The notes under the pieces are model-generated. The model ran no database searches. It saw nothing but the letters and a program-made list of their open reading frames with translations, and was not told where the DNA came from. A stretch of 46,898 nt of DNA from a virus. Below are positions 1 through 46,898 of the stretch, in pieces. Numbering within the stretch: the first letter of the stretch is position 1; each line of letters starts with the position of its first letter. The stretch covers positions 1-46,898 of the IMG/VR virus record IMGVR_UViG_3300032236_000515; one strand, given 5' to 3'. The translations under genes and the position numbers were made by a program.

Positions 1-1358
1 ACCTGAGCGTCAGTGTACTGTGGGTCCTTTACGTACTCAACTGCGATATCCACAGGAACATACGTAGGAGGAAGGACCGTAACCGAGCATCCTATCTGAG
101 TTTTTCCCGAGAAAGTGTTAAGCACGTTTGACTGAAGCAAGTACCAACTATCTAGGACAGTAGAGTTGTCTGGCTTATACCCAGGGAAGTAATCGCTAGA
201 AGTATCAGACACCGAAGGAGAAACATAGACATTAACTGCATTTGGAGAAGTCGCATAGGATGCAGACTTTCCCACGCCAGACACACTCAGGGCAAGTTGC
301 TTAAAGTCATCTAGGGATACTGCTCTAGCAGACGCCTTCAGTGCTGATGTAGCGTTTGCTCTGATGCTATTGATTGACTCGGGGTCATCGCCACCGAATC
401 CAGACATGTTAGATACGGTGTTAACTTCGATGCTTGCGATGTCGCTGAGAGTCTGACCACTAGCCACGGGAACATAAACAGCATAAAACTTTTGTCCACC
501 ATCAATGTTTCCCTCTAGACCTCCGCCGATAATGTAATCGACTTTGATTAGGTCTCCACTTACAGGGATAGCACCAGTTACTCCATCACCGAACAGGACA
601 TGCACATAGTTGTCTGCGTCTAGGTACACCGCATACACCGAATCTGTAGGACCATATTCCGCCAAGTTATTGACCTGAGTCCATGGAACATATTGATTTC
701 CGACTTTAACAAATACCTGAACGGTGTCGTCCACAACCTGCGGATACTTCAAGGTGAAGATTTGAGAACCATAACCATTTGAACTTCCCAGCAACTCTCC
801 AGAGATATCGGTAGAGTCGGAGGGGTTAGCCTGGTTCGCTTCTAGCGACGATGCCAGTCTTCCATGAGTGGCAAATCCAGTCGCAGAACCCTTTGTGCTT
901 CCTACAGCCGCAGGAACAATCACGTCTTCAGTCAGAGTGAACATCTCTTCGATGATTGATTGTGATTGAGCAGTCTGGCTAACAATGGTAACGGAGAATA
1001 CGGAGCCAGCAGGTACAGAGATATCTGCGCTAGTTGGATTAGAGAAAGTAAGAGTAAGATATGCCTGCTTGTACCCTGCAGGTTTATAGCCATACATAGC
1101 CGCAAGACTCAATACATTCTGACGCTGAGTAGCCGTAGCAAGGTACGCCTCATTAGCAACACGGTCGATGTAATAGTTAGTTACATCACCTACGTGAGCG
1201 AAGGCTTCTACTAGGGCGACACCAAAGTCTGCTGGGTCTGTGCCCTGCCAACGACCTCCAGTGCTATCGCTCACTCGCTGCTTCAGGTCGTCTCTTAGCG
1301 AGAAGAAATCCCTGCTTGTGTAATCAACGGAGTTAGGGATGTTGTTATTAGTTGCCAT
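1..1358 (-). CDS. Baseplate J-like wedge protein (C-terminus cut by window edge)
   Basis: The minus-strand frame opens at the ATG at 1358 and stays open to base 1, giving at least 452 residues with the C-terminus missing. The start reads MATNNNIPNSVDYTSRDF, and the 'DYTSRDF' opening followed by 'WQGTDPADFGVALVEAFAHV' is typical of the baseplate J / T4 gp6-like family, which builds the wedges around the tail hub. A beta-rich middle with 'VLFGDGVTGAIPVSG' is also characteristic of gpJ. It overlaps the stop of the gp25-like gene by 11 bases, so the two are probably translationally coupled. Family membership is strong; the T4 equivalent is inferred. Confidence 0.85.
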   Translation of the reverse strand, partial: MATNNNIPNSVDYTSRDFFSLRDDLKQRVSDSTGGRWQGTDPADFGVALVEAFAHVGDVTNYYIDRVANEAYLATATQRQNVLSLAAMYGYKPAGYKQAYLTLTFSNPTSADISVPAGSVFSVTIVSQTAQSQSIIEEMFTLTEDVIVPAAVGSTKGSATGFATHGRLASSLEANQANPSDSTDISGELLGSSNGYGSQIFTLKYPQVVDDTVQVFVKVGNQYVPWTQVNNLAEYGPTDSVYAVYLDADNYVHVLFGDGVTGAIPVSGDLIKVDYIIGGGLEGNIDGGQKFYAVYVPVASGQTLSDIASIEVNTVSNMSGFGGDDPESINSIRANATSALKASARAVSLDDFKQLALSVSGVGKSASYATSPNAVNVYVSPSVSDTSSDYFPGYKPDNSTVLDSWYLLQSNVLNTFSGKTQIGCSVTVLPPTYVPVDIAVEYVKDPQYTDAQ

Positions 1359-1776
1359 AGGATTCCTTAGACGGGGCATTGCCGTTGAGGGCTAGAGTGC
1401 CGATGGATGTTTGAACCGTGGTTTCATTTGGCAATGAATAGAACACTGTTGCAGACAAGGTGTTTTGGTACTCATCGTAAGTAAACTCTGTACGCTGATA
1501 GGTCAGTAGCGGAAGGAACAGCGTAAACGACTTTTGAATAGCACGTTCTATGCCATCTCGAGCGTCATCAACCGTGCCCCCAACGGCTGTATCGAAAAGA
1601 TTGTCGTAGATTTCGCTGCCAATAGGAGGCTGTCTGACTCTTTCTCCCACACCAGTGCCAAGAATAGAAAGGACTCTATCTTCCCAAATCTTATTTTGGT
1701 CAGTAGTGGTGTCTATCAACCCATTAGGCAGGATACGAAATGGAATAGACAACGCCTGTTCGCTATACGACAGCAT
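1348..1776 (-). CDS. T4 gp25-like baseplate wedge / lysozyme-like protein
   Basis: A 142-residue protein of the size of T4 gp25 and P2 gpW-type baseplate proteins. It has the family pattern: an N-terminal stretch with 'RILPNGLIDTTTD', then a central 'GERVRQPPIGSEIYDNLFD' segment, matching the conserved G-E-R-x-x-x-P-x-x-G-S signature, and a C-terminal beta region. In related contractile tails this protein joins wedge and sheath initiation. It lies between the hub-like gene (start touches that gene's stop) and baseplate J, the usual gp25-gpJ order. Confidence 0.85.
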   Translation of the reverse strand: MLSYSEQALSIPFRILPNGLIDTTTDQNKIWEDRVLSILGTGVGERVRQPPIGSEIYDNLFDTAVGGTVDDARDGIERAIQKSFTLFLPLLTYQRTEFTYDEYQNTLSATVFYSLPNETTVQTSIGTLALNGNAPSKESYGN

Positions 1777-3062
1777 TAGTTACCTCCATTAGATGCGTAG
1801 ACCCAGCGAGAAGGGGTTCTGGCATAGCCCTGACCATCTTCTTTCTGAATAGTTGTGTAAGACACCAGTCTTACTTGAGTACTTTTACCAACAACTGAAG
1901 TTACTCCGTTGTTATTCAGCGCCTCCGTCAAGTTTACCACTCCGACAACATCGCTAGGGTCCTGTCTGGTGACCGTGCTCGCATTAACCCCTGTGCCATC
2001 AGTAGTCACGTTCATCTCGATTTGATAATCGCCAAGACGAGCAAACATGTGCTTTACCTGATTAGGAATCCAGAAACCATCAGTCAGAGGACCAGTATTC
2101 TCAATAAGTACAGGAGCATAAGGACGGATACGTGGGTCGCCCTGACACTTAACCATGGCAGGCATGTTCATTCGAGACAGTTGAGCCGCACCCTCTGACA
2201 ATGCTGCAGTAGTTGAGTAAGAGTTACTTACACGGTCAGAACGTATCTCCGTAAACCACACGTCACTAACATCAGTACGCAGGTTCTGTCCCACTGTTTT
2301 AGGGGAGGAAGTAGTACTAAATGTTTTACTAGTGATTGGGTCAACACCAGAGACAACCTTGTTAGTGCGGAGAGCCGTGGAATCCTCCACATACTCTCCA
2401 TTACGAATCTTCATCCAGTCTAGAGTTCTATCAAGGAACTGGCTGTTGATTCCCATCTGGTTTCCTGGAGTACTCAGCACGGCGACGCTGCCAATGCTTT
2501 GGTCGATTAGTTTATCCAGTGGGCGGAAGTAGAAGGTCATGTTGTCCACCAGAACTCCATAGCCAATACGTTTTGCCTGCTCAACAATCCATTCCCAGTA
2601 CGAGTGCCCAGCCATAGTTAACTGGTCAAAGATTACGCCGTTGTCCTCTCCAACGAACTTGAATCCGAAGTCCGTAACGATGCTCTTTACGGCATTGACC
2701 ACTGTAGTGTTCGTAAAGATTTTAGATGCACGCTCCTTTAGAGGGAATGTAGCCCCCACGCAGTGTACCTCCATAACATCATTAATCTGTCCAGAAACAT
2801 TCTTCGTAATGAAAGATACGTACCCAACCCAGGAGTTAGACAAAGAACCCTGGGACCAGTTGAACTGGACAGGGATGCCTGTGCTCATAAGAGCAAACCA
2901 GCGAGGACTAGATACTGAGAACTCCATTATCAAAACGTCATGCTGATACTGCTTCTGATGAATCTCTACACGACGTGGCTGCATTGAGATAGATGGCAAC
3001 GTCGGAAATGTAAGAGAGTAATGTGTACCTCTCCTGTATTTAACCGCAGAGAGATTAGACAA
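1776..3062 (-). CDS. Baseplate hub protein, gpD/gp27-like
   Basis: A 428-residue protein between the LysM-like and gp25-like baseplate genes. The beta-rich N-terminal half, with a 'FVGYVSFITKNVSGQINDVMEV'-type strand pattern, followed by 'TTVVNAVKSIVTDFGFKF' and 'GHSYWEWIVEQAKRIGYGV', resembles phage late control protein D / gp27-like hub proteins that form the tail central hub. The assignment rests on these patterns and on synteny (tape measure, hub, LysM, gp25, gpJ). No lysozyme or peptidase motif was seen. The start overlaps the end of the preceding gene by 8 bases. Confidence 0.6.
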   Translation of the reverse strand: MSNLSAVKYRRGTHYSLTFPTLPSISMQPRRVEIHQKQYQHDVLIMEFSVSSPRWFALMSTGIPVQFNWSQGSLSNSWVGYVSFITKNVSGQINDVMEVHCVGATFPLKERASKIFTNTTVVNAVKSIVTDFGFKFVGEDNGVIFDQLTMAGHSYWEWIVEQAKRIGYGVLVDNMTFYFRPLDKLIDQSIGSVAVLSTPGNQMGINSQFLDRTLDWMKIRNGEYVEDSTALRTNKVVSGVDPITSKTFSTTSSPKTVGQNLRTDVSDVWFTEIRSDRVSNSYSTTAALSEGAAQLSRMNMPAMVKCQGDPRIRPYAPVLIENTGPLTDGFWIPNQVKHMFARLGDYQIEMNVTTDGTGVNASTVTRQDPSDVVGVVNLTEALNNNGVTSVVGKSTQVRLVSYTTIQKEDGQGYARTPSRWVYASNGGN

Positions 3063-3330
3063 CTGGAACCCTAAGTTCAGTTCCAGGGGCGATGTTTAGA
3101 GCGTCAGCAATCTCTGGGTTATAGTCAAGGATTGTCCACCAGTACTCGGCATTAGCGTACAGTTTGTGTGCCACCAAGTCGATGCGGTCGCCTTCCTTCC
3201 AGACATAGATGTAGTAGTTAGCGGAACTGGTTGGGAAGATACGAGTAACACTCGTCTGGTAAAGCCCCGTCCGAGAGTCATGGGCTTTGAATATGCGTCC
3301 AGTAGCATAGCGGCTATCAGTATAAATCAT
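3055..3330 (-). CDS. LysM-like baseplate/tail protein (gp53 or gpX type)
   Basis: A 91-residue protein. Its C-terminal half has the LysM-like pattern used by small tail proteins: 'WKEGDRIDLVAHKLY', then 'YWWTILDYNPEI', then 'IAPGTELRVP'. T4 gp53 and P2 gpX-type proteins with this fold link hub and wedge in contractile tails. It overlaps both neighbours by a few bases inside the baseplate operon. A longer reading on the plus strand at 3166-3498 is antisense and lacks family features. Confidence 0.7.
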   Translation of the reverse strand: MIYTDSRYATGRIFKAHDSRTGLYQTSVTRIFPTSSANYYIYVWKEGDRIDLVAHKLYANAEYWWTILDYNPEIADALNIAPGTELRVPVV

Positions 3331-5186
3331 GACTTCTTAGGAGCCTTTCCTAGAACACCCGTAGATGCCCAGTCAGAAGTTTGGTTCTGGTACTCAGGCA
3401 AACGGTTGAATGTGATAGACAGGTTAGTGAATACAGGAATCATATCTTTAGTAAAGATAGTGTGGCTGATATCAAATGAGTCAATAAACCCTAGGTAACG
3501 CAGGTTACTTCCGAGGTGCAGTTCTACAGGATAGGCACCTAGATAACCAATATCTGCGGTTAGACCGCCACGCAAAAGACTCTTAAGGCGGTAGCCAATC
3601 AAAGTCTGTAGTAGGAACTCTACGTCATACATAGTCCCCATCTCTTTGATTTTTCTGACCTGCCCCGTGGCAGTAATGTCAGGGTCCACCTTGCCATCAG
3701 GTACCCAAGGGTAAATCTCCTTAGGGTCAATCTTTCCGTCTAGAATACCCTGAGCGTATTTCATGTCGTTCATGCGATTAAGGAGCAACTGGAAACTAAT
3801 ACTGCTACTGGTGACAGAGGCTCCAATAAGGGCAACAGGGTCAGTTCCAGACGCAGCAAGACCAGGGTCAACCGATGGAGACCCCGCATAGCGCATCTCA
3901 ATGGTGCTTGGGTTATACAGGAACTGGAAACCATAACGATGCTTGTTATAGTTATTAACACCCATTACGTCAACTGGGTTGAACCACTTAGAGCCAGTAG
4001 CCAGGTTTCCAATCTTAATGAAACTCTGAATCATTCCCTTAGAGTTTCCACCCTTAGCCTTAGCCCACAAGTCTGCTGCCTCAGCAACCTTGGCAGGTCT
4101 GTTGCCCTCACCAACAAACAGCACCTCATCAGCATACGACTTCCAAGTTGCTGTGGTAGATATCTCATTCATTGCCCGATTGATACCAGCGATAGAAGTT
4201 GTATCTACCCCAGAGTCTGCTCTATGTGATACTACGCCAGTGTGAGTAAAGTAAGAATCCTTCACACCAGGCATGTTGTAGATGAGTTTATTATCAGCAG
4301 TGCCAGTCTTAGGAGTGTTATTGTTGTTGTTATTGTTGTTGTTATTGTTGTTGTTATTGTTGTTATTGTTATTAACAGTCAGATTTGGTTTATCAAACGG
4401 ATTCTTATCTTTGATAAACTTACTGCTCTTCAAATCCTTCAGAAGTTTAGTCTGCGCTGCCTGTAGTGCAGTCTTCTTCTTCTGAAGATTAGCCTGAGCG
4501 TTTAGATAGAACTGGTAGCACTTATACCAGTATTGGACATCATCATCGCCACGGTTAAGCCCCAGCGCAGCGCCTGGGTTGTACCCGCTTGAAAGCGTGT
4601 CGGAGTACCCAGGAATGTTCTTTAGAATATCTGGCGCAAGGATTTGCAGAGACCCCCCCTGCCGCTGAGGGGTAGTAGGGGCGTTAACTAGTTTTGCCCA
4701 GTCTACGTTTCCCCAAGCCTTTCTACCCTGACCAGATGCTTGGTGAGAATACATGATTCCTTTACCACTAGGGTAGAGCCATACAGTATTTGTCCCAGTC
4801 TCATCAAACTGCAACTCAAGGGTGCTAATGGCGGTCATATCTGCTGTACGAAGACCGTTTAGTTTTGTAGAAACATTCTCAAAGTAATGCGACTCATTCA
4901 AAGAATCGTGAGGGTAATCCTTGAATCGTGCCGTCTTGTTCTCAGCATTAGCGCCAGCAGCAGTCTTAAACTTGACGTTCCACTTATTGTTATAGAGTTT
5001 AATCTCATACACGGCAGATGGAATAAGCCGTCCTTTAAACGAAGTCTGCACAGTATCAGCCGCCTGAACCGCTAGTGCGGCATCGTTGTACTGCTTAAGC
5101 GCAATATCAAACGCACTATAGTCAATGTGACTGCTGCGCTTATTTTGTGGAATAGGATTAGGTACTGTCCATTGCTTAGTAGCCAT
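3327..5186 (-). CDS. Large tail/baseplate structural protein with poly-asparagine linker
   Basis: A 619-residue protein directly downstream of the tape measure gene. It has two parts separated by 19 consecutive Asn residues (about residues 272-290): an N-terminal part with an alpha-helical 'YQFYLNAQANLQKKKTALQA' stretch, and a C-terminal part with 'KHRYGFQFLYNPSTIEMRY' and 'SFQLLLNRMNDMKYA'. The latter resembles tube-initiator/hub-associated proteins of contractile tails that contain an F-x-F-x-Y-N-P motif. The precise role is not established; position and the C-terminal pattern support a tail-tip function. The start ATG touches the stop of the tape measure gene. Confidence 0.6.
   Translation of the reverse strand: MATKQWTVPNPIPQNKRSSHIDYSAFDIALKQYNDAALAVQAADTVQTSFKGRLIPSAVYEIKLYNNKWNVKFKTAAGANAENKTARFKDYPHDSLNESHYFENVSTKLNGLRTADMTAISTLELQFDETGTNTVWLYPSGKGIMYSHQASGQGRKAWGNVDWAKLVNAPTTPQRQGGSLQILAPDILKNIPGYSDTLSSGYNPGAALGLNRGDDDVQYWYKCYQFYLNAQANLQKKKTALQAAQTKLLKDLKSSKFIKDKNPFDKPNLTVNNNNNNNNNNNNNNNNNNNTPKTGTADNKLIYNMPGVKDSYFTHTGVVSHRADSGVDTTSIAGINRAMNEISTTATWKSYADEVLFVGEGNRPAKVAEAADLWAKAKGGNSKGMIQSFIKIGNLATGSKWFNPVDVMGVNNYNKHRYGFQFLYNPSTIEMRYAGSPSVDPGLAASGTDPVALIGASVTSSSISFQLLLNRMNDMKYAQGILDGKIDPKEIYPWVPDGKVDPDITATGQVRKIKEMGTMYDVEFLLQTLIGYRLKSLLRGGLTADIGYLGAYPVELHLGSNLRYLGFIDSFDISHTIFTKDMIPVFTNLSITFNRLPEYQNQTSDWASTGVLGKAPKKS
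4317..4373 (-). repeat. Trinucleotide (AAT/AAC) repeat encoding 19 Asn
   Basis: Nineteen in-frame AAC/AAT codons in a regular mix (mostly AAT followed by three AAC) form a low-complexity linker in the tail protein. Length changes by whole codons would leave the frame intact, so this can vary without breaking the gene. Confidence 0.9.
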
Positions 5187-7726
5187 TAGAGCACTCCCAT
5201 GCTAGAAACTAGTTTGTCTTCTTCAAGGTAACCCCTGATTAACTTGGCGAATCGTCTTGCTTCTGCTTCCGATGCCTGAGAAATGTTTAAGTTGATGTTA
5301 AAGGTATTGCTACTACCACCTGAACGAGCAGGAGCATCGCCACCCTGTCCACCACCTACTGATGCGCCAGCAGACGTGGTACTCATACCATGACCAATAA
5401 CTGAACTGGTGCTGGATGAGGACATAGTTAAGTTGGAGGTAGTGGCAGCCCCTTTATATGAGCCAGGGATAGTAATGCCTGCGATGTTTTGAGCACCAAG
5501 ACTGTAGCCTAGTTGAGCGGCTCCTGCGGCTCCTGCAGCCCCCGAACGAGAGCCAGAGCCAGTGGCAAGACCCACTCCGCTACCTTCAGTCATAAGAGCA
5601 ACATTCGCTGGAGTACCGCCACCTGTACCAGCAGACGAGGCATAGTTTCCGCCCAATGCGGATGAAGGGTCAACCTTGTTGCCATTCTTGCGAAGTTCAA
5701 AGTGAAGGTGAGGACCAGTAGAGTAACCAGTGTTACCAGACAAACCAATAGTCTGACCCTGAGTTACTGTGGCTCCCTTGCTTACACCAATAGAAGACAA
5801 GTGACCATACCAAGTGCTATAGCCACCACCGTGGTCGATTTCTACATAGAGACCATAACTACGGTCGCTAGTACCCATAGTGTTTACGGCTGTACCACCA
5901 GCGTCAATGACTGTTCCTGCTGCAGCAGCAAGAACTGGAGTGCCGATACCTACACCCCAGTCAATGGCGTAGTGACCATTAGGGTGCAGTTTATCTGTCT
6001 GACCGTAGTAAGTAGTGACCTTGGCGTTTCCTACAGGGTGGATAAGTTTGATTCCACCAGTAGTGTCACTGGTGCGACTTCCAGCCACTCGTGACTGCCC
6101 ACCACCGCTACCGAACATTCCACCTACTTGACCACCAAGCCAAGAGCCAGCGTAGCCACCAATGAACGTTCCCATACCGAAAGTAAACGGGTCTAGCAAA
6201 GTTCCTAAAGCAGCGCCAGCCATTCCACCGACAGTGCTTCCCAAGTCGGAACTAAACCGCTTAGTTCCCCAACCTTGACCATTCATGGCGTCATTTGCCA
6301 AGTTTAATCCACCGATGATTCCAGCGGCTGCAGCGCCTCCAGCCATCTTTCCTACACGACCGACACCGCTACGACCAGGAGCACCTCCTGCTGCAGGAGT
6401 TACCTTACCGCCAGCACGTGGTCCACCAGGTCTGCCCGCACCTTTACCTACGCCTCCGCCAGAACCACCGCCGCCCATGATTCCACGCATTGTTCTACCC
6501 AGTAGGGCGTTCTGCACGAGCGTACCGCCGATGCCGCCGAGGCCGCCCAATGCGCTGCCAATACCCCCCAATAGACCCCCAGTAGCAGGGTCATTCCCCG
6601 CAAGGCTGACACCAGCGTTAGCCTGCGCCATCATGTTGCCCATAGGAGATTTAAGAAAGTTTTGCATTGCAGTATTAAACTGCTCAATAACACCCGCAGC
6701 CTTTTGCATACCAGTAATGTAAGCATCAGATGCTGCCTGCATAGTGCCAGTCTGAGAACCTGTTGCATCGTAGAGCGCCTGCTGCGGGTTGGTTCCCGCC
6801 TTGTTCTCAGCAATAAGTCTGCCCATCAACTTCTTGTTGCCCAGGTCCATGTTCTTACCACTGGTTCGGTCAAGAATGTATTGATAGGCTAGGCGCTGCT
6901 GAGTTGGGTCCAAACCAGAACCAGCAAGGTCAGCACCAAGGTTTCCGCCCTGGTACGAGTTTTGCAATGCTTCTCTAGAGATTTTGCGACCACCAGTAAT
7001 GCGCTGGTCAAGTTGAGCAAAAATCTCAGTAGGGCTGAGACGACGACCTGTGCGTGGGTCTGTAGTCCAGATACCGAAGTTACGCATCAGGTTGCCTGAA
7101 GTTTTTCCTTGGGTTAATCCTCCAAGGGCTGAGGCAGCATCAGCGTTAGAAATGTTTAGATACTTAGCCGCATTAGCGGTAGAGGTAGCCAGGTTAGCAA
7201 ACTGTCCACGGTTAATACCTGTAGCAGCAGGGTTAACACCCATGCTAGTAAGGATGCCAGCAGTTACAGCGTCCTGACCTAGACCGCTAATGCCACCTCG
7301 CATAGCGCCAAAGGTAGCAGTAGCAAGACTATTACGGCTCATACCCGCAATAGTTCCAGCGTCGTAATAAGCCGTGCTGCGAGCCGTGGTCATTGCTACG
7401 TCAGGCATACCCGCAAAAGCACCGCCAGCAAGACCAAACAACGCCTGGATGCCGCCCTGCGCTACAGCGCCCATCGTGTTCATGCGGCGGTTCATGGAAA
7501 GCATCTGAGGAAGGTTTCCGAAAGAGGAACCCATGATGTTTGAGCCAGAAGAGCCTAGACGAAGTTGACCAGTCCCACCAAAGTTACTTCCATTAGGGGA
7601 ACTATTGGAGTCATGTATAGCCGCACTAAGGTCGTTAAACGAGGCAGTGATGCTTTTGACAACGGCATCCATCTTCTCCATTGTGGAGAGAAGACCCGTC
7701 ATGTCCATATCGAGACCATCGCTCAT
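5186..7726 (-). CDS. Tail tape measure protein with M23 peptidase domain
   Basis: An 846-residue protein directly after the tail chaperone and frameshift extension, the canonical position for the tape measure that sets tail length. It is Gly/Ala-rich, with hydrophobic segments around residues 375-530. Around residues 565-690 lies an M23 (LytM-like) metallopeptidase domain: 'HPNGHYAID' supplies the H-x-x-x-D zinc ligands, and 'TGPHLHFEL' gives the H-x-H motif. Tape measure-linked peptidases help the tail cross peptidoglycan during DNA entry. The C-terminus 'NTFNINLNISQASEAEARRF' is typical of tape measure tails. The start ATG overlaps the TAA of the extension frame by one base. Confidence 0.88.
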   Translation of the reverse strand: MSDGLDMDMTGLLSTMEKMDAVVKSITASFNDLSAAIHDSNSSPNGSNFGGTGQLRLGSSGSNIMGSSFGNLPQMLSMNRRMNTMGAVAQGGIQALFGLAGGAFAGMPDVAMTTARSTAYYDAGTIAGMSRNSLATATFGAMRGGISGLGQDAVTAGILTSMGVNPAATGINRGQFANLATSTANAAKYLNISNADAASALGGLTQGKTSGNLMRNFGIWTTDPRTGRRLSPTEIFAQLDQRITGGRKISREALQNSYQGGNLGADLAGSGLDPTQQRLAYQYILDRTSGKNMDLGNKKLMGRLIAENKAGTNPQQALYDATGSQTGTMQAASDAYITGMQKAAGVIEQFNTAMQNFLKSPMGNMMAQANAGVSLAGNDPATGGLLGGIGSALGGLGGIGGTLVQNALLGRTMRGIMGGGGSGGGVGKGAGRPGGPRAGGKVTPAAGGAPGRSGVGRVGKMAGGAAAAGIIGGLNLANDAMNGQGWGTKRFSSDLGSTVGGMAGAALGTLLDPFTFGMGTFIGGYAGSWLGGQVGGMFGSGGGQSRVAGSRTSDTTGGIKLIHPVGNAKVTTYYGQTDKLHPNGHYAIDWGVGIGTPVLAAAAGTVIDAGGTAVNTMGTSDRSYGLYVEIDHGGGYSTWYGHLSSIGVSKGATVTQGQTIGLSGNTGYSTGPHLHFELRKNGNKVDPSSALGGNYASSAGTGGGTPANVALMTEGSGVGLATGSGSRSGAAGAAGAAQLGYSLGAQNIAGITIPGSYKGAATTSNLTMSSSSTSSVIGHGMSTTSAGASVGGGQGGDAPARSGGSSNTFNINLNISQASEAEARRFAKLIRGYLEEDKLVSSMGVL

Positions 7727-7887
7727 TATGCGCTCACCGCCTTAACATACTCTCTGGCTAGTTCTAACCAGTTCAATCGCTCTCTAGGAGACATTTCTTT
7801 AATCTCCGTAAGAGACCAGCCTTTAAATCGTTGTGACAACGTAAGCCACGTTGTCAGCAACTCATCGTAACTGTCTAGACTAGAAGC
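7726..7887 (-). CDS. Frameshift extension of the tail assembly chaperone (gpGT-like)
   Basis: A 53-codon open frame with no credible start of its own lies in the +1 frame after the chaperone gene and ends one base into the tape measure start (TAATG). Its product is helical and charged, with the core 'GWSLTEIKEMSPRERLNWLE', like the T part of lambda-type G/GT and many other tail chaperone extensions. No ATG or ribosome binding site precedes it, and the frame stays open back into the upstream gene. A ribosomal slip at the UUU-C near 7888-7891 would join the two. Frame and position are read directly; the slip is inferred. Confidence 0.75.
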   Translation of the reverse strand, partial: ASSLDSYDELLTTWLTLSQRFKGWSLTEIKEMSPRERLNWLELAREYVKAVSA

Positions 7888-8689
7888 GAAACAGGGTACC
7901 GAGACTAATCGGCACCTGTACCTCGCTTTCGCAGTCAGGGCAAGTTACAGTAATAGGGTCGAACTGTGGTCCAGGGTTGCGGTCTGAAATCTCTTCGGCA
8001 ATAGCCCTGCGGTCAACAAGTCCTAGTGCCTGAATCTGGCTCTTGCTATAGACGGGACGTCCGTCAATCTCAAGAACTGTTTGCTCCAATAGAGCCGTCA
8101 TAGACTCAGCGGGATTCATATCTGGGTCAGCCAAAAGTTTCTTCTGAGTGACACCTGTTGGCAAAGTTACTAGGAACTCGTGCGACTTACCCTTAACAGT
8201 AAAGTTAAGTTGGTTCGCTGGGTCCAGCAATACCTTGCTCTTAATATCTGTAACGATGTCAACTCCTACAGTCTTGTAGTCTTTACATCCATCACAGAAG
8301 GCTGCGAGTTCTGCCGTGTCACCAAAGGTGGCTCGATAGACTCCCAACAGGATTGCATCTCGGTCACCTACGAGTAGGTTATCCAACATGTCTTCTGTAG
8401 GTTTCTGATTACCTAAAGCCACTACGGCTCGATTGATAATCGTTGCAAACATTCGACCAGGGTTGCTGGCACGAATAATCGCTTCCTCATCACGACCATT
8501 GAGTTCTCTTACCTCAGCGGTCTTGATGACCTCCCCAGCGGAAAGCATCCCGCCAGGGAGGTCAACAATGACGTTGATAGGAGAAACAATCTTGGCTGTG
8601 GTTTCTTCTTGTGGGTCTGCTAGTGCCTGTGCAACCAACTCATTTGCTTTATTAGCGTTTGTTGCTGCTTTGAGGATTTGTTCTGCCAT
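7880..8689 (-). CDS. Tail assembly chaperone (gpG-like), with two Cys pairs
   Basis: A 269-residue protein between the tail tube and tape measure genes, the site of tail assembly chaperones. It begins with Ala/Asn/Lys-rich helix, then a beta region with 'NVIVDLPGGMLSAGEVIKTA' and 'VRELNGRDEEAI', patterns seen in T4 gp26-like and other myovirus chaperone/hub-assembly proteins. Two Cys pairs ('FCDGCKDY' and 'CPDCESEV') may bind zinc. It ends 'LGTLFRF' at a TAG, next to an overlapping +1 frame that probably gives a longer minor product. Unusually long for a gpG, so T4 gp26-like is an alternative label. Confidence 0.65.
   Translation of the reverse strand: MAEQILKAATNANKANELVAQALADPQEETTAKIVSPINVIVDLPGGMLSAGEVIKTAEVRELNGRDEEAIIRASNPGRMFATIINRAVVALGNQKPTEDMLDNLLVGDRDAILLGVYRATFGDTAELAAFCDGCKDYKTVGVDIVTDIKSKVLLDPANQLNFTVKGKSHEFLVTLPTGVTQKKLLADPDMNPAESMTALLEQTVLEIDGRPVYSKSQIQALGLVDRRAIAEEISDRNPGPQFDPITVTCPDCESEVQVPISLGTLFRF
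7886..7891 (-). promoter_or_regulatory. Candidate +1 ribosomal frameshift site (UUU CGC)
   Basis: Near the 3' end of the chaperone frame the codons read CTG TTT CGC TTC TAG. A peptidyl-tRNA-Phe on UUU can re-pair on UUC after moving one base forward, and the new frame continues GCT TCT AGT for 53 codons. A stop two codons further on could favour pausing. No strong downstream structure was noticed. A -2 slip would reach the same frame but no suitable run is present. Confidence 0.55.
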
Positions 8690-8716
8690 TTTATTGTCCT
8701 TATTAGTTAGTTGTGT

Positions 8717-9439
8717 TTAGTACTTGAAGGAGCCTGCCGAGCCAGTGTTGTCTAGGTTGGCTCCAAAGATAACATCGAAACCTTCGTGGACCAGAGTCAT
8801 CTGCTCTACGAGGATAGCGTTGTCACCTGCGTTGAGGTCCGAGTAAGCCAGCGAGGTAATCCAAGCGTTGTATACCTTGAATCGCATCGACACGTGGTCA
8901 TCCTCTAGAGTTCCGTAACCATAGTCACCTGGTGTCTGTGCGGTTCCAGTAACGTTTCCAGTAGCAGTGGATGCTATTGGGTGCGAAAGAACCGCAATCT
9001 CAATGTCACAACGGAAGTTGTCTGCAGTGGTACGTGTCACAGCACCCTGAACAGTCTGGAACAACTCACGCATCCAGTTCCAGTTCTGGCTCGAACCAAG
9101 GATGACACCACGCTGAAGGGTGATAGGTGCAAACGAGGTCTGACCAGGAATCTGGTGAACAGTGGTGTTGTATCCACCCTCACGGTAAGGGATGCTGTCA
9201 GTCGAAACTGCCAGACCCGAAACCGAAGTGAAGCCAAATGGGATGGCAGCCAATGCAGTAGACCAACTGTTTGCTGTGCCGTCAGTGGTGATGGTCTCAG
9301 TTACAGTGGTTACACCCTTAGTAGCAGTTCCACTAGTCTTGATGCTGGTGTTGCCCTGAGGGACGAACGTCACCAAGAAACGGAAGTTTCTGATTGGGTC
9401 AGTTGCAATGTTAGAGCGGTTATTTAGGATTGTAGCCAT
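8717..9439 (-). CDS. Tail tube protein (T4 gp19-like)
   Basis: A 240-residue protein immediately after the sheath gene. It shows the gp19 family layout: 'DPIRNFRFLVTF' near the N-terminus, 'GFTSVSGLAVSTDSIPYREG' and 'HQIPGQTSFAPITLQRGVI' in the middle, and 'YNAWITSLAYSDLNAGDNAI' near the end. These correspond to the beta-barrel core of tube subunits, which stack into the inner tube through which DNA passes. Sheath-tube-chaperone-tape measure order supports the call. Confidence 0.92.
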   Translation of the reverse strand: MATILNNRSNIATDPIRNFRFLVTFVPQGNTSIKTSGTATKGVTTVTETITTDGTANSWSTALAAIPFGFTSVSGLAVSTDSIPYREGGYNTTVHQIPGQTSFAPITLQRGVILGSSQNWNWMRELFQTVQGAVTRTTADNFRCDIEIAVLSHPIASTATGNVTGTAQTPGDYGYGTLEDDHVSMRFKVYNAWITSLAYSDLNAGDNAILVEQMTLVHEGFDVIFGANLDNTGSAGSFKY

Positions 9440-9459
9440 TAGTTGTTTTCTCCTTTAGG

Positions 9460-11025
9460 TTAGTTACCAGTGATTTGGCTGAGGTTGATAACTACGAACT
9501 CGGCTGGGTACTCAAGAGCAACACCAACCTGGATGTTTACAACTCCAGTGGCAATCGATGCCGCAGTGTTGTTGGTCGAGTCAATCTTCACGAAGTAGGC
9601 TTGACTTGGGGAAGTTCCACGAAGACCACCCTGAGTGCGGTACTCGTTTAGGAACACCGAGATGACGTTAGCCAACTGACCCCACAACTTGTAGTCGTTG
9701 TTGCGGAACACAGCGAACTGAGTGATTAGGCTCAGTTTCTTCTCGATGTAAATGAGCGAGCGACGAACGTTGATGTAGCGGTTAGAAGTACCATCCTGAA
9801 GGAGAGTACGACCGCCCATAACCACAGTGCCAGCACCTGGAACATTACGGATAGCGTTAACTGCTGTTCCATAGATGGTGTCAGTACCGCTTGTGTACAC
9901 ACCAGTGTTCAACGAGTCTAGGTCTGCAGGGCTGAAAGCACGCTCCAGCGAGATTGCCGAACGAATAACAGTGCCAGTACCAGCAGGAGTCTTGTATGGA
10001 CCAGCCACTCGGTCGTTCTGCAGGTAAAGACCAGCAATAGCACCAGCAGGACCAATCTTACGGAGAGCCTGGCGGCTACGAGCGGTAGCATCCTGAATGT
10101 AGTAGTGAGGGTAGTAACCAGCAGCGTGGCTCGATGGGGTACGTGCAGTGATGTAGTCGATTGCGTCTCCTACACTCAGGTTTTCATCGGTGTCAATAAT
10201 GGCAAAGCCAGAACCCGAATCAGCCCAAGCGATGAGTGCATCGTGAACCTCAGCAGCATCGGTGGCACCAAGAACCTTGATGATTTCTGGAGCGAAGATA
10301 ACCAGTGGGCTGTCTACAGTGTCGAACACCGAAGAGCCGTCAGTAGATACAACGCCAGCGTAGTCAGTGGCAGTAGGTGCGCTGCCGTCTGAGCCACCAG
10401 TGAGTGGAACAACACTCGAGGTGGTCTGCTCAGCAGGAGTACCTTCAGACAAAGTAAGGGTGATGTACTTCGACGAAGCGTTTACAACCGATACGGCGTA
10501 GTCACTCGAAGTTGAGTCGTCAAAGCGAACATTGTTGAAAACCTCAACGATTAGGTCGTTAGTGGCGTTAGCATTTGAAGTACCAAGTTCCGAGGCAACA
10601 ACTTCCTGGTAAACAGTGATGTTGTAGTAGCCAGAAACTCGACCAGCCTTTGATACCTGGATACGCAAGTTATTGCCTGCGGCACCCTTGTCAAGAGCCT
10701 TAACAGTTCCCAATGGGGAACCACTAGTAGTCGAGTGCACGCTTGCCGAAGCCTGCGAAGCACCGCTACCCAGAACACGACGAACGAATAGTTCGCCTCC
10801 ACCGTTCACAAAGAACTGGTTGATACCGAAAGTAGCAGGGTAAGCGTTGTTGAGTCCACCGAACTGCTGAACAAAGTCATACCACGAGGTGACTAGGGTC
10901 AGACGGTCTGGACCTTTAGCGAAAGCACCAATAGCAGCACCAACAGCGTTTGCGCCGCTGACGGAGGCTACAGGAGCAGGAAGAAGAGTCTCATTGATGT
11001 AGACTCCTGGGCGACTGTACGTCAT
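9460..11025 (-). CDS. Contractile tail sheath protein
   Basis: A 521-residue protein. The N-terminus 'TYSRPGVYINETLLPAP' and 'GAAIGAFAKGPDRLTLVTSW' are characteristic of phage sheath proteins, as is the C-terminal domain with 'YINVRRSLIYIEKKL', a segment ending 'FLNEYRTQGGLRG', and the final 'EFVVINLSQ'. Sheath subunits surround the tube and contract to drive it into the cell. Its presence establishes the contractile (myovirus) tail. It is followed by the tube gene. Confidence 0.95.
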   Translation of the reverse strand: MTYSRPGVYINETLLPAPVASVSGANAVGAAIGAFAKGPDRLTLVTSWYDFVQQFGGLNNAYPATFGINQFFVNGGGELFVRRVLGSGASQASASVHSTTSGSPLGTVKALDKGAAGNNLRIQVSKAGRVSGYYNITVYQEVVASELGTSNANATNDLIVEVFNNVRFDDSTSSDYAVSVVNASSKYITLTLSEGTPAEQTTSSVVPLTGGSDGSAPTATDYAGVVSTDGSSVFDTVDSPLVIFAPEIIKVLGATDAAEVHDALIAWADSGSGFAIIDTDENLSVGDAIDYITARTPSSHAAGYYPHYYIQDATARSRQALRKIGPAGAIAGLYLQNDRVAGPYKTPAGTGTVIRSAISLERAFSPADLDSLNTGVYTSGTDTIYGTAVNAIRNVPGAGTVVMGGRTLLQDGTSNRYINVRRSLIYIEKKLSLITQFAVFRNNDYKLWGQLANVISVFLNEYRTQGGLRGTSPSQAYFVKIDSTNNTAASIATGVVNIQVGVALEYPAEFVVINLSQITGN

Positions 11026-11065
11026 TTTTTCTCCTTGGTTGAGGGATTCTAAGGGGGGCGTTTAG

Positions 11066-11668
11066 TTACGGGGTTGTGTACTGAACTGGGTCGATGTTTA
11101 CGTTTTGTACCTGAGTTAGTGTTGCAAGTGTGCCTTGAGATACCTCGCTGACAACTCGCACGGTTACGGCATTGACGAACAGGCGCTTGGCTTGCTCGGT
11201 AATGTCCCGCTTGCTGTAGTCAAGTACCTCTAGACGGCGTACTGTGCCGTCATCCAAAGGCAACTGACCAAAGCGAAGCGGAAGTTTGTTGTACAACAAC
11301 TGAGCCAGAAGTTCACGGTCATGACGTGGTTGACGTGCATAACTCGTAATCTGGTAGTCGATGTTGACAGGGATAGGGAGGTCAATCTCCCATCCCTGAC
11401 CTTCAGCCAAATCTGAAGGAGCCAGGTAGGTGGCTGTAGGAACCAAGTCGTTGACCTTGCCACGCATTTCTCGCTGGACATCACGAGTGATATCAATCAT
11501 GTCAATGGTGATATAAGGGTAGGACTGATTACGGATTTCCTGGTCAGGCTGACCAAAGAATACAGATACCTGACGTGGAACATCATCCCCAGTAGCACGC
11601 TGGTCATTGACCGTCATGCCCTGTAGATTCAATCTAAGAGCCTTATCCTCTGACAGTAGAAAAGTCAT
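11066..11668 (-). CDS. Putative tail terminator / neck protein
   Basis: A 200-residue protein upstream of the sheath gene and downstream of the small connector genes. Such a place is normally held by tail terminator or completion proteins that cap the tail and join it to the head. Visible features are 'PYITIDMIDITRDVQREMRG' and a central 'PIPVNIDYQITSYARQPRHD', a pattern like tail completion proteins. No catalytic motif is seen. The assignment is by context; it overlaps the preceding gene by 4 bases. Confidence 0.5.
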   Translation of the reverse strand: MTFLLSEDKALRLNLQGMTVNDQRATGDDVPRQVSVFFGQPDQEIRNQSYPYITIDMIDITRDVQREMRGKVNDLVPTATYLAPSDLAEGQGWEIDLPIPVNIDYQITSYARQPRHDRELLAQLLYNKLPLRFGQLPLDDGTVRRLEVLDYSKRDITEQAKRLFVNAVTVRVVSEVSQGTLATLTQVQNVNIDPVQYTTP

Positions 11669-11976
11669 GCGCTCTTCTTCCAGTGATGGTGGACAAGTTG
11701 CTTAAACGCCTCTTCAGCAACCTGGGTGTTGTTAGCGAACTTGCGGATAGCCGCAGTAGGGCGCTGGTTTTCATTGCCAAACTCGTGGACAAACGCACGG
11801 TCAGCGTAATCAGGGTGAACCTCAGTACTTAGTTTTCCGTCCTTATGGACGACGCTGAGGTGGGCAGCAACATCAGCGTCCCAGCCATGTTGAAGAACAT
11901 GCTGGCGCAACTGCTGAGTCATGAAGCGTGCAGTATCCTGCTTAGCCTTGTGGACTGTATCTGCTAGTCTCTTCAC
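11665..11976 (-). CDS. HK97 gp10-like connector / tail completion protein
   Basis: A 103-residue protein. The middle, 'YADRAFVHEFGNENQRPTAA' followed by 'IRKFAN', matches the E-F-G-x(4)-R-P-x-x-x-I-R pattern of HK97 gp10-like proteins at the head-tail interface. An N-terminal amphipathic helix (residues 1-30) fits too. It overlaps neighbours at both ends, in a row of neck and connector genes before the sheath. Confidence 0.55.
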   Translation of the reverse strand: MKRLADTVHKAKQDTARFMTQQLRQHVLQHGWDADVAAHLSVVHKDGKLSTEVHPDYADRAFVHEFGNENQRPTAAIRKFANNTQVAEEAFKQLVHHHWKKSA

Positions 11977-12161
11977 TTCTTTTTGCCTGTACGTTCAGCG
12001 AGTTTACCGCCAACGTAGCCAGCAACTAGTGCAAAAAGGAGGTTCTGACCATAGGTAGGCTTACTTGCTCCACCAATACCACGCATGAACTCTTCTCGTT
12101 CACGAGGGTCACTGATGTCGCCAACTCGCACATACCAAGGCTTCCAGTCCTTAGATGACAT
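11973..12161 (-). CDS. Small protein with one hydrophobic segment
   Basis: A 62-residue protein whose stop overlaps the next gene's start. The first half is charged ('DISDPREREEFMRGIGG'), and the C-terminal part 'NLLFALVAGYVGGKLAERTG' could form one membrane helix followed by basic residues. No family recognised. It is the first gene after the terminator at 12241-12264. Confidence 0.5.
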   Translation of the reverse strand: MSSKDWKPWYVRVGDISDPREREEFMRGIGGASKPTYGQNLLFALVAGYVGGKLAERTGKKK

Positions 12162-12240
12162 AGCAAAATCCTTTATTAAAAGGCGCAGGGCTACATTGCT
12201 GTAGGTAAACTCCGCACGGATGTCTACCCTTCAAGAGTAA

Positions 12241-12264
12241 AAGAAAACCCTGCCATTGGCAGGG
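12241..12264 (-). terminator. Rho-independent terminator
   Basis: On the minus strand a perfect 7-bp stem CCCTGCC / GGCAGGG with a 3-base loop is followed by TTTTCTT. It ends the transcript of the fibre and small basic protein block and precedes the tail block. Confidence 0.8.
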
Positions 12265-12285
12265 TAAACTTTATTTGTTTGAAGG

Positions 12286-12501
12286 CTACTTCTTCTTAGC
12301 AATCTTCTTTGCTAGAGCGGTGTCCTTCTTGGTGTCTTCCTTCTTGGTCAAGGTCTTGTCCTTGTCCATCTTGGCATCTGCCTTGTCAAAAGCCTTAGCC
12401 TTTGCGCCCTTTAGACCAGCCTTCTTCTTAGTGGCTGCGTCCTGTTCCTTGTCGCCCTTGGAACCAATCCAAGGTGGGGTGCTCTTTTTCTTTTCAGCCA
12501 T
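12286..12501 (-). CDS. Lysine-rich small protein
   Basis: A 71-residue protein, about 40 % Lys, with alternating Ala/Asp/Lys and no recognisable fold. It is the last of a run of very basic small proteins encoded between 12286 and 13764. Such proteins may bind DNA or be packaged in the head, but that is inference. A terminator follows 22 bases after its stop. Confidence 0.55.
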   Translation of the reverse strand: MAEKKKSTPPWIGSKGDKEQDAATKKKAGLKGAKAKAFDKADAKMDKDKTLTKKEDTKKDTALAKKIAKKK

Positions 12502-12550
12502 TGGTAGGCTCCTTCTGTTCTTTGCCGCAGGTGCAGTTTCCGTTACACAT
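12494..12550 (-). CDS. Cys-containing micro-ORF (18 aa)
   Basis: The ATG at 12550 overlaps the previous stop by one base (TAATG) and the frame runs 18 codons to a TGA inside the start of the next gene. The product, MCNGNCTCGKEQKEPTNG, contains three Cys within eight residues. It may only be a translational relay between neighbours, but the Cys pattern echoes that of the gene just before it. Confidence 0.35.
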   Translation of the reverse strand: MCNGNCTCGKEQKEPTNG

Positions 12551-12684
12551 TAGTTTTTCTTGCTCCTAATCTTCCCGAGGGAGTTCTTCTTGCGGTCAGT
12601 AATCTTCTGGTCCCGCTTCATGCTTGGGTTCTTCTTGGTCTTGCACGCTGGGCAAGTACCGCAAGTACATGGTTTACTTGGCAC
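12550..12684 (-). CDS. Small Cys- and Lys-rich protein (GTG start)
   Basis: A GTG at 12684, about seven bases after a GAGGA sequence, opens a 44-codon frame. The N-terminus has 'CTCGTCPAC', four Cys spaced like a small metal-binding knuckle, and the rest is strongly basic (17 Lys/Arg). It overlaps the end of the HNH-like gene by 11 bases and the micro-ORF at 12550 by one, so translation is probably coupled. No family recognised. Confidence 0.5.
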   Translation of the reverse strand: MPSKPCTCGTCPACKTKKNPSMKRDQKITDRKKNSLGKIRSKKN

Positions 12685-12964
12685 TTCTTCCTCGTCTCTT
12701 ATCTTCTTTACCAACATTAGCACTGTGGCTCATGGCTTGTAGGTTTGAAAGTGCGTCATGTCCACGGCGACCACCATTGTCCTTGTGGTCAACATCAGTG
12801 TCACGCCCCAAAGTTTCGTGGTGTGCATCTTCGTAATCTACACGAGCCTTGTTAGAAGAAGTGGTGACCCACTTGCCATCTACCTTCTTCTTATATACGT
12901 AGATTGGGCGTCCACCATTCTGGTCAGAGCCCTTGTAAGGTCCAAAGCGTTTAACCTTTGCCAT
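12674..12964 (-). CDS. HNH endonuclease-like protein
   Basis: A 96-residue protein. After a basic beta N-terminus comes 'DTDVDHKDNGGRRGHDALSN', with the D-H pair, then 'SNLQAMSHSANVGKEDKRR', giving the conserved Asn and the closing N/H of an HNH (beta-beta-alpha metal) nuclease. Free-standing HNH proteins are common in phages as homing or packaging-associated nucleases. Its location among connector proteins does not decide which. The start overlaps the previous stop by one base (TAATG). Confidence 0.65.
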   Translation of the reverse strand: MAKVKRFGPYKGSDQNGGRPIYVYKKKVDGKWVTTSSNKARVDYEDAHHETLGRDTDVDHKDNGGRRGHDALSNLQAMSHSANVGKEDKRRGRSAK

Positions 12965-13122
12965 TACTTCTTCTTCTTTTTTGCAGCAGCCATGTTGTCT
13001 ACAAGGTTAGGGTATGGGCGACCAGCAGCCTTGGCACGAGCCTTAGCCGCAGCCTTCTGCTTGTCACTAAGAGGCTTGTCCTTCTTAGTTGGGTCTGGAG
13101 TGTTCCATACTTTCTTAGCCAT
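12964..13122 (-). CDS. Ala/Lys-rich small basic protein
   Basis: A 52-codon frame with ATG at 13122 overlapping the previous stop (TAATG) and a stop overlapping the next ATG. The product starts MAKKVWNTPDPTKKD, continues with an Ala/Lys helix resembling histone-like tails, and ends in five Lys. Unrecognised, but its one-base coupling to both neighbours supports it as real. Confidence 0.6.
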   Translation of the reverse strand: MAKKVWNTPDPTKKDKPLSDKQKAAAKARAKAAGRPYPNLVDNMAAAKKKKK

Positions 13123-13424
13123 TACTTGTTGCCCAATCTCTTAGACATAGTAGCCGCCTTCGACTTAGCGTCAGCCTTAGAAGATGCTCCCCAAGCCTGA
13201 AGGCTAAGGAGTAGGCGAGTAGGTTCACCATTAGGCTTACGCTCTGGTCCAGGCATGTTGCCCATACGAGCAAGGAACGAGGCACGACGAGGATTGTCAC
13301 CAGACTTTACTGGAGCCTTCAAGTCCGAGCCAGGGTGCGACGCTTCATAGGCTTTACGACCCTTTTCGTTCAAACCACCCTTAGGGTTCTTTCCAGCCTT
13401 ACGCTGCCATGCTGAAGAAGCCAT
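13122..13424 (-). CDS. DUF6321-like small basic phage protein
   Basis: A 100-residue protein. The pattern 'SAWQRKAGKNPKGGLNEKGR' followed by 'DLKAPV' and 'RRASFLARMGNM' is a motif recalled from many environmental phage genomes and probably corresponds to the DUF6321 family; function unknown. Basic, without membrane or catalytic motifs. It is tightly coupled to both neighbours in the small basic protein run. The family name is from memory. Confidence 0.6.
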   Translation of the reverse strand: MASSAWQRKAGKNPKGGLNEKGRKAYEASHPGSDLKAPVKSGDNPRRASFLARMGNMPGPERKPNGEPTRLLLSLQAWGASSKADAKSKAATMSKRLGNK

Positions 13425-13630
13425 TAGTTGCCCTTAAACTTAGGGGTCTTACGAGGACCCTTACCAGTGGTGCTGTAACGGCTGTGAGTCTTCTCTCCAG
13501 CAGTATCAGTAGGGTTCTTCTTGATGTTGCCCTTGTGCTGAGCCTTAACTACCTTCTCAGCCTTAGTGTTTGAATCCTTAGGGTTAGCGACGTTAGCCTT
13601 CTTCTGAGCCTTTGGTCTAGGAAGTGTCAT
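13424..13630 (-). CDS. Small Lys/Thr-rich basic protein
   Basis: A 68-residue protein, basic and low in hydrophobic residues ('KKANVANPKDSNTKAEKVVK'), probably unstructured. No family recognised. It overlaps the neighbouring genes in a coupled series. Confidence 0.5.
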   Translation of the reverse strand: MTLPRPKAQKKANVANPKDSNTKAEKVVKAQHKGNIKKNPTDTAGEKTHSRYSTTGKGPRKTPKFKGN

Positions 13631-13764
13631 TTCTTTTTATCCTTTTTCTTCTTAAGTTTCTTTGGCAAATCAATACCCTTAGGCGTGTGGGCTTCCCACT
13701 CTGCTGCCATCTTAGGGTTAGTAGCATACATCCATTTGCGCTGTGCGTCTGACTTAAACGGCAT
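13627..13764 (-). CDS. MPFKS-type small basic protein
   Basis: The ATG at 13764 is preferred over one 51 bases upstream because the product then begins MPFKSDAQRKWMYATNPKMA, the usual start of a widespread small phage protein family (M-P-F-K-S-x-x-Q-R-x-x-M/L-x-x-x-x-P). It is 45 residues and ends in a Lys tail. Function unknown. It overlaps the end of the connector gene by 11 bases. Confidence 0.6.
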   Translation of the reverse strand: MPFKSDAQRKWMYATNPKMAAEWEAHTPKGIDLPKKLKKKKDKKK

Positions 13765-14317
13765 TACGTCTATCCACAACACTAGGGTTTGCGTACTGAA
13801 GGAACTGTGGGTCATTGACCAGTTCTTCAGGGTTCAACTGGTTGAGGTCAACAGTGACCACAGACCAACGGTATCCAAAAGCACCACGAGGAAGTACACG
13901 AGTTGGGACGAAGATTTCGCCACGATACTCAACACGGTCCTTGATGTGGATGTTGGAGTCAGTGAGAAGACCTGGGAGGAAACGCTGAACATCTCCCACG
14001 TTCATGACAACACGGAGAGTATCCGATACGTAGTAACCACGTTCGTTCATGACGTTAGTACCACGAATCTGCTGTGCCATAAGTACAGGCATTTTGAAAG
14101 GGAGCATCCAGCGACGACCTTCGCCTGGGACGCTGCTCGAGACATCGTAAATGTCATCAACGATAGTCGTGTAGTTGTCGTCAAGGTAATAGTCTTGCCA
14201 ACGGAACCAGTTGACGTCAACACCTACGGTTGCGCCAATCTCCTCAGCCATACCTTCATACATAGACTTGGCTTCATAGTCCATGTCGAATCTACCATCG
14301 GGTCTAGAGCCTCGCAT
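13754..14317 (-). CDS. Putative head-tail connector / head completion protein
   Basis: A 187-residue protein with an N-terminal helix and a beta-rich remainder ('WMLPFKMPVLMAQQI', 'HIKDRVEYRGEIFVPTRVLP', 'YRWSVVTVDLNQLNPEELV'). The 'V-x-Y-R-G-E-x-F-x-P' stretch resembles head-completion and neck proteins with SH3-like barrels. Position between capsid/fibre genes and small connectors before the sheath fits. The exact member is not recognised. Confidence 0.45.
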   Translation of the reverse strand: MRGSRPDGRFDMDYEAKSMYEGMAEEIGATVGVDVNWFRWQDYYLDDNYTTIVDDIYDVSSSVPGEGRRWMLPFKMPVLMAQQIRGTNVMNERGYYVSDTLRVVMNVGDVQRFLPGLLTDSNIHIKDRVEYRGEIFVPTRVLPRGAFGYRWSVVTVDLNQLNPEELVNDPQFLQYANPSVVDRRNAV

Positions 14318-14336
14318 GACGACCTTTCGTTACTTT

Positions 14337-15392
14337 CTATGATGCCCTATAGAACCCCAGATTTCGGGCTAATCTCTCGTCATGTGGTTCGAGTTCTAGT
14401 GCCTTAGTGCCGTGAGTTAAAGCAGTGTCTTTATCCCCCAGATAGTGGGCACTGATAGCAGCAAGGTCGTGAGGCAATGCTCCCCAAGCAAACTCTTCAC
14501 AGAGATAATCCAATGGCTTCTCGGCAATCTCTAAAGCCTGCATGGAGTGCTTGTGGCAGTTCGCCCAGTCTGCTGACTGGTAATACCATTGGGCTAGTTC
14601 CACTAGGGGCTCACGCCTACCAGGTGCTTCACGCACAGCATTATTCAACCAAACAGGAGTCTGCTCTGGTTCACACTTCGCAAGGTATCGCATAGAGGCG
14701 GCACGCTCTGGAGCCCACACAGCCCTAGGCAACTTCAAGTGCCTCTTAAACTCTGCCGCCGCCTTATCGTACATTCCATTGAAGAAGTACTCTCGGGCTA
14801 GATAATAGGCATTACGGTCATCGTGCGGGTCTTCTTGCACAGCCACTTCAAGTAACGGGAAGTATTGACCACGGCTTTTGGTATTGTCTGGGTGGTGGTG
14901 AATCTCAAGTCCAACCCACCCCTGAATCTCCGATATACGGTCAGCGACTAGAACCTCATGTACTGGGTGCTTCCAGCGGTAGCCATGTCTGGCGTGAATC
15001 TTATCCCCGCCATATTGCAGCCCTGGCTCAGTCTCTTCGGCGTTTTTCCATGACCAAGTGTATTGATAACGGGGGCGAGTCCATCCCTGCGCCGCAGCCC
15101 GTTCCAACTCATCTCGCCAACCTGGGAGCAGAACCTCGTCCATGTCGAGGGCGATACAGTAATCAAAGTCTTTGGGGATAGCGGCTAAAGAAGCATTGCG
15201 AGCGTCATCAAAACGCCAAGGGCTGATAGCAACATCCACAACCTTGACGCCTTTTGCTAAGGCTAGTTCCTTGGTCCTGTCTGTAGAGCCAGTGTCAGCG
15301 ATAACTAAAAGGTCTGCATCTTTAGCAGAATCTGCCCATCTATCAACAAACTGTTCCTCATTCAGGGCGATTGTATAGACCGCTACCTTCAT
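14337..15392 (-). CDS. Family 2 glycosyltransferase with C-terminal TPR-like repeats
   Basis: A 351-residue protein. The N-terminal GT-A domain starts 'KVAVYTIALNEEQFVDRW', with 'VIADTGSTDRT' for nucleotide-sugar binding and a D-x-D metal motif 'ALDMDE' at residues 81-86. From about residue 190 onwards, helical pairs ('YLAREYFFNGMYDKAAAEFK', 'ALEIAEKPLDYL', 'HGTKALELEPHDE') look like TPR repeats. It lies between the fibre genes and the neck genes in the same direction, so the acceptor could be a virion fibre. Substrate and sugar are not shown. Confidence 0.8.
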   Translation of the reverse strand: MKVAVYTIALNEEQFVDRWADSAKDADLLVIADTGSTDRTKELALAKGVKVVDVAISPWRFDDARNASLAAIPKDFDYCIALDMDEVLLPGWRDELERAAAQGWTRPRYQYTWSWKNAEETEPGLQYGGDKIHARHGYRWKHPVHEVLVADRISEIQGWVGLEIHHHPDNTKSRGQYFPLLEVAVQEDPHDDRNAYYLAREYFFNGMYDKAAAEFKRHLKLPRAVWAPERAASMRYLAKCEPEQTPVWLNNAVREAPGRREPLVELAQWYYQSADWANCHKHSMQALEIAEKPLDYLCEEFAWGALPHDLAAISAHYLGDKDTALTHGTKALELEPHDERLARNLGFYRAS

Positions 15393-15416
15393 ATTATGCT
15401 CCGATTTAGTTATTGG

Positions 15417-17078
<1,662 letters not shown>

Positions 17079-17128
17079 CTAAAGTCTTATACCATTTTAG
17101 TTTGAAACGGTAATGGGGGCTGGCTGAA

Positions 17129-21289
<4,161 letters not shown>

Positions 21290-21297
21290 CTAAGAAA

Positions 21298-23208
21298 CTA
21301 ACCTACTACGACGACTCGGTAGTTGTCAGCGGCAATGTCACCAGAAACCCAAGTAAGAGTCACGTTGTTTGCGTCGGTTAGAACTACGTCAACCTCAATC
21401 AGCGAGTTTCCGCCAAGTTCACGAAGTTGAACAGTGACATCCTGAGTGCCAAGAGCGTGGTTAACGACCCAAGTAACCTGACCACCAGAGTTTGTAAGTG
21501 CGCCATTGTTGGCAGCGAACTTGCGAACACCATAGCCGTTGTTAACATCAAGCACCAACTGGTTGCTACCGTTTACGGCAAGACCTGTACCAGCGTTGAT
21601 GTACAGACCGCCATCGGTGGCTAGACCACTGTTAGCGTAGTAGTTGACGTGCATAACGCCATCGGTGAATCCGAGGGTGTCATTGTCAACACGGGTCGAA
21701 ATGGTAGTGCTAGTGATGTCGATACCATTACCAGCAGTGTATTCACCAGCAGCCGAGAACTGAGTCCAAGTCGATGCCGAGCCAATAAACTGAGTGATAA
21801 TCCAACCCTGGGCTGCATAGTTGCCCTTAACAACCAGTACGTAGGTTCCTGGCTGAAGGTTGGTGTCCTCAATGTTGGTAGACGGCGATAGCAGTTGCGT
21901 GCCAGCATCCCAGATGTAGATACCATTCTGGCTACCATCAGTCTGGTCCTTTAGGAGGACTCGCTCGTTACCCGTAAGCGACCATCCACCGATGCTAGCG
22001 ATTGGGGAAGTAAGGTCGATGTTGCTGTCTGAGGCGGTGATTACCGAGCCAAGAACCGATAGTCCCTGAGCAACAGAGTCTACATAGCCCTTAGTGGCAA
22101 TCTCATTCTGCTGGTAGGTTCCGTTGTCATTGTTCCAGCCAATGAAAGCCTTACCAGGCTGACCGCTAGAAGTGCTACCAGTGTAAAGGATGACATCACC
22201 AGCGTTACCGTTAGCGCCCGCACGGAGAGCAAGGTCGCCGTTCGACTCAAGGTGGATTACGCCATCCTGGTTAGTGAACAGGTGACCAGCAGGGTTGCCG
22301 TCTTCAGTGTTCAGGTTAATCTGAGCGTTTACATCAATCTGACCTGCAACAGTGTAGGAGTTGTAACCCTGGTCAGCAATGTGCCCAGCATCAACACCAA
22401 AGATTAGAGTTCCAGCAGCATTACGGATATCTAGGTAGCCATCGTTGCCATAATCAGAGCCACCAATGTAAGTACGCTTGCTGTAGACATTGTTTCCAGC
22501 GTTAATGTTGTACCCAGCAGCCTGGTAGATGTGCGACTGTGGACGGATTACGCCGTCTGGGCTCAGGTAGATATCGCCATTGTTAGAGTTCAGGTTAAGG
22601 TTGCTTGTTGTAGCAGTGATGGTCAGGTTGTTGCTGCCATCAGCGACAATCGAGCCGATTGGTGACGAAGAGGTATTGGCAAAGTAGATAGCCTGGTCGT
22701 TACCATTAAGAGCAACAGTAGGAACTGCGTCATTGTTTGTAGCGTTAAGCACATTGCGTACAGTAGTTACTGCAGCACCAGAGTTAACGTTGAACGCAGA
22801 GTAAGCGTTAGTTGGGTACTGGACATCCAAGTAGCCCTGAACAATGGTGTATGGACCGCCGTCAGTTCCAGACTGGAAGGTCACGTTGCCCGAAGGGTCT
22901 TCAATGGTCAGGCTGCCATAAGCCGCTGGAGTAGCGCCACCAATAACTAGGTTTGAACCTAGGAACAGTTCCTGACCAGAGACGGTGAAGTTGGTGCTAT
23001 CAACAGACGTAATGAATCCTGCACCAGACTCAGAGGTAATGTAATCCAGCCACTGAGTGCCACTCCACTGGCGCAGGTTACCCAGGGTAGTGTCAAAGTA
23101 AATCTGACCACTTACAGGGCTCGAAGGAGCGGTGGATAGGTTTTGAATCGCTGCGTTCAGCAGTTCATTTTTGTTTAGGTCAATACCTGTTAGAAACTGT
23201 CTTGCCAT
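21298..23208 (-). CDS. Tail fibre protein
   Basis: A 636-residue protein. The N-terminus 'ARQFLTGIDLNKNELLNAAI' and 'SGQIYFDTTLGNLRQWSGTQ' form a phage fibre adapter pattern. The middle is repetitive beta ('NLNLNSNNGDIYLSPDGVI', 'NGDLALRAGANGNAGDVILY'), like beta-helical fibres, and a C-terminal domain follows ('AQGWIITQFIGSASTWTQFS', 'VNHALGTQDVTVQLRELGGN'). No collagen repeats or depolymerase motif. It is in the fibre cluster between the neck protein and the collagen-like fibres. Confidence 0.75.
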   Translation of the reverse strand: MARQFLTGIDLNKNELLNAAIQNLSTAPSSPVSGQIYFDTTLGNLRQWSGTQWLDYITSESGAGFITSVDSTNFTVSGQELFLGSNLVIGGATPAAYGSLTIEDPSGNVTFQSGTDGGPYTIVQGYLDVQYPTNAYSAFNVNSGAAVTTVRNVLNATNNDAVPTVALNGNDQAIYFANTSSSPIGSIVADGSNNLTITATTSNLNLNSNNGDIYLSPDGVIRPQSHIYQAAGYNINAGNNVYSKRTYIGGSDYGNDGYLDIRNAAGTLIFGVDAGHIADQGYNSYTVAGQIDVNAQINLNTEDGNPAGHLFTNQDGVIHLESNGDLALRAGANGNAGDVILYTGSTSSGQPGKAFIGWNNDNGTYQQNEIATKGYVDSVAQGLSVLGSVITASDSNIDLTSPIASIGGWSLTGNERVLLKDQTDGSQNGIYIWDAGTQLLSPSTNIEDTNLQPGTYVLVVKGNYAAQGWIITQFIGSASTWTQFSAAGEYTAGNGIDITSTTISTRVDNDTLGFTDGVMHVNYYANSGLATDGGLYINAGTGLAVNGSNQLVLDVNNGYGVRKFAANNGALTNSGGQVTWVVNHALGTQDVTVQLRELGGNSLIEVDVVLTDANNVTLTWVSGDIAADNYRVVVVG

Positions 23209-23217
23209 GTTTTTTCC

Positions 23218-23664
23218 TTAGGAGAGAATCGCCATTCCAGTAATGCTTGCTGAGAACGCAACGGTTAGGGTTAGGTTATTAGTGTGAGTTACCGAGCCCT
23301 CAACCATGTTTCCCGCACTGTCAAAAGTTGTGACATTTGGGAAGAAGTGCAGGTTGTGAGTAATAGTCCATGTGTTAGATGCTGCTACTTGGGTGTGTTT
23401 GTATGCCACGTTTGCAGGGATTACCGCAATAATCTGTGCATCAGTGACTCCAGGACCCGTAGGTCCTACAGGACCTGCTGGACCTCTAGGACCTGAAGGA
23501 CCCCGCTGCCCAGGCACACCAGGAAGTAGAGCAACGTCTACTTCTGGCTGCGCCTGGTCATTTGGAATACCAAAATCAGGATAAGTTACTGGGTCATGAA
23601 TCGTGTCTGGTGGATTCTGAAGGAGGTTTGTATCCTTCTCTGGGTAAATCGGGAAGTTTGTCAT
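23218..23664 (-). CDS. Short collagen-like fibre protein
   Basis: A 148-residue protein. The N-terminal 45 residues are Pro/Asp-rich, followed by eight G-x-y triplets ('GVPGQRGPSGPRGPAGPVGP'), and a C-terminal beta domain with 'TWTITHNLHFFPNVTTFDSA', a common phage fibre-tip pattern. Its triplets carry more charged residues than the G-P-T of the two larger fibres. Coupled to the preceding gene by one base. Confidence 0.72.
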   Translation of the reverse strand: MTNFPIYPEKDTNLLQNPPDTIHDPVTYPDFGIPNDQAQPEVDVALLPGVPGQRGPSGPRGPAGPVGPTGPGVTDAQIIAVIPANVAYKHTQVAASNTWTITHNLHFFPNVTTFDSAGNMVEGSVTHTNNLTLTVAFSASITGMAILS

Positions 23665-24743
23665 TAAAGGACAACCTGACTTACACGAGCAGTGAAGAAG
23701 TTGCCTCCCTTTACCTCCACTGGCAAGATTGTGCCGCTATTAGGGTCAGTGTTATTAGGGTCAACCAACTGCAACGACCAGTAAGTACGCTCTGCCAAAG
23801 TAAGTGTTTGGTCAGAAGTCAGGCTCATAGTAGCCGTGAACGCAGTATCTACTTGAGTGACTGATAGGTCAAAGTTCTGTACAACCAGTACGGAACCTCG
23901 CTGGTTGAGCAACTTAGCCACAAAACTGACCGTGTTGTCGTAATCTCCCGTGAACGATACTGTAGTAGTAAACGCACGACCCTGGTAGGCAGTAAGTTCA
24001 CCGCCTTCAGTGACCCAAGGAACCTGCTTATCTCCATAAGTAGGCAACTGGTCTTCGACACGCTGTGGGTACGAACGGTCGTCAACTTCCTGAGGCTTGT
24101 AAACAGGTACAAGACGACCAGTAGCCTTCGAGATGCGGCGGAAAGTAAAGACGTCAATCTTGTAAAGACCAACACCCAGATTGACACAGAGGTCACGGTA
24201 CTGAGCCTGACGAGCCTGAACCATGTCCATCAACTGGCGATAACGCTCGGAACGAGGGATGCTCACACCGTCTGGAGCAGCGATGTCGATATCAAACGAA
24301 GCATCAGTAGCAAGAGTATAAAGAGCGATAGTGGTGGCGTAGATAGCCACTGGGTACTCTTCGATTAATGGAAGAGTGGCTACATTAATCTGACGACCAA
24401 GAGAGTCAACGTGACCAGCAGAGTGCTGAGTCACGGAATCAGTAACAATGCGTTCAAGTTCTGCATTAGTGAAATAGCGGTAATAAGTTCCGCTAACAGT
24501 CATCTCTACACCATCGGCAGGAACCTCAGGGGTAATCAAAACACCCGTGGATTCTTCTACATAACTCTGGCTAGAAATGTCAATGCCGTTCTGAATAACG
24601 ACCAGGGTTGGACCCTCAAGAGGCTGATAGTGTAGGCGAAATCGGTTAGTCGAGCCGTCAGCAATAAACTGCTCAACAAATGATTTGCCCATGTCACCGA
24701 GTTCTAGTCGAACTCTGTCTACAAGGCTGGAAAGAGTAGCCAT
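23664..24743 (-). CDS. Putative neck/structural protein with Ig-like C-terminus
   Basis: A 359-residue protein, first gene of the fibre-neck transcript. The N-terminus 'TLSSLVDRVRLELGD' and 'FRLHYQPLEGPTLVVI' resembles a connector-type helical protein; the C-terminal 120 residues are beta-rich with 'TAYQGRAFTTTVSFTGDYDN' and end in 'TYWSLQLVDPNN', an Ig-like domain. A GGAGG ribosome binding site precedes the ATG. The role is inferred from position. Confidence 0.5.
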   Translation of the reverse strand: MATLSSLVDRVRLELGDMGKSFVEQFIADGSTNRFRLHYQPLEGPTLVVIQNGIDISSQSYVEESTGVLITPEVPADGVEMTVSGTYYRYFTNAELERIVTDSVTQHSAGHVDSLGRQINVATLPLIEEYPVAIYATTIALYTLATDASFDIDIAAPDGVSIPRSERYRQLMDMVQARQAQYRDLCVNLGVGLYKIDVFTFRRISKATGRLVPVYKPQEVDDRSYPQRVEDQLPTYGDKQVPWVTEGGELTAYQGRAFTTTVSFTGDYDNTVSFVAKLLNQRGSVLVVQNFDLSVTQVDTAFTATMSLTSDQTLTLAERTYWSLQLVDPNNTDPNSGTILPVEVKGGNFFTARVSQVVL

Positions 24744-24756
24744 GAATCCTCCGAGA

Positions 24757-24770
24757 TTGTCTCTATTTAT
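24757..24770 (-). promoter_or_regulatory. Candidate late promoter motif ATAAATAGAGACAA
   Basis: AT-rich element between a terminator and the gene starting at 24743. It resembles the elements at 27267-27280 and 29871-29884 (11 of 14 identical to the latter) and the T4 late promoter core TATAAATA. Function is inferred. Confidence 0.4.
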
Positions 24771-24800
24771 GTTCCCCTAAATCGGAGAGAAATACAGGGT

Positions 24801-24850
24801 AAAAGAAAGTCCACCCTGCTGGTGAGGAGGGCGGGACCAGCAGGGTGGAC
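24801..24850 (-). terminator. Strong rho-independent terminator
   Basis: A perfect 14-bp inverted repeat (arms 24809-24822 and 24837-24850) with a 14-base loop; on the minus strand the stem is followed by TTTCTTTT. It closes the capsid transcript after the 24866-25246 gene. Confidence 0.88.
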
Positions 24851-24865
24851 AGAGATTGGAGAGTG

Positions 24866-25246
24866 TTACTGTCTCCAGACGTAACCTAGAGACTCTAGGT
24901 AGTTAGCGAGGTCTCGAGGAACAGAATACTTAACTCCAGCCTTGAAGGTGTAGTTCTGCGGGGTTCCGTTAACTACGCCATAAGTCATGTCGTCAATGTC
25001 CTGGTGGGTACGAATAACCACCTTCTCATTGTTCACTGCTACTCCAACTTCCTCAATCTCGTCAAGCAAGATAGGGGCGTCAGGGTGCTTAGGGTCAAAA
25101 ACTGCGTTCTCTAGCAGTTCCTGCTCTGCGGCACGAGAAATCGAAATCTCGTCCTTACGCTTCGCAAGTTCATCTGCGTTGCGCTTTGCTGCTTCTTCCA
25201 CTGCACGACCAGTTGCGTCAAGTGGGCTTGTTGGTTTGGTTGCCAC
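24866..25246 (-). CDS. Head-associated protein downstream of capsid gene
   Basis: A 126-residue protein between two terminators, directly after the major capsid gene. N-terminal charged helix ('EEAAKRNADELAKRKDE'), C-terminal beta domain 'YTFKAGVKYSVPRDLANYLE' followed by 'SLGYVW', a pattern seen in small phage proteins encoded beside capsid genes. Possibly a minor head or decoration protein; no motif decides. Confidence 0.5.
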   Translation of the reverse strand: MATKPTSPLDATGRAVEEAAKRNADELAKRKDEISISRAAEQELLENAVFDPKHPDAPILLDEIEEVGVAVNNEKVVIRTHQDIDDMTYGVVNGTPQNYTFKAGVKYSVPRDLANYLESLGYVWRQ

Positions 25247-25271
25247 GGTGATTGTTCTCCTTGTTAGATTG

Positions 25272-25307
25272 TAAAAACAGGGGAGCGGAGCGAACCCCGC
25301 TCCCCTG
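25272..25307 (-). terminator. Terminator between capsid gene and downstream gene
   Basis: An 11-bp GC-rich inverted repeat (arms 25278-25288 and 25297-25307) with an 8-base loop; the minus-strand transcript continues TTTTTAC. It probably attenuates transcription so that capsid mRNA exceeds the following gene. Confidence 0.85.
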
Positions 25308-25323
25308 CTTTAGGTTTTTGCTA

Positions 25324-26439
25324 TTAGTTGGTGTAAACCTTGTTAATAGCGTTGTCGGTAATGATACCGAGACCCCAGATAGCGTACCATGCCAGAGCGT
25401 GCTCACGACCGAAGTCAAGAACACCACCGTCACGGAGTTCAACTGGAAGGCTGATGGCGTGACCAAAAGCGTTGTCACCAATCATAATCGACTCGTAGAC
25501 ATCAGCAGCGTTGCCACCGTTGCCCGAGGTGATGTTGTTGGTGTACTCTGGGTTACCACCAAGACCAGGAGCGGTGTTAGCCTTTACAGGAACACCAGTC
25601 TGGTCAGCAGGGGCACCAATCTTCGACGAGTAATCGAACGAAGCACTGGCGGCAATCTTCTTAACCTGAGTGGTCTCGATGAATACGACGTCGTATAGAC
25701 GACCAATCTCACCGAGCATGAAGTTACCTGGAGCAGCATACTTGGTGACTTCAATGAACTCTGGGTTCGAGCGAAGGTCACGGCTCTGCTTAGGGTGGAT
25801 GAACTGGACGTAGGTCTCACCAATGCGAGGAATGTTCTTCGATGCAAGAACAAGAGCCGAGTCCTTGATTGCGCCAGTGGTCAACTTGTAAGCGCCATCG
25901 AGGTCAGCAATCGAGGTACCAACGGTGCCCTCGTCGTAGTTGGTGAAAGCGCCACCCGAGATGCCCGAACGGTCGTAACCGAACGAAGCCGAGGTAGCAG
26001 CCGAAAGGGTGTCACGAGCCTGTACGTCGAGGTACTGAGCCATGTGGCGACCAAGCAGACGGGAAGCCGATGCCATGATGTCGTCGAACGAAGCGTTCAG
26101 GAGCAGTTCGGAAACTGCAACTGCGTAGCCGTGCTCAGCAACGGTGATAGCAATCTGCTCTGCAGTCAGAGCGTTGGTGGTCATACGGACACCTTCGGTC
26201 AGTGGAGTTGGGTCCACCGAGAAGTTCTTGTAACGAAGGAAGTTCACACGAAGACCAGGAGCAACACCAAGTTCAGTCTTCTTAACAGCGAACTGCTCGA
26301 AGCGGAGAATAGGCATAGCCTGGAACAGGATTTCCTTCGACCAGATGGTCTGGATAGCCTGGCTCAACTGTGAGTTGGAGCCTGAGTAAGCGGTTGGGGC
26401 ACCAGCGAGTTGACCCGAACCTGTAATAGCAGAAGCCAT
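25324..26439 (-). CDS. Major capsid protein (N4 gp56-like family)
   Basis: A 371-residue protein between scaffold and a strong terminator. The pattern 'QTIWSKEILFQAMPILRFEQ', 'LTEGVRMTTNALTAEQIAIT', 'AEHGYAVAVSELLLNASFDD' and 'ARDTLSAATSASF' follows the N4 gp56-like major capsid family (HK97 fold). No fused protease or delta domain is visible, consistent with a separate scaffold. High expression is suggested by its own terminator and a strong AAAGGA ribosome binding site. Confidence 0.9.
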   Translation of the reverse strand: MASAITGSGQLAGAPTAYSGSNSQLSQAIQTIWSKEILFQAMPILRFEQFAVKKTELGVAPGLRVNFLRYKNFSVDPTPLTEGVRMTTNALTAEQIAITVAEHGYAVAVSELLLNASFDDIMASASRLLGRHMAQYLDVQARDTLSAATSASFGYDRSGISGGAFTNYDEGTVGTSIADLDGAYKLTTGAIKDSALVLASKNIPRIGETYVQFIHPKQSRDLRSNPEFIEVTKYAAPGNFMLGEIGRLYDVVFIETTQVKKIAASASFDYSSKIGAPADQTGVPVKANTAPGLGGNPEYTNNITSGNGGNAADVYESIMIGDNAFGHAISLPVELRDGGVLDFGREHALAWYAIWGLGIITDNAINKVYTN

Positions 26440-26475
26440 TTAGATTTGTCCTTTCAAAGACAGTTATGGGGGTGG

Positions 26476-27240
26476 TTAGTTGTTTCCGAAGAGACCTTGA
26501 CCACGATTGTTACTGTTGTTTAGCAACTTTGCACGGTTCTTTGCATAGTCAGCCATCGACATGTTTGCAATGTCATTAGGGGTATATGCAGCAGACGACG
26601 AATCGGTGTCGAGAGGTCCCGAGGCAGGCATCGTGATTCGAGTGCCAACCATCTCCTTGCGGGTCTGCTGCGACACTGCCGCAACGGACTCTAGGAGTCG
26701 GAGTGAACGAGCCTTGAGGTCAGCAATGCTGCTCTCAATCTCTTCTTTAGTATTTCCAGAGATAAGGTCAATCAACTCTGGGACGATGTTTTCCCGCTCC
26801 TGCTCAACACGAGCATTGCGGAACTGCTGAAGTTCGTTGAACTCCTGCTCACGCTGAAGCAGTGCAAAAGCACGCTCACGCTCAAGACGTTCAGCCTCAA
26901 GTTTCTCTGCCCATTCCTGCTCCTTAGTCTTAAGGAGCGTCTTGAAGGACATTTCTTCTTCGGCTTTAGCCTTCTTCTCTGCCTCACGCTCGGCTTCACG
27001 AGCCTGACGCTTAGCAGCACGCTCAGCCTCTAGGGCTGCACGCTCCTCACGCTCTTTCTTAAGGAGTGCGAGTTCTTCTTGAAGTTTCTCAACCTGTGGA
27101 TATACCTTTGCCTTCTCCTGAGCACGTGCCTTAGCAATGTCCTCAGCAGTAAAAGCGGCAGGAGCCACAGTGTTTGCTACTTCAGCGGGGGTTGGGATTG
27201 CGGCTGGTTCAGCAGCCTCTGGGGTGTTTTCCGTAGTCAT
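26476..27240 (-). CDS. Capsid scaffolding protein
   Basis: A 254-residue protein directly upstream of the capsid gene. Residues 45-150 are an almost unbroken charged coiled coil rich in Glu, Lys and Ala ('KKEREERAALEAERAAKRQA'), the usual composition of scaffolds. An acidic Ala/Pro N-terminus and a C-terminus with 'NRAKLLNNSNNRGQGLFGNN' complete it. No protease motif. Position and composition give the call. Confidence 0.82.
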   Translation of the reverse strand: MTTENTPEAAEPAAIPTPAEVANTVAPAAFTAEDIAKARAQEKAKVYPQVEKLQEELALLKKEREERAALEAERAAKRQAREAEREAEKKAKAEEEMSFKTLLKTKEQEWAEKLEAERLERERAFALLQREQEFNELQQFRNARVEQERENIVPELIDLISGNTKEEIESSIADLKARSLRLLESVAAVSQQTRKEMVGTRITMPASGPLDTDSSSAAYTPNDIANMSMADYAKNRAKLLNNSNNRGQGLFGNN

Positions 27241-27266
27241 AACTATCCTTGTTTATTCTCTTGGTC

Positions 27267-27280
27267 GTTTTCCGATTTAA
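27267..27280 (-). promoter_or_regulatory. Candidate late promoter motif TTAAATCGGAAAAC
   Basis: Located between the portal terminator and the scaffold start; it resembles the motif at 29871-29884 in 11 of 14 positions. Role inferred from repetition and placement. Confidence 0.4.
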
Positions 27281-27305
27281 TGCCACATGACCTGTCTATT
27301 TGTTA

Positions 27306-27338
27306 CAAAACAAGTTTCACTGTCTAGATGAAACTTGT
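27306..27338 (-). terminator. Terminator after the portal gene
   Basis: A 10-bp perfect inverted repeat (27310-27319 and 27329-27338) with a 9-base loop; the transcript continues TTTTG. Less GC-rich than the capsid terminators and so perhaps partial. Confidence 0.65.
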
Positions 27339-27363
27339 CTCGCTAAACTCTAAAAACTTAGAG

Positions 27364-29091
27364 TTAGTCTTGGTCCACTACTCGTCGTGTAGACGGAATA
27401 GTGTTGTACGCTTCCTGAATCAGATTCTGTCGAATCTGCTGTTCAGCAGCGAGGTTAGTCTCCATGCCCTGCTCATTCGCAGCATTAGGAGATTTCTGCT
27501 GTGGACCAGTCTGTCCATCACCAAGCACATCTCCATCACCCATCATCATTGGGTCAATAGGAGTAGCCGAACCGTCAGGACCAACCATCATGCCAGTCAT
27601 GTCCATAAGTTCCTTGGTAATCTGGGCACGCACCAGGTTGAGCGCACCTTCAGACTGAGCATCCGAGATAAGTTCCTGACGAATCTCCTGCAACTTCTCG
27701 AATGGGAACTCTTCGCCAAGAGCACGCAAAGCGCCTTCCTTGGACTCGAGACCCATCGACATCTTCTGCTGCAACTCGTTAAGGAGAACGATGTTGTCTA
27801 GCGGAAGTGGTGGAGGGAAGTGAGTGAACGTCTGGTAAGTAATAGGGTCGTTAGGGTCAAGTTGAGTCAACTGACCTTCCGAGATTGGACCATCTTCATC
27901 TGGATTGTAGACCAGAGTATTAGGCTCCTTAACCACAAGGTTAAGCATTACAAGTTCGTTGATGCGCTCAAGACCCTTGCCATAGACCGAAGCCTTCTGC
28001 GAGTAGCGGTTCATCAGCGGCTGGAATGTAACAGCAAGTGCTACACCCGAAGTGTTCGAGATAGGCTGAGCCTGCCCCAGAGCAGTCTCTGGAATGTTCA
28101 TAATCTCGTGCATCGAACGCTTCAGAGTCTCAAGGTACTGCAGCGCACCCTGAATACCAGCAGCGCCACCCTCAAGGTTGAATACCTGCGAGTCCTTTGG
28201 CAGACCACCCCAAACCTTCTTTGCACCCTTCTCAAGGTTAGAAGCCTTAGCACCAACGATAACTGTCACAGGGGCAGCGTGGTAGTTGATTATGTCTGCG
28301 ATGTCCGTAGAGATTTCGTTGTACGAACGGTTCAGCGTAATGATGTCGTGAGCATCCGACAGACCCCAAGGCGAACCAGATACTGGGATGTTCGGAATGT
28401 GTACGACAGGAATCTGACCCAATGGGTTTGGGCGGCTATCGATTAGTTCATCGTTGATGTATTCTTCGATGATGTCATCGGTAAGAATCTCGGTGTAGGT
28501 AAATACCTGACGAGTACCCTCGAGGCTAGTGCCCCAGAAGCGGTACTTCTGCTTAAATCTAAGTAGACGTGAACGGTCGTGAGGGTGGAACTCAGGGAAA
28601 GCAAACGCAGAGTTCAAAGGAAGAATACGTACACGACCTGGGTGCTCACGACCAATGCCGTCTTCCCAAGCCTCTTCGTAAGCAACCTTGACAAAGCAGT
28701 CACCTGTGATGGAGCCCAACTGAGCCATCTCCAACAGGACGTTCATCTTGTTGTTGTCAATCTCCCAGACACGCTTTAGGCGGTTAGGAACAATAGCCTC
28801 AGTAGCCTTAGGCGAACGGAAGTGAACTCCATTACCAAAGGTAAATCTATCTAGGAAGTCAATGAAAGCACGGTAGTAGTTGACCGAAATCTGCATTTCG
28901 CCCTGCTCACGTCTATAACCCCAGTGGTGACCAAGGTACATAGCCCAGTTGAGCGAGTAGCGGTTTAGACGAGGACCGTGGACCTCAAACTCTTCGTCAG
29001 CAAGTTCAACAAGACCCAACGGCGAAATGCTAATCGTTAGGTCTGATGACGCCGCTCTATAAGACGGTGGGGAGAAATCAAGAAATGACAT
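27364..29091 (-). CDS. Portal protein
   Basis: A 575-residue protein downstream of the terminase and before the scaffold. Typical portal patterns: 'AFIDFLDRFTFGNGVHFRSP', 'LGSITGDCFVKVAYEEAWED', 'QIPVVHIPNIPVSGSPWGLS' followed by 'DAHDIITLNRSYNEISTDIA', and 'NIPETALGQAQPISNTSGVA'. Twelve portal subunits form the DNA channel at one capsid vertex and dock the terminase. Its last 90 residues are Gln/Asn/Met-rich and probably flexible. Confidence 0.92.
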   Translation of the reverse strand: MSFLDFSPPSYRAASSDLTISISPLGLVELADEEFEVHGPRLNRYSLNWAMYLGHHWGYRREQGEMQISVNYYRAFIDFLDRFTFGNGVHFRSPKATEAIVPNRLKRVWEIDNNKMNVLLEMAQLGSITGDCFVKVAYEEAWEDGIGREHPGRVRILPLNSAFAFPEFHPHDRSRLLRFKQKYRFWGTSLEGTRQVFTYTEILTDDIIEEYINDELIDSRPNPLGQIPVVHIPNIPVSGSPWGLSDAHDIITLNRSYNEISTDIADIINYHAAPVTVIVGAKASNLEKGAKKVWGGLPKDSQVFNLEGGAAGIQGALQYLETLKRSMHEIMNIPETALGQAQPISNTSGVALAVTFQPLMNRYSQKASVYGKGLERINELVMLNLVVKEPNTLVYNPDEDGPISEGQLTQLDPNDPITYQTFTHFPPPLPLDNIVLLNELQQKMSMGLESKEGALRALGEEFPFEKLQEIRQELISDAQSEGALNLVRAQITKELMDMTGMMVGPDGSATPIDPMMMGDGDVLGDGQTGPQQKSPNAANEQGMETNLAAEQQIRQNLIQEAYNTIPSTRRVVDQD

Positions 29092-29357
29092 TACTTCTTA
29101 TCTCCATGCTGTTTGCCCTTTTCCTCTTTGTGTTTACGCAGTTTCTCTTTCTTCTCCTTCATGCGGGTTTCCCACATGCGCTGAAGAGCCTGCTTCTTGT
29201 GAGTGTGGTCACTCACATCTTCAAACTTACCACCAAGTTCGATGTAACGTTGGTGAACCCAGTGAGAAGCACCAGGAGAAGGGTATGGGTGATACTTGGT
29301 ACGAGCCTGCGAGACAACCATTGTCCACAGTTTCTCATTTACAGGTACGTCAGCCAT
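29091..29357 (-). CDS. Conserved-looking small phage protein, unknown function
   Basis: An 88-residue protein whose TAA overlaps the portal ATG by one base. The N-terminal half contains 'PSPGASHWVHQRYIELGGKF', an aromatic/Gly pattern recalled from short phage proteins, and the last 30 residues are Lys/Glu-rich. Function unknown. Confidence 0.6.
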   Translation of the reverse strand: MADVPVNEKLWTMVVSQARTKYHPYPSPGASHWVHQRYIELGGKFEDVSDHTHKKQALQRMWETRMKEKKEKLRKHKEEKGKQHGDKK

Positions 29358-29382
29358 AGCAAATCTCCTAGATAACCGAAAG

Positions 29383-29406
29383 CCCCCCGCCCCTTATGGG
29401 GCAGGG
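29383..29406 (-). terminator. Weak terminator-like GC hairpin
   Basis: On the minus strand CCCTGCCCC pairs with GGGGCGGGG over nine positions (one G-U) around a 4-base loop, followed by GGCTTTC. It lacks a good T-run, so it may attenuate rather than terminate. Confidence 0.45.
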
Positions 29407-29422
29407 CGACTAACGGAGTTGA

Positions 29423-29818
29423 CTAGTCTTGGACGACAGTCGGGTTCATACGCATTGTGCGACCACCCGAAACAACCTTGGTTTCAACAATCTGCTCAGC
29501 GTTGTTCGAGAACGAACCGTGTGCAAACTCACCAAGTTGAGTCGGTGCCTCAATCCATGCAGCCGAGCCAACGTGGGCACGCTCTGCAAGGGTCTCAGCG
29601 GCAGTCTTCTGCCAAACTGGAGCGTTGCGGTTAGGACGACCAGGAGCGGCAGCGAAGCCGTTCATGATGCCAGTCTCAAAGTCCGAAGGAACATCGGTAT
29701 CGGTAGCGATACCTTCCTCGAAACGAAGAGGACCACGACGCTCAGGATTGTCAGCCAACTTGCGCTCATAGACCTGAGGCGAACGCTCAGGGAACTGTGG
29801 TGCTGGACCGATACCCAT
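29423..29818 (-). CDS. Hypothetical structural protein upstream of portal
   Basis: A 131-residue protein, Pro/Ala/Arg-rich with 'GRPNRNAPVWQKTAAETLAE' and 'AAWIEAPTQLGEFAHGSFSN'. No family recognised. It follows the terminase and a candidate promoter and precedes a hairpin, so it is probably a well-expressed late protein. Confidence 0.5.
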   Translation of the reverse strand: MGIGPAPQFPERSPQVYERKLADNPERRGPLRFEEGIATDTDVPSDFETGIMNGFAAAPGRPNRNAPVWQKTAAETLAERAHVGSAAWIEAPTQLGEFAHGSFSNNAEQIVETKVVSGGRTMRMNPTVVQD

Positions 29819-29870
29819 GGGTACTCCTTAATGAAAGGGGAAATGGAAACTCGAGTTATTTCCTTTACTA

Positions 29871-29884
29871 GTTTCTCGATTTAT
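29871..29884 (-). promoter_or_regulatory. Candidate late promoter motif ATAAATCGAGAAAC
   Basis: AT-rich motif about 50 bases upstream of the gene starting at 29818, just after the terminase stop. Two similar elements occur before other late genes (24757-24770, 27267-27280). Confidence 0.4.
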
Positions 29885-29899
29885 CTGCTAAATGTCAGG

Positions 29900-31486
29900 C
29901 TAAAAGAAAACATTCGAGGAAATCTCTACCTGCGGCATCACAAGTTCCTTAGTCAAAGAACAGGCGATAGCCAGAGAGTCCACGTAGTCATCGTGAGCAT
30001 AAGCCTCTTTAGGAGCAGCCACCATGAAGTTCGGACCTTTGTATTGAACCTCAGCGTCAGTCATCTGCTGGTAGAACTTCTTCCAAACATTCAGACGACG
30101 AGTCTTAGCGTGTGCTGGGAATGACAGCATACGGCGCTGAATCAGTTCCTGAAGATGCTTGAATCGCTTGGACTGCTCTGACTGGCTAGAGGTCAACGAG
30201 ATAACGTCGGTACGTCCACCCATCAGAATCTTGAGGCGCTGTGCTACTGCGTCACCAACACCGTTGGCGTCCACGCCCAAGGCGAGAACGTCGTAGTTGC
30301 TGAGGAAGTTCACAATCTGGAAGTACTGTTCCTCCCAGTCATCTCCCTGTAGTTCTAGCCAGTTCAAGACTCGGTGGTCGAAATACCCAAACTCATCTGG
30401 GCGGTCCCAGTCAACCCAGACCACAGTGACGATAGTGGAGTCCATCTTACGGGCAGGGTCAATGCCCACCACTACTGGAGTCTGATGCCACTGCTTTACG
30501 AGTTCCTGAGAAGTATCGCCTAGTTCATCCATCACAGTGGACGTGACGAACATGCCTCGCTCCAATAGCCACTTGCAGTTGTATGACATCTGGAACTCGT
30601 CAGAGTCCTCACCAATGCGAAGTTTCTCTTTAGCGATGTGCTTGCCGTAATCCTTGTTGACTTTCTCAACATCTCGCCAGTCCCACTGGAAATGGTTCTG
30701 TCGTGCCTTGCGCCCAGTCTGGCGACGCTTGTTCAACTGAATGGATTTATAGAAGTTGTTTTTGTTTGTTGTGGGCGTGCCAGTCTTAACCATGGTTCCC
30801 GCATAGTACGCCATCATAGGAGTAATCGATTTATCCACCATGTGGTCATCGGCTTCCTGACACTCATCGATAACTATAAGGTGGAACGACTTCGACTCAA
30901 CTTTTGCACGAGGGTTAGCGGTCATCATTGTCATGGTTGAACCAGACTTCTTCAGGCGAACAGTCTTGGTCACACCACCAATACGTTTAGCCTCGTCATC
31001 AATCTCAGGGTCACCCAGAACTTCCTGAGCAGTCTCGGAGGTGAGACGGTTCACAGTTCGACCAAATAACGTTTCAGCCTGCGACTCTGTAGGAGCAAAC
31101 AAGCCAACCCACAGACCATCTTTATACTTGCCCAATAGGTCTGGGTAAATCTTTGCCAGCAACGGCAGCAACACCATGAGCGTGGCTACTGTGTCAGCAA
31201 TAGTCTCTGACTTACCTGACTGACGTGCAGCAAGTGCAGTAATCTCGGCTCCATCACCAATGATTACAGACTCCATAACACGACGAGCCAAAGGCTTCTG
31301 ATATGGGTGAAGGTCATGCCCAACAAGGACAACCATGAACTGCATCATCTTGTCCACGATTCTATCCACGAAGGCTTGAGTTAACTCATCGGGAATGTCA
31401 TCCTCGACAGCGTTACCCTCGAACTCATGGTCCTCTTGAAAGAACTCTGGTGTGATTTCTTCAAACTTGTCTTCAAAACTAGGCAT
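29900..31486 (-). CDS. Terminase large subunit
   Basis: A 528-residue packaging motor. The ATPase domain has a Walker A motif 'ARQSGKS' at about residues 87-93 and Walker B 'LIVIDE' at 203-208, followed by the coupling segment 'KTGTPTT' at 234-240. The C-terminal RNase H-like nuclease has acidic residues D343 ('VVGIDPARK'), D406 ('GVDANGVGD') and D500/D503 ('HDDYVDSLA'). These motifs are complete, so both functions should work. No obvious small subunit is encoded beside it; the gene at 31479-31712 is a candidate by position only. Confidence 0.95.
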   Translation of the reverse strand: MPSFEDKFEEITPEFFQEDHEFEGNAVEDDIPDELTQAFVDRIVDKMMQFMVVLVGHDLHPYQKPLARRVMESVIIGDGAEITALAARQSGKSETIADTVATLMVLLPLLAKIYPDLLGKYKDGLWVGLFAPTESQAETLFGRTVNRLTSETAQEVLGDPEIDDEAKRIGGVTKTVRLKKSGSTMTMMTANPRAKVESKSFHLIVIDECQEADDHMVDKSITPMMAYYAGTMVKTGTPTTNKNNFYKSIQLNKRRQTGRKARQNHFQWDWRDVEKVNKDYGKHIAKEKLRIGEDSDEFQMSYNCKWLLERGMFVTSTVMDELGDTSQELVKQWHQTPVVVGIDPARKMDSTIVTVVWVDWDRPDEFGYFDHRVLNWLELQGDDWEEQYFQIVNFLSNYDVLALGVDANGVGDAVAQRLKILMGGRTDVISLTSSQSEQSKRFKHLQELIQRRMLSFPAHAKTRRLNVWKKFYQQMTDAEVQYKGPNFMVAAPKEAYAHDDYVDSLAIACSLTKELVMPQVEISSNVFF

Positions 31487-31712
31487 CGTTTGACCTCTTG
31501 ATTAGTTCTTCAGTAATAGCCAGAAGTACTTCGGCTCCAAGTTGTGCTTCTTTAAGCGCAGCAATGCCATCACGCTGGTGATGAACGATGTTCCTACCAA
31601 TCGTGGAAAGCGAGTTCTCTGCCCAGATAACTAGTTCAGGCGTCCCAATCCCAGAAATCCGCTTCTGCAGTTTTGTAGGCTGGGGCTGTCCAGCCCTCTT
31701 CAAAATCTTCAT
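31479..31712 (-). CDS. Small protein overlapping terminase; possible small-terminase position
   Basis: The frame of 77 codons ends 8 bases inside the terminase gene. Its second half is helical ('GIAALKEAQLGAEVLLAITE'), the first 25 residues lie inside the 3' end of the upstream gene in another frame. No good ribosome binding site precedes the ATG at 31712; a non-ATG start further in is possible. Position just before the large terminase would suit a small subunit, but there is no DNA-binding motif that I can recognise. Confidence 0.45.
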   Translation of the reverse strand: MKILKRAGQPQPTKLQKRISGIGTPELVIWAENSLSTIGRNIVHHQRDGIAALKEAQLGAEVLLAITEELIKRSNDA

Positions 31713-31956
31713 CTTTTAGTACCCGTCCTTGTATAGCGTTATTGAGCGCCGATTCTTCATCTGGCTGTACGCCAGTCCACTTACCAAAGACTAACGCCTT
31801 ATGGAAAGGCAGTCTTACTATAAGTGGGGTTGCGGTTCTAAAAGGAAACTCAATCTCTTGAGACCAACCACGAACAGCAACCTTCAACCCCCATTTTACT
31901 GGGAAGTCAATATATTGTGTGAACCTATTTTTACCGATGTTATGCACCTTGGGCAT
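31636..31956 (-). CDS. Hypothetical protein upstream of terminase
   Basis: A 106-residue protein starting 'PKVHNIGKNRFTQYIDFPVK' and with an acidic C-terminus ending in 'ADFWDWDA'. No recognised family. Its 3' end overlaps the next gene by 77 bases in a different frame. Confidence 0.5.
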   Translation of the reverse strand: MPKVHNIGKNRFTQYIDFPVKWGLKVAVRGWSQEIEFPFRTATPLIVRLPFHKALVFGKWTGVQPDEESALNNAIQGRVLKDEDFEEGWTAPAYKTAEADFWDWDA

Positions 31957-31959
31957 TGT

Positions 31960-32817
31960 TTAACTTGCTTTCTTTTGCCTATTCGCTGTAGCGGGGTTCT
32001 TGCCTCCACGCATTGCTGCGGGTCCTCTGCCCACTCTATTAGGCACAGAGAGTTTCTCTGCACCCTTTGTACCCTTGAGACCGTACTCTCCTCCAGAAGA
32101 GAACAAGGTCTGGGAAGTTCTACCCTTCTTCGGCTTCTGCTTCATCTGCTGAGTCACAGCAACACGGTACAGAGCCTGACGGATAGCAGGGTCCATGGTG
32201 TCCATGTCAGTGGCAATACCACGAGGCTTATTGATAAACAGACCATCTGTCTGCTGCTTACCACTAGGGAACCCCTTGTTTAGCCAAGGAGAGCCCTTTG
32301 AGTAGGATGCGTAAAACGCACTCCATTCGCTTTGGGACACCTGGTAATAGTTGTAGAAGGTACCATCACGGAACACTACAGTCATAGTTCCGTTATTAGG
32401 GTCCTTAGGGTCTGGCGTATAGCCAGCGGCTACTGTACGTGGACGAGCATAGTTTGTCGAAGATGTAGGGACATCCCACTGAATAAACCCTGGCTTTGCA
32501 CCATTTACGGCATTATCAATGTCTTCTTGAGTGGCAGTACCATACTCATACTGGTCTGGGTTATAGAACTTACCAGCGTTTCTATAGTTAAGTATCTGGT
32601 CTGTTTGGTTGAGATACTGACCAGTAGTGTTGTCAACCACCTGGTCGTTGAAGATACGCCCAGCAGACTTCCAATAACTTAGTCTACGGTCACCAGGTTG
32701 AAGAGACGAAAGGTCAGTGTTCTGGTCTGGACCGCCCAAGATGTTGCCAAGTTGGTTATTAATCTCGGCTTTGCTAGGGTATCTAGCACCACCTGGAGGA
32801 ACTCCCGGATTAGCCAT
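31960..32817 (-). CDS. Protein with KTSC-like domain
   Basis: A 285-residue protein with Gly/Asn/Tyr-rich N-terminus. Residues 118-182 fit the KTSC domain: 'TSSTNYARPRTVAAGY', then 'TMTVVFRDGTFYNYYQV' and 'YASYSKGSPWLNKGF'. KTSC domains occur in phages and near lysyl-tRNA synthetases, with unknown biochemical role. The C-terminus is basic (Lys, Arg, Gly). It is the first gene of the terminase transcript after the terminator at 32833-32872. Confidence 0.65.
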   Translation of the reverse strand: MANPGVPPGGARYPSKAEINNQLGNILGGPDQNTDLSSLQPGDRRLSYWKSAGRIFNDQVVDNTTGQYLNQTDQILNYRNAGKFYNPDQYEYGTATQEDIDNAVNGAKPGFIQWDVPTSSTNYARPRTVAAGYTPDPKDPNNGTMTVVFRDGTFYNYYQVSQSEWSAFYASYSKGSPWLNKGFPSGKQQTDGLFINKPRGIATDMDTMDPAIRQALYRVAVTQQMKQKPKKGRTSQTLFSSGGEYGLKGTKGAEKLSVPNRVGRGPAAMRGGKNPATANRQKKAS

Positions 32818-32832
32818 AACTCTCCTTAGACA

Positions 32833-32872
32833 AATAGACCGTGCTACCAGTTTATAGGTAGCACGGTCTATT
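32833..32872 (-). terminator. Terminator-like perfect 16-bp hairpin
   Basis: Arms 32833-32848 and 32857-32872 are perfectly complementary with an 8-base loop. The minus-strand stem ends in TATT and continues TGTC, so the T-run is short, but the length of the stem and its place right after the 32887 gene support termination. Confidence 0.7.
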
Positions 32873-32886
32873 AAAGGGCTAAATGA

Positions 32887-33534
32887 TTAGGCAGCCCATG
32901 GGGTGATGGTGATTGCAGCACCGACCGAGATGTTGCCAGCGTTAGCAGCAATGCTCTGGGTCTTGATAGTGCCAACGAGACCCTTAACGCTACCCGATAG
33001 ACCAGTCAGCGAAAGCGAAGTGGTGGTTGGGGTTGCGATAGTGAAGGTGTTGGTTGCGTTGTCAACCACGGTGTAAGTACCGTTAACAGTAGCGTCAACG
33101 TTGGTAACGACTACCTTGGTACCGATAGCGTAGGCTGCACCTGCACCCGAAGCAGTGAGGACAGCGAGACCGCCCGATGCACGAGTAACAGCAGTTACAG
33201 TCTTAGCAGTGTTGGTTGCAGCACTAGCGGTGGTGATGGTGAACTCCGAGTCGGTCAGAGTGTCAACAGCATCTACAGTCAACTGACCAAGGACGTTAGG
33301 AACTACTACATAAGCAGTGCCGCTGGTGTAAGCACCATCGTCGTTTGGAGTGTACTGTGGGTAACCGTTGTAACCGCTCTCAGCGATTGCGTGGTTGTCT
33401 AGGGTGTAGTCAAGGTTGCTTCCACCATTGTCACGACGAACGTCGTTAGGCTGCAGTGGGAAGTTACCCCATACGAAGTCAACTGCTACGTTGCCCGCTG
33501 AATCCAGCAGGTGTCCGTTCTGGTTTGTTGCCAT
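32887..33534 (-). CDS. Thr/Ala-rich virion protein, possible head decoration
   Basis: A 215-residue protein, beta-rich, Thr/Ala/Val-rich. N-terminus 'LLDSAGNVAVDFVWGNFPLQ' followed by 'PNDVRRDNGG', and a C-terminal two-thirds that resembles Ig-like or decoration domains ('VVTNVDATVNGTYTVVDNAT'). It is bounded by hairpins on both sides, suggesting a separately expressed abundant protein. A structural role is inferred only. Confidence 0.5.
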   Translation of the reverse strand: MATNQNGHLLDSAGNVAVDFVWGNFPLQPNDVRRDNGGSNLDYTLDNHAIAESGYNGYPQYTPNDDGAYTSGTAYVVVPNVLGQLTVDAVDTLTDSEFTITTASAATNTAKTVTAVTRASGGLAVLTASGAGAAYAIGTKVVVTNVDATVNGTYTVVDNATNTFTIATPTTTSLSLTGLSGSVKGLVGTIKTQSIAANAGNISVGAAITITPWAA

Positions 33535-33568
33535 GATTTATCTTTCTCTAGAGAGGTGTTTTTGTTAC

Positions 33569-33587
33569 TTCCCCGTGCACAGGGGAA
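33569..33587. other. Short hairpin between genes
   Basis: TTCCCC and GGGGAA flank GTGCACA; no T-run follows on the minus strand. It could stabilise the 5' end of the 33534 gene mRNA or weakly attenuate transcription. Confidence 0.35.
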
Positions 33588-33589
33588 AC

Positions 33590-33826
33590 CTATTGCTCTT
33601 CATTGCACTCATGCTCTGGAAGTTGATACTCGCTAAGAATCTCGCCGCAATCCTTGCAACGAAAAAAACGAACATCATCCAGTGCTTCATGCAATGAATC
33701 GCCGTGCTCAACGTCCTGCTCTGCTCGAGGAGTAATGTACAACTCGGGCGGAAAAGGACCCCTTGCTGGTTGGTAGCCATGAGGGACAGCGTGTCCCTGC
33801 ACAGCAAACTTGCGGATTAGAGGCAT
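33590..33826 (-). CDS. Small zinc-finger-like protein
   Basis: A 78-residue protein whose C-terminus 'RFFRCKDCGEILSEYQLPEH' continues 'EC', giving C-x-x-C and H-x-C ligands for one zinc. The N-terminal part is Pro-rich. Function unknown. Coupled to the preceding gene by one base. Confidence 0.55.
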   Translation of the reverse strand: MPLIRKFAVQGHAVPHGYQPARGPFPPELYITPRAEQDVEHGDSLHEALDDVRFFRCKDCGEILSEYQLPEHECNEEQ

Positions 33827-34101
33827 TACTCCTCCGTAGGAGCGTCCTCAGTTGGGGTTTCTTCGACTGCAGGCTCCTCAACCGCAGGCGTTGACTTCTT
33901 CGATTTGCTTGGCTTTACAACTTCAGCCTCTACTGCTACAGGCTCCTCAACAACTGGTGCTGGAACCTGAAGGGCAAGTAGACCTGCGTTCTTCTGCGAA
34001 GTCAAGAAACGTGGAAGGTGATACTGGCAGTAGTGGAGTAGATAACTCTCGGATACTGCGTAAGTGTAAAGAGCATCACGGGAACAGTTGGCGCAAGTCA
34101 T
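33826..34101 (-). CDS. Small Cys-containing protein with acidic Pro-Val-Glu tail
   Basis: A 91-residue protein: N-terminal 'MTCANCSRDALYTYAVSESY' with 'HYCQYHLPRFL' provides C-x-x-C and C-x-x-H, a probable zinc site. Residues 47-91 are low complexity (P-A-V-E-E, T-P-T-E). Unrecognised. Confidence 0.55.
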   Translation of the reverse strand: MTCANCSRDALYTYAVSESYLLHYCQYHLPRFLTSQKNAGLLALQVPAPVVEEPVAVEAEVVKPSKSKKSTPAVEEPAVEETPTEDAPTEE

Positions 34102-34628
34102 TACTTACCCTTTCCTCGGGACTTAATAAGCGAATCGTTAAGGTCAGATGCCTGCTTAGTTGCAGCAGCCGCAGAACGACCTCGTGCTGCACCTTCCGCA
34201 ATCTGAGCCTTCAAATCTGGGGCAGGAGCCGAAGTGGTTCCACCCAACGCTGGAAGAGTAGGTTTAGCAGGAGTGCTCTCAGCCGCCTCATGTGCAGCCT
34301 CTACGTGGTCTTCTGGGGGAGGAGTGCGGTTGCCGCCCTCATCGTGACCGCCACCCTTGCCGCCCTTAATCTTGCCCACAGTCATGCTGTGGGTTCCTGT
34401 ACGAACAGTGAAGCCACCCTTAGGAGACATCTTTGCTGCCTCACGAATAGAGGCTAAGTGATGTTCGTGCTCCTGCTGCTGTGCGTGAGCGTTGAACAAT
34501 CCCTGGATTGCAATAGCGTGAACCATGTTAGCGCCGTCAACGTGCTTGCTGACCATGCCACCAAGTTTGCGACCCGCACCAACAGTCAAGCCAGCGAGAC
34601 CACCACCACCAGTAGGTTGGAAAGTCAT
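34101..34628 (-). CDS. Gly/Ala-rich hypothetical protein
   Basis: A 175-residue protein; a Gly-rich N-terminus, a His/Gln-rich helix ('NAHAQQQEHEHHLASIREAA') and a disordered C-terminal half. Stop and start overlap neighbours. No recognised domain. Confidence 0.5.
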   Translation of the reverse strand: MTFQPTGGGGLAGLTVGAGRKLGGMVSKHVDGANMVHAIAIQGLFNAHAQQQEHEHHLASIREAAKMSPKGGFTVRTGTHSMTVGKIKGGKGGGHDEGGNRTPPPEDHVEAAHEAAESTPAKPTLPALGGTTSAPAPDLKAQIAEGAARGRSAAAATKQASDLNDSLIKSRGKGK

Positions 34629-34972
34629 TTTAGCCTCGATTCGATTTCTTCAAAACGTTTATTGCCTTCATCAAGTCTCTCATTAATCTTTTTCAGTGTC
34701 TGCTCAATCCGTTTTAGAGAATCTTTCATCGAAGAGCCACTGTTGTGCTGGAGTTCTCCATCAATACGATTTAACCGCTCCATAACACCTGGAACACGGT
34801 CACGACCTGGGGCTTCTTCTTCACCTGCCCAGTCCCTTAGGAACTGGTCTACAGCGTGCATGGCAGTGCGAGTCTTCTGTACCACAGGGCGGAACAGTCT
34901 CCAAATCACGCCTGAAGCGCCTCCTAGAGCAATAACGGCAGCAGCCCAATAAAGGATGTTTTCTTGTGCCAT
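34625..34972 (-). CDS. DUF2746-like membrane protein with coiled coil
   Basis: A 115-residue protein. One N-terminal membrane helix ('ILYWAAAVIALGGASGVIWR') is followed by 'FLRDWAGEEEAPGRDRVPGV' and 'MERL', then 'NSGSSMKDSLKRIEQTLKKI'. This is the arrangement of DUF2746 proteins of actinobacteriophages, where the gene lies in or near the lysis cassette. It could act as a holin partner or anchored regulator. Confidence 0.65.
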   Translation of the reverse strand: MAQENILYWAAAVIALGGASGVIWRLFRPVVQKTRTAMHAVDQFLRDWAGEEEAPGRDRVPGVMERLNRIDGELQHNSGSSMKDSLKRIEQTLKKINERLDEGNKRFEEIESRLK

Positions 34973-34973
34973 G

Positions 34974-35159
34974 TTATTTCCCTACTACTCTTCCGCCACC
35001 AAAGCCTTCGGAGTTCTGACGTCCTGCTCTAGCCCAGTGAAAGATGGAGGTTCTGTTATTGGATTTTGTTGCAGTGACGTTGAAAGCCCCTGACGCCAAC
35101 TCCCGCATCAAACCTTTAGGTGTGCGGTTGTTAGGAGCCAAGGGCTTTCTGTCAATCAT
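34974..35159 (-). CDS. Small basic hypothetical protein
   Basis: A 61-residue protein rich in Asn, Arg and Gly ('NNRTPKGLMRELASGAFNVT'). Coupled by one base to the membrane protein at 35159. No family recognised. Confidence 0.45.
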   Translation of the reverse strand: MIDRKPLAPNNRTPKGLMRELASGAFNVTATKSNNRTSIFHWARAGRQNSEGFGGGRVVGK

Positions 35160-35668
35160 TATGGGAGTTTAGTTGGGTCCGTGTAGTAAGTTACAGGAGC
35201 AACTGGAGCAGCAGGAGTTGGAGTTACCTCTGCGGCTGGTTCGGCAAGTTCTGCTTCTTCAGCAGCAAGTTCTGCATCGTGAGCAGCGAGGTCATCAGGG
35301 TGAATCTCTGGCTCACCGCCTGGGTGCTCCGAACCATCGAACAGGTCACCAAGGTCACCGAAGTCAAAGTCAGCAAATGCGTCCTCTGGAGTACCAGCGA
35401 CCTTTACTGCCTCTGCGACGTCCTTGTTGTCTGCTGCCTGCTTGGCAACGGCAGCACGAAAGCCTTTTTCGATGTCAGCGTCCGAAATGTCTGCGTCCCA
35501 TGCCAACTGCACACCGAAGTAGATGAGGATTGACGAGAAGACGGTTAGCACACCAGTGATGCCACCCATGAGCCAGCCCACAGTCGGTGCACCAGCAGCC
35601 ATACCTGGGATAAAGGCGAATAGGATAACACCAACGGAACGCTTAAGCATGTTCTTTAGTTTCTGCAT
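35159..35668 (-). CDS. Holin-like membrane protein with acidic C-terminus
   Basis: A 169-residue protein directly after the endolysin gene (overlap one base). A basic N-terminus precedes two probable membrane helices ('VGVILFAFIPGMAAGAPTVG' and 'GITGVLTVFSSILIYFGVQL'), then a long acidic Ala/Glu/Pro tail. Topology and position suit a holin or membrane partner of lysis. Holins are diverse and cannot be confirmed by sequence alone. Confidence 0.55.
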   Translation of the reverse strand: MQKLKNMLKRSVGVILFAFIPGMAAGAPTVGWLMGGITGVLTVFSSILIYFGVQLAWDADISDADIEKGFRAAVAKQAADNKDVAEAVKVAGTPEDAFADFDFGDLGDLFDGSEHPGGEPEIHPDDLAAHDAELAAEEAELAEPAAEVTPTPAAPVAPVTYYTDPTKLP

Positions 35669-36177
35669 TACTGTGCTCCTCCTGCAGCGGCTTTACGAGC
35701 CTTGGCTGCGGCGATATCTGCCTTGCGCTTTGCAAGGGCTTTGTCAGCGGCTGCCTTCTGGTCAGCGAGCACCTTCACTAGGAAAGCCTCTGCATCGTAG
35801 ACCTTACCGCCAAATACGCCATCCTTGTTTGATGCAAGGGTGAGGTGTAGGTGAACGCCCGACGAGGCGCTACCAGTTGTACCTGCGGTACCAATCTGGT
35901 CGCCAGACTTGACGTGAGTGCCAACCTTTAGCGGGCTTGGCTTGTCCATGTGGCAGTAACCGAAGAAACGGGTACCAACCTGGAGGACAACGACATTTCC
36001 CAGGATTCCTGAGAACTGGTTAACAACGATTACGCCATCGTTAACTGCGAAATATGGGTGACCTGCTCCAAAGCCGTTGTAGTCGGTGCCTCGGTGACCA
36101 TTTGGGTGCCACGAGTCAACTACACCGAACTTAGGACCATAGTTGAAGTGACCCTTGAGAGGGCGAGTCCAAGCCAT
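35668..36177 (-). CDS. Endolysin, M23 peptidase
   Basis: A 169-residue protein. H28 and D32 in 'HPNGHRGTDY' and H109/H111 in 'GVHLHLTL' are the zinc ligands and catalytic His of an M23 metallopeptidase; H76 lies between. M23 enzymes cut peptide cross-bridges in peptidoglycan. Residues 130-169 are an Ala/Lys-rich helix ('ADKALAKRKADIAAAKARKA') that could bind the negatively charged wall or membrane. There is no signal peptide, so release needs a holin. Confidence 0.82.
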   Translation of the reverse strand: MAWTRPLKGHFNYGPKFGVVDSWHPNGHRGTDYNGFGAGHPYFAVNDGVIVVNQFSGILGNVVVLQVGTRFFGYCHMDKPSPLKVGTHVKSGDQIGTAGTTGSASSGVHLHLTLASNKDGVFGGKVYDAEAFLVKVLADQKAAADKALAKRKADIAAAKARKAAAGGAQ

Positions 36178-36215
36178 GTAATGTTCCTTTCGGGTGAGTG
36201 TATTTCTATTGTCGA

Positions 36216-36380
36216 CTATTCGTCACGATTCCGCAGTGGAAACGTGATTACCCACAGCGCAAGCGAACCTATGATGCACCAGCCAACTACAGTCTTTGCT
36301 GAGCCTTCGAGCACAATCCATGCCACGAACATACCTAGCAAAGTCCATACCTGGTTTAGTAGGTCATTTAGGAACTTCAT
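36216..36380 (-). CDS. Small two-helix membrane protein, holin candidate
   Basis: A 54-residue product, MKFLNDLLNQVWTLLGMFVA followed by a second hydrophobic helix 'TVVGWCIIGSLALWVITFPL' and a charged end (NRDE). It ends 38 bases before the endolysin and its ATG overlaps the previous stop by four bases. Size, topology and position suit a class II holin. Confidence 0.6.
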   Translation of the reverse strand: MKFLNDLLNQVWTLLGMFVAWIVLEGSAKTVVGWCIIGSLALWVITFPLRNRDE

Positions 36381-36601
36381 TTCTCTTTCCTTCTTGTAGA
36401 TGAGCCAGAACCAGAACCTCCACCAGCACTTCTAGCAGCCGAAGCGGCAGCCATGCCAGCAGCCTGCGTCGCAACTTGGGTCACGATAATGGCAGAGATG
36501 ACTACCTTTTGAGCACGCTTACGAACTGCTTTAGGTAGGTCTGCACCAATGTTTCCCAGAGCGTTGAACGCATCTGCTAGCCCCTTGAACGCTGGTCCCA
36601 A
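36377..36601 (-). CDS. Small protein with central hydrophobic segment (TTG start)
   Basis: A 74-codon frame starting at a TTG, the only plausible start after an in-frame stop far upstream; the initiating site is therefore uncertain. It contains 'ALGNIGADLPKAVRKRAQKV' and a hydrophobic Ala-rich stretch 'VISAIIVTQVATQAAGMAAA', then a basic Ser/Gly tail. Between the secreted protein and lysis genes; may be another membrane factor. Confidence 0.45.
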   Translation of the reverse strand: MGPAFKGLADAFNALGNIGADLPKAVRKRAQKVVISAIIVTQVATQAAGMAAASAARSAGGGSGSGSSTRRKEK

Positions 36602-36654
36602 TCCTGGTATAGCAAAGATAGCGGGGGTATCCTGCTTTAAATCAGGTTGGGTTA

Positions 36655-38112
36655 TTATTTTGGGACTGGAGTGAACTTAGGCTTAGGCGCTACCTTGGCG
36701 GGAGGTGCTGGCTTTGCTGTCGGTTTCTTACTGACTTTTGCAGGAGACGTTGGCTTTGGAATCGCCGCCAATGCTGCTTTAGCCTGAACCAACTGAGTCT
36801 CGATACCACTTACAACTCCTGCCTGATTATTGATAGCGTCAAATGTCGCCTTGTACTGCGTCTGCAAAGTAAGCAGGGCGGCATCCTTGATAGCCTTATC
36901 ATCACTTGCTGTTTGCCAAGTGGCATCTGCCACAGACAAAATGTCGGTCTGTGATGATAGCGTTGCCTGTTTAGCACTTAACGTATCTAGTGCTTGGTTA
37001 TACGTAAGCGTTGCTTGGTCGTAGGCATTGCCTGCGTCGATGTAGGTCTGCAAGGCAGTCTCTTCAGCGGCTACTGCGGCGTTGTAGGTGGCAGTCTTGG
37101 CGTCCAAGACAACCTTGAGTGCGGGGTCCTTAGTGGTCACTGCTACGACTTGCTGAGTAAAGAACGATGCAGGAGCAACAGTCCACTGACCAGAGTTCAA
37201 CGGCTGGTAGTACAAAGTAGAACAAGCACCGCCAGTCCACTCGTAGAACCAAGCGTCAACGGCGTAGGACTGACCGCCAGTGAATGAGAACAGACCTGCC
37301 GAGTTAGCGCCACAGCCCTTGAGCGACCAGTCGTTTACGATTGGCTGACCAGCAATGGTCATGTAGAAGCCGTCATCGGCTTGGTTCATGAAGTAGACCT
37401 TGGTGGTGGTTGGATATGTAATGTAGCCGTGGTAGTGCAACATTACATAGTCAGAGCCACAGCCCATAATGTCGCCGCCACCCCAGTTAGCCTGGATATT
37501 AGTAACAGTAGTCGTCTTACACTTGGTATAGGCGTTATCAGACTTCTGAGGTGGATTACCGTTTCTATTGATGCCCGTGTAGACATCTACAGTTAGACCT
37601 GGGGTAGAAGGTCCACCCACAGTTACCGAACTGTTGTCGTATGCAGTCTGAGCCAGGTTCATTTGCACACCAGCAGTAGCACTGGCATCCTGCTTTGCCT
37701 GGTAATCAGCATAGGCGCTGTCTACGGCATCAGAGGCTACGCCTACAGCAGTAATAGCGTCATTGACAGCCTGCTCTGCAGCCTGCTCATCAGCGTAGGC
37801 AGCGTCGTAGTTAGCCTGCTTAGTAACGTCATCAGCGGCTGCAGTGTCCAGAGCGTCCTTAGCCTGGGTAGCAGCAGTCTGGGCAGCGTTAATAAGGTCT
37901 GCCTGACCGTTAGAGTTGTTCTGCAAATCAGTCAACTGCTGCTGAGCGGCAGCCAACTTAGTCTGCAAATCGCTGATTAGTGCCTGCTGGGCAGCCACCT
38001 GCTTGTTGTAGTCAGAAGTGCTTTGAGCAAATGCTGGAGAGGAAATAAGTAGCGGAGTGGTAAGTAGAGTGAGGGTTCCGAATAGTGCTGCGTATTTACG
38101 CAGTTTATTCAT
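36655..38112 (-). CDS. Secreted coiled-coil protein with PA14-like domain
   Basis: A 485-residue protein. A Sec signal peptide (basic N-terminus, hydrophobic core, cleavage after A29 in 'SPAFA') is followed by an Ala/Gln/Asp-rich coiled coil to about residue 165. A beta domain at about 170-310 with 'VYFMNQADDGFYMTIAGQPI' and 'YAVDAWFYEW' fits PA14 (carbohydrate-binding beta-barrel; D-D-G metal loop). A second coiled coil and a Lys/Pro-rich tail ('AKVSKKPTAKPAPPAKVAPK') follow. Signal peptides are rare on phage proteins; it may act outside the cell membrane at lysis, or bind cell-wall glycans. Confidence 0.72.
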   Translation of the reverse strand: MNKLRKYAALFGTLTLLTTPLLISSPAFAQSTSDYNKQVAAQQALISDLQTKLAAAQQQLTDLQNNSNGQADLINAAQTAATQAKDALDTAAADDVTKQANYDAAYADEQAAEQAVNDAITAVGVASDAVDSAYADYQAKQDASATAGVQMNLAQTAYDNSSVTVGGPSTPGLTVDVYTGINRNGNPPQKSDNAYTKCKTTTVTNIQANWGGGDIMGCGSDYVMLHYHGYITYPTTTKVYFMNQADDGFYMTIAGQPIVNDWSLKGCGANSAGLFSFTGGQSYAVDAWFYEWTGGACSTLYYQPLNSGQWTVAPASFFTQQVVAVTTKDPALKVVLDAKTATYNAAVAAEETALQTYIDAGNAYDQATLTYNQALDTLSAKQATLSSQTDILSVADATWQTASDDKAIKDAALLTLQTQYKATFDAINNQAGVVSGIETQLVQAKAALAAIPKPTSPAKVSKKPTAKPAPPAKVAPKPKFTPVPK

Positions 38113-38390
38113 TACTTATCTTTCTTATCAGTAGATTTACCATCAGAATCGACACCCTTGATGGCTAGGGTTTGGCGGAAGGCGGCGTTGATTTCATCTT
38201 CAGTCAACTTGCCGTCTTCAAGGAAAGCGATAGCCAAAAGTTCGATGACCTTGGCAACAGCCAACAGACCACCAACACAGGCAGAAATGTATGGGTTAAC
38301 GCCAACGAGCGCACCAGCACCAATAGTGCCGAGCACGGAGGCTACGAAGGTCGCAAAGATGCGAAGAAGTACGTTTTTAAAGAGTTTCAT
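38112..38390 (-). CDS. Membrane protein, holin-like
   Basis: A 92-residue protein with two hydrophobic helices ('IFATFVASVLGTIGAGALVG' and 'SACVGGLLAVAKVIELLAIA') and a charged C-terminus, the layout of small phage holins. Its stop overlaps the start of the secreted PA14 protein by one base, so the two are coupled. Function is inferred. Confidence 0.6.
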   Translation of the reverse strand: MKLFKNVLLRIFATFVASVLGTIGAGALVGVNPYISACVGGLLAVAKVIELLAIAFLEDGKLTEDEINAAFRQTLAIKGVDSDGKSTDKKDK

Positions 38391-38682
38391 GAGGACACCT
38401 AATCAGAGGGATTAAGTCCAGGTTGTGGCAGGTATTAGGCGTCGAAGTTCTTAAGGTGTATCTAGGATAGCCGATTTCGCTCTGCTTTGAGTTCCATAAC
38501 GTGTGACACTCATCTTCCTTTGGCTCTTAAGGAGGTTTCTTGGTCTCCGCAAGTGCAAGTGTTCACTTTTACGCATATGGAATGGTCTCAACAGCATCTC
38601 CTTATTTAAGGAGGGTGGTGCCCACTAAGGACACCACCCCATTACCTTGTCGGGTGTCCGAACCGCTGCACGAGCGGCTGGT
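38391..38682 (-). other. 292-base intergenic region with hairpins
   Basis: No convincing gene. On the minus strand two adjacent inverted repeats follow the gene stopping at 38683: GGGTGGTG/CACCACCC (38613-38620 with 38632-38639) and CTCCTTA/TAAGGAG (38598-38604 with 38607-38613). Together they may act as a terminator or processing site. A 20-codon frame (ATG near 38510) is too short to support. Promoters for the lysis block would be expected here, but I cannot identify one with confidence. Confidence 0.45.
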
Positions 38683-39018
38683 CTAAGAAGCAGCAGTTCC
38701 ACCCTGGGACATGCCCGAAGTAGGTGCTGCATCGTCCGTATCAGCGCCCGATGGACCGCCACCGACTTTCTCCGTGCTTTCTTCGCTCGGAGTACCAATC
38801 GGCACACCAGTCTGGGTGCTCACACCGCCAAAGTCTGTCTGCCCTGCAACCATGCCAGGATAAGCGTTCCAGTAATAGCCATAGCCTGCATACCCGTAGA
38901 TAGGGTCTCCAACGCCCATAACGCTGTAGGAGCCTCTAGGACGGATACGTCCTCTAGGACCACCAAACATGCCTGTTTCGGGCTGTGGGAACTGTTCTGA
39001 CGATAATGGTTGACTCAT
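38683..39018 (-). CDS. Gly/Tyr-rich hypothetical protein
   Basis: The start at 39018 (TAATG overlap with the preceding stop) is preferred over one 12 bases upstream. The 111-residue product has 'GGPRGRIRPRGSYSVMGVGD' and 'IYGYAGYGYYWNAYPGM', then a disordered Ser/Gly/Thr tail. Unrecognised; probably a virion or membrane-associated protein, without direct evidence. Confidence 0.5.
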   Translation of the reverse strand: MSQPLSSEQFPQPETGMFGGPRGRIRPRGSYSVMGVGDPIYGYAGYGYYWNAYPGMVAGQTDFGGVSTQTGVPIGTPSEESTEKVGGGPSGADTDDAAPTSGMSQGGTAAS

Positions 39019-39248
39019 TAGGAGCCCCAACCTGTCTGACCAATATCAGGGTTGTTTCCGCTGTCGCTCTTAGAGCCTTCAAACTTCATGTCCGAAGAAC
39101 TCGAGCCATCAAACTTGCTATCTTCTGCGGCAGAGCCCGAACGGCTGTATGCGGCGTTATTGTCAGTCCACTGACGTGGGTCAGTCTCAGAGCCCTCATT
39201 CATAGAGCCTGCGCCCTGAATCTGCTTACTGCAGCAATCTAGACACAT
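39018..39248 (-). CDS. Small Ser/Gly/Asp-rich protein with N-terminal Cys cluster
   Basis: A 76-residue protein beginning MCLDCCSKQIQG, three Cys in the first six residues, followed by disordered acidic and Ser-rich sequence. Coupled on both sides by one base. Function unknown. Confidence 0.5.
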   Translation of the reverse strand: MCLDCCSKQIQGAGSMNEGSETDPRQWTDNNAAYSRSGSAAEDSKFDGSSSSDMKFEGSKSDSGNNPDIGQTGWGS

Positions 39249-39712
39249 TACTTAACTCCCTTGGCGTCAATGCCCAACTTCTCGAACATCTTACGATTCT
39301 TCTTCTTATCGTCGTAGGCTTTATCTACGTCAAACTTAGGGAGCACATCTTCCTCAAGGAGATTACGCTTCACCTTCTTATCCTTATCCGTGTTATCGGT
39401 AGGGCGCATAACTAGCGCATCATAAGGAACATTGTTCTTCTGCAACCAAATCTTGGTCTCAGGGCGGTAATGTGCTGAACGAGCAGTCAGAATGACCACA
39501 TTCTTGCCATCATCCTTAGCATCCTGCATCTTCTGTAGGATGTCCTCATTGACGCCTACATTCAAAGCCTCTTTAGCAAAGTCTTCATTGCGGTGCTTGT
39601 GATGCTTCTCATACTTCATGTTGTCAGCAATCGTGCCATCCAAGTCAAATACGACAGTCTCAGCCCGCTTATGTAGGGGCTTCTGCAACTCGAAGTCGTT
39701 GTTCTTAGACAT
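39248..39712 (-). CDS. HAD-family phosphatase, PNK 3'-phosphatase-like
   Basis: A 154-residue protein. The HAD motif I 'VVFDLDGTIAD' gives catalytic D23 and D25; 'VVILTARSAHYRPETKIWLQ' is motif II, and 'VPYDALVMRPTDN' with a following Lys-rich stretch and 'DVDKAYDDKKKNRKMFEKLG' (motif IV region) match the phosphatase domain of T4-type polynucleotide kinase. No kinase domain is attached. It may repair 3'-phosphate ends in nucleic acid. It is the gene after a terminator at 39726-39755. Confidence 0.78.
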   Translation of the reverse strand: MSKNNDFELQKPLHKRAETVVFDLDGTIADNMKYEKHHKHRNEDFAKEALNVGVNEDILQKMQDAKDDGKNVVILTARSAHYRPETKIWLQKNNVPYDALVMRPTDNTDKDKKVKRNLLEEDVLPKFDVDKAYDDKKKNRKMFEKLGIDAKGVK

Positions 39713-39725
39713 ACACCAAGTATGA

Positions 39726-39755
39726 CAAAAGGCTTGAACATTGTCTGCTCAAGCC
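39726..39755 (-). terminator. Terminator after the FmdB-like gene
   Basis: A 7-bp stem GGCTTGA/TCAAGCC with an 11-base loop; the minus-strand transcript continues TTTTG directly after the stem. It lies 8 bases past the stop of the upstream gene. Confidence 0.7.
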
Positions 39756-39762
39756 TTCTGCT

Positions 39763-39930
39763 TTATTGGTGACCCCAACCGTTCCCCCGAAACTGAACTG
39801 CAGGAGCCGAAAACGACTTCCTACACTCAGACTGGCACTTAGGGCACAGAATCGTGGGAGTTTCACTGATTGGATGAGAGATACTCACTATCTCTTCACA
39901 CTTAGGACACTTGTAGTCGTAGAGCGCCAT
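39763..39930 (-). CDS. FmdB-type zinc ribbon protein
   Basis: A 55-residue frame with start overlapping the preceding stop (TAATG). It starts MALYDYKCPKCEEIVSISHP and has the second pair 'CPKCQSECRKSF', then 'APAVQFRGNGWG', the signature of the FmdB family of small zinc ribbons (CxxC ... CxxC ... F-x-G-x-G-W). Putative regulatory or nucleic-acid-binding role; in phages its function is unclear. Confidence 0.75.
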   Translation of the reverse strand: MALYDYKCPKCEEIVSISHPISETPTILCPKCQSECRKSFSAPAVQFRGNGWGHQ

Positions 39931-40229
39931 TACTCCTCCAACTTCTCAAGAATCACCTTGTCAATCTCAGTGAAATACACTTCACCAATACGATTGATTT
40001 CCGACACGTAATAGTCACGAGCCTTCAACAAGAACTCAGACACCTCATCACGTCGAGCAGACATCTTCTGCTGAACCTCAGCATAGACGTCATCACTCAG
40101 TTCATTACGAAACGCCTCAATAGTAGCCTCAGCGTTATCAATCTCTTGAACCAGAGCGGCAGCCTTCAGTTGGGCTTTCTGCCAGTTATTGGCTGCGTGA
40201 ATAGCGTCTTTCTGCTTCTTTTTACTCAT
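39930..40229 (-). CDS. Hypothetical helical protein
   Basis: A 99-residue, charged, alpha-helical protein ('QKAQLKAAALVQEIDNAEAT', 'FRNELSDDVYAEVQQKM'). No recognised family. It lies 23 bases downstream of the tRNA, in the same direction. Confidence 0.5.
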   Translation of the reverse strand: MSKKKQKDAIHAANNWQKAQLKAAALVQEIDNAEATIEAFRNELSDDVYAEVQQKMSARRDEVSEFLLKARDYYVSEINRIGEVYFTEIDKVILEKLEE

Positions 40230-40252
40230 GATGCTCCTTATTGTGTGAGTAG

Positions 40253-40323
40253 AGCCCCGAGCAGGAATCGAACCCGCCTCATCTGATTACAAAACAGAAG
40301 TTTTACCAATAAACTATCAGGGC
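40253..40323 (-). tRNA. tRNA-Thr (anticodon UGU)
   Basis: The 71-base minus-strand sequence folds as a cloverleaf: acceptor stem GCCCTGA/TCGGGGC (one G-U), D stem GTTT/AAAC with a GG-containing loop, anticodon stem TCTGT/TCAGA around TTTGTAA, and T arm GCGGG-TTCGAAT-CCTGC. The anticodon at position 34-36 is TGT, reading ACA. No CCA is encoded. The anticodon stem has a U-U at its base pair next to the loop. Confidence 0.87.
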
Positions 40324-40332
40324 AATGCACGA

Positions 40333-40365
40333 GGCACGGATTGGCTGTACATACCTCACCGTGCC
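40333..40365 (-). other. Hairpin 5' of the tRNA
   Basis: A perfect 7-bp GGCACGG/CCGTGCC stem with a 19-base loop lies 10 bases before the tRNA start. There is no T-run; it might be a processing signal or the end of the Hsp20 transcript. A sequence GGTATGTAC in its loop also occurs in the Hsp20 leader. Confidence 0.4.
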
Positions 40366-40453
40366 CCTAGAGACTCTCACTCTTAGTCCAAACCCCCCAT
40401 GAGATTTTGCTATCATGGCACCGATTTGGTCAGTAGATTACTCTAACACAACT

Positions 40454-40987
40454 TTAGTTGATGTCGATAATCTTCGGCTTCTTTTCTTCAGGAAGTTCCT
40501 TGTTGAACTGGATGGTGAGCATACCGTTTTCCAATACGGCGTTGGTGATGTGCCAATAGTCAGCGACAGCCAACTCCAACTTGAAATCACGGGTAGCAAT
40601 GCCCTGATAGAGTACGTTGCCACGCTGCTTGTCTTCCTGGCGACCCTCAATGGTGATGATAGAGTCCTGCAGCGAAATAGTGAGTTCTTCTTTGGTAAAG
40701 CCAGCAACCGCTACGTTCAGCAGGTTAACGTCCCCATCTTCCAATGCCACAATGTCGTATGGAGGATAGGAGGGCTTGTTGTTGGTGACTGCTCGCAACT
40801 GCTCAAGAAGAGGGGACCAGCCAATAGAAAGGCGGTCTAGGCGAGGGAAAAGGTCAGCGATAGTAATGACCTTGGCGGGAGTTGGGGGAGTCTTTTGTCC
40901 CCAGGGCTCGTGAGGGCTAATGTGCTGCTTTGCACGTTCTTTGTACTGATTTGTACGGTCTTTGTCGAACTGTTCGTATAGTTCCAT
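40454..40987 (-). CDS. Hsp20 / alpha-crystallin small heat shock protein
   Basis: The start at 40987 has an AAGGAG ribosome binding site; an upstream ATG 102 bases back is unlikely. The 177-residue protein has the alpha-crystallin domain from about residue 70: 'YDIVALEDGDVNLLNVAVAG' followed by 'FTKEELTISLQDSIITIEGR', then 'IATRDFKLELAVADYW' and 'VLENGMLTIQFNKELPEEKK' and a C-terminal I-x-I-type end 'KIIDIN'. It is an ATP-independent chaperone, known from T4-like cyanophages. It is preceded by a consensus promoter and a hairpin over its ribosome binding site. Confidence 0.88.
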   Translation of the reverse strand: MELYEQFDKDRTNQYKERAKQHISPHEPWGQKTPPTPAKVITIADLFPRLDRLSIGWSPLLEQLRAVTNNKPSYPPYDIVALEDGDVNLLNVAVAGFTKEELTISLQDSIITIEGRQEDKQRGNVLYQGIATRDFKLELAVADYWHITNAVLENGMLTIQFNKELPEEKKPKIIDIN

Positions 40988-41009
40988 TGTTGTCTCCTTA
41001 GACGACAAC
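40985..41009 (-). promoter_or_regulatory. Candidate RNA thermometer hairpin at Hsp20 RBS
   Basis: On the minus strand GTTGTC (41009-41004) and GACAAC (40994-40989) pair perfectly, enclosing TCTAAGGA. The AAGGAG ribosome binding site is partly inside the loop and partly in the stem, with the ATG two bases beyond. Melting of a short stem at heat could expose the site. Structure is visible; temperature control is inferred. Confidence 0.45.
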
Positions 41010-41128
41010 TGTGCTTTAGGTAGAGAATCCCGTGCCAGGGTACATACCTGCCCAGCGGTCTTGCGGTTCTCTTTTACTGCCCGTAGCACAGTATTTATTT
41101 ATGACGCCCGATTGGCACGTCTAAGAAG

Positions 41129-41159
41129 ATTATAGCAGATTATTTTCTGCCTTTGTCAA
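41129..41159 (-). promoter_or_regulatory. Sigma70-type promoter for Hsp20
   Basis: Perfect -35 TTGACA (41159-41154) and -10 TATAAT (41134-41129) with a 19-base spacer. It overlaps the last codons of the gene at 41140 and would start transcription near 41122, giving a leader of about 135 bases to the Hsp20 start. Confidence 0.75.
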
Positions 41160-41469
41160 CTATTTCCCCATGTTCAAAAGAGATTGGTTCAGGGTTTACA
41201 TAAAACGCTGATTCACGTCCTTCTAAACTTTTTTTACGCCAAACACCTTTAGGTTGAGCAGCAAACTTTACAAGAACGTGAGTTGGTTCTGAGTAAACAT
41301 CTTGGGAAGTTGGGGATGCATTTCGCCTAGGTTTAAAAAATCCAGCAGACTGGGCTTCATCGTATTCCCCTTGGTGCATCCAACGGTACATAGGTTGGTC
41401 ACCGCCCTCGTACAATGGGTGGTCAAACTTTCCTGCACCACCATTGAACTCTGCATTACTTCTAGTCAT
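41140..41469 (-). CDS. Tagged effector-like protein, MTRSNAEF leader, possibly ART-like
   Basis: The ATG at 41469 is chosen because the product then begins MTRSNAEFNGG, the same leader as neighbouring genes, and the first 20 bases equal those of the genes starting at 43115 and 43420. The 109-residue product continues 'MYRWMHQGEYDEAQSAGFFK', which resembles the Y-R-x(5)-E-x(6)-G region of some ADP-ribosyltransferase-like toxins, but a full catalytic set is not seen. A longer start at 41517 would add a hydrophobic stretch without a ribosome binding site. Confidence 0.55.
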   Translation of the reverse strand: MTRSNAEFNGGAGKFDHPLYEGGDQPMYRWMHQGEYDEAQSAGFFKPRRNASPTSQDVYSEPTHVLVKFAAQPKGVWRKKSLEGRESAFYVNPEPISFEHGEIVDKGRK

Positions 41470-41480
41470 AGATAAAAGAA

Positions 41481-41569
41481 TAACAGACAAAGAACCAAAG
41501 TAGAAGACATAGCGCATATGAATAGGATTATCTTGTGGGATAACTCTGCCCTTGGTTCTTTGCCTGTTA
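41481..41569. repeat. 18-bp inverted repeat flanking leader region
   Basis: Bases 41481-41498 and 41552-41569 are reverse complements with one mismatch (a G-U in minus-strand RNA), separated by 53 bases. They lie just upstream of the tagged gene starting at 41469. Confidence 0.8.
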
Positions 41570-41651
41570 GTTTCTGAAAAGAAAATCGCAAAGATTTTTA
41601 TTTAGTTGTATTTTGTTTCTTGTATCTCAGTGCGTCTCCGAGTACAAGTAC

Positions 41652-41680
41652 ATACAAACACACTTTTTAAAACATGTCAA
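41652..41680 (-). promoter_or_regulatory. Candidate promoter upstream of 41469 gene
   Basis: TTGACA (41680-41675) and TTGTAT (41657-41652) with a 17-base spacer in the AT-rich 175-base gap. The -35 is consensus, the -10 matches poorly. The gap otherwise holds the inverted repeat at 41481-41569 and no gene. Confidence 0.3.
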
Positions 41681-41693
41681 ATGTTTTTCAACA

Positions 41694-41999
41694 TTATTTT
41701 TCAACAGAGTTTGCCCAGGCTGCACCCTCAGCAGTTTTAACTGCACTATGCACTGGGGCGACGATACCTGTACTGTTTGCTAACGCAATAGCGTGCCTAT
41801 ACATGCCTGTGGCTACACCTTTGCGGCGATGTTCTTTATCTACTGAAATGTCTTCAATATTGCCGCTGTTTCTATTCCAGCGCAGATATGAGATGGATTC
41901 CCCAGTTTTAGGGTGTACTGCTTCTATTTCGTGGGATGTGGGGTGCGTGTTGTAGTACTTGTAGGTAATCCCATGGAAGTCTGCGTGATTGGCTGGCAT
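41694..41999 (-). CDS. GNAT acetyltransferase-like protein with ADF leader
   Basis: A 101-residue protein starting MPANHADFHGIT. Residues 36-70, 'ISYLRWNRNSGNIEDISVDK' followed by 'EHRRKGVATGMYRHAIAL', contain the acetyl-CoA pyrophosphate-binding R-R-x-G-x-A motif of GNAT enzymes; 'VHSAVKTAEGAAWANSV' near the end is the usual last helix of phage GNATs. It would transfer an acetyl group to an unknown amine. Short for the family, so the N-terminal strands may be reduced. Confidence 0.65.
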   Translation of the reverse strand: MPANHADFHGITYKYYNTHPTSHEIEAVHPKTGESISYLRWNRNSGNIEDISVDKEHRRKGVATGMYRHAIALANSTGIVAPVHSAVKTAEGAAWANSVEK

Positions 42000-42367
42000 T
42001 ATTTGACCCTTGCCGCAAACTCTTTGCCCTCAGGCGTGTACCTTCCAGAATGGACGGGGTTCAATCCCTGCTGCTTAGCCCACTGAAACATGGCATTACC
42101 TATTCCTTGAAGATGATACTTAGTCTGAATCCAACGAATGGGTCTAGCGCCTTTAGGGAACTGCATACCATCTCTACGTGCTGAGTTATCACCATGCCAG
42201 GGTTCATCAAGAACCATGGAGCCCACCTGTCCGTGAATAGGGTGGGTTGCTCGTACTACGCTAACTCCTTTTACCCATCCTGCGGGGCTTTCATCATGGC
42301 TGAACGTTAACTCGCCAAGATTGACTTGAGGGTCATCAGCATGAAAATCTGCGGTATTAGCGCCCAC
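41999..42367 (-). CDS. Second GNAT-like protein with MGANTADF leader (GTG start)
   Basis: A GTG start at 42367 (overlapping the previous TAG as TAGTG) gives a 122-residue product beginning MGANTADFHADD. Its C-terminal half, 'IRWIQTKYHLQGIGNAMFQW' then 'LNPVHSGRYTPEGKEFAARV', resembles the acetyl-CoA site (Q-G-I-G) and final helix of GNATs, and shares the H-S-x(3)-T-x-x-G pattern with the downstream gene. Catalytic ability is uncertain. Confidence 0.55.
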   Translation of the reverse strand: MGANTADFHADDPQVNLGELTFSHDESPAGWVKGVSVVRATHPIHGQVGSMVLDEPWHGDNSARRDGMQFPKGARPIRWIQTKYHLQGIGNAMFQWAKQQGLNPVHSGRYTPEGKEFAARVK

Positions 42368-42777
42368 TAGGCTGTTCCCTCGAAGCGTTTATCTGTAGGT
42401 CTCCAACCATCTGGAGTCACGTGCTCTACTTTGTAGACATGAACAGGTGAACCCGCACGAACAGTTGCTTCTTCTTCATGTGATTCTTCTGGGGGGAGAA
42501 TGTCGTGACGACCAGCAAGTTCATCCCACTCATCAGTGTAAGGTTTGACTACGTTGTCCTTGTGAACATAGCCGTGTAGGAGCACTCCACTCGGCTCTAC
42601 TCCCTGCTCATTGGCATAGTCTTCATCTGCAGCAAAACGTTCGGCAATCCTCTGGTCTGTGCTCCAGTGAATACCCAGTTCCTTGGGGTGCAACTCGTCT
42701 GGATGGGTTAAATCAAGTCCACGCCAAACAGCGATATGGTCTTTAAACTGTGGACCAAAGTTTTCTGGACTAGTCAT
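42367..42777 (-). CDS. ADP-ribosyltransferase-like protein (R-S-E type)
   Basis: The ATG at 42777 overlaps the preceding stop (TAATG) and is preferred to one 15 bases upstream. The 136-residue product has 'VWRGLDLT' (R19), 'LGIHWSTDQRIAERFA' (H-W-S-T, residues 37-40) and 'HEEEATVRAGSPVHVYKV' (E101-x-E103). This is the order R ... S-T ... E-x-E of arginine-type ADP-ribosyltransferases. It lacks the A-[DE]-F leader, having MTSPENF instead. NAD use and target are inferred. Confidence 0.6.
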   Translation of the reverse strand: MTSPENFGPQFKDHIAVWRGLDLTHPDELHPKELGIHWSTDQRIAERFAADEDYANEQGVEPSGVLLHGYVHKDNVVKPYTDEWDELAGRHDILPPEESHEEEATVRAGSPVHVYKVEHVTPDGWRPTDKRFEGTA

Positions 42778-43115
42778 TACTGCATCCTCCAATGGCGTAC
42801 AGGGACAGGAACTCCAGGGCGAGTCTGTGTAAGCAGACGTACACGATGGTTACCATCCGAAATAGTGGGGCGACCCCCATTTTTTGGGTATTCAATAGTT
42901 ATGGGAGTAACTTCTGGCTTACGGAAGCGAGTGTCTACATGGTTAGGGTCGTAGCCTTTAGCGAGAGACTCTCTAAGACCAGAGTGCTTGTTTTCTCTGT
43001 CTAGGTCGTATTCGCTGCCTTCATAGTCTGCTACGTCGAGTATTTCGGCAGGAGTCATCATGGTTATGCTGTTGTGTTCAGGTATCCCACGGAAGTCTGC
43101 ATTACTTCTAGTCAT
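42777..43115 (-). CDS. ParB/sulfiredoxin-like fold protein with MTRSNADF leader
   Basis: A 112-residue protein starting MTRSNADFRGIP. Residues 60-110 include 'DTRFRKPEVTPITIEYPKNG', 'GRPTISDGNHRVRLLTQTRP' and 'VPVPVRHW': the D-G-N-H-R motif is the nucleotide-binding/catalytic signature of ParB- and sulfiredoxin-like domains (ATPase or nuclease). Without the rest of a ParB there is no evidence of partition function. Confidence 0.6.
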   Translation of the reverse strand: MTRSNADFRGIPEHNSITMMTPAEILDVADYEGSEYDLDRENKHSGLRESLAKGYDPNHVDTRFRKPEVTPITIEYPKNGGRPTISDGNHRVRLLTQTRPGVPVPVRHWRMQ

Positions 43116-43420
43116 TTCATGCTCCTACGGATTTGGTCCATCTTGTATTTAGCATTTGGGTCAGCCTGAATCTCGCCCCACATTTTACGGGCTTGATTGA
43201 TGTGCTTCTTAGGGGCAGTTTTCCAACGCCAAGCGTAACTATCTTTTTCGTTGTCATTCTCAGGGGTGACAATAGACCAACGATTCGGGTCATCAGGCAA
43301 AACATTGCCCTTGTCGTCTGTAGCGTGACCTGAAGGGGTGGTAACGATTTTGAAGGCTTTACCATGCCAAGTATCGAAATCTATGTGACCGCCGTGGAAG
43401 TCTGCATTACTTCTAGTCAT
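43112..43420 (-). CDS. Tagged protein MTRSNADF, unknown domain
   Basis: A 102-residue protein starting MTRSNADFHGGHI. The remainder, with 'WHGKAFKIVTTPSGHATDDK' and 'RWSIVTPENDNEKDSYAWRW', is not recognised. It shares its first 26 bases almost exactly with the gene starting at 43115 (into the ninth codon). It overlaps its neighbours by a few bases. Confidence 0.55.
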   Translation of the reverse strand: MTRSNADFHGGHIDFDTWHGKAFKIVTTPSGHATDDKGNVLPDDPNRWSIVTPENDNEKDSYAWRWKTAPKKHINQARKMWGEIQADPNAKYKMDQIRRSMK

Positions 43421-43746
43421 TACTTGACCTGCCTTACAACATGAAAACCTTTTTTAGAAGAAACCTTTTTACCTTCGGTAACCACTGACTCATCTCCTTC
43501 TATTGGAGATACTTCGTACACATACGACGGATTAGGTGGAGCGTCTACTGCTCGTGTCCTGTTGGCTCTAATGTCACCGATTTCGGCAGCATAATCAGCA
43601 TCAGGAGTAGCCCACGCTTTATCGTTGTCGTAGTATTTGGGTTTGCCTAAAGCAGTTGCTGGAAGGATTACGTCGCCAGGTTTTAGGGCTGCGCCTGTGC
43701 CATGGAAAAGAATCTGATTTCGGAAGTCTGCATTATTAGCGCCCAT
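43420..43746 (-). CDS. Arr-like ADP-ribosyltransferase with MGANNADF leader
   Basis: A 108-residue protein starting MGANNADFRNQ. 'ILFHGTGAALKPGDVILPAT', with the H-G-T (15-17) and G-D pair, followed by 'WATPDADYAAEIGD' and 'PSYVYEVSPIEGDESVVT', follows the layout of the rifampicin ADP-ribosyltransferase (Arr) family. The Arr catalytic Tyr is not clearly kept (Trp-Ala-Thr here). Whether it modifies rifamycins or another target cannot be read from the sequence. Confidence 0.65.
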   Translation of the reverse strand: MGANNADFRNQILFHGTGAALKPGDVILPATALGKPKYYDNDKAWATPDADYAAEIGDIRANRTRAVDAPPNPSYVYEVSPIEGDESVVTEGKKVSSKKGFHVVRQVK

Positions 43747-44150
43747 TATGCACGACCCTCATAGTTAACATCCTCAGAACGTACAATCTTGCCATCTTTA
43801 ATGTAGTGGTGTCTAGTTACCCGTATAGGTGCGCCTGGTCGGATGGTGCGTTCTCGTTCATAATGGCTAGGTCCAATGACAGCATCCGAGTCCATAACAT
43901 CGTCATGCTCTGGAGTTCCTGGCTGTATCTCATGCTCTGGTCGTACTTCTGCCTCTAAAACAATGCCTTTAGGGGCTGGCTCATCGTCTTCGGTATCTTT
44001 CCAATAAGGCTCGTCTGAAGCAAAGTCGTGAGCAACATTTGGGTTAGTTGTCCAGTGCATACCAAGTTTCTCGGTGTTTGGCTCGTCAGTGTACGCCAAT
44101 CCACGATAAACCTTTAGTGGTTGTTGGAACTCTGCGTTGCTTGCGCCCAT
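43746..44150 (-). CDS. ADP-ribosyltransferase-like protein with MGASNAEF leader
   Basis: A 134-residue protein starting MGASNAEFQQPLKVYRGLAY. R16 of Y-R-G, 'LGMHWTTNPNVAHDFA' (residues 29-44) and 'HYERERTIRPGAPIRV' (E98-x-E100) give the R ... S/T ... E-x-E order of ADP-ribosyltransferases, with Pro-Gly after the E-x-E as in toxin families. The S-T-S element is degenerate (W-T-T). Junction bases with the preceding gene match those with the next. NAD binding is inferred. Confidence 0.63.
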   Translation of the reverse strand: MGASNAEFQQPLKVYRGLAYTDEPNTEKLGMHWTTNPNVAHDFASDEPYWKDTEDDEPAPKGIVLEAEVRPEHEIQPGTPEHDDVMDSDAVIGPSHYERERTIRPGAPIRVTRHHYIKDGKIVRSEDVNYEGRA

Positions 44151-44818
44151 TATGCACGCCCTAATCCTGTAGGAGGTTCCACCTTAGTGGCTTTGCCCCA
44201 GTTCTCATTGTTCATGTAGTGCTCAGAATCCGCAGAATCTGGAGTATGAGTCATATGGAACACATTTTTGATAGTGATTGGTGCTCCTGGCAACAACGGC
44301 ACCTCACGCTCACCTGGATTGTTATCGATGTTGTTATACGCCCTAAACTCTTTAAACCCAGGGTGTTCAGCCGTAAACACGTGCTTTTTATGTACTAAAC
44401 CCTCGATAATGGTGCCACTACTAGGGTCAGCCTCGACACTATTCCCTCCAGCAGCAAAATAGTCAGCCACTACTGGGTGTAGCGCCCAGTGCTGCCCTAA
44501 CTGCTGATAGTTGATGTGGTCAGGATGAACATCGAACCCACGATAAACCCTAATATGGTCGCCATTGTCCCCAGCGTCAGGAGTTGTCTGGCTGAGGATG
44601 CCTTCCTTGATGGGCGCAAGTTTTTTACGCTCTTCTTCATAGTCTTTATCAATCTTGTTGTACTCTTCGGAAGAGAAGTCGGGGACTTTGTTAAACCCGA
44701 TTATTCTTTTCGCAGAGTCTAGGGCAGTACCACTTTCGGGTAGGTTGAGGTTCTTCCTCTCCCAAGAAGTTAAGTGTGGTTCACTGCCTGTAGCAAACTC
44801 GGCAAAGTTAGCGCCCAA
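44150..44818 (-). CDS. ADP-ribosyltransferase-like protein with MGANFAEF leader (TTG start)
   Basis: The frame starts at TTG 44818, nine bases after AGGGGA, giving MGANFAEFATGSE at the N-terminus. In the 222-residue product, 'HIRVYRGFDVHP' (R93), 'LGQHWALHPVVADYFA' and 'GEREVPLLPGAPITI' (E170-x-E172) repeat the R ... x ... E-x-E pattern, spaced like the downstream gene. An extra helical segment (residues 30-75) precedes the catalytic part. It is the first of the tagged series. Confidence 0.63.
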   Translation of the reverse strand: MGANFAEFATGSEPHLTSWERKNLNLPESGTALDSAKRIIGFNKVPDFSSEEYNKIDKDYEEERKKLAPIKEGILSQTTPDAGDNGDHIRVYRGFDVHPDHINYQQLGQHWALHPVVADYFAAGGNSVEADPSSGTIIEGLVHKKHVFTAEHPGFKEFRAYNNIDNNPGEREVPLLPGAPITIKNVFHMTHTPDSADSEHYMNNENWGKATKVEPPTGLGRA

Positions 44819-44830
44819 AAGTTTTTTCCC

Positions 44831-45055
44831 CTAGCGACGGGCTTTTTCTGCACCATCGACTAGATGTGCATTACGGCGGCGTTGGGTTGGTGTAGGGAAC
44901 TTTTGTTTTAGTGTGTCGTAGGCGAGTTGGCTGCCTAGGTGTGCCATGCCTGTGGCTCCGATAGCCATTTCTGGGCTTACGAGGGCTCCTAGTCCTGCGG
45001 CTACACCGTGGGCTAATGCTCCTACACCTAGACGGCGTACTTGATACTTGTCCAT
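44831..45055 (-). CDS. Small Gly/Ala-rich protein with hydrophobic segment
   Basis: A 74-residue protein with 'GVGALAHGVAAGLGALVSPE' and 'MAIGATGMAHLGSQLAYD', possibly membrane-associated, and a basic end ('PTQRRRNAHLVDGAEKARR'). Unrecognised. It lies just after a 27-base repeat (45071-45100). Confidence 0.5.
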   Translation of the reverse strand: MDKYQVRRLGVGALAHGVAAGLGALVSPEMAIGATGMAHLGSQLAYDTLKQKFPTPTQRRRNAHLVDGAEKARR

Positions 45056-45070
45056 AATCTGTCCTTTGCT

Positions 45071-45100
45071 TGTTAAAAGTTAAACTTTAAACGCCCCAAC
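45071..45100 (-). repeat. 27-base element, copy in minus orientation
   Basis: The minus-strand sequence GTTGGGGCGTTTAAAGTTTA... matches 24 of 27 bases of the plus-strand copy at 45651-45680. It sits between the stop at 45104 and the next start at 45055. Confidence 0.8.
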
Positions 45101-45103
45101 TTG

Positions 45104-45607
45104 TTAGTCTTTTGACCAGTTGCGTGCTGTTCCTGGCTTTAGGATGCCGTTCTCGTCGTAGTCTTCGGCGTTCCATTGGCGTCCTAGACGTTCGTTCAAG
45201 TGTTGGTTAAATGCTGTACGATTACGTGCACGAGTCTCAGCGGCTCTCTGAGACGCTGTAGAAGCGTCAGGGCGTGAACCTGTGGCAGGACCCGCTACAG
45301 GGCTTCTAGGGACCTCTGGAGCCCCGCTACGGGGTACTTCTGCGACTGCAGGGTGGTCTGCGTCCTGGTTTGGACCAGAAAGTTGAATGTCTTTACGGTC
45401 AGCAATGTTCATACCCTCCAAATCCTTATCCCAACGAGCGTCATAATGCTTAGGTTTACCGCCATCAAACATGACTGCAGCACCACAGTTAGAACACTTA
45501 GGTACAGCCGCCCAAGCCGCAGCCTTAAGGTTCGGGTCATCCATACGCTTACTACCAGTAAACAAGCGTTCGTGAGTACGAAGATTAAAGTTAGGGTCTG
45601 AAGCCAT
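45104..45607 (-). CDS. Hypothetical protein with zinc-knuckle-like Cys pair
   Basis: A 167-residue protein. 'VPKCSNCGAAVMFDGGKPKH' has a C-x-x-C, with two His later that may complete a metal site; the middle is Pro/Ala-rich with a repeated V-P-R-S-x-A unit, and the last 45 residues are helical ('FNQHLNERLGRQWNAEDYDE'). Flanked by an inverted copy pair of a 27-base element. No family recognised. First gene of the minus-strand block. Confidence 0.5.
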   Translation of the reverse strand: MASDPNFNLRTHERLFTGSKRMDDPNLKAAAWAAVPKCSNCGAAVMFDGGKPKHYDARWDKDLEGMNIADRKDIQLSGPNQDADHPAVAEVPRSGAPEVPRSPVAGPATGSRPDASTASQRAAETRARNRTAFNQHLNERLGRQWNAEDYDENGILKPGTARNWSKD

Positions 45608-45650
45608 TAGGATTCTCCTACTAGAAGGTATACAACTAGTGTGCCAGGAA

Positions 45651-45680
45651 GTTGAGGCGTTTAAAGGCTAACTTTTAGTC
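45651..45680 (+). repeat. 27-base element, copy in plus orientation
   Basis: GTTGAGGCGTTTAAAGGCTA... matches the minus-strand copy at 45071-45100 in 24 of the first 27 bases. It lies in the divergent region, oriented towards the plus-strand genes. Confidence 0.8.
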
Positions 45681-45704
45681 AAAATAATCGTGCCCCAACC
45701 ACAC

Positions 45705-45740
45705 CTTGCCCCCGCCCCCATAGGGGGGCGTGGGGGCGAG
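45705..45740. other. GC-rich hairpin in divergent intergenic region
   Basis: Runs of C and G (CTTGCCCCCGCCCCC then GGGGGGCGTGGGGGCGAG) form a long GC stem with a bulge. Neither side has a T-run and no gene reads into it, so it is not a conventional terminator. Confidence 0.55.
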
Positions 45741-45778
45741 ATAAGAAGTGCCGTTACCAAATCGTTATCTTGCGGCTA

Positions 45779-45806
45779 TTGAATCACAGCAAACACGTAA
45801 TAGACT
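45779..45806 (+). promoter_or_regulatory. Candidate promoter for the plus-strand genes
   Basis: TTGAAT (45779-45784) and TAGACT (45801-45806), a TANNNT-type -10, are separated by 16 bases. The expected start of transcription falls on or next to the ATG at 45813, and no ribosome binding site is seen, so the mRNA may be leaderless. Confidence 0.45.
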
Positions 45807-45812
45807 CTAACC

Positions 45813-46013
45813 ATGAATGATTTTGAATCCCTGTTTAGGCGCTACAACCCTGCATCACTATTAGGGTTTACCCACAAAACCTACGCTGAAGGCATCCAAG
45901 ATGAGCGCAAACGCATCCTAGAAGCCCTAAAAACCCTAAATGTAGACGATTTCGACGACATCTGCTACAAAACTGACATTATCAAACTGATAGGACCAGT
46001 AGATGAAATCTGA
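45813..46013 (+). CDS. Small plus-strand protein with G-x-E-R-x-R-I motif
   Basis: A 66-residue protein, MNDFESLFRRYNPASLLGFT..., containing 'YAEGIQDERKRILEAL', the motif shared by the following genes. First gene of the divergent cluster; possibly leaderless. Function unknown. Confidence 0.6.
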   Translation: MNDFESLFRRYNPASLLGFTHKTYAEGIQDERKRILEALKTLNVDDFDDICYKTDIIKLIGPVDEI

Positions 46014-46152
46014 AGACTATAAGCAAGGGTACGCTGACGGCAAACAGAAAACGTTAGAACACATCCTAGAAGCATTACGTCGAGCATACCCATCCACCAT
46101 TTGGGCACGAACCGAACACGTACTAAAACTAATCGAGGAACTAGATGTCTGA
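46003..46152 (+). CDS. Small plus-strand protein (49 aa)
   Basis: An overlapping frame of 49 codons beginning MKSEDYKQGYADGKQKTLEH. It has 'YKQGYADGKQKTLEHILEAL', a weaker version of the cluster motif, and 'VLKLIEELDV' at the end. It overlaps the previous gene by 11 and the next by 8 bases, as its neighbours do. Confidence 0.55.
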   Translation: MKSEDYKQGYADGKQKTLEHILEALRRAYPSTIWARTEHVLKLIEELDV

Positions 46153-46351
46153 CCTACAGGAACTAATCCACAAAACCTCCATGCACGCCTACGAACAAGG
46201 CGTAAAGCACGAAACAACCCGCATCATCGAACTACTAGAATCCGAAATCAAACGCCTAGAAGCAATGGCTGAAGGTAGGGGTCCAGCATGGCGTAGTGCA
46301 GGCATCATGAACTGCAAGCACACTATCGCCCTAATCAAAGGAGAAAAATAA
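46145..46351 (+). CDS. Small plus-strand protein with ER-x-I-LLE motif
   Basis: A 68-residue protein with 'AYEQGVKHETTRIIELLESE' and a C-terminal 'HTIALIKGEK', an ending that recurs in the gene at 46623. Helical and charged. Function unknown. Confidence 0.6.
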   Translation: MSDLQELIHKTSMHAYEQGVKHETTRIIELLESEIKRLEAMAEGRGPAWRSAGIMNCKHTIALIKGEK

Positions 46352-46626
46352 TGACAGACCAGCCTGAAAGCCTGTCTTATGCAGACCAGCCACCCCTAAA
46401 CCAGGTATACGCCACTAGTGACTTCGCTCAAGGCATAGAGCGTGGTAAGTTTACGGAGCGTGAACGCATCCTTAACCTGCTAGACCAGGCGCTAATGTGG
46501 GCTCTACCCATCGACGCAGACGACATAGAGTGGGATGCCACTAAAGTCATTACCTTTGCTAAAAGGCTAATCACTGGAGAGGTTAGGACAGTCGCCTATA
46601 CGTATCCCGAGGGAGAAACCGAGTGA
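46351..46626 (+). CDS. Small plus-strand protein with ERERI motif
   Basis: A 91-residue protein with 'FAQGIERGKFTERERILNLL' in the middle. The start overlaps the preceding stop (TAATG). Function unknown. Confidence 0.6.
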   Translation: MTDQPESLSYADQPPLNQVYATSDFAQGIERGKFTERERILNLLDQALMWALPIDADDIEWDATKVITFAKRLITGEVRTVAYTYPEGETE

Positions 46627-46805
46627 CTGAAGACGAAAAACTACACAACGACATCTGGAACACTGCCGTGAAGGTTGGAGCCGCCAGGGAGCGTGGACGC
46701 ATTATCGAACTGCTAGAAACCCATTGTGAAGAAAAACACTTTGCGATTTGTGATGAAAGCAGTTGCTATGACTTAATCGCTCTTATCAAGGGAGAGAACA
46801 AGTGA
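46623..46805 (+). CDS. Small plus-strand protein ending in ALIKGENK
   Basis: A 60-residue protein with 'KVGAARERGRIIELLETHCE' and the end 'YDLIALIKGENK'. Four-base overlaps with both neighbours. Clearly related in motif order to the gene at 46145. Confidence 0.6.
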   Translation: MTEDEKLHNDIWNTAVKVGAARERGRIIELLETHCEEKHFAICDESSCYDLIALIKGENK

Positions 46806-46898
46806 GCATACTAAATGAGCCAAGAAAACCTGACTGCGATGTTTGTGAATGGGCTACGGCGTATCATTACGCACACGGTCTGAACCTGTGCACATCCG
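46802..46898 (+). CDS. Partial protein with C-x-x-C (GTG start)
   Basis: A GTG at 46802 overlapping the previous TGA opens a frame that runs off the window. The visible 32 residues (MSILNEPRKPDCDVCEWATA...) include 'CDVC' and a later 'LNLC', possibly a zinc finger. Confidence 0.45.
   Translation, partial: MSILNEPRKPDCDVCEWATAYHYAHGLNLCTS

Follow-up and report, generated by a model that had tools for sequence, protein, structure and literature searches.

The window analyzed here comprises 46,898 nucleotides of a freshwater phage (all of IMG/VR record IMGVR_UViG_3300032236_000515). On its minus strand, an open reading frame (ORF) at 36655–38112, which is backed by homologues, encodes a predicted secreted PA14 protein of 485 amino acids. 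The predicted signal peptide, MNKLRKYAALFGTLTLLTTPLLISSPAFA, occupies residues 1–29 (38026–38112) and ends in A-F-A; the A-x-A end was conserved in the alignment of relatives, and an N-terminal hydrophobic signal was present in every complete relative. In an AF2 model built on 15 homologues, an N-terminal stalk helix of 128 residues (32–159; 37636–38019) leads into a PA14 domain at about residues 163–327 (37132–37626), which is also delimited by homologue profiles and structure search. A C-terminal stalk helix of 120 residues follows (330–449; 36766–37125), its length co-varying with that of the N-terminal helix. The sequence ends in a Lys/Pro-rich tail (36658–36765), and residues 456–485 were disordered in the model.

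We next consider the identity of the PA14 domain. The window protein scored 17.9 bits against Pfam PA14, for which the curated cut-off is 24 bits. PA14 Pfam matches were found in 14 of the 15 aligned homologues (best 4.9e-7), and six distant relatives (L069, L071, L093, L095, L096, and L017) were above the cut-off at 24.2–43.4 bits, some of them at 37–43. When modelled alone by AF2, the domain gave a pLDDT of 93.4 and a pTM of 0.87. The best Foldseek matches were the PA14 domains of RsgI3, MpAFP, an RTX adhesin, Flo5, and Epa, with TM-scores of 0.66–0.73 to the first three; the closest solved folds were thus PA14 domains, mostly sugar-binding ones. A profile search of PDB sequences returned RsgI3 at 2e-27, and BFVD already includes PA14 proteins from uncultured phages, with the top match at 44% identity. 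The loop D246-D247-G248 (37369–37377, minus strand) lies where PA14 lectins have the DcisD calcium/sugar motif, which holds the sugar-binding calcium (PMC8092209), and DDG was invariant in all 32 aligned PA14 domains. The residue-level comparison with MpPA14, whose second sugar loop is Gln156–Asp159, covers the Asp-Asp pair. These models and profiles support a PA14 beta-sandwich fold in the window protein. The preliminary description had proposed a secreted PA14-like protein with an A-F-A cleavage site, a D-D-G loop, and the order coiled coil, PA14 barrel, coiled coil, and Lys/Pro tail. All of this is supported: the ORF is real, the signal peptide end is kept in relatives as A-x-A, the model reproduces the order as helix, beta domain, helix, and disordered tail, fold prediction returned PA14, and the loop is invariant.

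The two helices appear to form a stalk. In distant relatives, the stretches flanking PA14 span roughly 30 to 400 residues and are matched in length (362/370, 231/213, 66/58, and 50/33); the arm lengths correlated with a Spearman rho of 0.97 over 22 forms, a value that comes from a crude rule and from related, hence not independent, sequences. Since the arms are equal and co-vary, they imply an antiparallel hairpin stalk with the PA14 domain predicted at its tip. For the window protein, the computed stalk length is ~18 nm (120 residues at 1.5 Å). In short-armed relatives, the coiled coil is replaced by FN3 together with Ala- or Pro-rich stretches, and all variants keep the signal peptide, PA14, a spacer, and a membrane end. 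Judged by these predicted parts, the layout that is kept is that of a surface adhesin.

The 3' end of the PA14 ORF reads GTC CCA AAA TAA. The sequence C_CCA_AAA (36658–36664, minus strand), directly 5' of the zero-frame TAA (36657–36655), is a canonical X_XXY_YYZ slippery site. After a −1 slip, reading would continue as CCC AAA ATA ATA ACC..., with the product ending its zero-frame part and entering the new frame as ...PKIITQPDLKQDTPAIFAIPGLGPAFKGLADAFNALGNIGADLPKAVRKRAQKVVISAIIVTQVATQAAGMAAASAARSAGGGSGSGSSTRRKEK. The −1 frame extension (36377–36658, minus strand; 93 amino acids, IITQPDLK...STRRKEK, and a stop) holds a GAD motif, a predicted transmembrane (TM) helix, and an Arg/Lys tail, and it is in frame in relatives; the predicted fusion product of the two frames is 578 amino acids long. 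The protein need not end at 36655, where the preliminary description had placed its end. A heptamer was found at the end of the PA14 ORF in all 47 distinct viral contigs (29 CCCAAAA, 17 TTTAAAA, and 1 AAAAAAA), in frame and 0–3 nt 5' of the stop codon. The background for CCCAAAA or TTTAAAA elsewhere in the same genes was 7 per 21,385 codons. Furthermore, we scanned 2.9 million viral contigs of IMG/VR with a DNA-only pattern that allowed any pyrimidine triplet. Of 42 places found, 39 were followed by a −1 frame anchor, 1 was a contig-end copy of a known member, and the other two look like chance matches. All 40 family members carried CCC or TTT, and mixed triplets were found in none. Pro (CCA) to Leu (TTA) swaps at the heptamer were accompanied by a change of the wobble base in the preceding codon, a paired change that, on comparison of the sequences, is not demanded by protein selection. 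CCCAAAA fits the V_VV.A_AA.R motif, and UUUAAAA falls outside the most efficient −1 motifs of Escherichia coli (PMC4066793), a ranking that may not be that of the host. The PA14 domain tree gave no decision on a single origin of frameshifting.

A shift by one frame is also the typical appearance of a sequencing error, and a decaying pseudogene could look alike. With the same site in 47 distinct contigs and a −1 frame under protein selection, we give this explanation practically no weight. A second alternative is that ribosomes re-initiate past the PA14 stop, without any frameshift, and make the anchor as a protein of its own. Start-like TTG, GTG, or CTG codons do lie ~47–53 nt past the stop in most loci, and the ORF list of the window assigns a TTG start to 36377–36601. 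However, this ORF (36601 to 36377) has no proper start and forms the 3' part of a more extended −1 frame, whose overlap with the PA14 ORF is 10–85 nt across loci; nearly all candidate starts of the −1 ORF are codons other than ATG, with no convincing Shine-Dalgarno sequence at the proper distance. In the stretch between the slip site and the start-like codon (about +47), the −1 frame gave a pN of 0.23 and a pS of 0.52 (pN/pS 0.45), whereas the other two frames gave 0.31/0.30 and 0.30/0.20 (ratios 1.0 and 1.5). Evolution is thus protein-like in the −1 frame only, and before the start-like codons, so that this stretch is very probably under purifying selection and translated, which re-initiation does not explain. 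The heptamer is, moreover, conserved at every base, and relatives encode a single fused protein. We consider re-initiation improbable, with only a slight chance of being correct. A mechanical ORF list hides the membrane anchor as a short orphan ORF.

Downstream of the heptamer, after a 6-nt spacer, lies a predicted stem-loop (36597–36651, minus strand) with the 5' arm CCCAACCTG (36651–36643) and the 3' arm CAGGATTGGG (36606–36597). RNAalifold on the MAFFT alignment returned a 4-pair core only, because the 5' arm is one base out of register between groups, and an alignment-free helix search took its place. By this search, 41 of 46 loci had a stem starting 5–6 nt 3' of the heptamer. The region in the window folded at −18.5 kcal/mol (z −2.64), and the mean z over the 46 loci was −1.9 for the minimum free energy and −2.5 for the two arms. 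The arms changed together between loci (CCCCCAA/TTGGGGG, ACCCAAC/GTTGGGT, CCCAGC/GCTGGG, and CCGAA/TTCGG), and the Gly codon of the 3' arm was GGG in 35 of 44 cases against a background of 40 in 1273. When the loci were recoded synonymously with the −1 protein kept, fewer than 5% of trials equalled the stem in 59% of loci. The ungapped stem of the window was not unusual under this recoding (p 0.35), and the window helix has a bulge; nor was the stem unusual in L058, L062, L066, and L067, the last two of which lack the standard stem. The position of the stem-loop fits that of a stimulatory RNA structure, and we regard it as a candidate stimulator of the −1 slip.

The same anchor occurs without a frame change in other members of the family. 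The predicted TM helix of the window anchor (36449–36505, minus strand) was placed by its Kyte-Doolittle peak, which at 1.66 makes it moderately hydrophobic. Of the more distant relatives (L068–L093 and L015), 23 had complete ends, and 19 of these had an in-frame anchor at the C-terminal end of the PA14 protein, laid out as GAD or GSD, a charged helix, a TM segment, and an Arg/Lys tail. In the other four, also of the fused type (L078 and L083–L085), the tail is Arg-rich and the GAD motif is absent.

We also examined the genes on both sides. Directly downstream, a 54-amino-acid protein with two predicted TM helices (36216–36380, minus strand) starts in overlap with the −1 frame stop. This gene followed in all 65 loci (43/43 of the frameshift type and 22/22 of the fused type), and in 41 of the 43 frameshift-type loci its start overlapped or touched the −1 stop (−4, −1, or +2 nt). 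Its hydropathy peaks at residues 14 and 31, and its size and two TM helices fit a class II holin; no PHROG or Pfam holin match, no family match, and no tblastn match among known phages was obtained. In the window, AAGGA lies just upstream of its start, so the 54-amino-acid protein may start on its own there; the idea that it is made wholly by frameshifted ribosomes was dropped. Upstream, a holin-like protein of 92 amino acids, also with two predicted TM helices (38112–38390, minus strand), abuts the PA14 gene, the TAA of the former and the ATG of the latter having one base in common. It matches phrog_26427, whose label "nuclease" is probably wrong for a two-helix membrane protein. Among named phages, the holin-like protein was found in Actinomycetia phage DSL-LC01 only. 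PADLOC returned nothing for the PA14, 54-amino-acid, and holin-like proteins, and neither Csg genes nor curlin repeats were found by Pfam and PHROGs in the PA14 module and the neighbours examined. The probable endolysin, an M23 peptidase (Pfam 1e-15), is encoded at 35668–36177 on the minus strand. A second M23 domain occurs in the window, in the probable tape-measure protein at 5186–7726.

This arrangement could suggest a lysis accessory, in which the PA14 stalk, once tethered, would join both small membrane proteins in helping the M23 endolysin break the envelope in a spanin-like or holin-regulating manner, instead of serving as an external lectin. The PA14 gene lies between two holin-like membrane proteins with the M23 gene following, and M23 was within 3 kb in 19 of 22 frameshift-type loci. 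By contrast, this proximity was seen in only 7 of 15 fused-type loci, and the holin-like gene is movable: in the frameshift-type loci with enough flank, it was directly upstream in 6 of 22 and downstream in 11 of 22. The preliminary description had placed the gene in a lysis region and coupled it to the two-helix protein upstream. The first point thus stands only loosely; the coupling is present in the window and is not general, the constant partners of the PA14 gene being the −1 frame anchor and the 54-amino-acid membrane protein. A spanin lipobox is also missing, since the signal ends in A-F-A-Q with no Cys, and no lipobox was found in relatives. The fold, moreover, is of the adhesin/lectin type, with the same domain on curlin repeats in another phage, and the outward layout stays constant although the stalk changes freely in type (coiled coil, or FN3 with Ala-rich or Pro-rich stretches). 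A lysis function is therefore a minority reading that we judge rather unlikely.

The window as a whole is a 46.9-kb myovirus record with tail sheath, portal, terminase, and capsid genes (PHROGs). Its capsid protein shares 60–63% identity with the capsid proteins of Streptomyces phages, LuckySocke and BRock among them, and megablast with 25 kb of the window matched no known phage. Among the cellular PA14 domains found, the nearest were in Microbacteriaceae/Micrococcales MAGs with small assemblies (0.9–1.4 Mb). An actinobacterial host is likely from these sequence affinities. Other genes include a beta-1,4-glycosyltransferase among the tail genes (14337–15392; phrog_13126, 4e-113), which could modify glycans met by PA14 or the tail fibres, an Hsp20-like small heat-shock protein (40454–41089), and a tRNA-Thr (tgt; 40252–40323). 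Promoter and terminator scans gave counts not above those of shuffles. The PA14 protein might itself be a virion component, such as a receptor-binding fibre or decoration, since PA14/GLEYA-like folds occur in some phage structural proteins and the weaker BFVD matches include minor tail proteins. However, the hydrophobic N-terminal signal of all complete relatives and the TM anchor argue against a place in the virion, and tail fibres are already encoded at 17129–21277 and 15417–17069. We regard a virion role as very unlikely.

Taken together, we think it probable that one phage gene yields a surface protein in free and tethered forms through programmed −1 frameshifting, a judgement that covers the two forms and not their biological role. 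Ribosomes that do not slip at C_CCA_AAA would stop at once and release the 485-amino-acid protein, which would be exported and then released or loosely held through its Lys/Pro tail. Those that slip by −1, aided by the stem-loop ~6 nt downstream, would read 93 more codons; the 578-amino-acid protein would end in the membrane anchor and be tethered to the cell. In both forms, the two long helices would pair antiparallel into the ~18-nm stalk with PA14 at its tip, long enough to cross a thin Gram-positive wall, and the 54-amino-acid membrane protein would act as the constant partner of the module. Frameshifting would set the ratio of the two forms, and this ratio may matter, for example if a minor tethering subunit sits among free ones. 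Expression would be late, and the PA14 domain may bind glycans of the infected cell or of cells nearby, promoting adhesion or masking receptors from other phages. Adhesion or receptor masking has, in our estimate, close to but at most an even chance of being the role; the preliminary description had already raised surface modification against reinfection, and surface binding or exclusion of reinfection is plausible. Roles other than adhesion or masking, lysis help, and a part in the virion take the remaining share.

More broadly, many phages of (probably) freshwater Actinobacteria may split an exported lectin into free and tethered forms by a −1 frameshift, while pelagiphages put the homologous PA14 on curlin repeats, giving two routes to phage-made sticky or masked surfaces; on the sequences compared, we consider this generalization about evenly poised. 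PA14 domains and −1 frameshifting are each known. Their combination, in which a frameshift adds a membrane anchor to an exported phage protein, appears to be new, as no report of it was found in the open-access literature. Phage frameshifts that extend the C terminus are known from tail assembly chaperones and from the coat proteins of T3, T7, Lactobacillus A2, and Listeria PSA/A118/A500 (PMC5009743, PMC10885494). There, too, slippage near the gene end gives an extended product; here, however, the product would be an exported surface protein and the extension a membrane anchor, with no part in the virion or tail assembly. Since virion and tail-assembly genes supply most of the known phage frameshifts, a switch between free and tethered lectin would, if true, be a new use. 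The logic resembles that of Ebola virus glycoprotein editing, in which one gene and slippage yield soluble and transmembrane forms (PMC5009743), although the slippage there is transcriptional, in an animal virus and without homology, whereas here it would be ribosomal and in a phage.

The PA14 lectins of bacterial and yeast adhesins (MpPA14 of MpAFP, Flo5, and Epa1) share the beta-sandwich and the DD motif and likewise sit at the tip of a long surface protein (PMC8092209). Unlike them, the window domain is phage-encoded, on a predicted coiled-coil hairpin, and putatively anchored by frameshift; by sequence and model it is a candidate lectin. Among the cellular relatives found, those closest to the phage domain, in L094–L096 of small-genome Microbacteriaceae/Micrococcales, belong to PA14-He_PIG surface proteins with PA14 straight after the signal peptide. 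Those proteins differ in having 1400–1617 amino acids, Ig-like repeats, and multi-TM ends, and the frameshift site and GAD anchor were not seen there. DSL-LC01 gave no PA14 match; its hypothetical protein WJZ48438 (L116, 9698–12532, minus strand) has a signal peptide, an FN3 segment resembling the one in the fused family, a long Thr/Pro stalk, a TM end, and a different head.

Pelagiphage HTVC008M was the only named phage in the collection that matched the window PA14 protein. Its secreted protein AGE60352 (L017, 5746–7071) carries a homologous PA14 domain at 40% identity and consists of a signal peptide, PA14, and curlin repeats (5e-8), inside a CsgF-CsgG-curlin-FecR-cyclase cluster. PA14 is thus followed there by curlin repeats beside CsgG/CsgF, whereas in the window it is combined with a coiled coil and a TM anchor. 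Given the stalked or secreted proteins of HTVC008M and DSL-LC01, phage-made stalked surface proteins may therefore be a broader theme. For the curli operons of pelagiphages, adhesion, "sibling capture," and lysis control have been discussed (PMC9599517, PMC7029224, PMC9004378), and the term PA14 is absent from the main texts of these three papers. The frameshift reading opens the role of phage-made surface proteins in dispersed aquatic bacteria to testing. It also connects the pelagiphage curli operons, as yet unexplained, with a possible general strategy, the display of PA14.
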